From positions 1 through 61,480 of the forward strand of contig JACMPK010000180.1 in NCBI GenBank assembly GCA_014377535.1: a DNA stretch of 61,480 nucleotides, in the 5' to 3' direction. Both the position numbers and the translations under genes were made by a program. Below the pieces are notes generated by a model, which saw nothing but the letters and a program-made list of their open reading frames with translations, was not told the DNA's origin and searched no databases. This DNA is from Gemmatimonadaceae bacterium. GTDB taxonomy: Bacteria > Gemmatimonadota > Gemmatimonadetes > Gemmatimonadales > Gemmatimonadaceae. Shown in pieces: positions 1 through 61,480 of this stretch (position 1 is its first letter; the number at the start of each line of letters is the position of its first letter).

Positions 1-231
1 CGCGCCGACCAGCGTGTCGGCAATGGGGAGATAGAAGCCCGGCGGACTCGCCGTTTCGAGCAGTCGCAGCGCGCGGCGCGTCCGCACCACCTCGACCCCG
101 CCGGCGCGCACGATCACCTCGCGATCATCCGCGCGAATGACGGGCGGCCTGGGATAGTCCCACACCGACTCCTGCGATGCCGTCGGCGGCGCTGCGAAGG
201 GGGGCCGCGCCTGCCCGGTCCAGGTCCACAT
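1..231 (-). CDS. DUF427 domain protein (partial, C-terminus beyond the left edge)
   Basis: Reading leftwards from an ATG at 231, 77 codons are open up to base 1, so the C-terminal end lies outside the window. The protein shows the DUF427 signature: a W-x-G opening, an ESVWDYPRPP stretch near residues 20-29, a beta strand ending in an R-A-x-R-x-LET motif and a PPGFYLPIAD stretch. DUF427 proteins are small, mostly beta, soluble proteins of uncertain biochemical role. The gene lies downstream of pilC on the same strand, but a strong terminator (370-406) separates them, so it probably has its own promoter. No clear Shine-Dalgarno precedes the ATG. The family call rests on motif recognition; no function can be inferred from context. 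Confidence 0.8.
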   Translation of the reverse strand, partial: MWTWTGQARPPFAAPPTASQESVWDYPRPPVIRADDREVIVRAGGVEVVRTRRALRLLETASPPGFYLPIADTLVGA

Positions 232-554
232 GCGTGCGGTGCGTAGGTGAGAGGAGGTCCGTTCACGCTCAGTGACGATGCATACAAGCATCAATGCACT
301 GCCAGCGAATCTATCGCCGTTCAAATCACCCGGCAGGACGCCGGCTCAGTTGCGGGACGCGCGTGCGCAAAACAGGAAGCCCGTTTCGAGAACGGACTCC
401 CTGTTTACCTACAGTATGCTATTGCCTGACAGTCACTTAGCGAAACTTACGACAAACAAACGAACCAATTACGAGAGACCGCAAGGACGAATTACGACAG
501 AGCATCCGAACCGACACACACAGGCGCCATTTCTGTGTCGCATGACAAACGTGT
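232..554. other. intergenic region between DUF427 and pilC
   Basis: A 323-bp stretch without a convincing gene, more AT-rich than its surroundings between about 400 and 500. It contains the intrinsic terminator at 370-406. The remainder presumably holds the DUF427 promoter, but I could not pick a convincing -35/-10 pair. Short open frames crossing it lack family motifs and run into the antisense of pilC. Confidence 0.5.
370..406 (-). terminator. intrinsic terminator downstream of pilC
   Basis: On the minus strand a 16-bp stem (two G-U wobbles) with a 5-nt loop CTCGA is followed by TTTT. The plus-strand copy has A-C mismatches where the minus-strand RNA has G-U pairs, so it should work in the pilC direction. 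It lies about 150 nt beyond the pilC stop and ends the pilus transcription unit before DUF427. Confidence 0.7.
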
Positions 555-1745
555 CTACTTCACCGTCTCCATCATGTCGAAAATCGGCAGGTACATCGCC
601 ACCACCATCCCGCCCACCACCACACCCAGGAACACGATCATCAACGGCTCCAGCAGCGATAGCAACCCGCCCACTGCCGTATCCACTTCTTCATCATAAA
701 AGTCCGCGATCTTGCTCAACATTTCGTCCAGCCCGCCGGTCTGCTCGCCGACGCTGATCATGCTGATCACCATCGGGGGAAACACCCCGCTCTTCTGCAA
801 CGGTGCCGCGATGGTTTCGCCTCCGGCAATGCTCGCGCGGCTGGCCATGATCGCGTTCTGGATCACGCGGTTGCCCGACGTGCGGGCCGTGATCTCCAAC
901 CCGTCCAGAATGCTCACGCCCGAGCTGATCAGCGTGCCCAGCGTGCGCGTGAAGCGGCTCACGGCACTCTTGCGCAGCACGTCGCCCAGCACCGGCACGC
1001 GCAACAGGAAGCCGTCGATGCGCAGGCGACCATCGTCCGTGGCGTAGTAGCGGTTCATCAGCACCGACGCGCCGAAGCCACCCGCGATCAGCGCCCACCA
1101 GTATCCCTGCAGGAACTTGCTGCAACCAATCACGATGCGCGTCGGCAGCGGCAGCGCGAGACCCACGCCGGCAAACATCTTCTCGAACGTCGGGATCACG
1201 AAGATCAACAGAATCGCGATCGCCGCACCGGCCACCGCCATGATCGTCACGGGGTAGATCATCGCGCTCTTCACCTTCCGCACCAGCGCGTCGGTCTTCT
1301 CGATGAACGTCGCGAGGCGCATCAGGATCGTGTCCAGAATGCCGCCCGCCTCGCCGGCGGCCACCATGTTCACATACAACTCGTTGAACGCCTTCGGCCG
1401 CTTGCGCAGCGCGTCCGCCACGGTCAGCCCGCTCTCGACGTCGAAGACGACTGCCTTCGTCACCGCCGCCAACGCCTTGTTCTCGCTCTGCTTCGCCAGA
1501 ATGTCCAGCGCCTGCACCAGCGGCAGGCCGGCATTGATCATCGTCGAGAACTGACGCGTGAACACGACGATGTCGCGCATGCCGATGCTGCCCAGGCTCT
1601 TCGCCGGTTTCTCGGCGTCGACCTTGACGACGCTCAGGCGCTGCTTGCGCAGCATCGTGATGACTTCGTCGCGACTCGCCGCTTCCAGCGACGCACTCTT
1701 GAGCTCACCACCCTGCGTGCGGGCAGTATACGTGAATACGGTCAT
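555..1745 (-). CDS. pilC: type IV pilus inner-membrane platform protein PilC (type II secretion F family)
   Basis: A 396-residue inner-membrane protein of the GspF/PilC family, the platform that couples the cytoplasmic PilB and PilT motors to pilin assembly and disassembly. Two T2SSF repeats are visible, at roughly residues 62-190 (FTRQFSTMINAGLPL) and 265-390 (FTRTLGTLISSGVSIL). Hydrophobic segments lie near 160-190, 212-232 and 362-390, as in the family, and the length is normal. The N-terminus (TVFTYTARTQGGE) matches the usual short cytoplasmic start of PilC. It is the last gene of a minus-strand run pilB-pilT-pilC with only 14 nt between pilT and pilC, followed by the terminator at 370-406. 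Role assignment is firm from family and context. Confidence 0.95.
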   Translation of the reverse strand: MTVFTYTARTQGGELKSASLEAASRDEVITMLRKQRLSVVKVDAEKPAKSLGSIGMRDIVVFTRQFSTMINAGLPLVQALDILAKQSENKALAAVTKAVVFDVESGLTVADALRKRPKAFNELYVNMVAAGEAGGILDTILMRLATFIEKTDALVRKVKSAMIYPVTIMAVAGAAIAILLIFVIPTFEKMFAGVGLALPLPTRIVIGCSKFLQGYWWALIAGGFGASVLMNRYYATDDGRLRIDGFLLRVPVLGDVLRKSAVSRFTRTLGTLISSGVSILDGLEITARTSGNRVIQNAIMASRASIAGGETIAAPLQKSGVFPPMVISMISVGEQTGGLDEMLSKIADFYDEEVDTAVGGLLSLLEPLMIVFLGVVVGGMVVAMYLPIFDMMETVK

Positions 1746-1759
1746 GCTTCAGGTCTCCA

Positions 1760-3028
1760 TCACGCCGACGTCGACGCCATGCCAGAGGGAATCGGCTTAC
1801 CGATCATCCGGAGGAATTCCACCGGATCACCGCTCACGCGCAGGCACTCGTCCTCCGAGACCTCACGTGACACACACAGCTGGTACAACGAGTCGTTCAG
1901 CGTCTGCATGCCGTACTTCTTGCCAGCCTGCATCATGCTGTAGATCTGATGAATCTTGTCGTCGCGAATCAGCGCGCGAATGGCCGGCGTCACCACCAGC
2001 ACCTCGCTCGCCATCACGCGCCCACGCCCGTTCAGGCGCGGGAGCAGCACCTGCGTCACGATGCCTTCCAGCGAAAACGCAAGCTGCGCGCGCACCTGGC
2101 TCTGCTGGTGCGACGGGAACACGTCGATGATGCGATTCACGGCTTCCGCCGCGCTGTTGGTGTGCAGCGTCGCAAACGCGAGATGCCCTGTCTCGGCCAC
2201 CGTGATGGCCGCGCTGATGGTCTCCAGATCGCGCATCTCGCCGACCAGAATCACATCGGGATCCTCACGCAGCGCCGACTTGAGCGCCGAAGCGAAGCTG
2301 CGGGTGTCGGTACCCACCTCGCGCTGATTCACGATCGACTGCTGGTGCTTGTGCACGAACTCGATCGGGTCTTCGACCGTCAGGATGTGCGCCTTACGCT
2401 CCTTGTTGATCTTGTCGATCAGCGACGCCAGCGTCGTGCTCTTGCCTGACCCTGTCGGCCCGGTTACCAGCACCAGCCCACGCGGCTTCTCGGCAAACTT
2501 GATGATCGCCGGCGACAGCCTCAGCTCGGCGCAGGTCGGGATGATCATGGGAATACGACGCACCACCATCGCCACCTGGCCGCGCTGCTTGAACAGGTTG
2601 CCACGAAAGCGCGCCAGCGAGGCGATGCCGAACGAGAAATCGAGTTCGTCATCCAGCTCGAAGCGCTTCTTCTGACTCTCGGTCAACACGCTGTACGCCA
2701 ACTGCAGCGTATCCTTGCCACTCAGCACATGCGAGGTACGAGCCGGGATCAGCTGACCGTCGACGCGCAACATCGGCCGCTCGCCCACCGTGACGTGCAG
2801 GTCCGACGCCTCACGCTCGATCACTTCCTCGAGCAGCGCGCGCAGGTTGAGCGCAGGCGGCGCGGGCACACCATTGGGATGATGCGACGACGCCAGCGGC
2901 GCCGAGTCGGACGCGCTTGGACGCGGGAATGTCACCGGCGCACCGGGTGCCGACGACATCGCGATGCCACTCATCGCCAATGATGGCGTGAGGCGGCGAG
3001 GAGGCAGCGGTGGAAGACTGGATGACAT
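1760..3028 (-). CDS. pilT: type IV pilus retraction ATPase PilT
   Basis: A hexameric AAA-type motor of the T2SE superfamily that powers pilus retraction (twitching, DNA uptake). From the ATG at 3028 it has 422 residues. Residues 1-60 are a Pro/Ser/Ala-rich extension. The N-terminal PAS-like domain starts at about 61 (ALLEEVIEREASDLHVTVG), Walker A GPTGSGKST is near 190, and VGEMRDLETI and the His-box TLHTNSA follow. Unlike PilB it lacks the tetra-cysteine zinc module, which distinguishes PilT from PilB. An alternative GTG at 3094 overlaps the pilB stop as GTGA and would add 22 residues; overlaps of this kind are common in the window, so coupling is possible. Followed by pilC after 14 nt. Confidence 0.93.
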   Translation of the reverse strand: MSSSLPPLPPRRLTPSLAMSGIAMSSAPGAPVTFPRPSASDSAPLASSHHPNGVPAPPALNLRALLEEVIEREASDLHVTVGERPMLRVDGQLIPARTSHVLSGKDTLQLAYSVLTESQKKRFELDDELDFSFGIASLARFRGNLFKQRGQVAMVVRRIPMIIPTCAELRLSPAIIKFAEKPRGLVLVTGPTGSGKSTTLASLIDKINKERKAHILTVEDPIEFVHKHQQSIVNQREVGTDTRSFASALKSALREDPDVILVGEMRDLETISAAITVAETGHLAFATLHTNSAAEAVNRIIDVFPSHQQSQVRAQLAFSLEGIVTQVLLPRLNGRGRVMASEVLVVTPAIRALIRDDKIHQIYSMMQAGKKYGMQTLNDSLYQLCVSREVSEDECLRVSGDPVEFLRMIGKPIPSGMASTSA

Positions 3029-3090
3029 GGTCGTGTCTCGATCAAAGTGCGGGAGGAATGCCTTCACAGACTGGTGGCCGTGCAGCGACG

Positions 3091-5013
3091 TCACGCCGCC
3101 GTTTCGCGCACCACCTGTTCCAGCGTGGTGATGCCGCGCAGCACCTTGAGCCAGCCATCCATGCGCAAGGTCAGCATGCCCTCGTCGACTGCCGCATCCT
3201 TCAACTCCGCCGCGCCGGCGTTCTGCAGAATCAACTTCCGCAGTCCCGCCGACATGTTCAGCACTTCATACAGCCCCTGCCGACCCTTCATGCCGCTGCC
3301 GTTGCACGCCTCGCAGCCCTTGCCGCGAAAGTACGGCAGCTGGCCGACGGTCGTGTCCAGCGACAGCGTGTCCAGGAACGGAAGCGCATCGGGCAGCGCA
3401 CCCTTCTTCGCGCCATCCAGCGCTTCCTGCGTGAACCGCATCTCGCGCAGCGTGGTGCTCTGCTTCACCTTGCCCAACGCCAGTTCGGCCGCGCTCGGAT
3501 CGTACTTCTCGCGACAGTTCTTGCAGATGCGACGCACCAGTCGCTGCGCCAGAATCAGGTTCAATGCGCTCGAAACGTTGAACGGCTCCAGCCCCATGTC
3601 CATGAGACGCGTGATGGTCTCCGGCGCACTGTTGGTGTGCAACGTGCTGAGCACCATGTGCCCCGTCAGCGCCGCCTTGATCGCGATCGAACCGGTCTCC
3701 AGGTCGCGGATCTCGCCCACCATGATGACGTTCGGGTCCTGACGCAGGAATGCCTTCAGCGCCGCCGCGAACGTCATGCCGATCTCGTTGCGCACCAGCA
3801 CCTGGTTGATGCCGAACAGGTTGTACTCGACGGGATCCTCAGCCGTCATGATGTTCGTGTCGCCGGTGTTGATCTTCGACAGGCACGAATACAGCGTGGT
3901 CGTCTTGCCTGACCCCGTTGGTCCGGTCACCAGCACCATGCCGTACGGATTCGCCACCGCCTCCATCAACTCGCGCTCGGCCCGCGGCTCGATGCCGAAG
4001 CCGGCGAGATCGAGCGTCAGGTTGCCCTTGTCGAGAATGCGCAGCACGATCTTCTCGCCGAAGAGCGTGGGCAGCGTGGACACGCGAAAGTCGATCACCT
4101 TGCCGCTGAACTTCAGCTTGATGCGCCCATCCTGCGGCACGCGTCGCTCGGCGATGTTCAGCTGTGCCATGATCTTGAAACGGCTCACCAGCGCGGCGCG
4201 CAGCTTGATCGGCGGCTTCATCACTTCCTGCAGCGCACCGTCGACGCGATAACGCACGCGCAGCTCGTGCTCGAAACACTCGAAGTGGATGTCCGACGCG
4301 CCGCGCTGCACTGCCTCGATCAGGATGGCGTTGATCAGGCGCACCACTGGCGCCTCATCCGCCCCACCCGCATTCGACGTGCTCGGGCTGTCCTCGGCTT
4401 CGGTCTCGAGCACCTCGACATCCGACATCTCGGACGTGATGTCGGCGAGCATGGAATTCACCGAGTCCTCGGTCGTGGCCTTCACCGGATAGTACTTGTC
4501 GAGCTGCGTCTGCATCGAGACCTCGCCGGCCAGCACCGGGAAGATCTCGTAACGCGTCGCGAACCGGAGCGAATCCGTCGCTTCGTGATTCCACGGGTCG
4601 GTGATCGCCACCGTGAGCTTCTGGCCTTCGCGTCGCAACGGCATCAGGCGGTACTTCTGTGCCATCTCGTGCGAAACGGCACGAAGCACCTTTTCGTCGA
4701 GCTCCACTTTGAGCAGGTCCACGGCCGGCATGTTGTGCGCCTTCGCGAGCGACCGCAGCAACGCCACCTCGCTCACGGCGCCCCCCTTCACTGCGAACAG
4801 CGCCACGGATCCCGCGCCTCCCGCTGCCGCGAGGTCCGTCGTCGCCTTCGCGACCTGCTCGGGCGTCAGCAACGCCTCGCGCAGCATGTGCTGGAGCAGC
4901 GAACTGCCCGCTGCACCGGACACTGCAGTCGACCGGTAACCGACGGGCTTCACCATACCGGTGGCACCGGGCGGCGCTGGTCGCGCGTCAGTCGTCGAAC
5001 GAACGTCGGGCAT
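3091..5013 (-). CDS. pilB: type IV pilus assembly ATPase PilB (GspE family)
   Basis: The extension motor for type IV pili. The 640-residue frame has an MshEN-type N-terminal domain at roughly residues 40-180, the start of the motor domain near 225 (VVRLINAILIEAVQRGASDIH), Walker A GPTGSGKTT near 364, an Asp box VGEIRDLETG and a His box TLHTNSAPET. A zinc-binding tetra-cysteine module is formed by CKNC and, about 70 residues later, CEAC. These are the standard PilB landmarks. The ATG at 5013 was chosen; a GTG at 5040 would add nine residues and neither has a Shine-Dalgarno. It follows the ComEA-like gene on the same strand and overlaps or abuts pilT, so the motors and platform are made together. 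Confidence 0.95.
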   Translation of the reverse strand: MPDVRSTTDARPAPPGATGMVKPVGYRSTAVSGAAGSSLLQHMLREALLTPEQVAKATTDLAAAGGAGSVALFAVKGGAVSEVALLRSLAKAHNMPAVDLLKVELDEKVLRAVSHEMAQKYRLMPLRREGQKLTVAITDPWNHEATDSLRFATRYEIFPVLAGEVSMQTQLDKYYPVKATTEDSVNSMLADITSEMSDVEVLETEAEDSPSTSNAGGADEAPVVRLINAILIEAVQRGASDIHFECFEHELRVRYRVDGALQEVMKPPIKLRAALVSRFKIMAQLNIAERRVPQDGRIKLKFSGKVIDFRVSTLPTLFGEKIVLRILDKGNLTLDLAGFGIEPRAERELMEAVANPYGMVLVTGPTGSGKTTTLYSCLSKINTGDTNIMTAEDPVEYNLFGINQVLVRNEIGMTFAAALKAFLRQDPNVIMVGEIRDLETGSIAIKAALTGHMVLSTLHTNSAPETITRLMDMGLEPFNVSSALNLILAQRLVRRICKNCREKYDPSAAELALGKVKQSTTLREMRFTQEALDGAKKGALPDALPFLDTLSLDTTVGQLPYFRGKGCEACNGSGMKGRQGLYEVLNMSAGLRKLILQNAGAAELKDAAVDEGMLTLRMDGWLKVLRGITTLEQVVRETAA

Positions 5014-5069
5014 GTGGCTGGGTGGGTCTGAAGTGTGCACGGTGCCGGCACAGGCTGGGTAGAGCCTGG

Positions 5070-5621
5070 TCAGCGCTGTACTGGCGGGTGACGCGGTGTA
5101 CCGGAGAACGTCACGTGCGCTTGAAGCAGCTGGGCCAGCTTTGGCCCGATGCCACGCACGCGCTGCAACGCCTCCAGCGATGCGAACTCCCCGTTGAGCC
5201 GTCGGTCGGCCACAATTCGCGCCGCCAGCGCCGGCCCGATGCGGGGAAGGCGCTCGAGCATCGCGGAATCGGCACGATCGAGATCGACTGGCTCCAGTGT
5301 CGGCACCTGGACCGCTGTCCGTGCTGACGCTGCCGCCGGCTCGCCATCGCGGGGTCTGCGTGGCGGGCGAGAGCGTGCCGTACGTGGCCCACCGGCGGCG
5401 CTGCCGGATGCTCCACCGCGTCGCCCACCGCGCCCGCGTGACCGATCACCAGCGCGCTGAGCCGAATCCACCGCAGCGAGCTGCGCGATGAGTTCAATGC
5501 GCGCACCGCCTTCAGCGGCGCCAGCATGCGACCACTGACCATACAGCTTGACGCCTGCACCGATCGCAATGACGGCCGTGAGCCACCGGAGCGCGTTGCG
5601 CTCGCTACTCGTCAGCGACAC
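5070..5621 (-). CDS. ComEA-like helix-hairpin-helix DNA-binding protein
   Basis: A 183-residue protein with one N-terminal membrane segment (about residues 10-28), an Arg/Gly/Ala/Pro-rich linker (55-105) and a C-terminal tandem helix-hairpin-helix domain (LERLPRIGPALAARIV and LQRVRGIGPKLAQLL). This is the layout of ComEA, the membrane-anchored DNA receptor that pulls DNA across the periplasm during natural transformation. The position directly upstream of pilB (57 nt to its ATG) fits a pilus-dependent DNA-uptake role, which is inference. The GTG start is preceded by GGAG with 5-nt spacing. The linker is unusually long and basic. Confidence 0.8.
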   Translation of the reverse strand: MSLTSSERNALRWLTAVIAIGAGVKLYGQWSHAGAAEGGARIELIAQLAAVDSAQRAGDRSRGRGGRRGGASGSAAGGPRTARSRPPRRPRDGEPAAASARTAVQVPTLEPVDLDRADSAMLERLPRIGPALAARIVADRRLNGEFASLEALQRVRGIGPKLAQLLQAHVTFSGTPRHPPVQR

Positions 5622-5734
5622 CTGGGCTCCGCGTCATCACGAGCCAACCATGGGCCGACTCGTCGGTCAGCGCCCACCGGAATCACGCACCGCGTACCTG
5701 CTCGATGCAGGCCGACGTCGTCATGCCGATCGTG

Positions 5735-6703
5735 CTACGGCCGCGCCAGATCCCGGATCACCGCCATCGCCACATCGCCGACGACCTGCAGGCTCTCCAC
5801 GCTCACCTTGTCGGCCGTGTCCTCGAGCGTGTGATGGTACGGGTAATCGATGTCGATCACATCGATGGCCTTGATGCCCACCGCGTGCAGCGAGACATGA
5901 TCATCGCGCACGGCATACTTGGGCTGCTGGATGAACTTTCCGGCATAGCCCAGCGACTCGGCCGTCCGCCAGACGCGCGCGACGGTCTCCGGCGCGATCT
6001 CCAGCGAAATCGTTTCCTGGAAGATCTGCAGGCTGCGGTCGCCAATCATGTCCCACACCACGGCGATGGCGGGCGAGTAGCCGACCGACGGCAGGTGACG
6101 GGCGAAGTACTGCGACCCGATGAACACATTCACCTCCGGCGGCCCGAACTCGCCGAAATCCTCGCCGTCCACGAACACCAGATCCACGCCGATCGTGGTG
6201 GGCTTCGCCTTCAGCGCGTCGGCGATCGAGAGAAACAGCGCGATACCGCTCGTGCCGTCGTTTGCGCCGACGATGGGCGTCAGCGTGTCGGCCGCCGGCG
6301 CCTTCTCGGCTTTTGGCCGCGTGTCCCAATGCGTCATGTAGAGCACGCGCTTTGTGGCGGCGGGGTTGAACTGCGCCACGATGTTGCGCATCGGCACTGT
6401 CTGGCCGGCCGTGGTCGTGTGCGTCCACGCCTGCTCGGTGACCGTCGCGCCCCTGGCGCGCATCTCGCTCACGATCCAGTCGCCCGTGGCCCTGTGGCCC
6501 GCCGAACCCGGGACGCGCGTGCCGAACTTCAACGCCACCTGCAGATACGTCAGCGATGTCGGGCCGTTGAACCCGGCGTCCGCGCGCAGCCGCAGCGAAT
6601 CCGCACCGGCACCGCCACTCGCCGCCGGCTGCTCACCCGAGCAGGCCAGCAGCGCACTGAGGACGAGAAACTTCAGGTTGGGCAGCACGCGACGAATCGG
6701 CAT
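5735..6703 (-). CDS. M28-family lipoprotein, glutaminyl-peptide cyclotransferase-like
   Basis: A 322-residue exported zinc hydrolase. The start at 6703 gives a clean lipoprotein signal ending in the lipobox LLAC, so the mature protein is probably membrane-anchored in the periplasm or outer membrane. Metal and active-site motifs are in M28 order: THWDTRP, GANDGTSG, a GEDFGEFG acidic pair, VVWDMIGD and RDDHVSLHAVG, ending in a His-containing DIDYPYHHTLED. HWDTRP and the DDH-xxx block resemble animal-type glutaminyl cyclases more than aminopeptidases, so N-terminal pyroglutamate formation is a possible activity; plain aminopeptidase activity cannot be excluded. It lies 113 nt upstream of the comEA-like gene on the same strand and may lead that operon. 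Confidence 0.8.
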   Translation of the reverse strand: MPIRRVLPNLKFLVLSALLACSGEQPAASGGAGADSLRLRADAGFNGPTSLTYLQVALKFGTRVPGSAGHRATGDWIVSEMRARGATVTEQAWTHTTTAGQTVPMRNIVAQFNPAATKRVLYMTHWDTRPKAEKAPAADTLTPIVGANDGTSGIALFLSIADALKAKPTTIGVDLVFVDGEDFGEFGPPEVNVFIGSQYFARHLPSVGYSPAIAVVWDMIGDRSLQIFQETISLEIAPETVARVWRTAESLGYAGKFIQQPKYAVRDDHVSLHAVGIKAIDVIDIDYPYHHTLEDTADKVSVESLQVVGDVAMAVIRDLARP

Positions 6704-6813
6704 GAGGAGCAGGGACACTGGAGGAAGTGACGAAATCTCCGCTGCGCCAACGGAAGCGAGGCCGAGGGCAGCGCGCCGGGAACCCGACACTTGCACCCGT
6801 GTCACAATTAGGC

Positions 6814-6842
6814 TTGACGCTGATGTCGTGGCCGTCCAATGT
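6814..6842 (+). promoter_or_regulatory. possible promoter for the lptF operon
   Basis: TTGACG at 6814-6819 could be a -35 box, with a weak -10 (AATGTA or similar) about 18 bp further on. It sits in the 181-bp divergent gap between the M28 gene and lptF, leaving a leader of about 40 nt. The -10 is poor, so this is tentative. Confidence 0.25.
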
Positions 6843-6884
6843 ACGCCGCGGCCGGATTGTGCTGTACCTCCCCGTCCCTGCTCC

Positions 6885-8624
6885 GTGAAGATCCTCAGCC
6901 GCTACGTCCTCCGGGAGCATCTCGGGCCGCTTGTCTTTGCACTCACGGCACTGACGTCGCTGCTGCTGCTGAATTTCATCGCCAAGCGCTTCGGCGACCT
7001 CGTTGGCAAGGGGCTTCCCGCCACGGTGATTGCCGAGTTCTTCCTGCTCGCGCTGCCGTTCACGGTAGCGATGACGTTGCCCATGGCCGTGCTGGTCGCG
7101 GTGCTCTACGCGTTCAGCCGTCTGGCATCGGAAAGCGAGATCACCGCACTCAAGGCCAGCGGCGTCGGCATGGGGCGCATCATGCTGCCGGTGCTTGGCG
7201 GTGCCACGGTGCTTGCGATCGCGATGGTGTACTTCAACGACTTCGTGCTGCCTGAGGCAAACCATCGGCTCCGCATCCTGCAGACCGACATCGGACGCAC
7301 CAAGCCGACGTTCGCGTTGCGTGAGCAGGTGATCAACGAAGTCGTGTCGGGACGGCTGTTCCTGCGCGCCCGTCGCATCGACAAGGCCAACAACCGTTTG
7401 CACGAGGTCGTGATCTACGACTTTGGCGACGGCAGCAAGCGGCGCACGATCGTGGCCGACAGCGGTGACCTCGCGCTGGTCGCCGGCACGGGTGACCTCA
7501 CGCTGATGCTGTTCCATGGCACCATGACGGAGATTCCCGCCGCCACGCCGACCCAGCTCACGCGACTGGCCTACCTCACGGATCGCATCACGGTGCGTGG
7601 CGTGGCCAACAGTTTCTCGCGCGACAGTGCGGACAGCTACAAGTCGGAACGCGAGATGGGTGTGTGCGAGATGCAGGACCAGGTGTATGGCGCCGAGATC
7701 GACCTGCTGCGCGAGCGGCGCGGCGCGAACGTCATGCAGGAGCGCGCCATGAAGGCGCTCACCCGCGGCATCGTGCAGCCGCTGCTGCCACCTGATTCGC
7801 TCAAGACCGCCTCACCCGGCATCGGTCGCTATTACTGCGAGGCCGCGGCGGCCCTCTCGGCTTTCTTCAAGCGCGGCGACAGCACGACGCGCGACCGGGG
7901 CAAGTCCACGAACGATCCGCTGGCCGCGAGCCCGACGATCGCACCGGTGGTCACGCCGAACGACGCCGCCGGCACGACGGTGGTTGCGGGCGTGACGCCC
8001 GGTGTGGTGCCTGCACCGCCCGCGTCGGTACCTGCCGTCGGCGCGAACGGCCCGCGCACCGTGGCTCGCCGCGACACGCTCGGTGCGCCGTCAGCCGGCC
8101 TCGCGAATATCGCCGAGCCGCAGTCGCTGATGCCGATGTCCACACCGACTGCGTCGATGGCGTCCAGCGGTGTTGCATCCACCATCGAGCAGTCGTTGCA
8201 GCGCGGCGCCATCGCGCGCTCGACATGGGCGCAATACGAAGTGGAGATCCACAAGAAGTTTTCACTGGCGGTGGCCTGTATCGTCTTCGTGCTGCTCGGC
8301 GCACCGATCGCGCTGCGCTTTCCTCGCGGAGGCGTGGGGCTCGTGATCGGTGCGAGCCTCGGCGTGTTCGCGCTGTACTACGTGTGCCTGATTGCCGGCG
8401 AGTCGATGGCCGACGACGGCGTGCTGCCGCCGTGGGTCGCAATGTGGGCGGCCAACATGGTGTTCACCGTGGTCGGGCTGTTTCTCTTTGTGCGCATGGG
8501 TCGCGAGGGCAGCACCGCACGTGGCGGCGACCTGGATGACCTGAAGGACCGCATCGCGACCTGGTTCGCGTCGCTGCGGCCATCGGCGCGGCGCGCGGCG
8601 CCAGTGCCAGCCACGGATCACTGA
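6885..8624 (+). CDS. lptF: LPS export ABC permease LptF (with long low-complexity insertion)
   Basis: An LptF/LptG-family inner-membrane permease of the LptB2FGC complex that extracts LPS for transport to the outer membrane. It starts at a GTG giving VKILSRYVLREHLGPLVF, the canonical family N-terminus. Three membrane segments follow, with the LASESEITALKASGVG coupling-helix region near residues 80-95, then a periplasmic jellyroll and three C-terminal segments (from about 450, KKFSLAVACIVFVLLG). At 579 residues it is much longer than the usual 350-400. Residues about 255-445 are an insertion between the jellyroll and TM4, of which 340-430 is Pro/Ala/Thr-rich and probably disordered. The gene is followed by lptG after 3 nt. 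Confidence 0.9.
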   Translation: MKILSRYVLREHLGPLVFALTALTSLLLLNFIAKRFGDLVGKGLPATVIAEFFLLALPFTVAMTLPMAVLVAVLYAFSRLASESEITALKASGVGMGRIMLPVLGGATVLAIAMVYFNDFVLPEANHRLRILQTDIGRTKPTFALREQVINEVVSGRLFLRARRIDKANNRLHEVVIYDFGDGSKRRTIVADSGDLALVAGTGDLTLMLFHGTMTEIPAATPTQLTRLAYLTDRITVRGVANSFSRDSADSYKSEREMGVCEMQDQVYGAEIDLLRERRGANVMQERAMKALTRGIVQPLLPPDSLKTASPGIGRYYCEAAAALSAFFKRGDSTTRDRGKSTNDPLAASPTIAPVVTPNDAAGTTVVAGVTPGVVPAPPASVPAVGANGPRTVARRDTLGAPSAGLANIAEPQSLMPMSTPTASMASSGVASTIEQSLQRGAIARSTWAQYEVEIHKKFSLAVACIVFVLLGAPIALRFPRGGVGLVIGASLGVFALYYVCLIAGESMADDGVLPPWVAMWAANMVFTVVGLFLFVRMGREGSTARGGDLDDLKDRIATWFASLRPSARRAAPVPATDH

Positions 8625-8627
8625 TTC

Positions 8628-9701
8628 ATGCGCGCACTTGATCGATATGTCCTGGCTGAATGGCTCCGGATCTTCCTGATCACGGCTTTCGGCTTTCCGG
8701 TGCTGATCGTGATCGTGGATCTCACGGAAAAGCTCGACACATACTTGCAGCGGCAGATTCCCGCGCGTGACATCGCGGTCAGCTACATCTATGGCGTGCC
8801 GGAAACGATGTTTCAGGTGTTGCCGGCCGCCGTGCTCTTCGCGACCGTCTTCACCGTCAGCAGTTTCACGCGCTATTCCGAGATCACCGCAGCCAAGGCC
8901 AGCGGCATCTCGTTTCATCGCTTCATCCGTCCACTGACACTGGGCGCGGTGTTCGCGATGTGCATCGGCTTCTCGCTCAACGTGATCATCCCGCCGCTGA
9001 ACCAGAAGAAGCTGAATCTGCTGCAGGAGCAGAAGTTCAAGGACACGGGCGAGCGGTACAACTTCGTCTATTCCACCACCGACAATCGCACCTACAAGGT
9101 CGGCGCGCTGCATGCGGCGCGGAACATGATCGAGAACGTGGAAGTCGAGCGGCTCGGTCGGGGCGCAACGCTGCCCACGACATACTCCATCGCCGAGCAG
9201 GCGTTCTTCCGGAAGGATGCCTTCTGGGTGATGGTGCGCGGTACGCTGCATGTCGTGCCGAATGGCACTGCCGACTACGTGTTCACGTACGACTCACTGG
9301 TCGATCGTGCATTCACGGAGCGGCCGCTGGAGTTGAACGCCGCGACCAAGGCGCCGGCCGACATGGGCTGGCGAGAACTGGGTCGCTACATTCACGCGTT
9401 GCAGCGCGCAGGGTCGGATGTGAATCCGTTGAAGGTCGAGCGAATGCTCAAGCTCGCCATTCCGGTCACGTGCGTGATCATCCTGCTTTTCGCGGCCCCG
9501 CTCGCCACCAGCACGCAACGCGGTGGTGCGGCTTGGGGCATCGGCGTCAGTCTGCTGACGACGGTCGTCTTCCTCGTACTCGTGAACCTGATGCGTGGTG
9601 TCGGTGGCAAGGGCATCATCTCGCCCGATCTCGCGGCGTGGGTACCCAGCCTGATCTTCGGCGTGGTGGGTGCCGTGCTGTTGTGGCGGGTACGGACGTG
9701 A
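8628..9701 (+). CDS. lptG: LPS export ABC permease LptG
   Basis: Partner permease of LptF, 357 residues, normal length. It opens with RALDRYVLAEWLRIFL, typical of the family, has six predicted membrane segments around a periplasmic domain (about 110-265), and carries the coupling-helix segment YSEITAAKASGIS near residue 85. The C-terminal three segments include RMLKLAIPVTCVIILLF. The start lies 3 nt after the lptF stop, and the gene overlaps the following permease gene by GTGA, so the four-gene run is very likely one transcript. LptF and LptG form the heterodimer through which LPS enters the Lpt bridge. Confidence 0.93.
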   Translation: MRALDRYVLAEWLRIFLITAFGFPVLIVIVDLTEKLDTYLQRQIPARDIAVSYIYGVPETMFQVLPAAVLFATVFTVSSFTRYSEITAAKASGISFHRFIRPLTLGAVFAMCIGFSLNVIIPPLNQKKLNLLQEQKFKDTGERYNFVYSTTDNRTYKVGALHAARNMIENVEVERLGRGATLPTTYSIAEQAFFRKDAFWVMVRGTLHVVPNGTADYVFTYDSLVDRAFTERPLELNAATKAPADMGWRELGRYIHALQRAGSDVNPLKVERMLKLAIPVTCVIILLFAAPLATSTQRGGAAWGIGVSLLTTVVFLVLVNLMRGVGGKGIISPDLAAWVPSLIFGVVGAVLLWRVRT

Positions 9702-10552
9702 GCGGCGGCGGCGCAACGCACACACCGGCCCCGACCGTCACCAAGGACGAAACGATCGACATTCTCCCGATCCGGATACTTCGGGCGGCGGGACGTTTCG
9801 GTATCGAGACGCTGGAGCATGTCGGGCACTTCGCGCACTTCATCGGCGAGATCTTTCGCGGCTTTGCGGAGGTCAAGACCTGGGCACCCGAACTCGTCAA
9901 GCAGATGCGTGGCATCGGTGTGGACTCGCTGCCGCTGGTCGTCATCGTTGCCGGGTTCCTCGGTGCCGTCTCCGCCTTCCAGACACGCTACCAGCTGTTC
10001 CCGGGCGTGCAGCTCAGCGTCATCGGACTCATCGTGCGGCAGTCCATCGTGCTCGAGCTCGGACCGCTGCTCACCGCACTGGTGCTCGCGGGTCGCGTGG
10101 GCGCGAAAATGACGGCCGAGATTGGCACCATGCGCGTCACCGAACAGATTGACGCGCTGGAAACACTGGCGTTCGACCCCGTGGCCTTCCTCGCCGTGCC
10201 GCGCCTCATAGCCGCGCTGATCATGGTGCCGGTGCTGGTCGCCATCGCGAATTTCGTGGCGATCTTCAGCGCCTTCATCACGCTGATCCTCGCCACCGAC
10301 GTCTCGCCACTGGACTTCAAGGCTGGACTGCAGCTCGCCTTCATCCCGTTCCAGGTCTGGTACAGCATCATTAAGTCGATCGGCTTCGGCGCGGCGATTG
10401 CACTGGTGTGCAGCTACGAAGGGTACGTCAGCGGAGCCGGCGCAGAGGGTGTCGGACGCTCCACCGCGAAAGCCGTCGTGATCACGTCCGTGGCCATCCT
10501 CGTCTACGACGCGATCATCGCGGCACTCCTCGCACCATTCATTCAGGCATGA
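9698..10552 (+). CDS. mlaE: MlaE-family ABC transporter permease
   Basis: Inner-membrane permease of the MlaFEDB-type phospholipid/lipid transporter (also called YrbE or Ttg2B). It has 284 residues from a GTG that overlaps the lptG stop (GTGA). Family landmarks are VDSLPLVVIVAGFLGAVSAFQ, the QSIVLELGPLLTALVLAGR segment, the following EIGTMRVTEQIDALE loop, and five to six hydrophobic segments. These proteins move lipids between the inner membrane and an MlaD substrate-binding ring. The next gene, mlaD, overlaps by ATGA. No MlaF ATPase is encoded between or beside them. Confidence 0.93.
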   Translation: MSGGGATHTPAPTVTKDETIDILPIRILRAAGRFGIETLEHVGHFAHFIGEIFRGFAEVKTWAPELVKQMRGIGVDSLPLVVIVAGFLGAVSAFQTRYQLFPGVQLSVIGLIVRQSIVLELGPLLTALVLAGRVGAKMTAEIGTMRVTEQIDALETLAFDPVAFLAVPRLIAALIMVPVLVAIANFVAIFSAFITLILATDVSPLDFKAGLQLAFIPFQVWYSIIKSIGFGAAIALVCSYEGYVSGAGAEGVGRSTAKAVVITSVAILVYDAIIAALLAPFIQA

Positions 10553-11451
10553 AGCGTACTAACGAAGCGCTCGTCGGCATTCTCCTGCTACTCGGCGGCG
10601 CGGCGGCCGTGCTTGGTTCCATCTGGCTCGTGCGCGGAAGCCTGGGCAAGGGATACCCCGTCTATGCACGCTTTCCCTGGGGCGCTGGCCTGAAGCCCGG
10701 ACAGCCCGTGCTCCTTGCCGGCGTCACGGCCGGCAGCATCGCCGACGTGGAGTACGATCCGAAGGGCACGGTGAAAGTCACGCTGCGCATGTCGCGCGGA
10801 TTCCAGATTCCGGCCGGCAGCAAGGCGCAATCCATCTCAGTCGGTTTCTTCGGTGATCGCGCCATCGCGATCGAGCCGATGGTCGGCGTGACGCAGATGA
10901 TTCCAGCGGGCGACAGCATTCCCGTGATCAACAGCAGTTCGACCACCGACGACGTGATTGCGCTTGGTGACAGCATCGCGCGCGACGTGCGCGGCATCAC
11001 GCTGCCACTACGCCAGGCCATGACCGACAGCGGCGGCGTGCAGGACGTGCGCGAAATCCTGCGCAGCACCAGTGCACTCACGAAGCAGCTCAACTCCGTG
11101 ATCCTGGCGCAGAATCAGCAGCTGTCCATGGCGATGACGAGCGTCAATCGCTCGCTGCGCGCCCTGGAGCGGACCACCAGTGCGCTCGACTCGATGCGTA
11201 TCGACAGCCTGACGCGCAACGCGGGCCGCACCACCGAGAACGTCGCCGCCATCACGGACTCGCTGCGCATCACCATGCGCTCGCTGAACGCCACCATGGC
11301 ACGCCTCGAACGTGGCGAGGGCACGGCAGGCAAGCTCCTCACCGACAGCCTGCTCTACAACGACATTCGTCGCCTCGTGATCCGCGTCGACAGCGTCACC
11401 GCCGATTTCAAGCGCGACCCGCGGAAGTTCATCAAGTTCTCGGTGTTCTAG
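10549..11451 (+). CDS. mlaD: MlaD/MCE-family lipid-binding protein
   Basis: A 300-residue periplasmic protein anchored by one N-terminal membrane segment (about residues 8-28), followed by an MCE domain (about 35-120; GLKPGQPVLLAGVTAGSI is the diagnostic start) and a long helical C-terminal region (about 140-290) likely to form part of an MCE tube or coiled-coil. MCE proteins form hexameric rings that shuttle phospholipids across the periplasm. The ATG overlaps the mlaE stop (ATGA). It is the last gene of the lptF-lptG-mlaE-mlaD run and ends before a 500-bp non-coding stretch. Confidence 0.92.
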   Translation: MKRTNEALVGILLLLGGAAAVLGSIWLVRGSLGKGYPVYARFPWGAGLKPGQPVLLAGVTAGSIADVEYDPKGTVKVTLRMSRGFQIPAGSKAQSISVGFFGDRAIAIEPMVGVTQMIPAGDSIPVINSSSTTDDVIALGDSIARDVRGITLPLRQAMTDSGGVQDVREILRSTSALTKQLNSVILAQNQQLSMAMTSVNRSLRALERTTSALDSMRIDSLTRNAGRTTENVAAITDSLRITMRSLNATMARLERGEGTAGKLLTDSLLYNDIRRLVIRVDSVTADFKRDPRKFIKFSVF

Positions 11452-11955
11452 CGCGCTGCGTTCTGCGACAGCGGCGGCCGGGATGGCGACGGCAACCGGG
11501 GGAGCGGCAGCGGCATGACGAGGCAGCGGCTTCGACGCAGAACGGCTTTGCAGAAACTGCGTGCACGTGCACTCTATCCATTCGCGTATCCCGTTCGTTG
11601 TCGAAGAACGATTACTCGCATGACGACTGCCGCGTGCACTACCTGCCGCAGGCTCGCGCACCCGTTGTTCCCATTGATCACCGCGTGACACTTGCTGCAC
11701 CACGCAGTGCCGCGCACGAGTGGTGCAGCGGCCCGTATAGGCCAGCAGTAGGGCAATATTGCAAGGGCAGTTGCCGTTCTGCCCCCGGAGCTGTTGCTGT
11801 TGCAGTAGCAGCGACCGTTGCCGTTGCACTTCGCGACTATTAGCATGCCCGAACGCGTATCACTAAAGTTCGCGAGCTGCTCGCGCATGGCCTCCAATGC
11901 AGCGAGGCGCGCAGAATGGCGGCGGCAGCGGCGCGGCAACTTTCAAGCGCTCGGG
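11452..11955. other. non-coding region between mlaD and mscL
   Basis: About 500 bp with no convincing gene on either strand. It holds several small dyads: a 10-bp perfect inverted repeat GCTGCACCAC/GTGGTGCAGC at 11694-11729 with a 16-nt loop, and a 6-bp GGGCAG/CTGCCC hairpin near 11764-11783, without a T-tract. A TANNNT hexamer, TAAAGT at 11864-11869, may be the -10 for mscL. Structured RNA cannot be excluded but is not shown. Confidence 0.45.
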
Positions 11956-12246
11956 GTGGCAGTGGGTGAGTTCAGGGTGTTCCTCAAGGAATACGGGGTC
12001 GTCGGTCTCGCACTCGGCGTCATCATCGGTGGCAAGGCCGGAGAACTGGTCACGGCGATCGTGGAAGGACTGCTGATGCCGGTCATCGGGCTGTTCCTCC
12101 CCGGTGGTGAATGGCAGGAGTGGGTTGTCGGCGAGTTCAAAGTGGGCATCGTGCTCGCGGCGCTCATCAACTTCATCGTCGTGGCGTACTTCGTGTTTTT
12201 CGTCTCCAAGCGCCTCCTGCGCGAATCGAGCGTCGTGAAAAAATGA
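11956..12246 (+). CDS. mscL: large-conductance mechanosensitive channel MscL
   Basis: A small pentameric inner-membrane channel that opens under membrane tension to protect against osmotic downshock. The recognisable core is VGEFRVFLKEYGVVGLALGVIIGG, with the family's amphipathic N-terminal helix and TM1 pore motif. A very short periplasmic loop (LPGGEWQEWVVGEFKV) and TM2 (IVLAALINFIVVAYFVFFV) follow, then a basic tail. It is 96 residues from the GTG at 11956; a GTG at 11962 and an ATG at 11887 are also in frame. The loop and cytoplasmic helix are shorter than in E. coli MscL (136 residues). No strong Shine-Dalgarno decides the start. Confidence 0.85.
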   Translation: MAVGEFRVFLKEYGVVGLALGVIIGGKAGELVTAIVEGLLMPVIGLFLPGGEWQEWVVGEFKVGIVLAALINFIVVAYFVFFVSKRLLRESSVVKK

Positions 12247-12256
12247 CCCGCTGTGT

Positions 12257-12297
12257 CGCTGCATCATGCCGCGCGTTGACGCCAGCATGATGCAGCG
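12257..12297. terminator. hairpin between convergent mscL and permease genes
   Basis: Perfect 13-bp inverted repeat CGCTGCATCATGC / GCATGATGCAGCG with a 15-nt loop, 10 nt after the mscL stop and 60 nt from the stop of the convergent permease. There is no T-tract, so it is more likely a pause site or Rho-assisted bidirectional terminator than a classical intrinsic one. Confidence 0.55.
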
Positions 12298-12356
12298 CGG
12301 GTGGACGCACACTGGTGTGGCAGCCCTCGCTGTTTCTCGTCACCGCGCAGCGGCTC

Positions 12357-13712
12357 TCAGGCCTGCGCCGGCGCGCGCCGGTTGAACACGAGGTAAAACA
12401 CGGGTATGCCGGCGAGAATCGCGGCGAATACTCCCAACGTTGCCCAGCGGCTGCTCTGATCCCAGAGGGCATTGCCGATCAGGAAGATCGACGACGCGAT
12501 GAACAGCGCGGGCACGAACGGATACCCCGGCGTGCGAAATGGCGGCTGGTAGCCCGGCGTTCGGCGCAACACGTAAATGCTCGCGACACCCAGGGCGTAA
12601 AACGGCACGATTGCCGTCACGAATGCATCGGCCAGCTGCTCAAAACTGCGTGCCAGCACAAAGATGATGCCCAGCACCGCACAGGTGATGATCGCGACAT
12701 GCGGCGTCTCGTACTTCGGGTGCACCTTGGCGAGCGCACGAAAGAACAGGCCGTCGTCGGCCATCGCGAAAAAAATTCGCGGCGCCGTGAGCAGCGTGCC
12801 GTTCAGCGTGCCGAACGTCGAGAGCATCACGGTGATCGCCACGAACGAGACGCCCCAGTCGCCCACCAGCACCTGCGCGGCATCCGCGGCGACGAGCCGT
12901 GAGTTTGCGATCTCCGTCACCGTGAAAATCGAGAGGTACGCGAGGTTGGCCAGCAGGTAGATCACCACCACGGACAGCGTGCCGATGATCAGCGCCTTCG
13001 GCAGCGTCTTCTGCGGATCCTTCACTTCCCCGCCCACGAAACTCAAGTCCGCCCACCCGTCGAACGCCCACAACGCACTCACCAGCGCCAGCCCAAAGGC
13101 ACCCAGTGCGAAGCTCCCCTCGGGGGCGGCCGGCGTGAAGTGCCCGCCCGTCTTTGGCAGCCCGATCGAGAACGCCAGCACGATGATGAACGCCAGGCCG
13201 CCGTACTTGGCGAGGGTCGTCACGTTCTGCACCAGACTGCCCCAGCGCACACCCAGAATGTTGAACGTCGAGGTGAGCGCGATTGCAGCGGCGGCGACAT
13301 ACCGAGCCCAGTCACTGTACGGCGCCAGCGCCGGGTCGTAGCCGCTCACGCGCAGCGCGTACTCGGCGAACGTGATCGAAACGGCGCCCATCGACGCGGC
13401 CCGGATCACCACGAATTCCGACCAGCCGAACAGAAAGGCCGGCAGCCTGCCCCACCCTTCGCGAATGTAGACGTACAGCCCGCCAGTCTTCGGGTGCACA
13501 CCCGCAATCTCGGCCAGCGTGAGCGCGCCGCACAGCGCCACGATGCCGCCTGCCACCCAGACCATCATCAGCGGAAGCGGGCCGGGAAGCTTCTGCGCGA
13601 TGCCGGCCGGCGACCGGAAGATGCCGGATCCGATGGTCGAGCCGACGAGCACGGCGATTGCACTCCACAGGCCAAGTTGCCTGCGGAGGGTGGGAGCGGG
13701 GGCAGCGGACAT
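12357..13712 (-). CDS. APC-superfamily amino acid permease
   Basis: A 451-residue inner-membrane transporter with about 12 hydrophobic segments. TM1 carries the unwound substrate motif GSTIGSGIFRSP (residues about 25-36), followed by the family's LTLAEIAGVHPKTGGLYVYI loop, and a GEVKDPQKTLPKALI segment after TM6. This is the LAT/amino acid-polyamine-organocation pattern; the substrate cannot be told from sequence. The ATG at 13712 has no Shine-Dalgarno but is preceded by TAGCCT and exactly 7 nt, which suggests a leaderless message and supports this start. It is divergent from the small CoxB-like gene. Confidence 0.88.
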   Translation of the reverse strand: MSAAPAPTLRRQLGLWSAIAVLVGSTIGSGIFRSPAGIAQKLPGPLPLMMVWVAGGIVALCGALTLAEIAGVHPKTGGLYVYIREGWGRLPAFLFGWSEFVVIRAASMGAVSITFAEYALRVSGYDPALAPYSDWARYVAAAAIALTSTFNILGVRWGSLVQNVTTLAKYGGLAFIIVLAFSIGLPKTGGHFTPAAPEGSFALGAFGLALVSALWAFDGWADLSFVGGEVKDPQKTLPKALIIGTLSVVVIYLLANLAYLSIFTVTEIANSRLVAADAAQVLVGDWGVSFVAITVMLSTFGTLNGTLLTAPRIFFAMADDGLFFRALAKVHPKYETPHVAIITCAVLGIIFVLARSFEQLADAFVTAIVPFYALGVASIYVLRRTPGYQPPFRTPGYPFVPALFIASSIFLIGNALWDQSSRWATLGVFAAILAGIPVFYLVFNRRAPAQA

Positions 13713-13719
13713 CCGTGCT

Positions 13720-13725
13720 AGGCTA
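13720..13725 (-). promoter_or_regulatory. -10 element TAGCCT for a leaderless permease mRNA
   Basis: TAGCCT lies 7 nt upstream of the ATG at 13712 on the minus strand. With transcription starting at about this distance, the message would begin at the start codon. No Shine-Dalgarno is present. Confidence 0.5.
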
Positions 13726-13845
13726 CGCCGCCGCCGCCTCTGCCGCAACGCAGCTTCCGATCGCCCCCCTGATCGGCGAACTTTCCCCGCAGGGCTGCCG
13801 TTCGAATGAAGGCAACCTGCTTCCTGCCCGTAACCCCCGCTTTCG

Positions 13846-14100
13846 ATGATCGCCACGACGATTTTCTGGATTGGCGTCGTACTTTGCGTGATCGCGCACC
13901 GCTACATCCTGCGCTCCGCATTTGCCGCCGGCGCTGCCGTCCAGCATTCGCATACGCTGCCACCCATTCGCCGGGCTGCCGAACTGGTCTGGGTGATCGT
14001 GCCCGCTATTGCTCTTGTCCTCCTGCTTGTGGCCACCTGGCGCGCGATAGAGCTCCAGAAGGCCGCCGCACAGATCCCGTTGGTCGAGGTCACAGTATGA
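13846..14100 (+). CDS. small two-TM protein resembling the CoxB transmembrane hairpin
   Basis: An 84-residue protein with two membrane helices (about residues 4-27 and 45-66). The second, AELVWVIVPAIALVLLLVAT, looks like helix 2 of cytochrome c oxidase subunit II (E-x-x-W-x-x-x-P). No CuA-binding domain follows, so it cannot be a normal subunit II. It overlaps ctaA by ATGA and precedes ctaB, so it belongs to the heme A/cytochrome oxidase biogenesis unit. It may be an assembly factor or accessory subunit; this is inference from shape and neighbours. No family name is claimed. Confidence 0.6.
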   Translation: MIATTIFWIGVVLCVIAHRYILRSAFAAGAAVQHSHTLPPIRRAAELVWVIVPAIALVLLLVATWRAIELQKAAAQIPLVEVTV

Positions 14101-15071
14101 ACCTGCTCCGCCGCCTCGCTGGCGTCTCCATGCTGGCCGCGCTCGGCCACGTGGTTTTCGGTGGCTTTGTCCGCATCTCCGGTTCCGGGATGGGCTGTGG
14201 CGACCACTGGCCCAAATGTTACGGCTACTGGTTTCCGCCACTCGATCGCCCCGACCTCGTGATCGAGGTTTTTCATCGATACTTCGCGGCGACACTGTCC
14301 ACGGTGGTGGCGGTGTTTCTGCTGATGTCGTTCCTGCGCCGCGCCGAGCATGGTGTGTCAGGTCGCGGCGGCGTATTGCGCTCCGCGCTGCTGGCGTTCG
14401 GCATCGTGGTCACGGCCGCGACGCTTGGCGCCGTGACGGTGAATTACCGCAACGAGTGGTGGGCTACGCTGGCGCACAAGGCCGTCGCCATGTCGCTGCT
14501 CGCTACGCTCTGCATCGCGTGGATGCGTGCCAGCGGCATGCCTTCGCTGACCGGCATTGTTGAGCGGCTGGTTTCGGACAAGACGATTCGGGGCACCACC
14601 ATCGCAGCCATACTCGCGCTGGTCACGGTGATGATGGGTGGCATGGTGGCCAAGTGGACTGGCGCGACGGTCGCGTGCGTCGGCTTCCCGCTCTGCGGTG
14701 ACGGCTCGCTGGGCGGTGCCGCGCAGCACATCCAGCTCACCCATCGCGTGCTGGCGTATCTCACCGCGCTGCATGTGGTGACGATGGCCGCGCTGATCAT
14801 GCGCCGTCGCGAGCATCGCACCGTGACGCTGCTGGCCGGCATCGCGGCCTTCGTGGTGGTGCTGCAGATCGTGTTCGGGGCGCTGATGGTGCTGGGAGGA
14901 TATCCCATCGTGATCCGCTCGCTGCATCAGTCCACAGGTGTGCTGCTGTGGGTGAGCACTCTCACGCTCGCGTATGCCGCACGTCGCGCGAAGCATCCGC
15001 CCACGGACGGTGCGGCCGTCAGCGCGGCGATTCGTCCACGCACGCCGCTGATGGCCGGCGCGACCGCATGA
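14097..15071 (+). CDS. ctaA: heme A synthase (COX15/CtaA family)
   Basis: An inner-membrane heme o hydroxylase that converts heme o to heme a for aa3-type oxidases. The protein has 324 residues and about eight hydrophobic segments in two pseudo-repeats. Seen features are GGFVRISGSGMGCGDHWPKC near the N-terminus (the conserved R-x-T/S-x-SG-MGC-WP segment), FHRYFA, LAHKAVAM, CVGFPLC, LTHRVLAYL and LHQSTG, the histidines expected as heme ligands. The start overlaps the preceding small gene (ATGA) and the stop overlaps ctaB (ATGA), so the three are co-translated. Family membership is firm. Confidence 0.93.
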   Translation: MNLLRRLAGVSMLAALGHVVFGGFVRISGSGMGCGDHWPKCYGYWFPPLDRPDLVIEVFHRYFAATLSTVVAVFLLMSFLRRAEHGVSGRGGVLRSALLAFGIVVTAATLGAVTVNYRNEWWATLAHKAVAMSLLATLCIAWMRASGMPSLTGIVERLVSDKTIRGTTIAAILALVTVMMGGMVAKWTGATVACVGFPLCGDGSLGGAAQHIQLTHRVLAYLTALHVVTMAALIMRRREHRTVTLLAGIAAFVVVLQIVFGALMVLGGYPIVIRSLHQSTGVLLWVSTLTLAYAARRAKHPPTDGAAVSAAIRPRTPLMAGATA

Positions 15072-15967
15072 CGACGCAGGCGCTGGCGCCGGACGCCGTC
15101 GCCGTGCGCCCGCTCTGGCGCGACCTGGTGATGCTCACGAAGCCGACCATCATCTCGCTTCTGCTCGTCACCACCGCCGCGCCGATGTACATCGCCGGTA
15201 AGCCCGAACTGTGGCTCGTGGCACTCGTGATGCTGGGCGGATATCTGATGGCCGGCGGCGCGAATGCCGTGAACATGTACCTGGACCGCGACATCGACAA
15301 CGTGATGGCGCGCACGCGACTCCGACCCATTCCAAGCGGTCGCATGACACCGCTTGCCGTGCTCTCGTTCGGCATCGTGCTGGCCGCCACCGCCACCTGG
15401 CTGTTCGCGTTCTTCGTCAACGTGCTGACGGCCGCGCTGGCACTGGGCGGTTTCTATTTCTACGTCTTCATTTACACGCGCTGGCTGAAGCGTACCACAC
15501 CACAGAACATCGTGATCGGTGGCGCGGCTGGTGCATTCCCGCCGCTGGTGGGATGGGCTGCGGTCACGGGTCGCATCGACCTCACCGCCATGTACCTGTT
15601 CCTGATCGTGTTCTACTGGACACCACCGCATTTCTGGGCGCTCGCGCTGAACAAGCAGAAGGACTACGGCAACGCGAAGGTGCCGATGGCGCCACTGGTC
15701 TGGGGCGAGCGCGAGACGATGCGCCAGATGTTCTGGTACACCATCGTGCTGCTGGTCGTGACGATGCTGCCGGTCACGTACGGCGCATTCGGCCGGATCT
15801 ATGGTATCAGCGCTGCGATCTTCGGCGGGCTGCTGCTGGGCGGTGTGGTGAAGATGATGCGCGCCAAGGACTGGGTGAAGCCGGCCTGGTGGGTGTACGG
15901 CTATTCGCTGCTGTATCTCGCACTGCTGTTCGTCGCGATGGTGGTGGATCGACAATTCGCATTCTGA
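15068..15967 (+). CDS. ctaB: protoheme IX farnesyltransferase (heme O synthase)
   Basis: UbiA-family prenyltransferase that adds a farnesyl group to heme b to give heme o, the substrate of CtaA. It has 299 residues and about nine membrane segments. The first Asp-rich motif is NMYLDRDIDNVMARTRLRP (NxxxDxxxD) near residues 75-93, and the second conserved region follows YTRWLKRTTPQNIVIGG near 140. TP-x-FWAL (TPPHFWALALNKQKDYG) is also typical. The ATG overlaps the ctaA stop. Its own stop codon lies inside the first unit of a 14-bp tandem repeat (15959-16084). Confidence 0.95.
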   Translation: MTTQALAPDAVAVRPLWRDLVMLTKPTIISLLLVTTAAPMYIAGKPELWLVALVMLGGYLMAGGANAVNMYLDRDIDNVMARTRLRPIPSGRMTPLAVLSFGIVLAATATWLFAFFVNVLTAALALGGFYFYVFIYTRWLKRTTPQNIVIGGAAGAFPPLVGWAAVTGRIDLTAMYLFLIVFYWTPPHFWALALNKQKDYGNAKVPMAPLVWGERETMRQMFWYTIVLLVVTMLPVTYGAFGRIYGISAAIFGGLLLGGVVKMMRAKDWVKPAWWVYGYSLLYLALLFVAMVVDRQFAF

Positions 15968-16084
15968 TCGTTGCATTCCGGTCGGTGCGTTCCGCGCAAC
16001 GCGTTGCGATAGACGCGTTCCGGTGGCTGCATTTCGATTGACGCATGCAGATCGTACACGTCCGATCGACGCGTGTGCGCACGC
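15959..16084. repeat. 14-bp tandem repeat array at the 3' end of ctaB
   Basis: Nine adjacent 14-nt units, consensus about GCRTTCCGRTCGAC: six clear copies from 15959 to 16042 (for example GCATTCCGGTCGGT, GCGTTCCGGTGGCT, GCATTTCGATTGAC) and three more degenerate ones to 16084. The first unit contains the ctaB stop codon. A 14-nt unit is not a multiple of three, so it is not a protein repeat. It sits between ctaB and a hydrolase gene with its own -10 element. Confidence 0.75.
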
Positions 16085-16164
16085 CACCACGGCAGTTCTC
16101 GCGCATGCCAATGACCGGCGGGCGCCGACACAAATGATGTCAGCGCCCGTCGTGCATGCGGGAG

Positions 16165-16170
16165 TATGTT
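16165..16170 (+). promoter_or_regulatory. -10 element TATGTT for a leaderless hydrolase mRNA
   Basis: TATGTT lies exactly 6 nt before the ATG at 16177 and sits just downstream of the tandem repeat array. Confidence 0.45.
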
Positions 16171-16176
16171 GCCTGC

Positions 16177-17103
16177 ATGTCACTGCCGCCTGACACTCGA
16201 CCACCCGCACCGCTGCCCGACGACCTGCCGCCGCTCACGCACTGGGCCTCGGTTTCTGACGCCGCAGCGGAGGCAGTGCGACGGTTCACGACGCCGCCAT
16301 CCATCACGCGTCGCATCACTGACGCGCAGCTGCGTCCGGCGATGCCGAAGTTCATGCCCCTCGACGGCGTGCATCGTGACGTGCTTGGCAGCGAAGGTCG
16401 CGTGGCATTCTGGAGTTGGGGACACGCCGACTGGCCGCTGGTCGTGTGCCTTCATGGCTGGGGTGGACGCGGCACGCAGTGGTCGTCGCTCGCAAACGCG
16501 CTGCTCGACGTGCAGCACCGCGTGGTCGTGCTGGATGCGCCGGCACACGGCGCGTCCGATGGGGATCGTGCATCGATGCCTGGCTTCCGCAATGCGCTGC
16601 TGCGTGTGCTCGACGCATCGGGCACGCCACACGCCCTGGTCGGTCACTCGCTCGGTGGACTTGCCGTGCTGGCGGCGATTGCGTCGCGCGCGAATGCCGG
16701 TGTGTCACCGCTGCCGATGGCCGTCAGCATCGGTGCGCCCAGCAGCGTGGATCGCCCCATGTCGCGCTTCCTTCGCCGGCATCAGGGCACCGATGCCGTG
16801 CATGTGGAGATGATTGCACAGCTGGAGAAGCGCTGGCACTTCCACTGGCGCGACCTGGACACCGTCTCGCTGGCGGCGCACGCGGATGCGGGTGGTGGCG
16901 CGCCGCTGCTCGTGGTGCACGCTGCGGACGACGCGCAGGTGCCGTTGATCGAGTCGGAGGGCCTCGTGAACGACTGGCCACGTGCCGAGCGCTGGCTCGC
17001 GCCGGAGGGCAGCGGGCACGTGAAGATCCTGCGCGAGCCGCGTGTCGTGCAACGGATCGTGGACTTCGTGCGCGGTCAGCCAGCCGTCAGCGACGGAAGG
17101 TGA
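16177..17103 (+). CDS. alpha/beta hydrolase
   Basis: A 308-residue cytoplasmic serine hydrolase. The oxyanion region is VCLHGWGGRGTQW, the nucleophile elbow GHSLGG has its serine near residue 157, an acidic residue lies in HAADDAQVP, and the catalytic His is in EGSGHVKIL near the C-terminus, so the triad is complete. Substrate is unknown. The start at 16177 was chosen because of the TATGTT hexamer 6 nt upstream; an ATG 21 nt earlier is possible. Its last 17 bases overlap the end of the convergent lipoprotein gene. Confidence 0.8.
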   Translation: MSLPPDTRPPAPLPDDLPPLTHWASVSDAAAEAVRRFTTPPSITRRITDAQLRPAMPKFMPLDGVHRDVLGSEGRVAFWSWGHADWPLVVCLHGWGGRGTQWSSLANALLDVQHRVVVLDAPAHGASDGDRASMPGFRNALLRVLDASGTPHALVGHSLGGLAVLAAIASRANAGVSPLPMAVSIGAPSSVDRPMSRFLRRHQGTDAVHVEMIAQLEKRWHFHWRDLDTVSLAAHADAGGGAPLLVVHAADDAQVPLIESEGLVNDWPRAERWLAPEGSGHVKILREPRVVQRIVDFVRGQPAVSDGR

Positions 17104-17968
17104 GCGTCACAACGCCGCCGCCTTGCAGCGTGAGCGGCGTGAGCGTTGCAGACGACGACCCGAGCACTGGGTGCCACGCTCGTATGGTCGCCGCGCGGCC
17201 CTGTCGCGACAGCGTGAAGCTCGCGCGACCGTCAGCATCCGAGATCGCCGCCGTGCCGGCCGGTGCGATCGCGACGTAGGCGCGTGCCCACGGCATGGTC
17301 ACCGCATGGATACCGATCACACCCGGCCTGTCGCTGCGTTGAAGCGGCACCAGCTGACCGCCGGTGATGAACGAGACGGTGTCGCTGTGCCCACTCCCTG
17401 CCGCTGGCACCACGATCAGCGTGTCGGTGCGCTTGTCTTCCATCAACAGCTGCACCGTGCTGCCGGGCACGGCGAGCTGCATGCGCGGCTGCAGGCGGCA
17501 CCGCTCCAGTCGCACCGTGGGCCGACGCTCCACCGGCGGGGCGGCAGCTGGCACCACCGGCACGTCGCCTTCCATCCACAGCAGCACACCAGCCACGGCA
17601 TCGCCACGATGTGCGACGAGTGTGTCCCTGAACGTCGCGCCACACGATGCGGCGAGCCGCTGCGGACCGATGATCGTGTCCGTCGGTGTGAAGCCGGCGA
17701 ACAGCACGCGGACCTGCACCACGGTGCCACCGGATGCACCGTTCGCCATCACGCGCGCAAGCTGCATCTGCGGCATCGGCTGTGCGCGCGACGACGACGA
17801 CACGGCAACCCCGCCTGCAGCGCCCACTGTCGGCGCGTTGCGCGCGCTGGCCGTATCGGGCTTGTCGTCACGGTCGCATGACATCGCCGCGACGGCGATG
17901 CCTACGCACAGCGCGATGCGTCGAGCACCTGCCCGACTCGTCATCGCGCCTGCCCCTGCACGCGACAT
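17087..17968 (-). CDS. cupredoxin-like lipoprotein with carboxypeptidase-regulatory-like tail
   Basis: A 293-residue exported protein: hydrophobic leader ending in the lipobox-like VAAMSC (cysteine near residue 31), then a beta-rich domain. The segment ERCRLQPRMQLAVPGSTVQL and the later DRPGVIGIHAVTMPWARAYV align by eye with cupredoxin-like 'methylamine utilization' proteins, and ISDADGRASF is a carboxypeptidase-regulatory-like turn. The usual Cys-His-Met copper ligands are not conserved (His, Met and Ala at those places), so copper binding is doubtful. The ATG at 17968 overlaps the upstream stop (TGATG). It is the last gene of the M24-CDF-DUF2490 operon. Confidence is moderate for fold, low for function. 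Confidence 0.65.
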   Translation of the reverse strand: MSRAGAGAMTSRAGARRIALCVGIAVAAMSCDRDDKPDTASARNAPTVGAAGGVAVSSSSRAQPMPQMQLARVMANGASGGTVVQVRVLFAGFTPTDTIIGPQRLAASCGATFRDTLVAHRGDAVAGVLLWMEGDVPVVPAAAPPVERRPTVRLERCRLQPRMQLAVPGSTVQLLMEDKRTDTLIVVPAAGSGHSDTVSFITGGQLVPLQRSDRPGVIGIHAVTMPWARAYVAIAPAGTAAISDADGRASFTLSRQGRAATIRAWHPVLGSSSATLTPLTLQGGGVVTLTFRR

Positions 17969-18684
17969 CACCGAAGCGGCACGGAGGTGCGGAACGTCAG
18001 CAACAGCGCATGGTTCATCTCGAAGCCGCCGCGTCGGGTGATCCGCTGCAACCCATAGCCGGTCTCGAGGCGATTGTGCTTCGACAGCTGTCGTCCGATC
18101 ACGGCCTGCGTGCGTGTCTGCTCGAGCATCGCCACGCGCGCACGCGCCGGCAGCACGTTCACCAAAAATTCCTGCGATACCGCGGCATACCACCGTCCAT
18201 CCGTGGTGAGCGAACGCTGGACACGATCCTGTCGCCGCAACCGGACGATGCTGGGCTGCCAGTCGGCGTCAACGGGCGCCAGGTCGCCGACGGCATGCAA
18301 CAGTCGCAACTCCGCGCGCGTGCGATCGGACCAGGTGTACGTGCCAGCCTTCCGCGTGCCGCTCACCTGCAGCCACGGACGCAGTTCCATGACGTTGGAT
18401 CGCGCTGGGAACTCGCCATAACGATTGCTCGACGAACCGCCCAGCGCCACGGTCGCGCGCCACTGCTTCGATAGGTCACGCGTGATGCCGACAGCCCCGA
18501 GCTTGATCTGCCACACGTCTCCGTATTCGGCGCGACGACCCTGCAGATCCCAGTACAGCGACGTCTTCGACGCCATGCGCTGGTCACCGAAAACCGCACC
18601 CCAGATCATCGCGTCATGCTCCACCCCCTGCGCGCCGCAGGGCGATGCGAGCAGCAATGCGAGACTCAGCGTGCGCAGCTGCAT
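17968..18684 (-). CDS. DUF2490 family outer-membrane protein
   Basis: A 238-residue protein with a Sec signal peptide ending near CGAQG (residue 20) and a body of alternating amphipathic beta strands rich in W, Y and R, ending in a hydrophobic-aromatic strand (HALLLTFRTSVPLR). This matches the DUF2490 family, predicted small outer-membrane beta-barrels. It starts immediately after the CDF gene's stop (TGA-ATG) and its own stop overlaps the next start (TGATG), so it is co-translated with both neighbours. The tie to the metal transporter is context only. Confidence 0.75.
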   Translation of the reverse strand: MQLRTLSLALLLASPCGAQGVEHDAMIWGAVFGDQRMASKTSLYWDLQGRRAEYGDVWQIKLGAVGITRDLSKQWRATVALGGSSSNRYGEFPARSNVMELRPWLQVSGTRKAGTYTWSDRTRAELRLLHAVGDLAPVDADWQPSIVRLRRQDRVQRSLTTDGRWYAAVSQEFLVNVLPARARVAMLEQTRTQAVIGRQLSKHNRLETGYGLQRITRRGGFEMNHALLLTFRTSVPLR

Positions 18685-19611
18685 TCAGTCTGGATTCCGT
18701 AAAAGAAGTTTCGTTGCATCGCCATCGTGCGGTTCCATGTGCACCAGCACGCCGAGCACCTGCGGCGAGGCAGCGCGAATCGAGCTCTTCACCTTCCCGC
18801 TGACCACATGCGCCTCCTCGAGCGACATCGCCGGATCCGCCTGCACATGGATGTCCACCCAGTAACCGCGACCTGCACGCCGCACTGCCATCTTCTCGAT
18901 CGCGCGGACGTCATCGACCGCTGTTGCGGCACTGCGTATCGCAGCCACGACGTCGGGCGATGCCACGCGATCCATCAGGTCGGCGACGGCGGTGCGCAGC
19001 AGCCCGACACCATTGAATGCGATGATGCCGGCAGCGGCAAGCGCCGCCCAGTCGTCGGCACTTTCCCAACCGTCGCCGCCGATCAGCGCCACGGCAATGC
19101 CGACGAACGCTGCGGCCGACGTCAATGCATCGCTGCGATGGTGCTGCGCGTCGGCGGCCAGCGCCGTGCTCCCCTCGGCCAGCGCGATGCGTCGCACGCG
19201 CTTCGTCATCAGCTCCTTCACCACGATCACGGCCGCCAGTACGCCAAGCGTCCACACTTCCGGAGCATGATGCGGCGTGCGGATCTCGTGAATCGATGCG
19301 ATGGCGATACCCACGCTCGCGAGCACCAGCAGCAGCGCGACCGATGCGCCGGCCAGCGCTTCCGCCTTGCCGAAGCCGAACGGGTATTCCTCGGTGGCGT
19401 CGCGATCGGCGATGCGCACACCCGTCCACACCGCCAGTGATCCGAATAGGTCGAACGCACTCTCGGCGGCATCGGCGACCAGCGCATACGAGTGTCCGAC
19501 GAGGCCGCCGACGAGCTTCACGGCCGTGAGCCCGATGTTGACGCCCATGCCCAGACGTGCCGCACGCGCGGCGACACCCGCGCCGCGCGGCGCTGCAGCC
19601 GGCGCTGCCAT
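18685..19611 (-). CDS. cation diffusion facilitator (CDF) metal efflux transporter
   Basis: A 308-residue metal/proton antiporter. Six membrane segments (about 20-215) carry the TM2 site ALVADAAESAFD and the TM5 site ADAQHHRSDALTS, the paired D/E-xxx-D and H-xxx-D motifs that bind the transported ion. A C-terminal cytoplasmic ferredoxin-like domain (about 220-300) includes VDIHVQADP and a late VHMEPHDGD. The family exports Zn, Fe, Co, Mn or related divalent ions; the metal cannot be assigned here. The ATG overlaps the M24 peptidase stop (TAATG). Confidence 0.92.
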   Translation of the reverse strand: MAAPAAAPRGAGVAARAARLGMGVNIGLTAVKLVGGLVGHSYALVADAAESAFDLFGSLAVWTGVRIADRDATEEYPFGFGKAEALAGASVALLLVLASVGIAIASIHEIRTPHHAPEVWTLGVLAAVIVVKELMTKRVRRIALAEGSTALAADAQHHRSDALTSAAAFVGIAVALIGGDGWESADDWAALAAAGIIAFNGVGLLRTAVADLMDRVASPDVVAAIRSAATAVDDVRAIEKMAVRRAGRGYWVDIHVQADPAMSLEEAHVVSGKVKSSIRAASPQVLGVLVHMEPHDGDATKLLLRNPD

Positions 19612-20795
19612 TACAGGCGGAACAGGTCTGCCTGCATGAAGGCCGGCGTCACGAGCACCTCGCCCGCAAGCGTGATGGCGACATTCACCTCCGTTCGCAT
19701 TCCAAACCGCCCGGGGAGATACACGCCAGGCTCCACCGAGAACAGCACGCCGGGCAGCAGGCGCCGCTCCTCGCGCGTCTCGAATCCATCCATGTGCGGG
19801 CCCGAGCCGTGCAGGTCACGCGCATCAATGGAGTGCCCCGTGCGATGCGTGAACGCTGCGCCGAATCCCGCGGTGGTGATCACGGCACGCGCCGCGTCGT
19901 CCACGTCGGCACCACGCACCATCTGCTGCGACTTCGCCGCATCGCGCACAACGGCGATGGCCGCGTCACGAGCATTACGAATCGCCGTCCACACCGGCAT
20001 GACGTCGGTATCGGCCGGTTCACCGATGGTCGCCATCCACGTCTGGTCGGCATACGGCTGGTCAGGCTCACCGGCCCACAGGTCCACCAGCAACACTGTG
20101 TCCATCGTGATCAGCGCCTGACGCTCAGGCGAAGGGTCGTGGTGTGGATTCGCACTGTTCGGCCCAACGCTCACGTTCGGTGGATGCGTGGTCACCAGCC
20201 CCTGTTCGTTGAACCGCGACACGATCCACTGCTGGAGCTCATGCTCCGTGAGCGGTGTGCCGGCGCGTGCAGCATCGGCAGCGCGGCGCTGCGCGGCAGG
20301 CGCAATCTCGGCGATGATTTCAGCCGACCGGATATGTGATGCAAGCTGAGCCTCGGTCAGCAGCGCGTAGAACTGCGTGACCAGTTCGGCGGATGTCTCG
20401 ACCGTCGCACCGCAGGCACGCACCATGTCGAGCACGCCCGCAGGCACGCGATCCAGGTACGGCACCGCGTCACCCGGCGAATACTCCATCGCCACGCGCT
20501 TGCCGTCGACGAGCGATCGCAGCTGACCTTCCAGTGACTGCCACGACTGGTACGTAAGCCGGCCCCACATTGCCGGCCACTTCCGCCACGCATCGAGCTC
20601 GATGGCGTGCACCAGTGCGACGGGCACGCCATGCGCCGGAATCCACGCCACCGCACGGCGCGAGGAAAGTCCCTCGAAGCCAAGCATGCCAGCCGCGATC
20701 GGGTTGCAGCCCTTGAACTCGTACAGCAGCCAGCCATCGAGGCCGGCGGCGCTCAGGGCCGACTGGATCTCGGGAAGTCGATGGGGTTCGCGCAT
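19611..20795 (-). CDS. M24 family metallopeptidase (Xaa-Pro aminopeptidase-like)
   Basis: A 394-residue pita-bread-fold enzyme with a creatinase-like N-terminal domain (1-165) and a metal-binding C-terminal domain. Ligand positions are visible: LLVDLWAG and YADQTW (Asp), HRTGHSID (His), FSVEPGVYLPG (Glu) and MRTEVNVAI (Glu), the complete D-D-H-E-E set. The likely role is removing N-terminal residues before proline in the cytoplasm, although some members are not peptidases. The ATG at 20795 was chosen because TAGTTT lies 6 nt upstream; a GTG at 20801 is in frame. It leads a four-gene coupled operon with the CDF transporter. Confidence 0.88.
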   Translation of the reverse strand: MREPHRLPEIQSALSAAGLDGWLLYEFKGCNPIAAGMLGFEGLSSRRAVAWIPAHGVPVALVHAIELDAWRKWPAMWGRLTYQSWQSLEGQLRSLVDGKRVAMEYSPGDAVPYLDRVPAGVLDMVRACGATVETSAELVTQFYALLTEAQLASHIRSAEIIAEIAPAAQRRAADAARAGTPLTEHELQQWIVSRFNEQGLVTTHPPNVSVGPNSANPHHDPSPERQALITMDTVLLVDLWAGEPDQPYADQTWMATIGEPADTDVMPVWTAIRNARDAAIAVVRDAAKSQQMVRGADVDDAARAVITTAGFGAAFTHRTGHSIDARDLHGSGPHMDGFETREERRLLPGVLFSVEPGVYLPGRFGMRTEVNVAITLAGEVLVTPAFMQADLFRL

Positions 20796-20801
20796 GGGCA
20801 C

Positions 20802-20807
20802 AAACTA
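20802..20807 (-). promoter_or_regulatory. -10 element TAGTTT for the M24-CDF operon
   Basis: TAGTTT lies 6 nt upstream of the ATG at 20795 on the minus strand, with no Shine-Dalgarno. Leaderless arrangement. Confidence 0.5.
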
Positions 20808-20878
20808 GTCAGGGCATGCGCGAGATGATCACGACGTGCACGTCATGGCTGCCGCGCGCCATGGCGCCAACGCAGACG

Positions 20879-21484
20879 TCAGCTGCGGCCCCATGCGGCA
20901 CGCCACTGCTGACCCGCCCCGGTACCGTCGATGCGCGTCACGACCGCGGGCACACCGGTCAGCTCCTCGAGCATCGTCGAAAGGGCAGAGGCATAGAATG
21001 CAAATCCTGCGACGGTCGAACCTTCGATGGTGACCGGGTCGCGCACCGAGAGGATCACGCTCGCACCGATCCGCTCGAGATCGGCGTCCAGATAGCGTTG
21101 GCTCAATCGACGCACCGCCGCCAGCGCCAGCGGCCGCGCCAGCATTCCCGGCATACGGCGGATCGCGCTACGTTGCAATTGCGAGACGGTATCCACCGCT
21201 TCATGCGCAAGCATTGAACCTGCCGAATCGAACACGCGATGCGCATCGCTACGCCGACCGATGAGCCGCGCGAGTGCCGCCGCTTCGTCGCGCACGGTGC
21301 GCTCATTGCGCCGCACGGCGTCGCTGTATCGCTTGATCTGTGCGTACACCGTGTCGCTGAGGCCGAGTCGTTTGGTGCGCAGTTCCTCTATGTACTCGGC
21401 TTCGACCTCGCCTTCCGGGGTGTCGACCACGCGCACTGCCTCGAGCAGGCTCAATGGAAGGCGCGCGTCTACGGTGGTGGACAT
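20879..21484 (-). CDS. hypothetical protein
   Basis: A 201-residue soluble protein that I do not recognise. It is helical through residues 1-130, with charged stretches (EVEAEYIEELRTKRLGLSD, VRRNERTVRDEAAALARLI), and has a mixed C-terminal part containing SVILSVRDPVTIEGSTVAGF. There are no cysteines, no signal peptide and no membrane segment. The ATG at 21484 is the first methionine that excludes an Arg-rich, codon-atypical extension. It is transcribed towards the M24 gene, leaving a gap of about 80 nt, and is divergent from the zinc-finger gene across 279 bp. No function is proposed. Confidence 0.6.
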   Translation of the reverse strand: MSTTVDARLPLSLLEAVRVVDTPEGEVEAEYIEELRTKRLGLSDTVYAQIKRYSDAVRRNERTVRDEAAALARLIGRRSDAHRVFDSAGSMLAHEAVDTVSQLQRSAIRRMPGMLARPLALAAVRRLSQRYLDADLERIGASVILSVRDPVTIEGSTVAGFAFYASALSTMLEELTGVPAVVTRIDGTGAGQQWRAAWGRS

Positions 21485-21763
21485 CTTCGTGGCTTTTGAA
21501 GGGTGTCCCCGACGCGTGACCGGCGTGCGGGGCGCAAGCCGGCAGACCGCCGTATGGCGAAACGTCCGGACTTCCACCGAAACTACACCGAAGCAAAAAC
21601 ATTGCCAAGCGAACCGCGCTCCCTTACCTGCACGGAACCGACACGCCCCCTCGATGCTTTTGCTCCACAGCACAACTCCGAATCACCCCGCTACCGGCAC
21701 CTGGCGCATGCCCTCTCTTCCAGCACGCGGCGACATGTATTTTTGTGTCGGCCACTCACGCGC

Positions 21764-22048
21764 ATGCTGACACGCACCGTCTTCGATTCGTTCGCGATCG
21801 CGACCTGTGGTGCTGTCCGCAGCCAGAGTTTCGCTGCGTGTGACAGCGAACTGTCCGATGCGGCACTGCGCGAGATCAATGCGCACCTGCACGAATGCGC
21901 CGCCTGCCGCGCGCGCCTGGGCGCCGACGCTTTGTTTCTGCGCGTCGTCCGCGCGGCGGCGGTGGCTTCCGAGACGGCTCCACTCTCCTTGCGTGAGCGC
22001 GTCGCCCTCGCACTCCACATGCGCACCACCGAAAACGCGCCGGCGTGA
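21764..22048 (+). CDS. zinc-finger (zf-HC2-like) protein, anti-sigma-factor-type
   Basis: A 94-residue protein with one short motif, INAHLHECAACRARLG (H-x3-C-x2-C, residues about 38-52), typical of zinc-binding anti-sigma domains (ZAS/zf-HC2). No membrane segment follows and no ECF sigma factor lies nearby, unlike a classical anti-sigma pair. Its stop overlaps the next start (GTGA), so it is translated with the DUF92 gene. It may be a soluble regulator of the downstream cluster; that is inference. A TATTTT 20 nt before the ATG could be a -10. Confidence 0.6.
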   Translation: MLTRTVFDSFAIATCGAVRSQSFAACDSELSDAALREINAHLHECAACRARLGADALFLRVVRAAAVASETAPLSLRERVALALHMRTTENAPA

Positions 22049-22854
22049 CATTGCCGCCACTCGTCGCGGCTGCACTTGGCCCCCTCGTTGCGGGGCTGGT
22101 GTGGCGGGTGGGCATGCTGACGGGGGGTGGCGCGTTGATCGCCGCCGCCTTGGGCAGTGTTGCAGCTGTCGCTGGCCTGGACTGGATGCTGCTCCTGCTC
22201 GGATTCTTTCTCACGAGCGTGGTGCTCGGTCGTCTCGGGCGCGAGGAGAAGCAGCGACGCAGTGCATCGGTGATCCAGAAGCAGGGGCCGCGCGATGCCG
22301 CACAGGTCCTTGCCAATGGCGGCATCTTCGGTCTTGGCGCAGCGGCTGCGGTCGGCGGCACACCCAGCGGAGCGGTTGCCGCCGTGGCCCTCGGCGGCCT
22401 GGCGGCGGCGATGGCCGACACCTGGGGCACCGAAATCGGGATGCTTTCGCGCACAGCCCCTCGCTCGGTGCTCACATGGGGACCACTGCAACCCGGGATG
22501 TCCGGTGGCGTGTCGCTGCTGGGCCTCGCCGCAACGGCAGGTGGTGCGCTGCTGCTGGGCCTCGCGGCGCTGCTGCTCGGTTGGACTGCACCCGTCGCGA
22601 TTGCCGCAACGCTTGGCGGCATTACCGGCGCCATGGCAGATTCACTGCTCGGTGCAACACTGCAGCATCGACGTCGATCGGCACGCACGGGACGACTCAC
22701 GGAACGCGTCACCGACCTCGATGGTACACCGACCGTTCATGCTGGTGGTCTTCGCTGGCTCGACAACGACAGCGTGAATTTCGCAGCAACTCTCATCGGT
22801 GCCGGCATGGCGTTCCAGGTCCATTTCCTCGTGACGAAGTTCGGGGCTCGATGA
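22045..22854 (+). CDS. DUF92 / VTE6-like membrane protein
   Basis: A 269-residue integral membrane protein with six to seven hydrophobic segments. DUF92 hallmarks are MADTWGTEIGMLS, PGMSGGVSLLGL, MADSLLGATLQ and NDSVNFAATLIG. The plant member VTE6 is a phytyl-phosphate kinase of the CDP-alcohol/polyprenol-kinase type; other family members are uncharacterised. The gene starts at a GTG overlapping the zinc-finger gene and ends overlapping the geranylgeranyl-reductase-like gene (ATGA). The adjacency suggests a polyprenyl-phosphate substrate shared with that reductase (inference). Confidence 0.82.
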   Translation: MTLPPLVAAALGPLVAGLVWRVGMLTGGGALIAAALGSVAAVAGLDWMLLLLGFFLTSVVLGRLGREEKQRRSASVIQKQGPRDAAQVLANGGIFGLGAAAAVGGTPSGAVAAVALGGLAAAMADTWGTEIGMLSRTAPRSVLTWGPLQPGMSGGVSLLGLAATAGGALLLGLAALLLGWTAPVAIAATLGGITGAMADSLLGATLQHRRRSARTGRLTERVTDLDGTPTVHAGGLRWLDNDSVNFAATLIGAGMAFQVHFLVTKFGAR

Positions 22855-24113
22855 GCGCGACACGCGAGACGGCACAGGCCATCGTCGTCGGCGCGGGACC
22901 GGCTGGCGCAGCGACCGCATGGGCACTCGCCTCGCAGGGCCTGGACGTGATCGTGATCGACAAGGCGCACTTCCCGCGCGAGAAGCCCTGCGCCGAGTAC
23001 CTCAGTCCGCAGGGCTCGCGCATTCTGGACGCGATGGGCGTGCTCACCGATGTCGAACAGGCCGGTGCTGCGCAGCTCGCGGGCATGCGCGTGCGCAGTC
23101 CCGATGGCGGCATCATCCACGGCGAGTTTGCCGCCAGTCATGGCTTCAGCGGCTTTCGCGATCGTGGACTCGCGCTGCGGCGTCGCCATCTGGATCCCAT
23201 CCTGCAGCGTGCGGCGACCCGGGCCGGTGCATCGATACGCGAAGGCACGTCGGTCGAGTCGCTGATCATGGTCGGCGACGCGGTGCGCGGTGTGCGAGTC
23301 CGCACCAGCGGCGGCAGCACGGAGCTGCGTGCGCCGCTGGTCGTCGGTGCCGACGGACTGCGCAGCGGCGTTGCGCGCCGGCTGGATCTCGCGGCGCGGC
23401 TGCCGTGGCCGCGACGCGTGGCCTTCGTGGCACACTTCCGCGATGTCAGCGACATTGGCGCGCACGGCGAGATGCATGTGGAGACCGACGGGTACGTGGG
23501 ACTCGCCGATGTCGGCCACGGTGAGACGAACGTCGCGATCGTCGTGCCGAAGCACCTCGCACGCGACGCCGCTGGTGACGCGGCAGGATTCATGATGCGC
23601 TGGATCGCGCGGCATCCGCAGCTCGCGCCGCGCTTCACGAATGCGACGCGTGTCAGCACTGTGGGTGTGACGGGACCTTTCGCCTCGCATGCGCGCCGCG
23701 GCTATGCCAGCGGCGCGGCACTCGTGGGCGATGCCGCCGATTTCTTTGATCCATTCACGGGCGAAGGCATCTACGCCGCGCTGCGTGGCGGCGAGCTGCT
23801 GGGAAGCTTCGCCGCCGATGCGATCCGTGCCACCAGCGAGCGGAATGCGCTGCGTGCGCTCAAGGCGTATGACGCGGCACGCGTGGCGGAGTTTCGCAAC
23901 AAGTGGCTCGTCGAGCGCGTGATCGGAGCCGCCGTGTCGTCGCCGATGCTCATGAATCACGCCGCACGCGTGCTCGGCTCACGTCGCGACCTCGCCGACA
24001 TCCTGATTGGCGTCACCGGCGACTTCGTGCCGGCATCGAGGGTGCTCAAGCCGTCGTTTCTGCTTCACTTCTTAAATCCGCGAACCTGGCGCTCGAATCG
24101 CCGAGCCGCCTGA
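22851..24113 (+). CDS. geranylgeranyl reductase family FAD-dependent oxidoreductase
   Basis: A 420-residue flavoprotein. The N-terminal Rossmann motif is IVVGAGPAGAATAWALA (about residues 10-26), followed by PREKPCAEYLSPQG, which is characteristic of the geranylgeranyl reductase/CrtI-like group. A GADGLRSGVAR motif lies near 165-175, and the second FAD motif VGDAADFFDPFTGEGIY near 295-311. Family members saturate prenyl chains (quinone, lipid or chlorophyll side chains) or act as aromatic or halogenating oxidases. The start overlaps the DUF92 stop, and a flavin reductase follows after 4 nt. Confidence 0.85.
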   Translation: MSATRETAQAIVVGAGPAGAATAWALASQGLDVIVIDKAHFPREKPCAEYLSPQGSRILDAMGVLTDVEQAGAAQLAGMRVRSPDGGIIHGEFAASHGFSGFRDRGLALRRRHLDPILQRAATRAGASIREGTSVESLIMVGDAVRGVRVRTSGGSTELRAPLVVGADGLRSGVARRLDLAARLPWPRRVAFVAHFRDVSDIGAHGEMHVETDGYVGLADVGHGETNVAIVVPKHLARDAAGDAAGFMMRWIARHPQLAPRFTNATRVSTVGVTGPFASHARRGYASGAALVGDAADFFDPFTGEGIYAALRGGELLGSFAADAIRATSERNALRALKAYDAARVAEFRNKWLVERVIGAAVSSPMLMNHAARVLGSRRDLADILIGVTGDFVPASRVLKPSFLLHFLNPRTWRSNRRAA

Positions 24114-24117
24114 ACAC

Positions 24118-24594
24118 ATGCCAATCGACAAGGATCTCTTTCGCGCCGTGCTCGGACGCTTTGCTTCCGGCGTCACCATCGTCACCACGACGGATGAGCA
24201 TGGCCACGACCATGGCATGACCGTCAGTGCCTTCTCCTCACTTTCGCTGGATCCGCCGCTGGTGCTGGTCTGCCTGGATCACAAGGCGTCGGTCTGGCCG
24301 GCGTTCGCAACGGCGGAACACTTTGCCATCAACATCCTCAGCTCCACGCAGGAAGCACTTTCGCGCCGGTTCGCAAGCAAAGACGGCAATCGCTTCGAGG
24401 GCGGGGGCTTCACGCGTGGCGCCAGCGGCGTGGCGCTGCTCGATGACACGCTCGCCTCCATCGAGTGTCATGTCACATCGCGTGTCGCGCAAGGTGATCA
24501 TTCCATCGTGATCGGCAGCGTCGAGGACGGCGCCGCGCGCGACCTGCAGCCGCTGTTGTACTACCGCGGCGGTTACGCCTCGCTCACACGCTGA
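24118..24594 (+). CDS. flavin reductase-like domain protein
   Basis: A 158-residue FMN-binding split-barrel protein of the flavin reductase family (HpaC/RutF type). Seen: FASGVTIVTTTD at the N-terminus, GMTVSAFSSLSLDPPLVLVCLD (the flavin-binding segment, residues about 33-55), FAINILSSTQE, and a C-terminal GSVEDG strand. These enzymes reduce free flavin with NAD(P)H, usually for a partner monooxygenase. It lies 4 nt after the geranylgeranyl-reductase-like gene and 11 nt before a methyltransferase, so it may feed electrons to that flavoprotein (inference). Confidence 0.88.
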   Translation: MPIDKDLFRAVLGRFASGVTIVTTTDEHGHDHGMTVSAFSSLSLDPPLVLVCLDHKASVWPAFATAEHFAINILSSTQEALSRRFASKDGNRFEGGGFTRGASGVALLDDTLASIECHVTSRVAQGDHSIVIGSVEDGAARDLQPLLYYRGGYASLTR

Positions 24595-24605
24595 GCCGCG
24601 GGACC

Positions 24606-25307
24606 GTGGGGATCTTCACGCCCGGGCGGCGGATGGGGCACGAGGTGCTCGACGAGCCCGGGGTGTCCGCGTCGCTCGTGGCGCGTTCGCATACCGACAT
24701 CGCTCGCGCGAACCTGTTGTTCGGCGGCACACGTGCGGTCATCGCGCGCGTGAAGGCCATTGCGCCGCGGCTGCCCCAGTCACCGCTCGTCGTGGATGTC
24801 GGCGCCGGCTCGGGTGACATCCTCGACGCCGTTTGTCAGACGTTGCGCGAGACCGGTCGTCGTCCACGTCCCGTGGCCGTGGATGTGGAAGTTGCACTCG
24901 CGCCCTCGGTGCGGCAGCGCGGCAGCTTCTTCATCTGTGGCTCCATCTTTGCGCTGCCTCTACCGAAGGCCTGCGCGGATCTCGTGATTGCTGCACAGGT
25001 GGTGCATCATTTTCCTCCCGATTCGCTGCCAGCCGTGTTTGTCGAGCTGAACCGCATTGCGCGGCACGCCGTCATCGTCAGCGACCTGCAGCGCAGCTGG
25101 ATTGCGGCGGCCGGCCTCTGGCTCAGCAGCTTTCCGTTGGGTTTCCATCCGGTCAGCCGGCACGACGGCGTTGTCAGCGTGTTACGTGGATTCGCGCCTG
25201 ACGAGCTACGTAGTTTTGTGGAGCTGGCCACTGGTGTTTCGCCCGACGTGCAGACGCATTTGGGATGGCGGGTGACGGCCGACTGGAATCCCGGCCACGC
25301 GACCTGA
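24606..25307 (+). CDS. class I SAM-dependent methyltransferase
   Basis: A 233-residue soluble Rossmann methyltransferase starting at GTG. The SAM-binding motif I is VVDVGAGSGDILDAV (about residues 62-76), motif II is VAVDVEVA (about 95), and LVIAAQVVHHFPP is a post-motif acidic/hydrophobic segment. The N-terminus (RRMGHEVLDEPGVS followed by the ARANLLFGG helix) resembles methyltransferases associated with polyketide or quinone pathways. The substrate is unknown. It is the last gene of the tightly spaced run before the heptanucleotide repeat. Confidence 0.85.
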   Translation: MGIFTPGRRMGHEVLDEPGVSASLVARSHTDIARANLLFGGTRAVIARVKAIAPRLPQSPLVVDVGAGSGDILDAVCQTLRETGRRPRPVAVDVEVALAPSVRQRGSFFICGSIFALPLPKACADLVIAAQVVHHFPPDSLPAVFVELNRIARHAVIVSDLQRSWIAAAGLWLSSFPLGFHPVSRHDGVVSVLRGFAPDELRSFVELATGVSPDVQTHLGWRVTADWNPGHAT

Positions 25308-25316
25308 GTGTCGCGA

Positions 25317-25372
25317 CGTGCATGACGCACGATGAACGATGAACGATGAACCATGCACGACGCACGATGTAC
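25317..25372. repeat. heptanucleotide tandem repeat (about 8 units)
   Basis: Eight consecutive 7-nt units: three exact GATGAAC copies at 25331-25351, flanked by CGTGCAT, GACGCAC, CATGCAC, GACGCAC and GATGTAC. The array lies between the methyltransferase and the SRPBCC gene and crosses no gene. The unit is far too short for a CRISPR repeat. Confidence 0.75.
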
Positions 25373-25433
25373 GCACGAAGCACCATGGGCATGGCGCACA
25401 CGACGGCACCCGAAGGTCCACACGATCGCCCAC

Positions 25434-25973
25434 ATGACGACTTCACCACCCGAGCTGCTGCGCGCCCCGTACCGACTTGGCCCCATGCCGATGCAGCGGC
25501 ACATGATCACGGTCGACGAGCAGACGGTCCGCGCACCGCGCGAGCGGATCTTTGCGATCGCGAAGGATGTGCTGTCGTGGCCAAAACACCTGGCACACTA
25601 CAACGACGTGACGTTCCGGCATCGCGCCCGCGATGGCGGCGGCCTCGTGGAGATGAGTGCCGACCGCCCGTTCGGCGGTCCGATGAATTGGCCGACGTGG
25701 TGGCTCTCCGAGATGACGGTGGACGAGTCGATGCCCAACATCCGCTTCAAGCATGTCCAGGGCATCACGAAGGGCATGGAAGTGGAGTGGCAGTTTCTGC
25801 GACGTGATGATCCGGACGTCACGCATGTGCGCATCGTGCATGCCTGGGACGGTCCGTGGTGGCCGCTCATCGGTCGCATTGCCGCGATGGCCGTGATCGG
25901 CCCGGTCTTCGTTTCCGGCATCGCGTCACGCACACTCGCCGGACTCGCGCGCGCCGCGGAAGCGCGCACATGA
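25434..25973 (+). CDS. SRPBCC (polyketide cyclase / START-like) protein
   Basis: A 179-residue protein with the helix-grip pattern of SRPBCC ligand-binding proteins: VRAPRERIFAIAKDVLSWPKH at about residues 35-55, a curved sheet with several Trp residues (MNWPTWWLSEMTVDE, WQFLRRDD), and a long C-terminal helix (about 140-175). Family roles include aromatase/cyclase reactions and lipid or quinone binding. It is followed 34 nt later by a FabF-like ketosynthase, a pairing also seen in polyketide clusters. No strong Shine-Dalgarno is visible at the ATG. Confidence 0.78.
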   Translation: MTTSPPELLRAPYRLGPMPMQRHMITVDEQTVRAPRERIFAIAKDVLSWPKHLAHYNDVTFRHRARDGGGLVEMSADRPFGGPMNWPTWWLSEMTVDESMPNIRFKHVQGITKGMEVEWQFLRRDDPDVTHVRIVHAWDGPWWPLIGRIAAMAVIGPVFVSGIASRTLAGLARAAEART

Positions 25974-26007
25974 TGATCCTTCGCAGTCTTCTCACGTCGA
26001 CCTACTG

Positions 26008-27252
26008 ATGTCCTCACCACGACGCGTGGTTGTCACCGGCCTTGGCGCCATCACGCCCATCGGCATCGGCCTCGATGCCGTCCGGACGTCGTTGCGCGCT
26101 GAAAAGTCGGCGGTCGGCATGATCACGCATTTCGACCCGAGTCCGTTCCGGACGCACATCGCAGCGCAGATTTCCGGGTTCCATGCCGAGGATCATCTCG
26201 AAGCGAAGCGCGTGAAGCGGCTCGACCGGTTCGGGCAGTTGAGTGTCATCGCGGCCAAGATGGCGCTGGCCGATGCCGGCATCGACATGGCGCGCGAGCA
26301 GCGAGAGCACGTCGGCGTGATGATGGGCACCGCACTGGCCGGTGTCGGTTATGCCGAGGAGCAGCTGGGCCGCTACCTGGTGGGCGGGCTGCGCGCCGTC
26401 GATGCCACGCTGGCGCTGGCGGTGTTTGGTGGGGCGTCCAGCTGCAACATCGCCATCGAGACGGGTGCACAGGGGCCGAACTCCACCAACGCCATGAGCT
26501 GCGCGTCCGGCGCGATCGCGATCGGCGAGGCGTTTCGTCAGGTGCGCGACGGGTATGCCGACGTGATGATCGGTGGCGGCGCCGAGGCACCGCTGGCTCC
26601 GCTCTGCTTCGGTGCGTTCGCGCTGATCCGCGCCATGTCCACGCGCAACGACGATCCCACGCACGCGAGTCGCCCGTTCGACGGTGCACGCGATGGTTTC
26701 GTGATGGGTGAGGGCGGCGCGGCACTGATTCTCGAGGAGCGTGACCGCGCCATCGCGCGCGGTGCACGCATCTATGCGGAGATCGTGGGCTTCGGCTCCA
26801 CGAACGACGCGCATCACATGACCGCGCCGCTGCCCGGCGGCTCGCAGGCTGCTCGCGCCATGCAGCAGGCACTCGCGCGCGCCGACATCGCCCCGACCGA
26901 CGTGGAGTACGTGAACGCGCATGCCAGTGCCACACCACTCAACGATCCCACCGAGGTCGATGCCATGCGCACGGTGTTCGGCGATCATCTCGACACGGTG
27001 TGGGTCAGCGGCACCAAGGGCTATCACGGCCATGCGCTGGGTGCGAGCGGCGCGATCGAGGCAGTGATCTGCATGCTGTCCATGCAGGACGGCTGGATTC
27101 CGCCGACCGTGAACCTCGAGACGGCCGATGTCGCGTGCCACGTGCGGCATGTGCCGAAGGGCGGCATTGCACAAACACCAGGCGTGGTGATGTCGAACTC
27201 GTTCGGCTTCGGTGGCATCAACGCGTCGCTGGTGTTCCGCACGCCGGCGTGA
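26008..27252 (+). CDS. beta-ketoacyl-ACP synthase II (FabF-like)
   Basis: A 414-residue condensing enzyme of the thiolase fold. The Cys-His-His triad is complete: C165 in NAMSCASGAIAIG, H305 in NAHASATPLND and H342 in GYHGHALGASG, with K337 before the last. The N-terminus RRVVVTGLGAITPIG and the C-terminal SNSFGFGGINASLVF are typical. Elongation of malonyl-ACP in fatty acid synthesis is the default role, but no acpP, fabG or fabD lies beside it. Its company (SRPBCC, methyltransferase, flavoprotein) leaves a specialised lipid or polyketide role open, so I give no gene symbol. Confidence 0.88.
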   Translation: MSSPRRVVVTGLGAITPIGIGLDAVRTSLRAEKSAVGMITHFDPSPFRTHIAAQISGFHAEDHLEAKRVKRLDRFGQLSVIAAKMALADAGIDMAREQREHVGVMMGTALAGVGYAEEQLGRYLVGGLRAVDATLALAVFGGASSCNIAIETGAQGPNSTNAMSCASGAIAIGEAFRQVRDGYADVMIGGGAEAPLAPLCFGAFALIRAMSTRNDDPTHASRPFDGARDGFVMGEGGAALILEERDRAIARGARIYAEIVGFGSTNDAHHMTAPLPGGSQAARAMQQALARADIAPTDVEYVNAHASATPLNDPTEVDAMRTVFGDHLDTVWVSGTKGYHGHALGASGAIEAVICMLSMQDGWIPPTVNLETADVACHVRHVPKGGIAQTPGVVMSNSFGFGGINASLVFRTPA

Positions 27253-27254
27253 GG

Positions 27255-27260
27255 TATCTT
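27255..27260 (+). promoter_or_regulatory. candidate -10 (TATCTT) for the aquaporin gene
   Basis: TATCTT begins 2 nt after the fabF stop. A transcript starting about 7 nt later would carry a 26-nt leader with GGAG (27284-27287) placed 5 nt before the ATG at 27293. No -35 of note. Confidence 0.35.
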
Positions 27261-27292
27261 CGCGCAGTCATCCGCCACTCCATGGAGTCTGC

Positions 27293-27967
27293 ATGAAGCC
27301 CGCACGTGAGTTCGTCTCGGAGTTCGTTGGAACGTTTGCGCTCACGTTCATCGGTGGTGCCGCCATCATGCAGACGCGGAACGTCGATGCCGGCGCCGGC
27401 CTATTCGAGGTCGCGCTGGCACATGGCCTGATTTATTTCGTGATGGTCAGCATCTTCATGAAGACGGCTGGTCATTTCAATCCCGCCGTCTCGCTCGGGC
27501 AGCTCGTCACCGGTCGCATCACGCCGTCGCAGTCCGCCATCTACATCACCGGGCAGTTCGCCGGCGCGATCATCGCGGCGCTGCTGCTGCAGGCGCTCTT
27601 CCCAGCCGCGCTTTGGGAGGCCGCGCGCGGCACACGGCAGATGGTCTCTCTCGACGTGTCCACTGAGCAGGCGTTCGCGCTCGAGGCCATCGCGACCTTC
27701 TTCCTGATGCTGGCCGTGATGGGCACCGCCGTGGACAAACATGGTCCGAAGATCGGCGGACTTGCGATCGGCATGACGCTCACCGCTGGCATGCTGGCGA
27801 TCGGTCCGCTCACGGGTGGCAGCATGAATCCCGCGCGCAGTATTGGACCGATGATCGCAACTGGCGCCTATGAAGGCATCGCGCTGTATCTCGCGGCGCC
27901 CATCGTCGGTGCGGTCGTGGCGGCGGTACTCTACCGCTACCTGCTGCTGGACGCCGCACCGGCGTGA
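27293..27967 (+). CDS. MIP family channel (aquaporin/glyceroporin)
   Basis: A 224-residue inner-membrane channel with six membrane segments and two half-helix NPA motifs: HFNPAVSLGQL (about residues 62-72) and SMNPARSIGP (about 177-186). The N-terminal EFVGTFALTFIGGAA is the usual opening. The residues around the second NPA (R after NPA) are those of the selectivity filter; whether water or a larger solute is passed cannot be decided by eye. A good Shine-Dalgarno GGAG precedes the ATG. It ends before a strong bidirectional hairpin. Confidence 0.93.
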   Translation: MKPAREFVSEFVGTFALTFIGGAAIMQTRNVDAGAGLFEVALAHGLIYFVMVSIFMKTAGHFNPAVSLGQLVTGRITPSQSAIYITGQFAGAIIAALLLQALFPAALWEAARGTRQMVSLDVSTEQAFALEAIATFFLMLAVMGTAVDKHGPKIGGLAIGMTLTAGMLAIGPLTGGSMNPARSIGPMIATGAYEGIALYLAAPIVGAVVAAVLYRYLLLDAAPA

Positions 27968-28073
27968 GTGGCGCGCACGCAGCTGTCGTGCAGCCGCGTG
28001 CGCGCATCACGTGACCGGCAGCTTCCACGTCATGCAGCATCATGCAACGGGTTTCTGCACTGTGCAGCGAAGT

Positions 28074-28120
28074 ACGACAGCGGGGCGGCCTCTCGTCAGG
28101 AGAGACCGCCCCGCTGTCGT
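28074..28120. terminator. bidirectional terminator hairpin
   Basis: A 15-bp perfect GC-rich inverted repeat (ACGACAGCGGGGCGG and its complement), continued after one mismatch by CTCTC/GAGAG, closing on a 5-nt loop GTCAG. It lies between the convergent aquaporin and lipoprotein genes, 14 nt from the latter's stop. No T-tract on either side. Confidence 0.7.
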
Positions 28121-28134
28121 GCGCTCTCGGGCAA

Positions 28135-28611
28135 TCAGTTCATGGTGACCGTGACCTCGTTCGACTGCAGCACGTACCTGGTGTTTCCGCTGTTGCTGAC
28201 GAGCGAGTGACGCACGCGCAGCAGCACCTCGCGGTTCAGGCCCCGGACCACCCGTATTTTGGCGGGATCTGCAGATGCCGAGACGGTCATCGATGCACCG
28301 GGCGCCAGAATGGCAGCAATCGAAACGCATGCCACCGACGTTGCCGTGACATCAGTCCACATTCCGCCGCTCACCGGCTTCGCTTCCACGGTTTCCGCGC
28401 ACACACCAGTCGATACGGTCTCAGGCAGGTTGCTCCGCACGGTGACGTCGAGCAGAACGAATGCATCGCCGGGCCGGACGATGCGCGCCTGCGCAACGGC
28501 CACCAGCCGCGCATCGACGGGGGCACTGTTCTTCGAGCTGGTCGTGCCATCCGACGCGCACGCGGCAACCAACGCCGTTGCCGCAGTCATGACCATGGCA
28601 GAGAATCGCAT
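28135..28611 (-). CDS. putative lipoprotein of unknown function
   Basis: A 158-residue exported protein: an N-terminal signal ending in LVAACAS (lipobox Cys near residue 17), then a single beta-sandwich-like domain rich in V, T and S with alternating hydrophobics, and two further cysteines (GVCAETVEA, SVACVSIAA) that could form a disulphide in the periplasm. The start at 28611 is supported by AGGAG 8 nt upstream on the minus strand. I do not recognise the family. Confidence 0.7.
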   Translation of the reverse strand: MRFSAMVMTAATALVAACASDGTTSSKNSAPVDARLVAVAQARIVRPGDAFVLLDVTVRSNLPETVSTGVCAETVEAKPVSGGMWTDVTATSVACVSIAAILAPGASMTVSASADPAKIRVVRGLNREVLLRVRHSLVSNSGNTRYVLQSNEVTVTMN

Positions 28612-28750
28612 GGGTAGAACTCCTGTGATACCGGAAACCTGCAATGCAGCGGCGCGCCGCGCGGCCAGACCGATCAGCTCCGTCGCGGAGTCAACGGTGC
28701 ATACCCCATGCCGCACTCACAAGTCACATAGCGCGCTTCATCAGCAGAAC

Positions 28751-28769
28751 GAGCCCGATACGCGGGCTC
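28751..28769 (-). terminator. terminator hairpin downstream of ppa
   Basis: GAGCCCG/CGGGCTC 7-bp stem with a 5-nt loop, 18 nt after the ppa stop on the minus strand, followed by GTTCTG. Confidence 0.5.
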
Positions 28770-28787
28770 ACCCACCAACGAATACGA

Positions 28788-29336
28788 TCAGGCGCCCGCT
28801 GAGCCGACGCCGTACCTCGCGTTGTAGCGATCGATGCTCTCAACGATGATCCGCCGCGCTTCCTCGGCATCGTACCAGCCGATGATCTCGACACGCTTGC
28901 CCTCCAGATCCTTGTAGATCTTGAAGAAATGCTCGACCTCGCGCAGAAAGTGGCTTGGCAGGTCGCCCAGATCATGCACTTCATCGTGAATCGGGTCGTG
29001 CATCGGCACCGCGAGCACCTTGTCGTCAGGCTCGCCCTTGTCCAGCATCTTCAGCACACCGACGGGACGCGCATCGATCTGGCAGCCGGGGAAGGTCGGC
29101 TCGTTGATCCGGATGATGATGTCCAGCGGATCGTTGTCCTCGTGCAGTGTGCGCGGAATGAAACCGTAATCGCCCGGATAGTGCACGGCGGAATACAGCA
29201 CGCGATCCAGCTTCAGGAGTCCGGTAATCTTGTCGAGTTCGTACTTGTTCCGGCTCTTTGCCGGAATCTCGATGACCGCTGTGACATGCTCCGGCGGCTT
29301 GTCGCCAGGCGGAAGATCGTGCCAGGGATTGAACAT
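28788..29336 (-). CDS. ppa: inorganic pyrophosphatase (family I)
   Basis: A soluble cytoplasmic enzyme that hydrolyses pyrophosphate and pulls biosynthetic reactions forward. It has 182 residues, normal for bacterial family I. Catalytic and Mg-binding segments are present: VIEIPAKSRNKYELDK, the YPGDYGFIP motif, EDNDPLDIIIR (the DxDPxD-type signature) and PIHDEVHDLGDLP. It is alone in its transcription unit, with a TATTCT -10 candidate upstream (29382-29387) and a terminator downstream. No clear Shine-Dalgarno precedes the ATG. Confidence 0.96.
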   Translation of the reverse strand: MFNPWHDLPPGDKPPEHVTAVIEIPAKSRNKYELDKITGLLKLDRVLYSAVHYPGDYGFIPRTLHEDNDPLDIIIRINEPTFPGCQIDARPVGVLKMLDKGEPDDKVLAVPMHDPIHDEVHDLGDLPSHFLREVEHFFKIYKDLEGKRVEIIGWYDAEEARRIIVESIDRYNARYGVGSAGA

Positions 29337-29381
29337 TCAGAAATGGAGATCGAGTGAAGCGGCATCGCAATCCGCAGGTGC

Positions 29382-29387
29382 AGAATA
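29382..29387 (-). promoter_or_regulatory. candidate -10 (TATTCT) for ppa
   Basis: TATTCT on the minus strand, about 45 nt before the ppa ATG; -35 not convincing. Confidence 0.35.
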
Positions 29388-29420
29388 GCACGGCAAGCGC
29401 ATGAACGGTGCCCCCGCACG

Positions 29421-30458
29421 TCAGCGAGCGGCGGTGAGCGCGCGGGCGGCGGTAATGGCGAAATAGGTCAGGATGATGTCCGCGCCGGCACGCCGGATCG
29501 CGGTCAGGCTTTCCAGCATCGCACGTTCCAGATCGATCCAGCCCCGCTCCGATGCGGCATGCAGCATCGCAAACTCGCCGCTCACCTGGTACGCCGCGAC
29601 GGGCATGCGCGTGGTGTCCTTGACACGACGAATGATGTCCAGGTACGCACCGGCAGGCTTCACCATGATGATGTCGGCGCCCTCGGCGATGTCCTGCGCG
29701 ACCTCGCGCAACGCTTCGTCGGTGTTCGCCGGATCCATCTGGTAGGCGCGCCGATCGCCGAAGGCTGGCGCGCTTTCCGCCGCCTCGCGGAACGGGCCAT
29801 AGAACGCACTCGAATACTTCGCCGCGTACGACATGATCGGCACCTGCGCATGGCCGGCCGCATCGAGCGCGGCGCGAATCGCCGCCACGCGACCATCCAT
29901 CATGTCGCTCGGTGCGATGATGTCAGCGCCGGCGTCGGCATGCATCACCGCCTCGCGAGCGAGCAGCGCGAGCGTGGCATCGTTGTCCACCGTCTCGCCA
30001 TCCAGCAGACCGCAATGTCCGTGGTCCGTATACTCGCACATGCAGACATCCGTGATCACGAGCAACGCCGGCACCGCAGCCTTGATCGCGCGTACGGCCT
30101 CCGCCACGGGACCATGCGCATCCCACGCGCCGCTACCCTCGGCATCCTTTGCGGCAGGAATCCCGAACAGGATCACCCCGCCGACACCCGCCGCCGCCGC
30201 CGCCGCCGCGTCGCGCACGCACTCGTCGACCGACGTCTGCGCGCACCCCGGCATGGATGAAATGGGCTGTCGCACACTCACGCCCGGGCGAACGAACAAC
30301 GGCAGGATGAACTGCGACGGATGCAGGTGCGTCTCGCGCACCAGCGCGCGCATTGCGGGCGACTGACGCAGCCGCCTGAGGCGAGTGGTCGGGAACAGTG
30401 CGCCAGGCGATGCAGTCGTCGAACTGCCGTCGATGACGGTCGAGCGTGTTGTGTCCAT
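29421..30458 (-). CDS. hemB: delta-aminolevulinic acid dehydratase (porphobilinogen synthase)
   Basis: Condenses two 5-aminolevulinate molecules to porphobilinogen, the second committed step of heme synthesis. It has 345 residues. The Schiff-base lysines are in SYAAKYSSAFYGPFR and IIMVKPAGAYLD. The cysteine-rich DVCMCEYTDHGHCG shows that it is the zinc-binding type. RRLRQSPAMRALVRETHL and the flexible lid are normal; an Ala run near residue 90 is a small local oddity. The ATG at 30458 was chosen because TATTTT is exactly 7 nt upstream with no Shine-Dalgarno. It follows hemC with a 52-nt gap and so may have its own promoter. Confidence 0.96.
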   Translation of the reverse strand: MDTTRSTVIDGSSTTASPGALFPTTRLRRLRQSPAMRALVRETHLHPSQFILPLFVRPGVSVRQPISSMPGCAQTSVDECVRDAAAAAAAGVGGVILFGIPAAKDAEGSGAWDAHGPVAEAVRAIKAAVPALLVITDVCMCEYTDHGHCGLLDGETVDNDATLALLAREAVMHADAGADIIAPSDMMDGRVAAIRAALDAAGHAQVPIMSYAAKYSSAFYGPFREAAESAPAFGDRRAYQMDPANTDEALREVAQDIAEGADIIMVKPAGAYLDIIRRVKDTTRMPVAAYQVSGEFAMLHAASERGWIDLERAMLESLTAIRRAGADIILTYFAITAARALTAAR

Positions 30459-30465
30459 GCGAAGC

Positions 30466-30471
30466 AAAATA
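30466..30471 (-). promoter_or_regulatory. -10 element TATTTT for a leaderless hemB mRNA
   Basis: TATTTT lies 7 nt upstream of the hemB ATG on the minus strand, inside the 52-nt hemC-hemB gap. It would give hemB a separate leaderless transcript. Confidence 0.55.
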
Positions 30472-30510
30472 GCCGGACCACGCCGGCCGTGCATCACGCC
30501 GCGTGCGGCC

Positions 30511-31473
30511 TCACGACGCTTCGCGCGCCGCCGCACCGACGGCGCGTGCATCGGCCAGGACTGCCGCGGCACCAGCATCGCGCAGTTCGCCCGCCAGCGC
30601 ACGCGCACTCGCGAGCAGGTCGGGCCCGATCACCGCGCTGGCCCGCAGCATCGGCGTGCCGTCCAGTCCCGCGACCAGCCCGTGCAGCGTGCGGCGACCA
30701 CCGGCCGATTCGGTCATCAGCGCACCGATCGGCACCTGACACCCGCCGTCGAGCGCTGCCAGGAACGCGCGCTCACAGGACGTGGCATCCATCGTCGGCT
30801 GGTGGTTCAGCATCGTCACGATATCCCGCACCTGCGTGTCAGCCTCGCGCACCTGAATCGCGATCGCGCCCTGCCCCGCCGCCGACAGCCACTGTGGCGC
30901 GCTCAATAGGCTCCGGATACGTGACGAGAGGCCCAGGCGATTGAGGCCTGCGGCAGCGAGGATCGCGGCGTCGCAGAGTCCGTTGTCCAGCTTCGAGAGC
31001 CGCGTACCCACGTTGCCGCGCAAGTCCACGACCGTGCAGTCGGGACGGATGGCCTTGAGCTGCGCGCGGCGCCGCAGGCTCGAGGTGCCGATGATCGCGC
31101 CCCGCGGCAGTTCGTGCAGCAGCGCACCCGGCACATCGTCGCGCACCACCAGCGCGTCGCGGGAATCTTCACGCGGCAGCTGCGCCACGACCCTGAGCCC
31201 GTCCGGTTCGTCGGTCGGCAGATCCTTCAACGAGTGCACGCACAGATCCGTGATGCCGTCGCGCAGGTCGCGCTCCAGCTCCTCGGTGAACAAGCCCTTG
31301 CTGCCGATGGCCGTCAGCGCGACGTCCAGCCGACGGTCGCCGACGGTGGTGTACGTCACCAGTTCGCTCTGCACGCCAATCGCGGCCAGCTCTGCCTGCA
31401 CCATGTGCGCCTGTGCCAGTGCGAGCGCGGATGAGCGTGTGCCGATCTTGAGCGGGCGGATCTCTGTGGTCAT
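30511..31473 (-). CDS. hemC: hydroxymethylbilane synthase (porphobilinogen deaminase)
   Basis: Polymerises four porphobilinogen units to hydroxymethylbilane. It has 320 residues: KIGTRSSALALAQA at the N-terminus, LFTEELERDLRDGITDLCVHSLKDLPT with the catalytic region, RRRAQLKAIRPD, VDLRGNVGTRLSKLD, and the dipyrromethane cofactor cysteine in DGGCQVPIGA near residue 245. The ATG overlaps the hemD stop (ATGA). Normal length and all key residues are present. Confidence 0.97.
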   Translation of the reverse strand: MTTEIRPLKIGTRSSALALAQAHMVQAELAAIGVQSELVTYTTVGDRRLDVALTAIGSKGLFTEELERDLRDGITDLCVHSLKDLPTDEPDGLRVVAQLPREDSRDALVVRDDVPGALLHELPRGAIIGTSSLRRRAQLKAIRPDCTVVDLRGNVGTRLSKLDNGLCDAAILAAAGLNRLGLSSRIRSLLSAPQWLSAAGQGAIAIQVREADTQVRDIVTMLNHQPTMDATSCERAFLAALDGGCQVPIGALMTESAGGRRTLHGLVAGLDGTPMLRASAVIGPDLLASARALAGELRDAGAAAVLADARAVGAAAREAS

Positions 31474-32306
31474 GAAAAATTCGGATGGTGTTGGTGACGA
31501 TCGCGCTGTGCCTCGATGGCGCGCACGACGGCGGCCACGAGTCCCTCGATGGTCGACGGCGTCGCCTCGGCGGCCACGTGCAAGCCGGCGGCCTTCGCCG
31601 CGAGTGTCGTGATCGGCCCGATCGACACGACGTCGGCCAGGTCGTGCAACGGTGACATGGCCTGCACCCAGCCTTCCACAGCGCTGGACGCCGCAAGGGT
31701 GACGGCATCCACGTGGCCCTCGCGCAGCGCGGCGCGCACCATGTCCACATCGTCGTTCGTGACGACACTTTCGTAGATCGCCAGCAGCTGCACGCTCGCG
31801 CCCAGTGCGCGCATGCCGTCGGCCAGCTCAGGTCGCGCGCCGACGGCAGCTGGATACAGCACGGCCATGCAATCCAGTCCGCCCTGCGCCGCGAATGCCT
31901 GCAGCAACCCCTCGGCCACGAAGCGCTGTGGAACGAGCGTCGGCTCGATGCCGCGTTCGCGCAGCGCATCCGCGGTGGCGCTGCCAATGCACGCGACACG
32001 TGTATGCACCCAGTCGCCCGCTGCGATGCCACAACTCTCGGTCGCATCGCAGGTCAGCATCACACTTACGGCGCTCGTGAACACGACCCAGTCGAATCGC
32101 GCCAGTGCGCAGGCCGCGTGGCGCAATGCCCGTTCCTCGCGAGGCACGATGCGCGTGGCGGCATACGTCAGCACGTTCGCACCAAGGGCCTCGAGGGGAG
32201 CGACGAGCGCCGAGGCGCGCGACGCCGCGCGGGTCACAACGATGGTGGCACCCGCAAGTGGACTGCGCGCCTCACCGTCGCCGACGGCATCGCTCAGCGG
32301 CTGCAT
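31470..32306 (-). CDS. hemD: uroporphyrinogen-III synthase
   Basis: Closes hydroxymethylbilane with inversion of ring D to give uroporphyrinogen III. HemD proteins are poorly conserved, but the two-domain pattern is clear: LAGATIVVTRAASRASALVAPLEALGA, DWVVFTSAVSV, CIGSATADALRERGI near residues 95-115, and the second-half VTLAASSAVEGW with SIGPITTLAAKAAG. It sits directly between ccmD and hemC and overlaps hemC by ATGA. From the ATG at 32306 it has 278 residues; an ATG at 32387 would overlap ccmD by about 56 nt. Confidence 0.9.
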   Translation of the reverse strand: MQPLSDAVGDGEARSPLAGATIVVTRAASRASALVAPLEALGANVLTYAATRIVPREERALRHAACALARFDWVVFTSAVSVMLTCDATESCGIAAGDWVHTRVACIGSATADALRERGIEPTLVPQRFVAEGLLQAFAAQGGLDCMAVLYPAAVGARPELADGMRALGASVQLLAIYESVVTNDDVDMVRAALREGHVDAVTLAASSAVEGWVQAMSPLHDLADVVSIGPITTLAAKAAGLHVAAEATPSTIEGLVAAVVRAIEAQRDRHQHHPNFS

Positions 32307-32331
32307 CACCGACGGCGCGCAGACCGTGTCA

Positions 32332-32475
32332 TCACGAACGAGGCGCCGAGTCGATCGCGTCACCGCGGCGCGCCATCGCGCGCGCACGAGTCACCAGTGA
32401 CACCAGCCATCCGCCAACGACGACAGCCGCCGCGATGTACGCCGCGAACATGTAGCTGGCGTTCTGCGGCATCAT
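32332..32475 (-). CDS. ccmD: CcmD-like small heme exporter protein
   Basis: A 47-residue single-pass membrane protein: NASYMFAAYIAAAVVVGG then LVTRARAMARRG. The short N-terminus with NA-x-Y, one helix and a basic cytoplasmic tail is the CcmD pattern. Its ATG overlaps the ccmC stop (ATGA), and it lies in the canonical place after ccmC. CcmD helps release holo-CcmE from the CcmABC complex in system I cytochrome c maturation. No ccmE, ccmF or ccmH is in the window. Confidence 0.8.
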   Translation of the reverse strand: MMPQNASYMFAAYIAAAVVVGGWLVSLVTRARAMARRGDAIDSAPRS

Positions 32476-33209
32476 GCGTCTCCCGATTCGCGCGCTTCCA
32501 CGTGGTCGCGCAATGCCGCGTACTTGAGCCGGCCGCGCAGCATCGCCACGAACAGCACCGAGAATGCAAGGAAGGCCAGCGAAAGCGTGAGCCCCATCTC
32601 GGCCGACAGCTTCGGCTTGTCCGGCGTGAGCACGATCGGCTGTGGATGCATGGTGCGGAACAGCCGCACGCTGAGATGAATGAACGGCACCAGCAACGCA
32701 GCCAGAATGCCAAGTACCGCGGAGTACCGCGCACGCTGCTGGCGGTCTTCGATGGCTCCGCGCAGCACGGTGTACCCCAGCAGGATGAACCAGAGAAACA
32801 GGGTGCTCGTGAGGCGCGCGTCCCAGGTCCACCAGGTGCCCCAAATCGGCTTGCCCCACAGCGGTCCGGTCACCAGCACGATGCTCAGGAACACCAGCGC
32901 AATCTCGGCCGCGCTCTCGGCGAGGCGATCCAGGCGCTCGTCGCGCAGCCAGAGGTACATGGCACCGCCGATCGCGACGAGCGGGCAGGCCAGATAAAGC
33001 CCCACCACCGCCGACGGCACGTGGATGTAGAAAATTTTCTGCGCCTCGCCCTGCAGCGCCTCGGGCGGCGTGAACCAGATCGCGCGTGCGATCACGGCGG
33101 ACACCGCCACGACGGCGATGGCCATCAGCCAGTCGAAGACTGCGACCGGCTTCTCTGCAGTGCGACCGCCGCCAGTGGTGGGCAGCGAATGCGCGAGGGT
33201 GTCAGGCAT
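32472..33209 (-). CDS. ccmC: cytochrome c maturation protein CcmC (heme-handling)
   Basis: A 245-residue six-TM protein of the heme-handling family that presents heme to CcmE. The tryptophan-rich periplasmic motif WGKPIWGTWWTWDARLTS lies near residues 120-137, flanked by the two heme-ligand histidines in FYIHVPSAVVG and VPFIHLSVRLF. The C-terminal segment ends in a charged tail. The ATG at 33209 was used; a TTG 6 nt upstream is also in frame. A 106-nt gap from ccmB holds no evident gene. Confidence 0.93.
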   Translation of the reverse strand: MPDTLAHSLPTTGGGRTAEKPVAVFDWLMAIAVVAVSAVIARAIWFTPPEALQGEAQKIFYIHVPSAVVGLYLACPLVAIGGAMYLWLRDERLDRLAESAAEIALVFLSIVLVTGPLWGKPIWGTWWTWDARLTSTLFLWFILLGYTVLRGAIEDRQQRARYSAVLGILAALLVPFIHLSVRLFRTMHPQPIVLTPDKPKLSAEMGLTLSLAFLAFSVLFVAMLRGRLKYAALRDHVEARESGDA

Positions 33210-33315
33210 GAGCAACAGGAACTGGAAGTGGAACCCAAATGAACTGGTCTATCGATTCAACTACGCGCACAGCCGGAAAGTTACTGCGCCGACGGCCTGC
33301 TGCCCGACGCAGCGG

Positions 33316-34011
33316 TCAGTCCTCGATCGTGAACGGAAATGCCAGCACGCAGGCCACGCCGAACATCAGGTCGAACGCCACCAGCACCTGGATCCATGGC
33401 ATCACGGTCTGCAGCTCGGCACCGACCAGCAGCTTGGCCGAGGCCTGCGCCGCCGGCACCACCACCGGAATGAAAAACGGCAGCGCCAGCATGGGCAGCA
33501 GCAGCTCCGCGAAACGGGTGTGCACCGTCATGGAACTGAACAAGGTGCCGACCGTCACCAGCCCGATGGCCGCGAGCACACCGATGCCGCCCAGGATCAG
33601 CAGCCCGCTGCCGAACTCCAGGTTGTAGAACAGCACCACGGCCGGGATGGTCACGGCCAGCACCGCCGACACGTAAACCAGATTTGCAAGCGCCTTGCCC
33701 AGAAAGATCGCCTCGCGCGACACCGGCGCGAGCAGCAGCCCATCCATCGCGCGGGTCTGCAGCTCCAATCCGAAGGCGCGGTGCAGCCCCAGCATCCCCG
33801 CGAAGGCGAAGATCGTCCAGAGCACGCCGGGCGCCATGTCGATGGGGCGCACCGCAGTCGGGTCCCAGACCATGTAGAAAATGCTGACGCCGAGCAGCGA
33901 GAACACCAGCGACGAGAAGAACGCGCTGCGCGTCCGGTACTCCATCGACAGGTCCTTCCGCGCAATCATCAGGGCTGCCGCCAGCGTACCTGGCGGGCGC
34001 AATGCCGTCAC
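33316..34011 (-). CDS. ccmB: heme exporter permease CcmB
   Basis: A 231-residue, six-TM ABC-type permease partner of CcmA. Seen: IARKDLSMEYRTRSAFFSSLVFSLL (N-terminal amphipathic/charged start), LHRAFGLELQTRAMDGLLLAPV near residues 76-98 and a GTLFSSMTVHTRFAELLLPML segment near 155-175, which are diagnostic for CcmB. The ATG overlaps the ccmA stop (ATGA). It works in the CcmAB complex that drives release of heme-loaded CcmE. Confidence 0.93.
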   Translation of the reverse strand: MTALRPPGTLAAALMIARKDLSMEYRTRSAFFSSLVFSLLGVSIFYMVWDPTAVRPIDMAPGVLWTIFAFAGMLGLHRAFGLELQTRAMDGLLLAPVSREAIFLGKALANLVYVSAVLAVTIPAVVLFYNLEFGSGLLILGGIGVLAAIGLVTVGTLFSSMTVHTRFAELLLPMLALPFFIPVVVPAAQASAKLLVGAELQTVMPWIQVLVAFDLMFGVACVLAFPFTIED

Positions 34012-34757
34012 GCCGCAACCTCGAGCACCAGCCGCCGGTACGACTCGGCGTACTCCACGGCATCGAGCGATGCGGTGGGCTCATGGCGACGGATCGTGCC
34101 GTCCAGCATGATCGCCGCGTGCGTGGCCAGGGCCAGCCCTTCGTCCACGGAGTGCGTCACCAGCGCCAGCGCCGCGCCAGCCTCGCGCAGCGCCAGCAAG
34201 AGCTGCGTCAGCGCGCGCGCACCGGCGACATCGAGGCCGGTGTAAGGCTCGTCCAGCAGCACCAGCGCCGGCCCGTGCACGATGGCGCGGGCGATCGACA
34301 CGCGCTGCTGCCAGCCGCGACTCAGCGCGCGCACCGGCGTCAATTCGCGGCCCTGCAGGCCAAGTCGTGCCATGGCATCCTCGGTCGCCGCGTCCGCGTC
34401 GGGAACGCCATGCAACCGTGCAGCGAACGCAATGTTCTCGGCAACCGTCAGCACGTCGTACAGCATGCTCTGGTGGCTGATCAACCCGACCTGTCCGCGC
34501 TCGGCGGCCGCGTCACCCTTCAGGGGCACACCCAGCAGGCGCACCTCGCCGCTCGTCGGGCGCAGCAGGCCAGCCAGCAGGCGCAGGAGGGTCGTCTTGC
34601 CCGCGCCGTTCGGGCCGAAGAGTGCAAGGCATTCACCCGCATGAATGGACAGGTCCACATCCGCCACTGCGCGGCGCCGGCCGAAACGACGGCACAGCGC
34701 CCGCGTCTCGCACACGGGTGCCGGTGTATGCGGACGAGTCGGGCTGGTGGAAGTCAT
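34008..34757 (-). CDS. ccmA: heme exporter ATP-binding protein CcmA
   Basis: ABC ATPase of the CcmABCD complex. It has 249 residues. Walker A is GPNGAGKTTLLRLLAG (about residues 47-62), the Q-loop is ISHQSM, the signature is a degenerate LSRGWQQR rather than LSGGQ, and Walker B is LVLLDEPYTGLD, followed by VTHSVDEGL. It is preceded by TAGCTT with 7-nt spacing to the ATG at 34757 and no Shine-Dalgarno, so the whole ccm-hem block probably starts here on a leaderless mRNA. It is divergent from the acetyl-CoA synthetase gene across 110 bp. Confidence 0.93.
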   Translation of the reverse strand: MTSTSPTRPHTPAPVCETRALCRRFGRRRAVADVDLSIHAGECLALFGPNGAGKTTLLRLLAGLLRPTSGEVRLLGVPLKGDAAAERGQVGLISHQSMLYDVLTVAENIAFAARLHGVPDADAATEDAMARLGLQGRELTPVRALSRGWQQRVSIARAIVHGPALVLLDEPYTGLDVAGARALTQLLLALREAGAALALVTHSVDEGLALATHAAIMLDGTIRRHEPTASLDAVEYAESYRRLVLEVAA

Positions 34758-34764
34758 TGCGCCC

Positions 34765-34770
34765 AAGCTA
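34765..34770 (-). promoter_or_regulatory. -10 element TAGCTT for a leaderless ccmA/ccm-hem mRNA
   Basis: TAGCTT lies 7 nt upstream of the ccmA ATG at 34757 on the minus strand. Confidence 0.5.
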
Positions 34771-34867
34771 ACCCCGCCGGTGAGCCGTCACGATGCAGTT
34801 GCCCCGCACGACGCACGACGCCAGACTCACCGCTCGCCCGCCACGCCGCCTCCACCCAGACTGCCAC

Positions 34868-36832
34868 ATGTCCGAGATCGACGCCCTGATGACCGAGAAC
34901 CGCCGCTTCCCTTCACCTGAGGCGTTTCGTATTGACGCCCACGTGGGCAACGGCGATCTGGCGGCACGTGCGGCATTGGATCCGGACGCGTACTGGTCGG
35001 AACAGGCGCGCGAACTCGAGTGGATCCGGCCCTTCACGAAGGGCTTGGAATGGAACGCGCCGTTCGCGACGTGGTTCAGCGACGGACAACTGAACGTCTC
35101 CGCCAACTGCCTCGATCGACACGTTCGCACGGCGCGACGCAACAAGGCCGCGATCATTTTCGAGGGCGAGCCCGGTGACCAGCGCACGCTGACCTACTGG
35201 CAGCTCTACACGGAGGTGAACAAGTTCGCAAACGTCCTGCTCAGCCTCGGCGTGCGGAAGGGCGATCGCGTCGCGATCTACCTGCCCATGATTCCCGAGG
35301 CGGCGATCGCCATGCTGGCCTGCTCACGCATCGGCGCAATCCACAACGTGGTCTTCGGTGGCTTCAGCCCCGAATCGCTTCGCGATCGCATCAACGATTC
35401 GCAGTGTCGTGTGCTGGTGACCGCCGACGGCGGTTTCCGACGGGGACAGGTAGTGCCGCTCAAGCGCAACGCCGATACGGCGATGCTCGAGACGCCATGC
35501 ATCGAACACTGCGTGGTGGTGCAGCGTCGTGCCGGCGCCATGAGCGAGGAGACGTTCGCGCAGATGACAGACGGGCGCGACGCCTGGTACCACCGCCTGA
35601 TGCAGAAGGCGCCGCGCTACTGCGAGCCGGTCGCGATGGATGCCGAGGATCCGCTGTTCATCCTCTACACGTCGGGCACGACGGGCAAGCCGAAGGGCAT
35701 CGTGCACAGCACCGCGGGCTACCTCACCGGCGCCACGACGACCGCGCGGCAGGTGTTCGACCTCAAGGACGACGACGTGTTCTGGTGCACGGCCGACGTG
35801 GGCTGGGTCACCGGTCACTCGTACGTCGTCTACGGTCCGCTGGCCCACGGTGCCACCTGCATGCTGTTCGAGGGCGCACCGGACTGACCCGACCGCCACC
35901 GCATGTGGGAGATGTGCGAGCGTCACGGCGTCACGGTGTTCTACACGGCACCGACAGCAATTCGCGCCTTCATGAAGTGGGGCGCGCAGTACCCGGATGG
36001 GCACGACCTCTCGCGCCTCCGCCTGCTGGGCACCGTGGGTGAGCCGATCAATCCCGAAGCGTGGATGTGGTATCACCGCGTCATCGGCAAGGAACGCTGC
36101 CCCATCGTGGACACCTGGTGGCAGACGGAGACGGGCGCGATCGTGATCTCGCCCCTGCCCGGCGTCACCGAGACGAAGCCCGGCAGCGCGACCCATCCGC
36201 TGCCCGGATTCAGCGTCGCGCTGGTGGACAAGGACGCGAATGCTGTGTCAGTCGGTGGCGGGTTGCTGACCATCACGCGCCCGTGGCCCAGCATGCTGCG
36301 GACCATCTGGGGCGACCCGCAGCGGTACGTCGACACGTACTTCAGCAAGTGGGCCGGTCGGCCGGACCTGTATTTCGCCGGCGACGGCGCCAAGCTGGAC
36401 GAGGATGGCTACTGGTGGATCCTTGGCCGCGTGGACGACGTGCTGAATGTGGCCGGACATCGCATCGGCACCATGGAAGTGGAGAGTGCGCTCGTGGCCC
36501 ATCCGTCGGTCGCCGAAGCTGCCGTCGTGGGCAAGGATCACGAGCTGAAGGGGCAGGCGATCGCCGCCTTCGTCACGCTGCGTGAAGGCTTCCACGCGTC
36601 ATCCACCCTGCGCGACGAGCTGCGTGACTTCGTGGGCGAGAAGATCGGTGCGATTGCGAAGCCCGATGACATCCTGTTCAGCGCCGACCTGCCCAAGACA
36701 CGCTCGGGCAAGATCATGCGACGCCTGCTGCGCGACATCGCGGAAGGCCGCGCGCTGGGCGACACGACCACGCTTGCAGACCCGACCGTCGTTGCGGGGC
36801 TCAAGGAACAATACGAAGCGCAGGAGTCGTGA
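34868..36832 (+). pseudogene. acs: acetyl-CoA synthetase interrupted by an in-frame TGA
   Basis: One continuous reading frame of 654 codons encodes a full-length AMP-forming acetyl-CoA synthetase except for a TGA at 35885-35887 (codon 340). Before it are [20 protein letters not shown] and the phosphate loop [15 protein letters not shown] (about codons 264-278). After it are [47 protein letters not shown] and the acetylatable lysine in [14 protein letters not shown] (about 610-625). The stop falls in the conserved GAPD-x-PDR stretch, where the family has an aromatic residue, so it looks like TGG to TGA. Either the gene is freshly inactivated, the base is an error, or the stop is read through. 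The halves are 34868-35887 and about 35918-36832. Confidence 0.9.
35885..35887 (+). other. in-frame TGA codon within acs
   Basis: The sequence reads ...GGC GCA CCG GAC TGA CCC GAC CGC..., giving G-A-P-D-stop-P-D-R. No frameshift is needed to join the two halves. Confidence 0.9.
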
Positions 36833-36873
36833 GACGGATGCGGCCGTTGATTGCCCCGGTCGCATGTGGCGCT

Positions 36874-36879
36874 TAGCCT
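36874..36879 (+). promoter_or_regulatory. -10 element TAGCCT for a leaderless mRNA
   Basis: TAGCCT lies exactly 7 nt before the ATG at 36887; identical hexamer and spacing to the permease at 13712. Confidence 0.5.
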
Positions 36880-36886
36880 TCGCGCC

Positions 36887-37255
36887 ATGAGCCTCCTCGG
36901 CCGGTTGTTTCCCGACACGCTGTTCCCACGAAAGTTGAGTGACGCCGCCGAGCGCCGATTGCGCCTGGCGCAGGCGCGCGCGGAGGAAGCGGTGCTGGAG
37001 ACGCATGTTCGCAATGCGCTGCTTTACGTGGACACACTGGCCGGCGAGCTGCCGTTCGATCGTGCGATCGAGACGTACATCCGCATGCTCAGCATTCCGG
37101 AACCGTTGGCAAGCACCGTGGCCACGCGCACGCTGGTCGTGCTTGGCGAGGACGTGGTACCGGAGCGCACCACGTCACTCGGCGGGCAGATGGTCGGCGA
37201 CGACGTGCTGCCCATGGTGCGCATCGCCGCCGACAGCGGTTCGCGACGGCGGTGA
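36887..37255 (+). CDS. hypothetical protein
   Basis: A 122-residue soluble protein, unrecognised. An N-terminal hydrophobic-basic patch (LLGRLFPDTLFPRKL), then two long helices (about residues 17-75), then a short C-terminal beta-like part (STVATRTLVVLGEDVVPE). No cysteine and no signal peptide. The start is set by TAGCCT 7 nt upstream. It follows acs by 54 nt on the same strand but has its own promoter element. It ends before a convergent hairpin. Confidence 0.55.
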   Translation: MSLLGRLFPDTLFPRKLSDAAERRLRLAQARAEEAVLETHVRNALLYVDTLAGELPFDRAIETYIRMLSIPEPLASTVATRTLVVLGEDVVPERTTSLGGQMVGDDVLPMVRIAADSGSRRR

Positions 37256-37266
37256 CTCGGCAGCGT

Positions 37267-37297
37267 GCGAGGCCGGCGCTCACATCGGCGGCCTCGC
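37267..37297. terminator. hairpin between convergent genes
   Basis: GCGAGGCCG/CGGCCTCGC 9-bp perfect stem, 13-nt loop, centred between the stop at 37255 (plus) and the DsbA-like gene's stop at 37307 (minus). No T-tract. Confidence 0.5.
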
Positions 37298-37306
37298 GAT
37301 GACGCG

Positions 37307-38056
37307 CTACGGCTTCGGCGCGGCGGCGGGTGCCGAGTCAGCGCCAGCCGAAATCGGACGCAGGCCGGCGATCACGGCATCCACGGCAGCCTTGATGTCG
37401 TCGTAGTTCGCGGCGCCCTGCATCTTCTCGCCGTTGACGTAAAAAGTCGGCGTGCTGTTGACCTGCTTCATCATGCCCAGCGAATAATTCGCCTTGATGC
37501 GCTCCGTGTGCGTGCCGGCGTCCATGCACCCGTTCCACTTCGGCATGTCGAGCCCGAGCTTTTCGGCGTAACCGGCGAGCACCTTCCGCGGATTGCTCGT
37601 CGCGATGCCATTCCATTCGACCTGACCAGTGAAGATCATGTCGTGCATCGGCCAGAACTTGCCCTGATCATCGGCGCAGGCAGCGGACATCGAGGCCGGC
37701 ACGGTGTTCTGGTGCGCGTTGAGCAGCGGGAAGTCATAAAAAGTGTAGCGCGCCAGACCCGTTTCCACGAGGTTCTTGCGGACGTCCGGCTCGGTGATCG
37801 TCGCGAAGTTGCCGCAGGCCGGACATTCGAAGTCGGCGAACTCGATGATCTCCACCGCCGCCGTGGGCGACCCCATCGTGTAACCGTGGGCTTTCTGTGC
37901 GAGCGCCGAATCGGCGACGCTTGGCAGCACGAGGGTTTCCTGCGCCGGCGTGCTCTGCGTCTTCCACCAGATGAAGCCACCACCCGCGATGATGATGCCC
38001 GCGAGGGCGACGATGAAACCGGTGTTGCTGGACTGCTTGCGGACCTTCGCGCTCAC
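37307..38056 (-). CDS. DsbA-like thioredoxin-fold protein, membrane-anchored
   Basis: A 249-residue periplasm-facing thiol oxidoreductase. One N-terminal membrane anchor (about residues 12-31) and a DsbA-type thioredoxin domain with the active-site CPAC in DFECPACGNF (about 76-79) and the cis-proline loop NSTPTFYVNG (about 200-209). The helical insertion (about 110-185) contains one extra cysteine in AACADDQG and one in NGCMDAG. Length and layout fit the DsbA/BdbD-like group often found with cytochrome c biogenesis in such bacteria. The GTG start has AAGGGTGA about 10 nt upstream. Confidence 0.9.
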   Translation of the reverse strand: MSAKVRKQSSNTGFIVALAGIIIAGGGFIWWKTQSTPAQETLVLPSVADSALAQKAHGYTMGSPTAAVEIIEFADFECPACGNFATITEPDVRKNLVETGLARYTFYDFPLLNAHQNTVPASMSAACADDQGKFWPMHDMIFTGQVEWNGIATSNPRKVLAGYAEKLGLDMPKWNGCMDAGTHTERIKANYSLGMMKQVNSTPTFYVNGEKMQGAANYDDIKAAVDAVIAGLRPISAGADSAPAAAPKP

Positions 38057-38242
38057 GATGTGTCACCCTTGGTGGTGAGGGACACCGCGTGGTGTCCCGT
38101 AACTGGTTTGACTGCCACGATCTGATCGTACGACGCAGCGCGGCCGGTGTGTCTCATGCGCCAGCCGTCTGGACTGCGGATCCCAAGGGTAGGCGTACGG
38201 CGGGGCGCGGCGCTAGCTCGGCCGTCGCATTTTCTCGCATGG

Positions 38243-38248
38243 TACATT
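38243..38248 (+). promoter_or_regulatory. -10 element TACATT for a leaderless mRNA
   Basis: TACATT lies 6 nt before the GTG at 38255 in a locally AT-rich stretch; no Shine-Dalgarno. Confidence 0.5.
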
Positions 38249-38254
38249 GCATTC

Positions 38255-39196
38255 GTGCCACGTCCGCCCGTCATCGCCACCCCGGAGTTTCAGCCCATCC
38301 CGCCAGTCACGCGTCGGCTGCCCTCGACTCGCTCGGTGCTGCCCTATGCGCCGCAGGATGCCGATTACGTGCGCCTGCCCGTGGGTCCGGGGGCGTTGCA
38401 TGCCATGCGGTATGGCCACGGGGGGCCGACGGTCCTGCTGGTGCACGGATTCACCACCAGCGCGCCGCTTTGGCAGAAGGTCGCGCCCATACTGCTCGCA
38501 CGCGGGTGTCAGGTAATCGTGCCCGACCTGCTCGGTTTCGGCGAGTCGGACCGGCCGGTGGGTGGCCCGTATGCAGTGTCTGCGCAGGCGCGGTATCTGG
38601 ACCGGGCGCTGGCGTTGCTTCGCATCAGCCGCGTGGTGGCCGTGGGTCAGGACCTTGGTTGCGTGGTCCTGCGTCGCCTCGCCGCCGTACGACCGGACCG
38701 TGTGGACGCCATGATCTTCTGTTCACCGACCCCGGGCGACGCTCCACGTGGGCCTGAGATCGATGCCGTACGGGGCCAGACCGGGCCGGCACTCCTCGAG
38801 ATTTCCAGTCGTCCCCTGGGAGTCGTCGACCTGCTGGGTCCCGTGCTTCGGGCCGCCGTCAGTCAGGGAGAGTCCATGCCTGACTCACTCGTCGCACGTT
38901 TTTCAGCGCCGTACACGGGCAGTCAGGGCGCACGGCACCTGCTGGATCTCGCGCGAGCGGTGGCTGAGGAGGAGGAGGGCGACCAGCAGCCGATCAGCGA
39001 TTCCGGCCCGCTGCGCGTCACTGGAAAAGACGACCCGATGGTGCTCGGGGCGAATGCGTCAATGCTCCGGCTCGACGGTGCCTTGCGATTGCTCCCGCTG
39101 GAACGTCCGGAGCCCCTTGCAGCGCTGATCATGAACAGCATCGTTCCAGCACTGGATTCATCCGTCTCGCTGGAAGAACGGGGCGTCCCCGGCTAG
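38255..39196 (+). CDS. alpha/beta hydrolase fold protein with atypical active site
   Basis: A 313-residue alpha/beta-hydrolase-fold protein. The oxyanion loop VLLVHGFTTSAPLW and the PDLLGFGESDRP strand are standard. The nucleophile elbow reads VGQDLGC, placing Asp (about residue 133) where lipases have Ser, as in epoxide hydrolases and haloalkane dehalogenases. The expected C-terminal GH...P-x-x-E-x-P loop is shortened to LLPLERPEPLAALI, with no histidine, so the catalytic triad appears incomplete. It could be a dead enzyme with a binding role. The GTG start is set by the TACATT hexamer 6 nt upstream. Confidence 0.7.
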   Translation: MPRPPVIATPEFQPIPPVTRRLPSTRSVLPYAPQDADYVRLPVGPGALHAMRYGHGGPTVLLVHGFTTSAPLWQKVAPILLARGCQVIVPDLLGFGESDRPVGGPYAVSAQARYLDRALALLRISRVVAVGQDLGCVVLRRLAAVRPDRVDAMIFCSPTPGDAPRGPEIDAVRGQTGPALLEISSRPLGVVDLLGPVLRAAVSQGESMPDSLVARFSAPYTGSQGARHLLDLARAVAEEEEGDQQPISDSGPLRVTGKDDPMVLGANASMLRLDGALRLLPLERPEPLAALIMNSIVPALDSSVSLEERGVPG

Positions 39197-39199
39197 ATT
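39194..39199 (+). promoter_or_regulatory. candidate -10 (TAGATT) overlapping the hydrolase stop
   Basis: TAGATT overlaps the stop codon of the preceding gene. The resulting leader of about 28 nt would contain AGAGGTGA just before the TTG start at 39234. Confidence 0.35.
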
Positions 39200-39233
39200 C
39201 CAAAGATTACCGTTGCAACCATTAGAGGTGAAT

Positions 39234-39635
39234 TTGACGAAAAAGAATCGACAGCGTCGCGTTGTGACGCCGCCGACCCCGTTTGAGCAGGCGCGGGATG
39301 AGTTGTTTCAGCAGATCATGCGGTGTGAAGTCATTGGCGCATCACCTGATCATCAGGGTGAGTGGTTTGCCGAAACAATGGCTTATTTCGCTCAGCGGTA
39401 TCCGGAACTGAAGCCGGCCGATGTGAATGACTTGCGCCAGTTGGGTGAACGGTTCGTTCAGCCGCCCAAGGCAGCAGCAGTCGTCGAAGAAGCAAAAACC
39501 GCTGGGCCGGTGGACGCAACGCCGGTGATCGTCGTGACTGATGCCCTCGACGGTGAGGACGTCAGCGCAGACGACGGCACAGAGCAGAGCACCGAGACGG
39601 CAGACGTGGAAGAAGCGGAAACAGTTCCGGCCTGA
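39234..39635 (+). CDS. hypothetical protein with basic N-terminus and acidic tail
   Basis: A 133-residue protein starting at TTG, chosen because AGAGGTGA lies directly upstream (a GTG at 39228 and a TTG at 39213 are in frame). The N-terminus is strongly basic (TKKNRQRRVV), followed by a helical domain of about 60 residues (FEQARDELFQQIMRCEVIG, WFAETMAYFAQRYPEL) and an acidic, Glu/Asp/Thr-rich tail of about 50 residues. The coding region is noticeably less GC-rich than its neighbours. I do not recognise the family; the charge layout suggests a nucleic-acid or protein-binding accessory factor, but that is speculation. Confidence 0.6.
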   Translation: MTKKNRQRRVVTPPTPFEQARDELFQQIMRCEVIGASPDHQGEWFAETMAYFAQRYPELKPADVNDLRQLGERFVQPPKAAAVVEEAKTAGPVDATPVIVVTDALDGEDVSADDGTEQSTETADVEEAETVPA

Positions 39636-39726
39636 CACGACGCAATCCGATGCTTGCGCAACGCCTCCCGCACTTCGGTCCGGGGGGCGTTCTGTATTGG
39701 CACGAAGGCGTCACGCACAAGTTCGC

Positions 39727-39750
39727 CTCACGCGTCATTCGACGCATGAG
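39727..39750. terminator. possible terminator between convergent genes
   Basis: CTCAcGCGTC/GACGCaTGAG imperfect 10-bp stem (one mismatch) with an ATTC tetraloop, in the 203-bp gap between two convergent hypothetical genes. Confidence 0.35.
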
Positions 39751-39838
39751 GAGACGAGCGACTCACTCTGTGACACGTGACATTTCCGCGTCATCGGGCC
39801 AGGAAAGAGTCATTGCAACACTTATTTCCGCCCAGAAA

Positions 39839-41047
39839 TCAACGCGGCGCCGGCATCACCGGGAACATCGAGCGCAATGACGCCGCGGCAGCGCTGGCGT
39901 GCGGCGGACAGAGCGCGTTTGACGGCGGCAGATCCTCCTCGAAGTCGCCCCACTCCTCCGACGATTCGGCATCCGGGCCGCGCGGCGATTCGACGGCAGA
40001 CTGCTGCTCGATGTTGCGACCCGACGAAGCGGCAGGCGCATGATGTGTGGGGGATGCGACAAAGGTCGACGGAGATGCCGCCGACCCTCCGCCGGCCGCG
40101 TCCGCGACATGCTCCACGCGCTGAAACATGTCGAACAGCCCGGCGGCTCCAAACACGTCCGCCGTGTCGGTCGACGCGGCGTTCGCAAGGATTTTCGAAT
40201 CGCCGCCGGCAGCGGTTGCCAGACGCGGCGCTTCCGCCGCTGCACGCGCTGCACCACTCGGCTCGTTTGCAAACTCGGCGGCAAATGCCTGAGGCGATAC
40301 CCGCGGGCCAGCCTGCTCGGTCGGCGCCGGATCCGCCCGGATGTCGCGTGCGACGGCCGACGGGACTTCGCCGGTCGCGGGGGAAGACGGTGATTTCGTA
40401 CTGGCGCCGGTGCCAATTCGTGATCCATCATCGTGGGCCGTGGCGCTGCCTGCGGCGACTGCGTCCCCATCTGGAATGAGCGCCGAAAGGTCACCGCTCG
40501 CCAGCGCTGCCCATTGCACGCCAACGCGCTCTTCCGCCACGGCGATCTGCTCTTCCACCGCGTCCAGTGAGCGTGAGATCTTTTCCAGGATCTCGAACGG
40601 TCGGAACTGCGGCACCCGCAGCATGGGCGTCCAGTCCACGACCTCGCGCACCACGCCGGCGGGCAGAGTGCGACCAGGCTCCAGGATGAGCAGCAGGTCA
40701 CGTGACACGGCCGAGCGAGCTGAGAACAAGCGGAGCATCCCGTCACGGCCGAGCAGGAGCGCACGGATCAGCGTGCCCGTCGCCGTCGTGTGAATCGTGC
40801 GGTGCAGGATCCGGTGCCTGATGCGGCGCAATCCGCGTTCCGATTGCGGCAGCAGCTTCGTGGTGAATTCCGGCAGCGGAATCGCGTCGAAGAACGACGC
40901 CGCAGTCCGCGCCAGAACCTCTACCTCGTGAGCCGTCAGCTTCTGTACCTCGACTTGCATCCGGCGCAATTCGCGAGCGCGCCGTGCCAGTGCGGCGGCG
41001 CGGGCGAGCGCATCGGTGCGGGATGGGACAGGCGAAACGCTGGGCAT
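39839..41047 (-). CDS. hypothetical protein with disordered C-terminal half
   Basis: A 402-residue protein. Residues 1-190 look folded: an Ala/Arg-rich helix (DALARAAALARRARELRRM), LTAHEVEVLARTAASFFDAIP, and a beta-rich part with LRVPQFRPFEILEKISRSLD. Residues about 195-380 are low-complexity Ala/Ser/Pro/Gly, with a final acidic patch (EEWGDFEEDLPP) and a hydrophobic end. There is no signal peptide. Such architecture occurs in adaptor or polarity proteins, but I do not recognise the family. A 15-bp dyad overlaps its probable promoter (41095-41116). Confidence 0.55.
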   Translation of the reverse strand: MPSVSPVPSRTDALARAAALARRARELRRMQVEVQKLTAHEVEVLARTAASFFDAIPLPEFTTKLLPQSERGLRRIRHRILHRTIHTTATGTLIRALLLGRDGMLRLFSARSAVSRDLLLILEPGRTLPAGVVREVVDWTPMLRVPQFRPFEILEKISRSLDAVEEQIAVAEERVGVQWAALASGDLSALIPDGDAVAAGSATAHDDGSRIGTGASTKSPSSPATGEVPSAVARDIRADPAPTEQAGPRVSPQAFAAEFANEPSGAARAAAEAPRLATAAGGDSKILANAASTDTADVFGAAGLFDMFQRVEHVADAAGGGSAASPSTFVASPTHHAPAASSGRNIEQQSAVESPRGPDAESSEEWGDFEEDLPPSNALCPPHASAAAASLRSMFPVMPAPR

Positions 41048-41094
41048 GCGGAAGGGCGAAAACGGGAATCCACGAGAAGCGAGTAGCCGAGCTC

Positions 41095-41116
41095 ATTAAA
41101 TGGACGACTGTCGTCC
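41095..41116 (-). promoter_or_regulatory. possible promoter with overlapping operator dyad
   Basis: On the minus strand a perfect dyad GGACGAC-A-GTCGTCC (41116-41102) is followed directly by TTTAAT (41100-41095), a plausible -10, about 50 nt before the ATG at 41047. The dyad would occupy the -35/-10 spacer, as a repressor site might. Confidence 0.3.
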
Positions 41117-41204
41117 GTCATCGAAACGCCTGCGAGCGCTCGCCAAAGTGCCGTCAACAATCTTCGGCTCGCGGCCAGGCGCGACGCAGGTGGCTGCGGA
41201 AGTC

Positions 41205-41723
41205 TCAGCGCGTGCGTGGAGCGGAACGACGCAGCGTGGCACCCAGGCGAAACCCGCCGCCCATGCCTGCCTCGACGCCACGCACCCAGCGACTGTCACC
41301 GCGCGCTTCCACGCCGATGGTCACGATCGCGACTGTGCGCGATGTCCGGTCCGCCTCGACGCGGACACCGATGCCGCCGCCCGCATTGATGGCCCACCGC
41401 GACTGACGAAACGGGTCACTCAACCAGCGCACGAGGAGATCGAGGCGCCCGGTCGGACGCCAGTTCATCTCGCGGCGCACCCCGCCAGCGCCAAGGTCAG
41501 CCGCGAGCCGAAGATTGTAGGCGACTGCGATCGCTGCGCCAGCGGCCAGCTGCGCTCCCGCGTCCCGGTCCAGCAGCAGGTCGGCGCGCACCGCGGGAAC
41601 GACGACGCGGCTGGTGGCTGCCCGCGGCGCTGCACGCTGCGCATTCGCCGGCAGGGACATGAACAGCGTCGCGCAGCCAACCAGTGCCGAAACGAGCCTC
41701 GCCCCTGTGATGCGACCGATCAC
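41205..41723 (-). CDS. predicted outer-membrane beta-barrel protein, unknown
   Basis: A 172-residue exported protein: signal peptide to about residue 29 (LFMSLPANAQ), then alternating short strands with Gly and Arg turns (LAAGAAIAVAYNLRLAADLG, WAINAGGGIGVRVEAD, VAIVTIGVEARG). The last strand does not end in the usual aromatic residue. Probably a small barrel or a periplasmic beta-sandwich. The start overlaps the stop of the phosphatidyltransferase gene (ATGA), so the two are co-translated. Confidence 0.6.
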   Translation of the reverse strand: MIGRITGARLVSALVGCATLFMSLPANAQRAAPRAATSRVVVPAVRADLLLDRDAGAQLAAGAAIAVAYNLRLAADLGAGGVRREMNWRPTGRLDLLVRWLSDPFRQSRWAINAGGGIGVRVEADRTSRTVAIVTIGVEARGDSRWVRGVEAGMGGGFRLGATLRRSAPRTR

Positions 41724-42322
41724 TCGATGCCGTCGTGCACAGGCGTCGGGGGGGCGGGTGTCGGGAGGGCGCCGTCATGCGGCGCCCGATCCTTCGGCCC
41801 GCCTGCGCGATTCACCCACAGCATCAGCGTGTAGTCCGTGGTCGCCACCAGCGCGAGGATGCCGCAGGCCACCGCGAGTCCCGCGACCAGCCGCGGTTCC
41901 TGCAAGGCGGCCAGCAACGTGACGAACTGCAGCACGGTGACGCCCTTGCCGGGCCAGCGTGCCTTGAACGCGACACTGCGAAGCCAGCTCACGTTCCTGG
42001 CCACGAACCAGCCGATCACGGTCATCACGTCGCGCACCAGCAGTAACGCCAGCTGCCATGGTGCAATCTGCCCGTCCACGGTGACGGCGATGAACGCCAC
42101 CAGCATGAAGATCCGGTCGGCGATCGGGTCGATCAGCGCGCCGATCCGGCTGGTGGTGTGCGACACGCGCGCGATCACGCCGTCCAGCACGTCCGACACC
42201 ATTGCGCTCACGACCATCGCGAGCCGCCAGTCGGCGTCGTGGACCCCGAGGAACACGCCGGCCATTGCCAGGCGCGAGAGCGAGATCAGGTTCGGCGGCG
42301 TGAGCACTTCATTGCGGCGCAT
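41720..42322 (-). CDS. CDP-alcohol phosphatidyltransferase family protein
   Basis: A 200-residue inner-membrane enzyme that transfers a phosphatidyl group from CDP-diacylglycerol to an alcohol. The signature is seen in SDVLDGVIARVSHTTSRIG followed by ALIDPIADR, giving DGxxAR-x8-G-x3-D-x3-D at about residues 46-70. There are four to five membrane segments. PgsA (glycerol-3-phosphate) or a related enzyme is likely, but the acceptor cannot be read from sequence, so no symbol is given. The ATG at 42322 gives the usual N-terminus (NLISLSRLAMAG); an ATG at 42349 is possible. It overlaps the barrel gene downstream. Confidence 0.82.
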   Translation of the reverse strand: MRRNEVLTPPNLISLSRLAMAGVFLGVHDADWRLAMVVSAMVSDVLDGVIARVSHTTSRIGALIDPIADRIFMLVAFIAVTVDGQIAPWQLALLLVRDVMTVIGWFVARNVSWLRSVAFKARWPGKGVTVLQFVTLLAALQEPRLVAGLAVACGILALVATTDYTLMLWVNRAGGPKDRAPHDGALPTPAPPTPVHDGIE

Positions 42323-42384
42323 GCTGACAAGAAAGCAAGACGCGTGCATGACGGCCAGCAGTTGCCTGCACTGCCACGCGGCCA

Positions 42385-42390
42385 TAGGCT
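42385..42390 (+). promoter_or_regulatory. -10 element TAGGCT for a leaderless mRNA
   Basis: TAGGCT lies exactly 6 nt before the ATG at 42397; it supports that distal start for a gene lacking other nearby start codons. Confidence 0.5.
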
Positions 42391-42396
42391 CACGGC

Positions 42397-44022
42397 ATGG
42401 ACGCGCGGCACCACGGCCAGCTTCCTTCCTCATGCCGTCACTTCCGTGCACCCGCACCCCATCGCGCGCCTGGTGACCACCTGCTGACCATCGCGCTGCC
42501 GCTGGCGGCCCTGTTGGCGGCGTTCCTGCTGCTGCTCTGGGACATTGGCCTCGCCGGCCGACTGGCGCGCGTTGCGGAAGCGCCGCGTGGGTGGGCCGCG
42601 CTGACGGCTCTGACGGGATTGCTGCTGCTGCCGGCGTTCCTGATCCGTGTGGTCGGCAGTTCGCTGCTGGACGGCCGCACCGTGGCGGCGCTCGCCTGGC
42701 TCTGGCCATTGGTGCTGACGCTGGTGGCGCTGCAGGCCCTGGTCACGCTGGTGCGCCGACTGGGCTCGCGCCCCGTGGTGGTACCGATCGTGGTTTACAA
42801 CGCCATCATCGCGGCCTCCGCGTGGATCGAGTACGCCGCCGGGAACGGCATCGCCCTGCCGATGGCCATGCACGCCGTGCCGAACGCCGTGGCCGGCGTC
42901 ATGGGCTATCTGGCGGGGCCGGCGGCACTCTGGTCACCGCTGGCCATCGCCCCGCCGCTGGTCGCGCCGGCCTATCGCGCACGCTGGGCGGTGAATGCCT
43001 CGGTGCGCGGCCTGATCGCGCTCTATGCGGCAATCGCCGTCATCACCTTTGCGAGCGAACTGCCGCAGTCCATCCGCGGCGTGCAGAGCTTCACGCGCTG
43101 GACGCTGGCGCCCCTTCGCGCGCGCCCGGCTGACCGGCCGCTGCTGGTCGGCGTGCACATCCTGCCTGTGCTGCGCGGGACGCCGGCACCGCTCGCCCTG
43201 CGCTACGACACCGACCTCGCCGACAGTGCGAACGTCGACGTCATCGCCGTCACGATCGCGCCCAGCGGTGCGACGCCGCGGGCGCTTGATTCGCTTTCGC
43301 GCGCACTGGAGCCGTACCGCGCCGACAGCGCCCTGCTGATCGTCACGCTGGGTTGGGACCTGCAGGAGGCGTTGCGTGTGCAGTTCGCGCCGACCGCCTG
43401 GGAGCGCGATCGCGTCGGGCTGGTGGAACAGGTGGTGCGCCGCCTGCGCCCGGACGTGCTGGTGCCGCTGCAAGACCCGAATGGCATGGGTGTGCAGATC
43501 GTCGGGCCGCGCGAGCCATCGGAGTGGCAGCCGCTCATGAGTCAGATGGCGCGCACGGCGCACACCCTGCGCCCGCGCACACGAGTGCTGGCCCAGGTCG
43601 CGACGTTCGATGATCGCGACAGCGTGATGGCCACGTGGGCCACGACGCCCGCCTCTGGCCTGGACGGCATCGGGTACATCCTGCAGCCGGGATTCCGCGG
43701 CGGCGTGACACTCGAGGCGCGTTTGCAGGCTGCCGATCGATGGCGCGCGGTGCGGGCCGCGCGGCCCAATGCGCGCGCCGGCGACGAATGGGTGCTGCTC
43801 ACCGCAGGATTTCCATGGGCGCAGGGCGAACTCGCGCAGGACCGCGGCATCTGGGGCGTGCTGGCATGGGCCAGTGCGCGACCGGCAATCGCCGGTGTGA
43901 TCGTCGGTGAGGCTGGCGATTATGACACGCGACGCGGGTTGCGCGGTCCAGGCGGCCGACTGCGGCTGGCCTACACATCGCTACGCCGCGCCATTCGCGG
44001 CCTGAACGAAGCAGCGCGCTGA
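42397..44022 (+). CDS. membrane protein with C-terminal periplasmic/TIM-barrel-like domain
   Basis: A 541-residue protein. Residues 30-245 hold about six membrane segments (for example LLTIALPLAALLAAFLLLLWD and LVLTLVALQALVTLV). Residues about 255-540 form a soluble alternating beta/alpha domain (VGVHILPVLRG, NVDVIAVTIAPSG, RPDVLVPLQDPNG, RTRVLAQVATFDD, GLDGIGYILQPG, EWVLLTAGFPWAQ), which looks like a glycoside-hydrolase-type TIM barrel, with acidic residues at strand ends. I do not recognise the family. The start is supported by TAGGCT 6 nt upstream. It is convergent with the M16 peptidase gene. Confidence 0.65.
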   Translation: MDARHHGQLPSSCRHFRAPAPHRAPGDHLLTIALPLAALLAAFLLLLWDIGLAGRLARVAEAPRGWAALTALTGLLLLPAFLIRVVGSSLLDGRTVAALAWLWPLVLTLVALQALVTLVRRLGSRPVVVPIVVYNAIIAASAWIEYAAGNGIALPMAMHAVPNAVAGVMGYLAGPAALWSPLAIAPPLVAPAYRARWAVNASVRGLIALYAAIAVITFASELPQSIRGVQSFTRWTLAPLRARPADRPLLVGVHILPVLRGTPAPLALRYDTDLADSANVDVIAVTIAPSGATPRALDSLSRALEPYRADSALLIVTLGWDLQEALRVQFAPTAWERDRVGLVEQVVRRLRPDVLVPLQDPNGMGVQIVGPREPSEWQPLMSQMARTAHTLRPRTRVLAQVATFDDRDSVMATWATTPASGLDGIGYILQPGFRGGVTLEARLQAADRWRAVRAARPNARAGDEWVLLTAGFPWAQGELAQDRGIWGVLAWASARPAIAGVIVGEAGDYDTRRGLRGPGGRLRLAYTSLRRAIRGLNEAAR

Positions 44023-44126
44023 ACTGGCACGATGCAGCCCTCGATGGTGCGCAACGACGGCGACGGCTCGTTCACGTGCACCGCTCGCACCATGGTCCGG
44101 CAGGTCGTCGCCGCCGACTCGCGACG

Positions 44127-46727
44127 TCAGTCGCGCGACGTACCTCGCACCACGACCTCCACGCGACGCGACGGCTCACACCACTCGCGCACGATGTCCT
44201 GCACCTGCGTCGCCGTGACGGCGCGCAGCTGCGGCACTTCGTCGTCCAGCTCCGCGAGTCCCTCGCCGGAACACCAGGCGTCGATCATGTCGCCCAGCTG
44301 GGCACCGGCGCTCTCCTGCCGCAGCGCATGCATTCCGATCGCGTAGGTCCGCGCGCGCTCCAGCTCCACGGCGCCCACCGGCGCATCACGCAGTGCCGCG
44401 AACTCCGCGAGCAGGCCGGCGCGCGCCTCGAGCTCGCGTTCCGGCGCGCAGGCGATGTAAGCCGAAATCATGCCCGCATCGCGCATTGTCGAGATGCTCA
44501 CGAACACGCTGTAGGCCAGTGACTGGCGACTGCGCAGGGACTCGAAGAATCGTCCGCCAAGTCCGCTCGCCACGCCGGACATGAGCCGCGCAGCGTGGCG
44601 TGCGGGATCGCCGCGCGACGGTCCGCGGAAGAGCAGTGCAACGGCACTCTGCTGCTTCGCACGCGACTCGATCATCTCGATCGGTGCCGCGAGCATCACC
44701 GGTGCGGCACTGCTGCTCACGGTGCCGGGCTGCAATGCATCGAATGCGGCGGCAAGCTGCGCGGCGAGCTCCGAGGGCTCGGCATCGCCCACGATCGCGA
44801 GCACCGACTCACCACCGAGAATTGTGCGCGCATGCCACTCGCGCACACGGGCGGCGTCCAGACGCTCGAGGCTCTCCGCTGTGCCCATGGCATCGATGCC
44901 GTAGGTGTGTGCACCAAACAGCGCCCGCCGCGCCACGGTGAGCGGATGACGCACCATGTCGTCCCCACGGGACTTGAGCTCGGTCAACAGCTGCCGCTGT
45001 TCGGTGCGCACCGACTCGTCTGCGAACTGCGGATGCTGCACCACGTCACCGAGCACCGATGCTGCCGACGAAAGATCGGCGAGCGGCACGCTGATGGACC
45101 AGCCAACCAATTCCTTGCTGGCCGCCGTCGTGACACTGCCGCCGAGGCGTTCCCCGTCTTCCGCGATCTGCCCCGCGGTGCGCGTACTCGTGCCCTTCAG
45201 CGAGGTGCGCCCCATCAGCATGGTGAGACCAGCTTGCGACACAGGCTCCTGCACCGCACCGCCTCGCATGTAGCAGCCCATGTGCACGATCTTCGCGCCG
45301 GGCTTCCGGCGGACCAGCACCGGCACGCCGTGCGCTGTGCGGAAGACATGCACAGCACCCGCACGTGACTCGAACGTCAGCGCCTCGTGCGTCGACTGCA
45401 CGGCGGCCGAACGGGCTTCGGTCACGGGCGGCTGCGCAACAGTCGCATTCCACGATGCCACGAGCGACGTGCCGTCGCTGGCCAGCGGTGCGGTATCACG
45501 CGGGCGGTAGCTCACCACGGCCACCGTGTCGTCGGTGCACCAGGCAGCGAGCACGCGACGGACATCGGTCGCGGTCACGGCGTCGAGTGCATCCCAGTAC
45601 GCGTCACCAACGTTTGCGCCACCGAGTGCCTCCCACGCGACCATCTCGTTGGCCTGCCCTTCCATCGACTCTTCGGAGCGCAGGTGGCCCGTGTGCACCA
45701 CATGCTTCACGCGCGCCAGCTCGTCATCCGTGGGACCGTCCTGCTGCAGCAGGCGCACCTGTGCCCACGCCTCCGCGAGGGCGTCGCCCAGCGTTGCATC
45801 CGCACCCACGACACTCACGGCGAACACGCCGAGCTGCGTGGGCGTGTAGTGGTACGCGCCACTGCTCATGGCAAGGCCACGCTCGCGGATGGCGCGGTAG
45901 AAGCGGGACGCGCGCCCCATCGAGAGCACCGACGCGGCGATGTCCAGCGCCGGCGTGTCGGGATGCAGCGGACCCACTGTGCGCCAGCCGAACGTGGCAT
46001 GCGACTGCTGCACGTCACCCGTGAGTGCACGATACCGAGCGCCACACCAGCGTGCCTCGTCCGGACCGTGCGACGGCATGGGGTCCTGCATCGGCAGCAT
46101 GCCGTAGCGCTGCCCGACCGCCGCCTTCACTGCGTCCGAATCCACGTCGCCCACGATCGCGAGGATGCTGTTCGACGGCGTGTACCAGTTGCGGTAGAAG
46201 CCGTGCACCATGTCGCGCGTGAACGTGCGCAACCCTGCCTCGCGGCCAATGCGCCAGCGACGCATGCGATGCGTGTCATGCAGCACTTCGTACAACGTTT
46301 CAGACGTCACGGCACCCGGTGTGTCCTCCTTGCGCGCCGCCTCCTGGATGATGACTTCCAGCTCGCGCCTCAGCTCGTCCGCATCGATGCTCGAATGCGC
46401 AAACGCGTCGAACTGAATGTCCAGCCCGCGCTCCCAGCTCGCGCTGGGCAGCACCGTGATGTAAGTGGTGGCGTCATAAATCGTGTGCGCATTCAACCAG
46501 CCGCCGACGTCCTTGGTGGCCGTCGCAATCTCGCCGGGACCGCGTGTCGGCGTGCCCTTGAAGTACATGTGCTCGAGCACGTGCGCGATGCCGATCTCGG
46601 CGTCCGGCTCGTCGAAGTAGCCTGCCTTCACTCGCGTCACGACGGCAACGACCGGCGCCGCCCGATCTTCCCGAACGAGCAGCGTGAAGCCGTTCGGAAA
46701 GACGGTACGATGGGTCTGCAAATTCAA
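44127..46727 (-). CDS. M16 family zinc protease (double-domain)
   Basis: An 866-residue protein with two M16 halves. The N-terminal half carries the inverted zinc motif HVLEH (H49-x2-E52-H53) in AHVLEHMYFKGTP and the third ligand in ELEVIIQEAARKED, so it should be catalytic. The C-terminal half (from about 450) has the fold without a zinc motif, as in PqqL or pitrilysin-type proteins. There is no signal peptide, so it is probably cytoplasmic. It starts at a TTG overlapping the TPR gene's stop (TTGA), so the two are translated together. Substrate unknown. Confidence 0.9.
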   Translation of the reverse strand: MNLQTHRTVFPNGFTLLVREDRAAPVVAVVTRVKAGYFDEPDAEIGIAHVLEHMYFKGTPTRGPGEIATATKDVGGWLNAHTIYDATTYITVLPSASWERGLDIQFDAFAHSSIDADELRRELEVIIQEAARKEDTPGAVTSETLYEVLHDTHRMRRWRIGREAGLRTFTRDMVHGFYRNWYTPSNSILAIVGDVDSDAVKAAVGQRYGMLPMQDPMPSHGPDEARWCGARYRALTGDVQQSHATFGWRTVGPLHPDTPALDIAASVLSMGRASRFYRAIRERGLAMSSGAYHYTPTQLGVFAVSVVGADATLGDALAEAWAQVRLLQQDGPTDDELARVKHVVHTGHLRSEESMEGQANEMVAWEALGGANVGDAYWDALDAVTATDVRRVLAAWCTDDTVAVVSYRPRDTAPLASDGTSLVASWNATVAQPPVTEARSAAVQSTHEALTFESRAGAVHVFRTAHGVPVLVRRKPGAKIVHMGCYMRGGAVQEPVSQAGLTMLMGRTSLKGTSTRTAGQIAEDGERLGGSVTTAASKELVGWSISVPLADLSSAASVLGDVVQHPQFADESVRTEQRQLLTELKSRGDDMVRHPLTVARRALFGAHTYGIDAMGTAESLERLDAARVREWHARTILGGESVLAIVGDAEPSELAAQLAAAFDALQPGTVSSSAAPVMLAAPIEMIESRAKQQSAVALLFRGPSRGDPARHAARLMSGVASGLGGRFFESLRSRQSLAYSVFVSISTMRDAGMISAYIACAPERELEARAGLLAEFAALRDAPVGAVELERARTYAIGMHALRQESAGAQLGDMIDAWCSGEGLAELDDEVPQLRAVTATQVQDIVREWCEPSRRVEVVVRGTSRD

Positions 46728-47836
46728 TGCAGGATCTTCAGGACGCCCGCATCGGCGCTACCGCGCAGGAAGGCCTCGGCAGACTCGGTGGGAATGCGCT
46801 GTCCGGTCTGCGCATGCACCCGCGCGGCCTCGGACAGCATGAACTCGTACAACGATTTCCCGCCGGCCGCCGCATCGCGCATCTCCTGCAGGATATCGTC
46901 CCAACTGCCCACGAACGTGTCACCAGTGCGGGTCACGATGCTGTGGTTGACCGCCGAATCCTTCTGGTCGCGCATCTCGGCGAGCAGCGTGCCGAACAGC
47001 TCGAGCTGTCCCTTGGAATCCGAGTCGTCATCGCCCTCGCCCATCACGCGCGACTCGATCTCCGACAGCATCTCGTCGATGCTGTCAACTTCCGAGTTCA
47101 ACTCCTCGAGCTGCGCCTGCCACGGCGCCAGATCGGGATCGTCATCCTGAAGACGGTACGCCGCCTTTTTCAGCTCGATCAGGCGCCAGATGCCGAGTTC
47201 GTCCCAGTGATCCTCAGGCGACGACTTCTCGAACTGGTACAGCGCCGCCTCGTACTCCTGCTTGTCGTACAGCAGGTTTGCGAGATAAATGCGCGCTTCC
47301 GAATAATCCGGGTCCAACTTCAGCGCACGACGAAGTGTGGAGATCGCTGCGTCATCCTCTCCGGCACGATGTTGCGCATAGCCCATGCAGCTCACCGCTT
47401 CGGCAGAGCCGGGCTCCTGCTGCACCGCGATGTCGAAGAACTGTGCGGCATCCTCGACCAGGTCGTCGCGGAAGAGTGCGCGGCCCACCTGCAGCATCAA
47501 CTCCACGTCATCCTGATACCCCAGCTCCAGGATGCGGCGGAAATTCTTGCGCGCATGCTCCACCTGACCGAACCTCAACAGGGTCTCCCCCATTCCGGCG
47601 AGCCCATCCTCGTGCTCAGCGTCCAGCGTGAGCGCTTCCTCGAAGCTCCGGCGCGCCCAGGCATACTCCTCACGGGCAAGACGCGCATATCCCTCGCCGA
47701 CATGCAGCTCAACGGAAACTGGGTACAGCACCAGCCCTTCACGCAGCACCGACAGCGCGTCGTCGAAGCGGCCTTCATTGTAGAGCTGATGGGCGCGTTC
47801 GTCGTACTCTTCGGACGACAAAAATTGCGAAGCCAT
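46724..47836 (-). CDS. TPR-repeat protein
   Basis: A 370-residue soluble protein with about six tetratricopeptide repeats (residues 10-225), for example DERAHQLYNEGRFDDALSVL, YARLAREEYAWARRSFEEAL and MGYAQHRAGEDDAAISTLRR. An acidic helical region (about 230-280, with EMLSEIESRVMGEGDDDSD) and a C-terminal globular part (about 285-370) follow. It is a likely scaffold for protein contacts. A good GGAGG stands 10 nt before the ATG. It is co-translated with the M16 protease (TTGA overlap), so it may be that enzyme's adaptor (inference). Confidence 0.85.
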   Translation of the reverse strand: MASQFLSSEEYDERAHQLYNEGRFDDALSVLREGLVLYPVSVELHVGEGYARLAREEYAWARRSFEEALTLDAEHEDGLAGMGETLLRFGQVEHARKNFRRILELGYQDDVELMLQVGRALFRDDLVEDAAQFFDIAVQQEPGSAEAVSCMGYAQHRAGEDDAAISTLRRALKLDPDYSEARIYLANLLYDKQEYEAALYQFEKSSPEDHWDELGIWRLIELKKAAYRLQDDDPDLAPWQAQLEELNSEVDSIDEMLSEIESRVMGEGDDDSDSKGQLELFGTLLAEMRDQKDSAVNHSIVTRTGDTFVGSWDDILQEMRDAAAGGKSLYEFMLSEAARVHAQTGQRIPTESAEAFLRGSADAGVLKILH

Positions 47837-47907
47837 CGCGGCAGTCCTCCGGGCAAAGCGTCAGCAGCGAAAATAGGCTCGACCACACGTCACGAGCCAG
47901 TTCGCGA

Positions 47908-47925
47908 TCAGGTTGATACACCTGA
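47908..47925. promoter_or_regulatory. possible operator dyad upstream of the TPR gene
   Basis: TCAGGT/ACCTGA 6-bp arms with a 6-nt centre, about 75 nt before the TPR ATG. A TATTTT on the minus strand (47870-47875) is a candidate -10 between them. Weak evidence. The rest of the 217-bp gap 47837-48053 shows nothing further. Confidence 0.2.
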
Positions 47926-48053
47926 CCGCACCGATCGATCGTGTATGGCACTTGAAAACACACGCTCCATCCACGGCCCTGCGCCCTGCTGCATTCTATT
48001 GAATGACCTCACCCCGCGCCTCGTGCCAGACTGCCGTCAGCGTGTGCAGGCTC

Positions 48054-48962
48054 TCACGCGCCCGCTGCCGCGCACGCGACTGCGATGTCAGCAGCGAGCC
48101 CGGCGTTCGATTCCAGCAGCGCGAGGTTCGCGGGAAGTGATCGCCCGCCGGTTGCCGCCAGCACGGCGCCGAGCAGGAATGGTGTGAGCGCGGGTCCCGT
48201 GATGCCGGCTGCTTCGGCGTCGCGCACGGCGCCCTTCACCGCCGCATCCACCATTGCGCGGTCCAGCGCCGTGTCAGCGGGCGGCGGCTGCACCACGAGC
48301 ACGGCGCTACGCTCGCCAAGCGCCCAGTGCGCATGCGCGATCCGCGCAATCTCGGCGGCACTGTCGGAGCGCTGCGGCACACGCAGGCCGGTGGTTCGCG
48401 TGAAGAATCCGGGAAGTTCGTCGGTGCCGAAGCCGATGACCGGTACGCCAAGCGTTTCGAGCCGCTCGAGGGTTGCCGGCAGGTCCAGAATGGATTTCGC
48501 ACCCGCACAGACCACGATGACCGGTGTGCGTGAGAGCGCGGCCAGGCCGCCCGACTCGTCAAATGGCGCGCCGCGGTGCCCGCCGCCGATGCCGCCGGTC
48601 GCCAACACCTCGATGCCCGCAGCACGTGCGATGGTGAGCGACGCGGCAACCGTCGTCGCACCGTCGGCGCCTTGCACGGTGCACGCACCCAGGTCGCGCG
48701 ACCCCACCTTCCGCACGCCATCGCGTGCGAGGAAGCGCGCGAGTTCCTCATCGGTCAGCCCGAGCGTCGCGATGCCGCGGGCCACGGCAGTCAAGGCAGC
48801 CACGGCTCCACGCGACTCCACGGCGCGCACCATGCGGCTGGCGCACTGTGCGTTGTATGGCACGGGCAATCCCTGCGACAGCACCGACGTCTCGAGCGCG
48901 ACGACGGCAGCGCGGCGCTCCAGCGCGGCAGCGACATGTGGCAGCACGCGGACCGCGTTCAT
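48054..48962 (-). CDS. psuG: pseudouridine-5'-phosphate glycosidase
   Basis: Cleaves pseudouridine 5'-phosphate to uracil and ribose 5-phosphate. It has 302 residues from the ATG at 48962, normal for the family. Active-site residues are in ETSVLSQGLP (Glu near residue 22), VRKVGSRDLG (Lys), VCAGAKSILDLP (Lys) and LLESNAGLAADIA (Asn), and the Mn-binding and GGIGGGHRG loops are present. No psuK kinase lies beside it; the upstream neighbour is the sortase gene, 58 nt away on the same strand. Confidence 0.93.
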   Translation of the reverse strand: MNAVRVLPHVAAALERRAAVVALETSVLSQGLPVPYNAQCASRMVRAVESRGAVAALTAVARGIATLGLTDEELARFLARDGVRKVGSRDLGACTVQGADGATTVAASLTIARAAGIEVLATGGIGGGHRGAPFDESGGLAALSRTPVIVVCAGAKSILDLPATLERLETLGVPVIGFGTDELPGFFTRTTGLRVPQRSDSAAEIARIAHAHWALGERSAVLVVQPPPADTALDRAMVDAAVKGAVRDAEAAGITGPALTPFLLGAVLAATGGRSLPANLALLESNAGLAADIAVACAAAGA

Positions 48963-49020
48963 GGACGCAGTGCACTCCGCATTGCGCACGACGCAGCGAC
49001 CGCCAGGCGACGTGCAGCGC

Positions 49021-49722
49021 TCACCGGCTGGCTGCGGCCGGCTCGGCGACGGCGGCACTGGCGTTCCGCTCACGTGTCGCGACCGGTACGGCGGTGAGCA
49101 GCAGGCGCTCGGGCGCGGGACCGATGTAGCGCGTTGGCCAGCAGGTGGTGAGCGTCAGCTGAGGTGTCGTCGTTTCGAAGATGACCCGGGCGTCCTTGTC
49201 GACGATCTCGCGCTTCGTGATCCGCCACGTCACGCTGATTTCAGGAGTCTGCGTCTCGACCATGTCACCGATCCGCACGTCGTCCAGCCGGTGGAAGTGC
49301 CGGTCGCGATGCGCGGAGATCACCGAGTTGCCATTCTGCCCCGGAAACACGGTACCGGGCATGTGTCCGGGGCCGGCCCACAGGTCCTTGTCGCTGAGTC
49401 CCTCGACCACCACTTCGTCGAGCCGGATGGTCGGAATGATGACGCGCACGACCGACGAACCCGGCGTGACGCGTGTCCGGCCGATCACGGCGGTGACGGT
49501 GCTGAAGCTCGAGGCGCGCATCACCTTGGTCCATGCGTCTCGTGCCCGCTCTCGGGCCACCATGCCGCGCAACAGCTGCACACCCACGACGGTCACGATG
49601 ACGAGACCGACCACCAGGACCATTCCTCCGAAGACACGCGCGGCGCGATTTCGAGAGCGATTGCGGCTGCCTGGTTCGCGAAGCCCGCGTTGACTAACCC
49701 CGAGTACGGATGATTGCGACAC
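49021..49722 (-). CDS. sortase family cysteine transpeptidase
   Basis: A single-pass membrane enzyme with an external sortase beta-barrel. From the GTG at 49722 it has 233 residues: a basic cytoplasmic N-terminus, one membrane segment (about 30-52), then the catalytic domain with H138 in ISAHRDRHFHRLDD, C194 in the TLTTCWP motif, and R206 in PAPERLLLTAVP. HRD and TLTTC resemble class D/E sortases. The exact start is uncertain because no Shine-Dalgarno is visible; the chosen GTG overlaps the upstream gene by 29 nt. The next gene upstream encodes a protein with a sorting-signal-like C-terminus, a likely substrate. Confidence 0.85.
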   Translation of the reverse strand: MSQSSVLGVSQRGLREPGSRNRSRNRAARVFGGMVLVVGLVIVTVVGVQLLRGMVARERARDAWTKVMRASSFSTVTAVIGRTRVTPGSSVVRVIIPTIRLDEVVVEGLSDKDLWAGPGHMPGTVFPGQNGNSVISAHRDRHFHRLDDVRIGDMVETQTPEISVTWRITKREIVDKDARVIFETTTPQLTLTTCWPTRYIGPAPERLLLTAVPVATRERNASAAVAEPAAASR

Positions 49723-50194
49723 AGCCGATGGCGATGAGCCCGGTTCCAAGTAAGAAAACCGACGGGAGTGGCGTCGCGGTCGTCGGCGGACGGACGCCCC
49801 GGCGCAGATCGAGCGGACCATCAAGCAGCGGCTGCAGCGGCCCACCAGTCGGCGGCGGAACATCCTTGTCGGGAATGACGGCAGTGTTGCGAGCGGGGTC
49901 AACGGTCACGACATCGGAGCCGGTGCCCGACTGGGACGGAAATGTTCCGGCGGGAAGGCTTGCGTCAGGTGTGCGGCCGGCGAACATCGCGGGCACGCCG
50001 CCAGCCGCTGCAACGGCGCCAAGCAGCCCGAGTGGCGCGAAGGCCGCCAGATTGCGCAAGTCGCCTCGTTTGTCATCGGCGGGGCAATCACATCGGCCTG
50101 GCGCCACCGCCGCCGTTCCCGCCTGAGCACCAACGAGGACCGGCGCCGTAGCCAGCACGACACAGACACCCATCGTGATTGCCGTCCTGATCAT
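49694..50194 (-). CDS. putative sortase substrate with PEP-CTERM/LPxTG-like tail
   Basis: A 166-residue exported protein. A Sec signal ends near AGAQAGT (residues about 20-24). The mature part has two cysteines close together (GRCDCPADD), a hydrophobic stretch (about 49-68) and a Pro/Thr-rich region. The C-terminus reads TPLPS, then a hydrophobic helix VFLLGTGLIAIGCVAII, then the short basic tail RTRG: the tripartite sorting-signal layout, with an LLGTGL core also typical of PEP-CTERM proteins. The downstream overlapping gene is a sortase. GGAG lies 8 nt before the ATG. Confidence 0.7.
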   Translation of the reverse strand: MIRTAITMGVCVVLATAPVLVGAQAGTAAVAPGRCDCPADDKRGDLRNLAAFAPLGLLGAVAAAGGVPAMFAGRTPDASLPAGTFPSQSGTGSDVVTVDPARNTAVIPDKDVPPPTGGPLQPLLDGPLDLRRGVRPPTTATPLPSVFLLGTGLIAIGCVAIIRTRG

Positions 50195-50519
50195 CCGCAA
50201 AGCTCCAGCAATGTGACAGAACGGAACACACAAGGGAAAACGTATCGGCCCTGCCAGCGTTTCTCGACTACCCGCGCATCATCGCTCTGGCGGGGACGCG
50301 ACCATCACCGACTCCAGTGATTTCGGAGGGCCGTCATACCGTACTGACATGTTACTCGGCGCAGAGGTCACACGCGAGTGAATCCGCGCGGCGTCGCAGG
50401 TCGCCGGTTGCGCGGACCAGCCGCGCGCCGCCACCTCCGGATTCGGAAGACGCACGAGGCGACGATGGCCGCCTGCCACCGTCGCCTCGACCACACTGGT
50501 CCTGCGCACGTCTCGCGGA
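50195..50519. other. intergenic region upstream of the sortase pair
   Basis: About 325 bp with no gene I can support; it contains the terminator-like hairpin at 50456-50488 for the 50520 gene and presumably the promoter for the substrate-sortase pair. Confidence 0.5.
50456..50488 (-). terminator. terminator-like hairpin
   Basis: GAGGCGACG/CGTCGCCTC 9-bp stem, extended by TGG/CCA after one mismatch, 7-nt loop, 31 nt past the stop of the small gene at 50520. No T-tract. Confidence 0.45.
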
Positions 50520-50753
50520 CTACTCGGCGACGTCGGCGAAATCGTCGGACTTCTTCGTCGCGACGAGCTCACGCTCGGTGCTCGTCGGGTCCCACAGCGC
50601 CATGATCTTGATGTGCTCGCCTGGGTAGCAGTCGAATTCCTTGCCGGTACCCTTGTAGACCTTGATCTCGTGGCCATCCTCGAAACGGAGCAGCGCGAGA
50701 GGGTACGAGTCATTCATGTACTGCTTGCGGATGCGCTTCGGAGCTTGTGACAT
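50520..50753 (-). CDS. small basic-acidic hypothetical protein
   Basis: A 77-residue protein with a compact beta-like core (YPLALLRFEDGHEIKVYKG, ECYPGEHIKIM-type strands) between a basic start (SQAPKRIRKQY) and an acidic end (KKSDDFADVAE). It looks like an SH3-like or OB-like barrel. There is no membrane segment or signal. GAGGAAC stands about 10 nt upstream of the ATG. I do not recognise the family; the domain-like pattern argues for a real gene. Confidence 0.65.
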   Translation of the reverse strand: MSQAPKRIRKQYMNDSYPLALLRFEDGHEIKVYKGTGKEFDCYPGEHIKIMALWDPTSTERELVATKKSDDFADVAE

Positions 50754-50803
50754 CGTTGGACGTTCCTCTGGGTGCTGAGCGGGCTGCGGCGACGCGAGAT
50801 GCG

Positions 50804-52006
50804 TCAGGTGACCACGGGTCGGCTCGCGGCGAACGCTTCCCACGACCGGGTCGCAAGGATGTCATCGAGGACGGCAACGGCCGCCTCGAGCTCCCCGTCG
50901 GTCGTGTAGAAGTGCGGCGCCACGCGGATGCCTGCACCGGGACGGTAATCGATCACAATGTCTCGCGAGAGGAGGGCCTGCGCCACGGCTGGCCCGTGCG
51001 GGACGTCGAATGCGACGGTGCCACCGCGACGGGCCGCGTCGCGCGGCGCATGCACGGAGAAGCCCCGCTCGTCGGCAAGGGCGATCAGGCGCGTGGTCTG
51101 GCGCTGGCTCTTGGCCCGGACAGCCTCCATGCCGGCCTCCGTGATGATGGCCGGACCGTCCAGCGCGGCGTAGAGCGCCGGCACGGTCGGCGTGCCGCCG
51201 AGCCAGCGCCAGGCGCCGTCAGCGGGCTCCAGCACCGGCTCGAAGGCGAAGGGACGCTTGTGCGCCTGCCACCCGGTGAGCGCCGGCCGCAGCAGCGCCG
51301 ACTGCTCCGGTGACACCCAGAGGAAACAGCCCCCGGGACCGCCGCAGAGCCACTTCAGCACGCCGCCCATGTAAAAATCAGCGCCCAGTGTGCCGACGTC
51401 CACGGGAATCACGCCAACCGCGTGATATGCGTCCAGCACCACCAGCGCGCCGACGGCATGCGCCTTCGCGATGATCGGCGCCACGTCCATGATGTACGCC
51501 GACTTGAAGAGCACGTGGCTGATCGCGACGAGCGTCGTGCGCGACGTGATCGCGTCCACCACGCGCTGCGCATCGATGGAGATATTGTCGTCCGTGGGCA
51601 CGACGGTCACCCGCGCGCCAAGCTTCGGTGCCAGTTCATCCGTCACGTAACGCACGCTCGGGAAGTCAAGCGCCGTCATCACGATCTCGTCGCGATCTGC
51701 GGTGAACGTGAGCGCGGACAAAATCATCGCCTGCGCCTGCGAAACGGTCGGCACCATGGACACGGATCCAGCCGGCGCACCCATGAGCGGCGCCACGATG
51801 TTGCCGACCTCGATGGGCAGCTGCCACCAACGCGCCGCCCACGCCTTCACACCCAGCGTGTTCCACGACTCGGCATACTCGGCGAGGCGATCAGCCGTGC
51901 TGGCCGGCATCGCGCCAAGGGAGTTGCTGACGAGATAGGTGCTGGTCTCGAGGATGGGAAAGCGGGCGCGAAAACGGAGCAGCGGATCGTGCGGTGCGGT
52001 GCTCAT
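50804..52006 (-). CDS. class V aminotransferase-fold PLP enzyme
   Basis: A 400-residue pyridoxal-phosphate enzyme of the class V (kynureninase/cysteine desulfurase) superfamily. Seen: YLVSNSLGAMP near residue 25, the PLP Asp in VVLDAYHAVG (about 195), and the Schiff-base Lys in MGGVLKWLCGGPGG (about 220). The SNSLG opening and WWQLPIEVGN resemble kynureninase-like proteins, but no companion tryptophan-degradation gene is near, so the substrate is left open. The ATG overlaps the stop of the permease gene upstream (ATGA), so a transporter and a PLP enzyme are made together. Confidence 0.82.
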   Translation of the reverse strand: MSTAPHDPLLRFRARFPILETSTYLVSNSLGAMPASTADRLAEYAESWNTLGVKAWAARWWQLPIEVGNIVAPLMGAPAGSVSMVPTVSQAQAMILSALTFTADRDEIVMTALDFPSVRYVTDELAPKLGARVTVVPTDDNISIDAQRVVDAITSRTTLVAISHVLFKSAYIMDVAPIIAKAHAVGALVVLDAYHAVGVIPVDVGTLGADFYMGGVLKWLCGGPGGCFLWVSPEQSALLRPALTGWQAHKRPFAFEPVLEPADGAWRWLGGTPTVPALYAALDGPAIITEAGMEAVRAKSQRQTTRLIALADERGFSVHAPRDAARRGGTVAFDVPHGPAVAQALLSRDIVIDYRPGAGIRVAPHFYTTDGELEAAVAVLDDILATRSWEAFAASRPVVT

Positions 52007-53322
52007 GCAGAAACCGTCATTGGAGTCAGTGTACGTCGGGCAATCACGAAGATCAGCGAGGCGACGACGAGTGTCGCGCCGAGCACCGTCCATTCCGCAA
52101 CGGTGATGGAGGTGAGCAACCACCCGATGAGCAGCACGGTGACGATCGGAATCACCGGTCCGCCCGGCACGGAAAACGGCACCGCTCCCTCCTGGCGGAC
52201 TCCCCGCTGGCGCAGCATCAGTGTGGCCATGGCGCACGCCGCGTACAACAGCAGGGCCGCGAGGTTCGAGATCACGGCGAGCTGCTCGAACGAGTTGAAG
52301 ATGGCGAGCAGGCCGACGAACGTAGTCTGCACCACGATGGCGACATGCGGCGTACGGTATGTGCCGTGGATGGCACCGATCGCACGAGGCAGCAGGCCAT
52401 CCTGCGCGAATTTCCAGAGCGCACGCGGCACGGCGAGCGTCATGCCGCTCACATACCCGAGCATCGAGATCGACGCGCCGACCAGCAGCAGCAGGCGGCC
52501 CGGACTTCCCATGAACTGCTCGGCCGCGAAGGCCAGCGGCGCCGTGGGCACGGTGGCGAGGCGATCACCGAGCAGGCCTGCCGCGACGAGATGCACTGCG
52601 AGGTACAGCACAGTGACGCCGATCATCGCAATCGCGAGGGCGCGCGGCACGGTGCGCGCGGGATCCTTCACCTCGCCGCTCGGCACGAGCGCGCTCTCGC
52701 ATCCGCTGAAGGCGAAGATCAGGATGATGGCCGCGCGTGCCAGGCTCGATGGTGCCGGCATCTGCTCGACGGCCAGGTTGGCCGGCACGATGAAGAACAC
52801 ACCGATGCCGACGAACAGCAGCAGCGGCAGCAGCTTCGCGATGCTGAGCACCACGATCAGCCGTGTGCCCTGCTTCACGCCGCGGATGTTGATCAGCGCG
52901 AGGCCGACGAACGTGGCGACGATGAGGGGCGTACGAATCGCCGGCACGCCGAGCAGCGTGCCAATTCCCTCTGCGAACGCGGAGGACACACCGGCGACAG
53001 CCGTGGTGCCGAGCATCCAGAGCAGTACGCCGGAGAGAAAGCCGACGTAGCGCCCGAAGACCGCCTCGACATACGCATAGGGTCCGCCAGTCAGCGGCAC
53101 GCGGCTGCCGGCTTCGGCAAAGCAGAGCACCACGCACCCCATCACGGCAGCGCAAATCAGGTAGACAAATGGCGCCGCCGTGCCCGCAGCTGCCGCGGCC
53201 CCGGACGGCAACCGGAATATTCCGCCGCCGACCGTGACGTTGAAGATGCTGGCGGCGAGGCCGAAGACGCCGACGGCACGCACCAGCCCCGGTGTGGATG
53301 AGGTCGAGCGTGGAGTGTTCAC
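52003..53322 (-). CDS. APC-superfamily amino acid permease
   Basis: A 439-residue, 12-TM transporter starting at GTG. TM1 has the substrate-binding unwound motif NVTVGGGIFRLPSG (about residues 29-42); CFAEAGSRVPLTGGPYAYVE and SGEVKDPARTVPRALAIAM are typical of the family. Paralogous to the permease at 12357, with the same landmarks. It is co-translated with the class V PLP enzyme, so its substrate may be that enzyme's amino acid (inference). The region upstream of the GTG contains GATCTT 6-7 nt away, similar to a leaderless -10. Confidence 0.88.
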   Translation of the reverse strand: MNTPRSTSSTPGLVRAVGVFGLAASIFNVTVGGGIFRLPSGAAAAAGTAAPFVYLICAAVMGCVVLCFAEAGSRVPLTGGPYAYVEAVFGRYVGFLSGVLLWMLGTTAVAGVSSAFAEGIGTLLGVPAIRTPLIVATFVGLALINIRGVKQGTRLIVVLSIAKLLPLLLFVGIGVFFIVPANLAVEQMPAPSSLARAAIILIFAFSGCESALVPSGEVKDPARTVPRALAIAMIGVTVLYLAVHLVAAGLLGDRLATVPTAPLAFAAEQFMGSPGRLLLLVGASISMLGYVSGMTLAVPRALWKFAQDGLLPRAIGAIHGTYRTPHVAIVVQTTFVGLLAIFNSFEQLAVISNLAALLLYAACAMATLMLRQRGVRQEGAVPFSVPGGPVIPIVTVLLIGWLLTSITVAEWTVLGATLVVASLIFVIARRTLTPMTVSA

Positions 53323-53498
53323 GGCCGCAAGATCGTTGCGAGCGCCACGAACCTGCAGGGGGCATCGCAATGCCGGCGGTGACGGCAGGTGTGGGCGGGA
53401 CGTCAGGTGCACGTGAAGCACAGGTCGCGGTGTTGGCTACACGCAGCATGTTTGGAGGACGGAATGTCGGCAGATCACCTTCACGCTCGCGGAACGAC

Positions 53499-54614
53499 AT
53501 GAACGGCCTTGATGGCATGAACGGCGACAAGCCACGGATCGGACTCGTGCTGGGCGGCGGCGGCCTGAAGGGGTTCGCGCACCTCGGCGTGCTCGAGGTG
53601 CTGGTTCACGCGGGGATCACCCCGGTGCTCATGGCGGGATCGAGCATCGGGGCGCTGATCGCGAGCGCGCATATGCTGGGCACCCCGCTGCAGCTGATGC
53701 GTGAGCGGGCGCTTGGACTCCGGCGCAAGGACCTGTTCCGCGTGAATGCGTCCGGCTTTGCGCGAGGCCTGCTGCGCAGCCCGAGCTTCTACTACGCCGA
53801 GCCGCTGCAGGCGCTGATCGCGAATGTGATTCCCGATCGTCGCTTCGATCAGCTGCCGAAGCCGCTGCTGGTGAACACGGTGGGCCTGGAGCGGGGAATG
53901 CAGGTGATGTGGGGTGCTCCCGGATTTCGGCACGCTTCCATCCGCGACGCCGTGTACGCGTCGTGTGCGCTGCCTGGCTTCTTCCCGCCGGGCGTTGTCG
54001 GTGGGCGGGTCTGCATCGATGGCGGCACAGTGGACAACATGCCGGTGTCTGCCGCCGCCGAGGGGCTGGACCTGGTCATTGCCGTGGACGTGGGCAACAG
54101 CGAAATCGAGAATGCGACCGATGTGAGCCAGGAAGGCATCGCGTCGATCTTCATGCGCTCGGCGACCTTGATGATGCGCACGTTGCAGCGCGCGCCGCTG
54201 CAGCAGTGGAATGGGCCACCGCTGGTGCTGATCCGTCCGCATGTCAGCCGGTTCAACTGGTTCGACTTCACTGCGATCCCGACGATGTTGAAGGCCGGCG
54301 TCGATGCGGCGACGGACGTGCTCGACGCGATTCCGCAGGCGCTGCGCGCCGGCAAGGGAATCTTTCCCAGGCAGCAGGTACGTGTGCACGTGTCGCGCGA
54401 CCAGTGCACGGGCTGCGGCCAGTGCACTGCGATGGCGCCGCACGCAATGGTGCGCGGCGTGGATGGCAAGGCGGTGCCTCGTCAGGCGCAGTTCGACTGG
54501 TCGCCGATAGACAGCGATTTCAGCGTACACTGTCCTACTGGCGCGATCGGGCTGGAGCGACGGGCGATTTCCGCGCGCCGGCCGGACGAAGAATCGAGCG
54601 AACGGGTGGCGTGA
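53499..54614 (+). CDS. patatin-like phospholipase fused to a C-terminal [4Fe-4S] ferredoxin domain
   Basis: A 371-residue fusion. Residues about 12-280 are a patatin domain: oxyanion loop GGGGLKG (19-25), nucleophile elbow GSSIG with Ser49, and the dyad Asp in CIDGGTVDN (D174). Residues about 295-360 form a monocluster ferredoxin: C303, C306, C309 in CTGCGQC and a later C345 in VHCPTGAIGLE, with intervening acidic/beta segments. All four ligands and the GAI motif are there, so the cluster is plausible. The fusion is unusual: lipid hydrolysis joined to an electron carrier. The ATG at 53499 was chosen; 53517 and 53448 are alternatives. It is divergent from the permease. Confidence 0.85.
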   Translation: MNGLDGMNGDKPRIGLVLGGGGLKGFAHLGVLEVLVHAGITPVLMAGSSIGALIASAHMLGTPLQLMRERALGLRRKDLFRVNASGFARGLLRSPSFYYAEPLQALIANVIPDRRFDQLPKPLLVNTVGLERGMQVMWGAPGFRHASIRDAVYASCALPGFFPPGVVGGRVCIDGGTVDNMPVSAAAEGLDLVIAVDVGNSEIENATDVSQEGIASIFMRSATLMMRTLQRAPLQQWNGPPLVLIRPHVSRFNWFDFTAIPTMLKAGVDAATDVLDAIPQALRAGKGIFPRQQVRVHVSRDQCTGCGQCTAMAPHAMVRGVDGKAVPRQAQFDWSPIDSDFSVHCPTGAIGLERRAISARRPDEESSERVA

Positions 54615-54671
54615 TCGACGTGCATCCGACGCAGCGGTCCCGCGTCGTGCGGCCAATCGGGAACGGTGCGA

Positions 54672-55691
54672 TCAGCGTGACGCCTGCGCCAGCGCCGCCG
54701 TCGCCAAACGCTGATATGCCGGCACCGCTGCGCGCAGCTCTGCGAGATCGATGAATTCGTGATCGGTGTGCGCCACATGGATGCTGCCAGGTCCGAACAG
54801 GTACGGCGTGCCCCAGTTGCTGAGCTCCGGCACATCGGTCGCATACGCCACCACGTCGGTCTCGAAGCCGTGCACTGACCCCAGCAGCACGGGTTGCACT
54901 TCCGTCTCGACCTCGAATTCGGCGCGGTCACCGAGCCACGCCGTCAACAGCGCAATGGTCTCCGCGCTCGACGTCACGAGGCGCACCATCAGGCGGGCCG
55001 TGGCCGCGGGCGCAATCACGTTGTCGGCGACACCACCGGAAAGCCTCCCGATGTTGATGGTCGTCGCGCCGAGAATCGGGTGGGTGGGGAGCGTCAACCC
55101 ATCGATCTCGCCAAGGAGGGCGACGAGCTTCGCGGTTGCACTGACGCCAAGGTGCGGGTAGGCCGAGTGGGCCGCCTTGCCACGGGTCGTGATGCTGCAG
55201 CGAAGCGCGCCCTTGGTGCCCGTTGCCAGCTTCGATTCCGTGGGCTCGCCGTTGATCAGCACACGGCAGCTGTTCTTCACGGCGTTTGCGGCGCGGGCGC
55301 CGTCGTGTGGCGCTTCCTCGCCGACCACCAGCAGCACGCCGACCGCCATGCCCCCGGCCTGCAGCAACGTGGCGGCGCAGATCATCGCGGCGGCGATTCC
55401 CTTGGCGTCGCAGGCACCGCGGCCCAGCAATCGATCACCGTCGATGCGCGGCGGGATGTGCGGCGGCACCGTGTCGAGGTGCGTCGAGAAGACCAGCTGC
55501 ACCGGCGAATCGCCATAGGCCAGCAGGTTGTCGCGACCAGGTGTGACAGGAATGCGCCTCACATTCCAGCCGAGTCCCGTCAGGATTTGCTCAGCGACGT
55601 CGATCACACGGCCCTCGTTGCCCGTGGTGGACTCGGTGGCCATCAGCTGCATGGCGATGGCCAAAACGTCGGGCTCGGAGATGGTCGTCAT
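54672..55691 (-). CDS. M20 family metallopeptidase/deacylase (ArgE/DapE-like)
   Basis: A 339-residue di-zinc hydrolase. Metal ligands are seen in FSTHLDTVP (His-x-Asp), GRGACDAKGIAAAM (Asp), VGEEAPHDGA (Glu-Glu) and the C-terminal VAHTDHEFIDL (His). A lid dimerisation domain (about 160-270, with GKAAHSAYPHLG) is present. N-acetylornithine or related amino-acid deacylase is the closest general description; the substrate is not certain. The ATG at 55691 has TACGTT exactly 7 nt upstream, a leaderless arrangement. Convergent with the patatin gene. Confidence 0.87.
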   Translation of the reverse strand: MTTISEPDVLAIAMQLMATESTTGNEGRVIDVAEQILTGLGWNVRRIPVTPGRDNLLAYGDSPVQLVFSTHLDTVPPHIPPRIDGDRLLGRGACDAKGIAAAMICAATLLQAGGMAVGVLLVVGEEAPHDGARAANAVKNSCRVLINGEPTESKLATGTKGALRCSITTRGKAAHSAYPHLGVSATAKLVALLGEIDGLTLPTHPILGATTINIGRLSGGVADNVIAPAATARLMVRLVTSSAETIALLTAWLGDRAEFEVETEVQPVLLGSVHGFETDVVAYATDVPELSNWGTPYLFGPGSIHVAHTDHEFIDLAELRAAVPAYQRLATAALAQASR

Positions 55692-55698
55692 GCGACGG

Positions 55699-55704
55699 AA
55701 CGTA
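55699..55704 (-). promoter_or_regulatory. -10 element TACGTT for a leaderless M20 mRNA
   Basis: TACGTT lies 7 nt upstream of the ATG at 55691 on the minus strand; no Shine-Dalgarno. Confidence 0.5.
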
Positions 55705-55776
55705 GCTGCGCACCCCCCACCTGCGACTAACGGCCACGGGGCGTGGACATGTACGCGGGCACCTATGACAGTTCGC

Positions 55777-55782
55777 TATCTT
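55777..55782 (+). promoter_or_regulatory. candidate -10 (TATCTT) for acnA
   Basis: TATCTT about 110 nt before the aconitase ATG would give a leader of about 100 nt. The same hexamer precedes the aquaporin gene. No clear -35. Confidence 0.3.
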
Positions 55783-55888
55783 GCAGGCAGCCTGTCGGCC
55801 CGGCCCTGGTGCCTGACGTTCGACAGTGGCTCCATCAATCACTCCGCTCTCGCTCCGCGGGAGCCCCGGTTCCGGAGATTGTCGGACC

Positions 55889-58651
55889 ATGTCCCATCCA
55901 AATTCCTTTGGTGCACTCACGTCACTCGACGTCGGCGGCATCTCGTACTCCATCTTCCGCCTCGATGCTGTCGCGGGAGTGCCAGGTGCACAGGTCGATC
56001 GCCTGCCGATCTCGCTGCGCGTGCTGCTGGAAAACCTGCTGCGCTGCGAGGATGGCGCCTTCGTGAAGAAGAGCGACATCGCGGCGCTTGCGGTGTGGGA
56101 TGTCACCGGCGCGATCCAGCGTGATATCAGCTTCATGCCGGCCCGCGTGCTGCTGCAGGACTTCACGGGCGTGCCATGCGTGGTGGATCTGGCGGCGATG
56201 CGCGATGCGCTGAAGGCGCTGGGCGGCGACCCGAACCGCATCAATCCGCTGCAGCCCGTCGACCTGGTGATCGACCACTCGGTGCAGGTTGACGAGTTCG
56301 GAACGGCCGACGCGTTCCGGGCCAACGTCGCGCTGGAATTCGAGCGAAATACCGAGCGTTACCAATTCCTGCGCTGGGGCCAGACGGCGCTGAAGAACTT
56401 CCGTGCCGTGCCGCCGGGCACGGGCATCTGCCATCAGGTGAATCTGGAGTATCTGGGCCAGACGGTGTTCTCGCGCACGGATGATGACGGCTCGACGCAC
56501 GCGTACTTCGATTCGCTGGTCGGCACTGACAGCCACACGACCATGATCAACGGCCTCGGTGTGTTTGGCTGGGGTGTTGGCGGCATCGAAGCCGAAGCCG
56601 CCATGCTGGGCCAGCCGCTGTCGATGCTGATTCCGGATGTGATCGGATTCAAGCTTTCCGGCAAGCTGCCAGTCGGTGCGACGGCGACCGACCTGGTGCT
56701 GACCGTGACCGAGATGCTCCGCCAGAAGAAGGTCGTGGGCAAGTTCGTGGAGTTCTATGGCGCCGGCCTGAGCAACCTGTCGCTCGCCGACCGTGCGACG
56801 ATCGCGAACATGGCGCCGGAATACGGCGCGACGATGGGATTCTTTCCCGTCGATGCGGAAACGCTGGCGTACCTGCGACTCAGCGGCCGCAGCGAGCAGC
56901 AGGTTGCGCTGGTCGAGGCCTATTCGAAGGCGCAAGGCACCTTCCGCACCGATGAATCGCCGGACCCGGTCTTCACGGACACGATGTCGCTCGACATCTC
57001 GACCGTCGTGCCGTCGATGGCTGGTCCGCGTCGTCCGCAGGATCGTATCCCGCTCACGGAGTCGAAGGCGAATTACCGCCTGAACCTTGCCGAGACGCTG
57101 ACGGCGATGGGTGCGCAAGCTGCGAAGACGCCATCCGCGACGGCAACGGCCGTGATGGAAAACGAGGGCGGACCGGCAGACAGTACGCAGAGCGGCGTGA
57201 TGGTCCACTTCAAGGGCGAGAGCTTCAAGCTCACACACGGTGCGGTCGTGATCGCAGCGATCACCAGCTGCACCAATACCAGCAACCCGAGCGTGATGCT
57301 TGCCGCCGGGATGCTGGCGCGCAGTGCGGTGAAGCTGGGCCTGCGTGCGCAACCGTGGGTGAAGACGTCGCTGGCGCCGGGCTCGAAGGTGGTCACTGAG
57401 TACTTCAGGAAGAGTGGCGTGGACAAGTACCTCGACCAGCTCGGCTTCCAGACGGTGGGCTACGGCTGCACGACCTGCATCGGCAACAGCGGTCCGCTGC
57501 CGGAGGCAATCAGCGCGGCGATCGACAGCGGCAAGCTGGTGGTGACGGCGGTACTGAGCGGCAATCGCAACTTCGAGGGTCGCGTCAATCCGCAGACGCG
57601 CTTCAACTATCTCGCCAGCCCGCCGCTGGTGGTGGCGTACGCACTCGCGGGCCGCATGGACATTGACTTCGCCACCGAGCCGCTGGGCATCGGCGATCGC
57701 GGGCCGGTATATCTCAAGGACATCTGGCCATCGCTGCCGGACGTGGAACGCGAGGTGCTCGCGAGCGTGAAGCGCGAGCAGTTCGAGAAGGAGTACAGCG
57801 CCGTGTTCGAGGGCGACCAGCAGTGGCGTGACCTGCCGACGCCTGTGGGCGAGACGTACACGTGGGACGAGAACAGCACGTACGTGGCGCTGCCGCCGTA
57901 CTTCGCCGGCATGACGATGACACCCCCGGGCATCACGCCCATCACGGGGGCCAGAGTGCTGGGCATGTTCGGCGACAGCATCACGACCGACCACATCTCG
58001 CCGGCCGGCAACATCGCGGCATCGTCGCCAGCCGGTGTGTATCTGCAGTCGCGTGGCGTGGAGCGGAACGATTTCAACTCGTACGGTGCGCGTCGTGGCC
58101 ACCACGAGGTGATGATGCGCGGCACGTTTGCCAACATCCGCCTGAAGAACGAGCTGGTGGGTGGCAAGGAAGGGTGGTGGACGGCCACGGCGCCGGGCGC
58201 CGAGCCGGAAACCATTTTCGATGTCGCGATGCGCCTGCAGGGTCAGGGCACGGCAATGGTGATCATCGCCGGCAAGGAGTACGGCACGGGTTCGAGCCGC
58301 GACTGGGCCGCCAAGGGCACCCGCCTGCTGGGCATCCGGGGCGTGATTGCCGAGAGCTTCGAACGCATCCACCGCAGCAACCTGGTGGGCATGGGTGTGC
58401 TACCGATGGAGTTCGTGAACAACGAGAGCCGTCGGACGCTGGGCCTGACAGGATTTGAAATCATCGATGTCGAGGGCGTGGACGACACCCTGCAACCGCA
58501 CGCCGTGCTGAAGGCCACGGCGACGGGATCGGATGGAAGCGTGAAGACGTTCGACATCCGAGCACGGATCGACACCCCGGAAGAGCTGCAGTATTTCCGT
58601 AATGGCGGCATCCTGCCGTACGTGCTGCGGAACCTGGCACGAGGGGTGTAG
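55889..58651 (+). CDS. acnA: aconitate hydratase AcnA
   Basis: [4Fe-4S] enzyme of the TCA cycle that isomerises citrate and isocitrate. It has 920 residues, normal for the AcnA/IRP type. Cluster cysteines are in ITSCTNTSNPS (C461) and GCTTCIGNSGP (about C527 and C530). Other landmarks are VDSLVGTDSHTTMI-type sequence (DSLVGTDSHTTM), GVGGIEAEAAMLGQP, the C-terminal-domain start SITTDHISPAG and GSSRDWAAKG with the catalytic Ser. GGAG is 11 nt before the ATG at 55889. A terminator hairpin follows the stop. Confidence 0.97.
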   Translation: MSHPNSFGALTSLDVGGISYSIFRLDAVAGVPGAQVDRLPISLRVLLENLLRCEDGAFVKKSDIAALAVWDVTGAIQRDISFMPARVLLQDFTGVPCVVDLAAMRDALKALGGDPNRINPLQPVDLVIDHSVQVDEFGTADAFRANVALEFERNTERYQFLRWGQTALKNFRAVPPGTGICHQVNLEYLGQTVFSRTDDDGSTHAYFDSLVGTDSHTTMINGLGVFGWGVGGIEAEAAMLGQPLSMLIPDVIGFKLSGKLPVGATATDLVLTVTEMLRQKKVVGKFVEFYGAGLSNLSLADRATIANMAPEYGATMGFFPVDAETLAYLRLSGRSEQQVALVEAYSKAQGTFRTDESPDPVFTDTMSLDISTVVPSMAGPRRPQDRIPLTESKANYRLNLAETLTAMGAQAAKTPSATATAVMENEGGPADSTQSGVMVHFKGESFKLTHGAVVIAAITSCTNTSNPSVMLAAGMLARSAVKLGLRAQPWVKTSLAPGSKVVTEYFRKSGVDKYLDQLGFQTVGYGCTTCIGNSGPLPEAISAAIDSGKLVVTAVLSGNRNFEGRVNPQTRFNYLASPPLVVAYALAGRMDIDFATEPLGIGDRGPVYLKDIWPSLPDVEREVLASVKREQFEKEYSAVFEGDQQWRDLPTPVGETYTWDENSTYVALPPYFAGMTMTPPGITPITGARVLGMFGDSITTDHISPAGNIAASSPAGVYLQSRGVERNDFNSYGARRGHHEVMMRGTFANIRLKNELVGGKEGWWTATAPGAEPETIFDVAMRLQGQGTAMVIIAGKEYGTGSSRDWAAKGTRLLGIRGVIAESFERIHRSNLVGMGVLPMEFVNNESRRTLGLTGFEIIDVEGVDDTLQPHAVLKATATGSDGSVKTFDIRARIDTPEELQYFRNGGILPYVLRNLARGV

Positions 58652-58654
58652 TAC

Positions 58655-58680
58655 CCCGGTTGGTATCTTCACCGACCGGG
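58655..58680 (+). terminator. terminator hairpin after acnA
   Basis: CCCGGTTGGT/ACCGACCGGG 10-bp stem (one U-G pair) with a 6-nt loop ATCTTC, 4 nt after the acnA stop. Confidence 0.6.
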
Positions 58681-58755
58681 ATGCGTTCCACGTCACATCT
58701 GCGCGTAGTCCTGACCGAACAGATCATCGCCAACGCCTTCAACCCGATACGCCAC

Positions 58756-59334
58756 ATGCACACCGTTCGCACCCTTGCCGCACTGACCGTCGCCACGCTG
58801 CTCGCCATTCCGGCGGCCGCACGCGCACAGGCGGCACCCTCCGCTGCACCTGCCGGTCCCGAAGTCGGGCAGATGGCACCTGCGTTCACGATCAACGTGA
58901 TCGGCAAGGAAGGGGCCGCCAAGCCGTTGACGCTCGCCTCGCTGCGTGGCCAGACGGTCGTCCTCGCATTCTTTCCGCGCGTGCGCACGTCGGGCTGCAC
59001 CACACAGATGGAGTCGTACCGCGACAAGTATGCGGAGCTGTTCCGCAGCGGCCGCAAGGTGACGCTGATCGCGATCAGCACGGATGCCAGTGCCGATCAG
59101 CAGGCGTGGGCCAAGGATGCCAACTTCCCGATGTTGTTCGGCAGCGACGTGGGCGGCCCGGTGGGCTCGCTCTACGGCGCATTCATGAGCGGCAACGGCA
59201 TCGACAACCGCTACTTGTACGTCATTGATCCTGATGGCAAGGTGTCGTACGCGGCCAAGCCGTTCAAGCAGATGGTGGAGACGGCGTACACCGATCTGGG
59301 TGCGGCCATCGCGAAGTCGGCTGGAGCGCGCTGA
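58756..59334 (+). CDS. exported peroxiredoxin (BCP/PrxQ-like, single cysteine)
   Basis: A 192-residue protein with a Sec signal ending near AAARAQAAP (about residue 22-24), so it is periplasmic. The thioredoxin-fold body has VVLAFFPRVRTSGCTTQM, matching PrxQ/BCP around the peroxidatic Cys (about residue 80). In most PrxQ a resolving Cys follows five residues later; here that position is Glu (QMESYRDKYAEL), and no other cysteine is present, so it should act as a 1-Cys enzyme needing an external thiol. Hairpins flank the gene on both sides. Confidence 0.85.
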   Translation: MHTVRTLAALTVATLLAIPAAARAQAAPSAAPAGPEVGQMAPAFTINVIGKEGAAKPLTLASLRGQTVVLAFFPRVRTSGCTTQMESYRDKYAELFRSGRKVTLIAISTDASADQQAWAKDANFPMLFGSDVGGPVGSLYGAFMSGNGIDNRYLYVIDPDGKVSYAAKPFKQMVETAYTDLGAAIAKSAGAR

Positions 59335-59360
59335 ACTGCGCTGAGCATTGCATGTCACGA

Positions 59361-59392
59361 CGCGGGCGCGCTCCTCCGGGGGTGCGCCCGCG
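59361..59392 (+). terminator. terminator hairpin after the peroxiredoxin gene
   Basis: CGCGGGCGC/GCGCCCGCG 9-bp stem plus a G-T pair, 26 nt after the stop; few Ts follow. Confidence 0.5.
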
Positions 59393-59407
59393 CTGCGTTC
59401 CGGCGCG

Positions 59408-59413
59408 TACATT
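59408..59413 (+). promoter_or_regulatory. candidate -10 (TACATT) for the aguB-aguA operon
   Basis: TACATT lies 47 nt before the aguB ATG, after the terminator hairpin; -35 not evident. Confidence 0.35.
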
Positions 59414-59460
59414 TCACATTGCGTCCGGTCGGCGCCTCTCCCTGACAGACTCTCGACACC

Positions 59461-60387
59461 ATGACCGATTCAACGTTCACGGTCGGCCTGATCCAGATGG
59501 CCGTCACCGGCGATCGTCCCACCACCCTGCTGGCCGCGACCGAGAAGATTCGTGAAGCCGCGGCGCGTGGCGCGCAGATCATCTCGCTGCAGGAACTCTT
59601 CAACGCGCCGTACTTCTGCAAGTCGCTCGACTTGGAACGCTTCGACATCGCCGAACCGATTCCCGGACCGACCGTCGCCGCGTTGCAGCAGGTGGCGCAG
59701 GAACTGGGCGTGGTGCTGATCGTGCCGATCTACGAGAAGCAGGCGGCCGGCATCTACCGCAACTCGGCCTCCGTCATCGATGCCGACGGTGCGCTGCTTG
59801 GCACGTACCGGAAAATGCACATTCCGCACGATCCCATGTTCGAGGAGAAGTACTACTTCGCCCCCGGCGACGTGGGCCCGGACCTGCGCACCGATCGCCA
59901 TCCCGGCATGAACGGCTTCCGCGTGTGGCAGACGAAGTTCGCGAAGATCGGTGTGCTGATCTGCTGGGACCAGTGGTATCCCGAAGCAGCGCGCATCACG
60001 GCAATGCTGGGTGCTGACATTCTGTTTTATCCGACCGCGATCGGCTGGCATCCTGCAGAAAAGGCCAGATTTGGCGATGCGCAGGTGGATGCGTGGCGCA
60101 CCGCGCAGCGTGCGCATGCGATCGCCAATGGCGTGTTCGTGGCGGCGGCAAATCGTGTGGGCCTGGAGCCTGAGCCAGGCACGGACGGCATCGAGTTCTT
60201 TGGTCACTCGTTCATCTGCGATCCCATTGGTCGCTACATCGCGCAGGCCGGCACGGAGGCCGCGGTGCTCGTCGCGACCTGCGATCGTGCACTGATCGAG
60301 GACACACGACGCAACTGGCCCTTTCTTCGCGACCGCCGCATCGATGCGTACGGACCGATCACGCAACGGTGGCTTGGTGCCACCTGA
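59461..60387 (+). CDS. aguB: N-carbamoylputrescine amidase
   Basis: Nitrilase-superfamily amidase that converts N-carbamoylputrescine to putrescine, CO2 and ammonia, in the cytoplasm. It has 308 residues. The Glu-Lys-Cys triad is complete: E45 in SLQELF, K118 in TYRKMHIPHDP and C168 in GVLICWDQWYPE. The YYFAPGD and IANGVFVAAANRVG segments are typical of the AguB group. The following gene is agmatine deiminase, so the two-step agmatine-to-putrescine pathway is complete here. Confidence 0.95.
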   Translation: MTDSTFTVGLIQMAVTGDRPTTLLAATEKIREAAARGAQIISLQELFNAPYFCKSLDLERFDIAEPIPGPTVAALQQVAQELGVVLIVPIYEKQAAGIYRNSASVIDADGALLGTYRKMHIPHDPMFEEKYYFAPGDVGPDLRTDRHPGMNGFRVWQTKFAKIGVLICWDQWYPEAARITAMLGADILFYPTAIGWHPAEKARFGDAQVDAWRTAQRAHAIANGVFVAAANRVGLEPEPGTDGIEFFGHSFICDPIGRYIAQAGTEAAVLVATCDRALIEDTRRNWPFLRDRRIDAYGPITQRWLGAT

Positions 60388-60418
60388 TACCAGCCGGTTT
60401 CCGCTCCTCACGCCGTTG

Positions 60419-61480
60419 ATGTCGCCCACCCGCCGCATGCCTGCAGAGTGGGAGCCGCATGCGGCCACATGGCTCGCGTGGCCAGTGCACGAACCCGACT
60501 GGCCGGGCAAGTTCGCGCCGATTCCCTGGGTCTACGCCGAGATCGTGCGTGTGCTGGCACTGCATGAGCGCGTGGACGTGCTCTGCCATGACGCGCACGT
60601 ACGCGAGCAGGCGAGGGAGATGCTGGCTGCACATGCGGTGCACCTCGACAACGTGCGGCTGCATGTCGCGCGAACGGATCGTGTGTGGGTGCGCGACTCA
60701 GGGCCCACGGGCGTGCACCGCCCCGACGGCACCGTGGAGCTGGTGCAGTGGGGCTTCAATGCCTGGGCCAAGTACGAGAACTATCTGCATGACACGCGCG
60801 TGCCCGAGCATGTGGCCCAGTTCACGAACGTGCCGATCACGCGCGCGCAGCGCGCCGATGGCAACGGTGCGCTGGTGCTGGAAGGTGGCGGCATCGAGGT
60901 GAATGGCCGCGGCCGGATCATGGTGACCGAGGAGTGGCTGCTGACGGACATTCAGGTGCGCAATCCGGGCCTCACGCGCACCGATTACGAACGCGCCTTC
61001 AGCGAGTGGCTGGGCTGCCCGGACACCATCTGGCTCGGCGAAGGCTGCGTTGGTGACGACACGCATGGGCATGTGGACGACATCGCGCGCTTCACGGCGT
61101 CGGACACGGTCGTGCTGGCCGTGGAGCGCGACCCAACCGACGACGAAAATCATCGCCGCTCGATGGATAACCTTCGACGCCTGCAGCTCGTTGGCGGCAG
61201 CGCTGGTGCGCTGCGCGTGATCGAGCTGCCATGCCCGCGTGCGGTGATCATGGACGGCACCCGCCTGCCCGCCAGCTACGCAAATTTCTACGTGGCGAAC
61301 GGTGTCGTGATCGTGCCGACCTTCAACGATCCCGGCGATCGCGTCGCGCTGAACATCCTTGCCGACTGCTTCCCGGGCCGCTCGATCGTCGGCATTCACG
61401 CCGTGGACCTGGTCTGGGGGTTGGGCACCCTGCACTGCCTGACGCAGCAGCAGCCGGCTCCGCGCAACCATCAGCGTTGA
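60419..61480 (+). CDS. aguA: agmatine deiminase
   Basis: Converts agmatine to N-carbamoylputrescine, the step before AguB. It has 353 residues of the PPAD/amidinotransferase fold. Seen: RMPAEWEPHAATWLAWP near the start, VRDSGPTGV (substrate Asp), EGGGIEVNG, the catalytic His in THGHVDDIARF (about 217) and the nucleophilic Cys in GTLHCLTQQQP (C340). The ATG at 60419 places the usual N-terminus; a GTG at 60377 would overlap aguB by 11 nt. The stop is the last codon of the window, so the gene is complete. Confidence 0.95.
   Translation: MSPTRRMPAEWEPHAATWLAWPVHEPDWPGKFAPIPWVYAEIVRVLALHERVDVLCHDAHVREQAREMLAAHAVHLDNVRLHVARTDRVWVRDSGPTGVHRPDGTVELVQWGFNAWAKYENYLHDTRVPEHVAQFTNVPITRAQRADGNGALVLEGGGIEVNGRGRIMVTEEWLLTDIQVRNPGLTRTDYERAFSEWLGCPDTIWLGEGCVGDDTHGHVDDIARFTASDTVVLAVERDPTDDENHRRSMDNLRRLQLVGGSAGALRVIELPCPRAVIMDGTRLPASYANFYVANGVVIVPTFNDPGDRVALNILADCFPGRSIVGIHAVDLVWGLGTLHCLTQQQPAPRNHQR

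Follow-up and report, generated by a model that had tools for sequence, protein, structure and literature searches.

Conserved cysteines of a patatin-ferredoxin fusion protein in Gemmatimonadales suggest a possible link between lipid breakdown and redox or iron-sulfur state

The window, a stretch of 61,480 nucleotides from a Gemmatimonadaceae bacterium (assembly GCA_014377535.1, contig JACMPK010000180.1), contains a gene whose translation (53499-54614, + strand) is one unbroken frame joining a patatin domain to a ferredoxin domain. The features of the gene and of its context are the following, f1 being one of the families that carry the fusion.

53499..54614, + strand: patatin-ferredoxin fusion gene, complete; 371 amino acids plus stop, with full-length orthologues across the order
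53544..54356, + strand: patatin hydrolase domain, about residues 16-286; Pfam and PlpD matches, invariant S49 and D174
53637..53651, + strand: nucleophile elbow GSSIG, residues 47-51; G47, S49 and G51 invariant
54018..54026, + strand: predicted catalytic DGG, residues 174-176; D174 and G175 invariant
54357..54371, + strand: conserved linker GIFPR, residues 287-291; G287 in 38/41 and P290 in 41/41 fusion proteins
54381..54557, + strand: predicted [4Fe-4S] ferredoxin domain, about residues 295-353; sequence, profile and model matches
54405..54425, + strand: cluster motif C303-x2-C306-x2-C309; conserved in 101/101 fusion proteins
54531..54536, + strand: fourth ligand C345 with P346; invariant
50804..52237, - strand: kynureninase-like class-V PLP enzyme, upstream neighbour (context); conserved
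55826..58651, + strand: aconitase AcnA, downstream neighbour (context); same strand in 69/90 f1 loci

The motifs of the protein are GGGG-L-K24-G (containing the oxyanion motif GGGxKG, residues 20-25), G47-S-S49-I-G51, D174-G-G, C303-x2-C306-x2-C309 and C345-P-T-G-A-I, and the residue numbering of the original prediction was exact on re-translation. On one side the gene is flanked by an amino-acid permease and the kynureninase-like gene, both on the - strand and the latter with its true start probably near 52000; on the other side are an M20 peptidase (- strand) and the aconitase AcnA (+ strand). Given that the + strand protein is conserved throughout the order, the 391-amino-acid ORF lying over the fusion gene on the opposite strand is most likely a shadow frame due to high GC. 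A scan of the fusion locus for promoters and terminators found none.

The N-terminal part matches the Pfam family Patatin (PF01734) over residues 16-186 (3.2e-30) and carries the GxSxG serine and the DG[GA] aspartate of the Ser-Asp dyad, the GGGxKG motif and the fold of that family. The C-terminal part belongs to Fer4_15 (PF13459), with the CxxCxxC...CP ligands, a ferredoxin fold and a score above the curated cut-off of 22.4 bits, being 24.1 bits for the whole protein and 28.1 bits for the ferredoxin domain alone. In the PDB (phmmer) the Thermotoga ferredoxin 1vjw/1rof matches residues 295-353 (i-E 2.4e-7) with the four ligand cysteines aligned. The CxxGCxxC nucleotide motif by itself proves nothing, as 0.61 chance matches are expected per window; the case for the fusion is carried by profile, fold and conservation.

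The best match in sequence and fold is PlpD (5fya/5fqu, PF01734; 3.5e-30 in phmmer against the PDB), which shares the patatin fold and the GxSxG, DG[GA] and GGGxKG motifs. In PlpD, a secreted autotransporter, the patatin is followed by POTRA and barrel, whereas the fusion protein has a ferredoxin in that place and stops at residue 371, past the ferredoxin and with neither POTRA nor beta-barrel, so that the identification as a type V autotransporter was rejected. The best NCBIfam match is RssA (PRK10279), a stand-alone bacterial patatin without a ferredoxin domain; this identity was also rejected (80.7 against a cut-off of 272 bits). The CBASS patatin effectors CapV and CapE (9jeh, 9iom), found as structure matches, resemble the fusion in that a regulatory element is added to the patatin core, but the CBASS_lipase score (47 against a cut-off of 200 bits) is far too low, and a CBASS phospholipase effector was discarded on that score; no CD-NTase was present among the identified neighbours of the gene. 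The Thermotoga ferredoxin shares CxxCxxC...CP, fold and about 59 residues with the fused domain, and differs in being free-standing rather than joined to a hydrolase and in having extra non-ligand cysteines that the fusion lacks. No report on a patatin-ferredoxin fusion or on a Gemmatimonadota patatin was found among the open-access papers searched, although the architecture may already be present in automatic domain databases. The two families are known; their combination is a new domain variant, which is conserved and under selection.

An AlphaFold2 model, built with 32 orthologues as alignment, has both domains at high confidence (pLDDT 91.1, pTM 0.88), which drops below 50 only over the 14 C-terminal residues. 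In Foldseek the N-terminal part falls on the CBASS lipases, on plant patatin and on PlpD, the latter with TMt up to 0.85. As for a possible failure of the model to assemble the four cysteines, its C-terminal part has a ferredoxin fold: it superposes on 1vjw over 59 columns (rmsd 1.4, TMt 0.88) and also matches Pyrococcus and other single-cluster ferredoxins. By sequence and structure the best relatives of this domain are the electron-transfer ferredoxins 1vjw, 1siz and 4ov1.

Residues S49, D174, C303, C306, C309, C345 and P346 are invariant in 41 fusion proteins, and S49 and D174 also in the 13 non-fusion proteins compared. The GxSxG elbow (G47-S-S49-I-G51) is kept in all 41 fusion proteins, as is D174-G175, which continues as DGG in f1 and DGA in families f2 and f3. 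In a larger set of 101 fusion proteins, among which 99 different ferredoxin regions occur, all four cluster cysteines are kept in every protein. This set came from loci found through patatin-side patterns or whole-protein hits and not through the cysteines; it was biased by ranking towards full-length matches, and in a few cases two of its loci are one genome present in two collections. Only P290, the four cysteines, P346 and A349 are fully invariant in the ferredoxin region, the non-cysteine positions averaging 61%, which indicates that selection acts on cluster binding. Orthologues lacking the cysteines were a possible objection; no one-by-one loss was seen among the 101, and the one case of absence involves the whole domain (G290, below). 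Sequence, model and conservation thus back the claim of a catalytically intact patatin fused to a monocluster ferredoxin. A fifth cysteine, C156 in the patatin domain (ASCALPG, 53964-53966), is present in 41/41 fusion proteins and in 4/13 ferredoxin-less relatives.

By record titles the fusion clade comprises Gemmatimonadota (Gemmatimonadaceae, Gemmatimonas and Roseisolibacter), and the fusion appears confined to a single order, named from those titles as Gemmatimonadales. The 295 genomes searched in the class yielded full-length fusions in 58/75 genomes of f1 and in 40/51 of f2 plus f3 (counted by hand from the search listing), and in families outside the order only the patatin part was matched. 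A profile search with the alignment against 395 genomes of the phylum agreed with this, and no fusion was found outside the three families. The best 80 hits of a genome contig scan (alignment query) are all fusion proteins, almost all titled Gemmatimonadota, and plasmid records gave two weak patatin matches and no fusion. Near relatives were searched for a donor of the ferredoxin domain or for another copy of it, and only the fusion itself and one weak match appeared. In the patatin-domain tree the fusion proteins form one side of a branch (99/96), with one change; the fusion arose once and was then retained across three families of one order.

Candidates for a cysteine-less orthologue were discarded in G286 (contig end), G324 (copy split across two contigs), G269 (fragment starting at a contig edge, ferredoxin intact) and G209 and G387 (frameshifted, ferredoxin in another frame). 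The exception is G290 (locus L216, f2), where the patatin ends cleanly before the ferredoxin domain, an apparent loss of the whole domain. The fusion gene is absent from about a fifth of the genomes, including several well-sequenced f1 genomes, and is therefore dispensable. Three f1 genomes of genus g5 (loci L182, L184 and L185) are without the fusion and have a patatin that groups on a long branch with the SUF-linked patatins of f8, possibly a replacement by transfer or a long-branch effect. One record titled Candidatus Kuenenia stuttgartiensis (L110) has a Gemmatimonadaceae-like locus with identical gene order, and its title or binning is probably wrong.

The sister families present a second arrangement. 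In 30 of 32 loci examined outside the order, a patatin lacking the ferredoxin is head-to-head with sufC-sufB-sufD-Rieske-sufS (f5, f7 and f8; 12/13 plus 18/19; L051, L052, L054-L062, L065 and L197-L214, some cut by contig ends), the exceptions being one f5 and one f10 locus. This patatin is the nearest homologue of the fusion by mean identity (35%, against 32% for the second, unfused patatin that f2 holds besides the fusion) and has identical catalytic residues; it differs in having no ferredoxin domain and in being divergent from the sufCBD-Rieske-sufS operon. An AU test on which patatin, the fusion or the unfused one of f2, is the orthologue of the SUF-linked patatin did not reject the alternatives (p 0.13 and 0.44). 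In the window's own genome the SUF cluster (L194) is at a different place, accompanied by a SufR-like regulator but by no patatin. No open-access paper was found on a patatin with a suf operon. Beside the fusion, AcnA, a [4Fe-4S] enzyme, is nearby on the same strand in 69/90 f1 loci, within about 400 bases in 42, and no conserved redox enzyme or electron-transfer partner gene was found in the neighbourhoods compared across loci. The conserved neighbourhoods point weakly to iron-sulfur metabolism.

The fusion protein is best explained as a patatin-type acyl hydrolase (phospholipase or lysophospholipase), probably cytoplasmic. Serine hydrolases of the patatin family work without a redox cofactor, and a cluster site kept so strictly on one of them has to be explained, whether by regulation, by electron transfer or by structure. 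The best hypothesis, although a tentative one, is that the cluster gates the lipase. The protein would bind one [4Fe-4S] cluster with a regulatory role and would act as a hydrolase on a lipid substrate; oxidation, reduction or loss of the cluster (O2, NO, peroxide or iron shortage) would cause a shift in the attached domain or in the oligomer, which would alter membrane docking or access to the active site, and lipid turnover would in this way be linked to redox or iron-sulfur status. The invariance of Ser49/Asp174 and the four cysteines together in one polypeptide counts for regulation, as do the confident two-domain model, the single origin with later retention, and the SUF and AcnA neighbourhoods; with no redox partner encoded nearby an intramolecular role is favoured. 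Against regulation count the ferredoxin motif, which is of the ordinary electron-transfer type and not a labile three-cysteine sensor, the patatin of G290 standing without the domain, the genomes lacking the gene, and the AU alternatives on the SUF-linked patatin. A gating cluster would link membrane lipid turnover post-translationally to oxygen, iron or cluster supply, and a small protein with a confident model suits clear spectroscopic and activity tests.

Regulation is placed ahead of a structural cluster, and this ahead of electron transfer. The structural explanation, rather doubtful, holds that the cluster staples the C-terminal extension and stabilises the fold, a dimer or a membrane-binding face with no redox role. 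Iron-sulfur clusters are commonly structural, the domain is confidently placed, the linker is conserved and a partner gene is missing, all of which agree with it; on the other hand, its motif is that of redox-active ferredoxins, and the whole-domain loss in G290 together with the ferredoxin-less homologues suggests that the patatin core folds alone. As an electron-transfer module, an unlikely reading, the domain would take electrons from an unlinked reductase or pass them to a partner bound via the patatin part, with the hydrolase as membrane anchor or substrate provider. The nature of its best relatives argues for this, but the neighbourhood holds no conserved redox partner, hydrolase chemistry requires no electrons and the catalytic residues remain invariant. 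Chance cysteines on an ordinary patatin, a decayed domain or an assembly fusion of two genes would fit the expected frequency of CxxGCxxC; such an artefact is extremely improbable and is refuted by the conservation data, the same architecture, its cysteines invariant, recurring in genomes that are independent and belong to three families. The profile, fold and structure matches also speak against it.

Less probable than electron transfer is a membership of this patatin lineage in iron-sulfur metabolism, where it would work beside SUF (for example in membrane or lipid repair upon cluster failure, or in cluster carriage) and the fused domain would carry or read the cluster supply. The SUF-linked patatins and the AcnA gene downstream of the fusion agree with such a role, whereas the AU alternatives, the patatin-free SUF cluster of the window's genome and the chance that adjacency is only inherited gene order weaken it. 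The SUF and AcnA neighbourhoods give circumstantial support to an iron-sulfur tie. Gating by the cluster could be extended to a class of iron-sulfur-gated lipases, in which the Gemmatimonadales domain would read redox or cluster supply and switch phospholipid hydrolysis, the wider patatin lineage being a membrane arm of SUF and iron-sulfur homeostasis; this extension is speculative and itself rather doubtful. The patatin head-to-head with the SUF operon offers a second route for testing the iron-sulfur link.

Class-V PLP genes recur beside these patatins. The kynureninase-like gene was identified in 44 of the 65 f1 loci with enough upstream sequence, and in f2 and f3 a different class-V PLP gene is head-to-head with the fusion in 9/10 loci. 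Three different enzymes of this class, about 30% identical, adjoin the patatin: the kynureninase-like one in f1, an unassigned one in f2 and f3 (L041-L050) and SufS in the sister families (as in L051).
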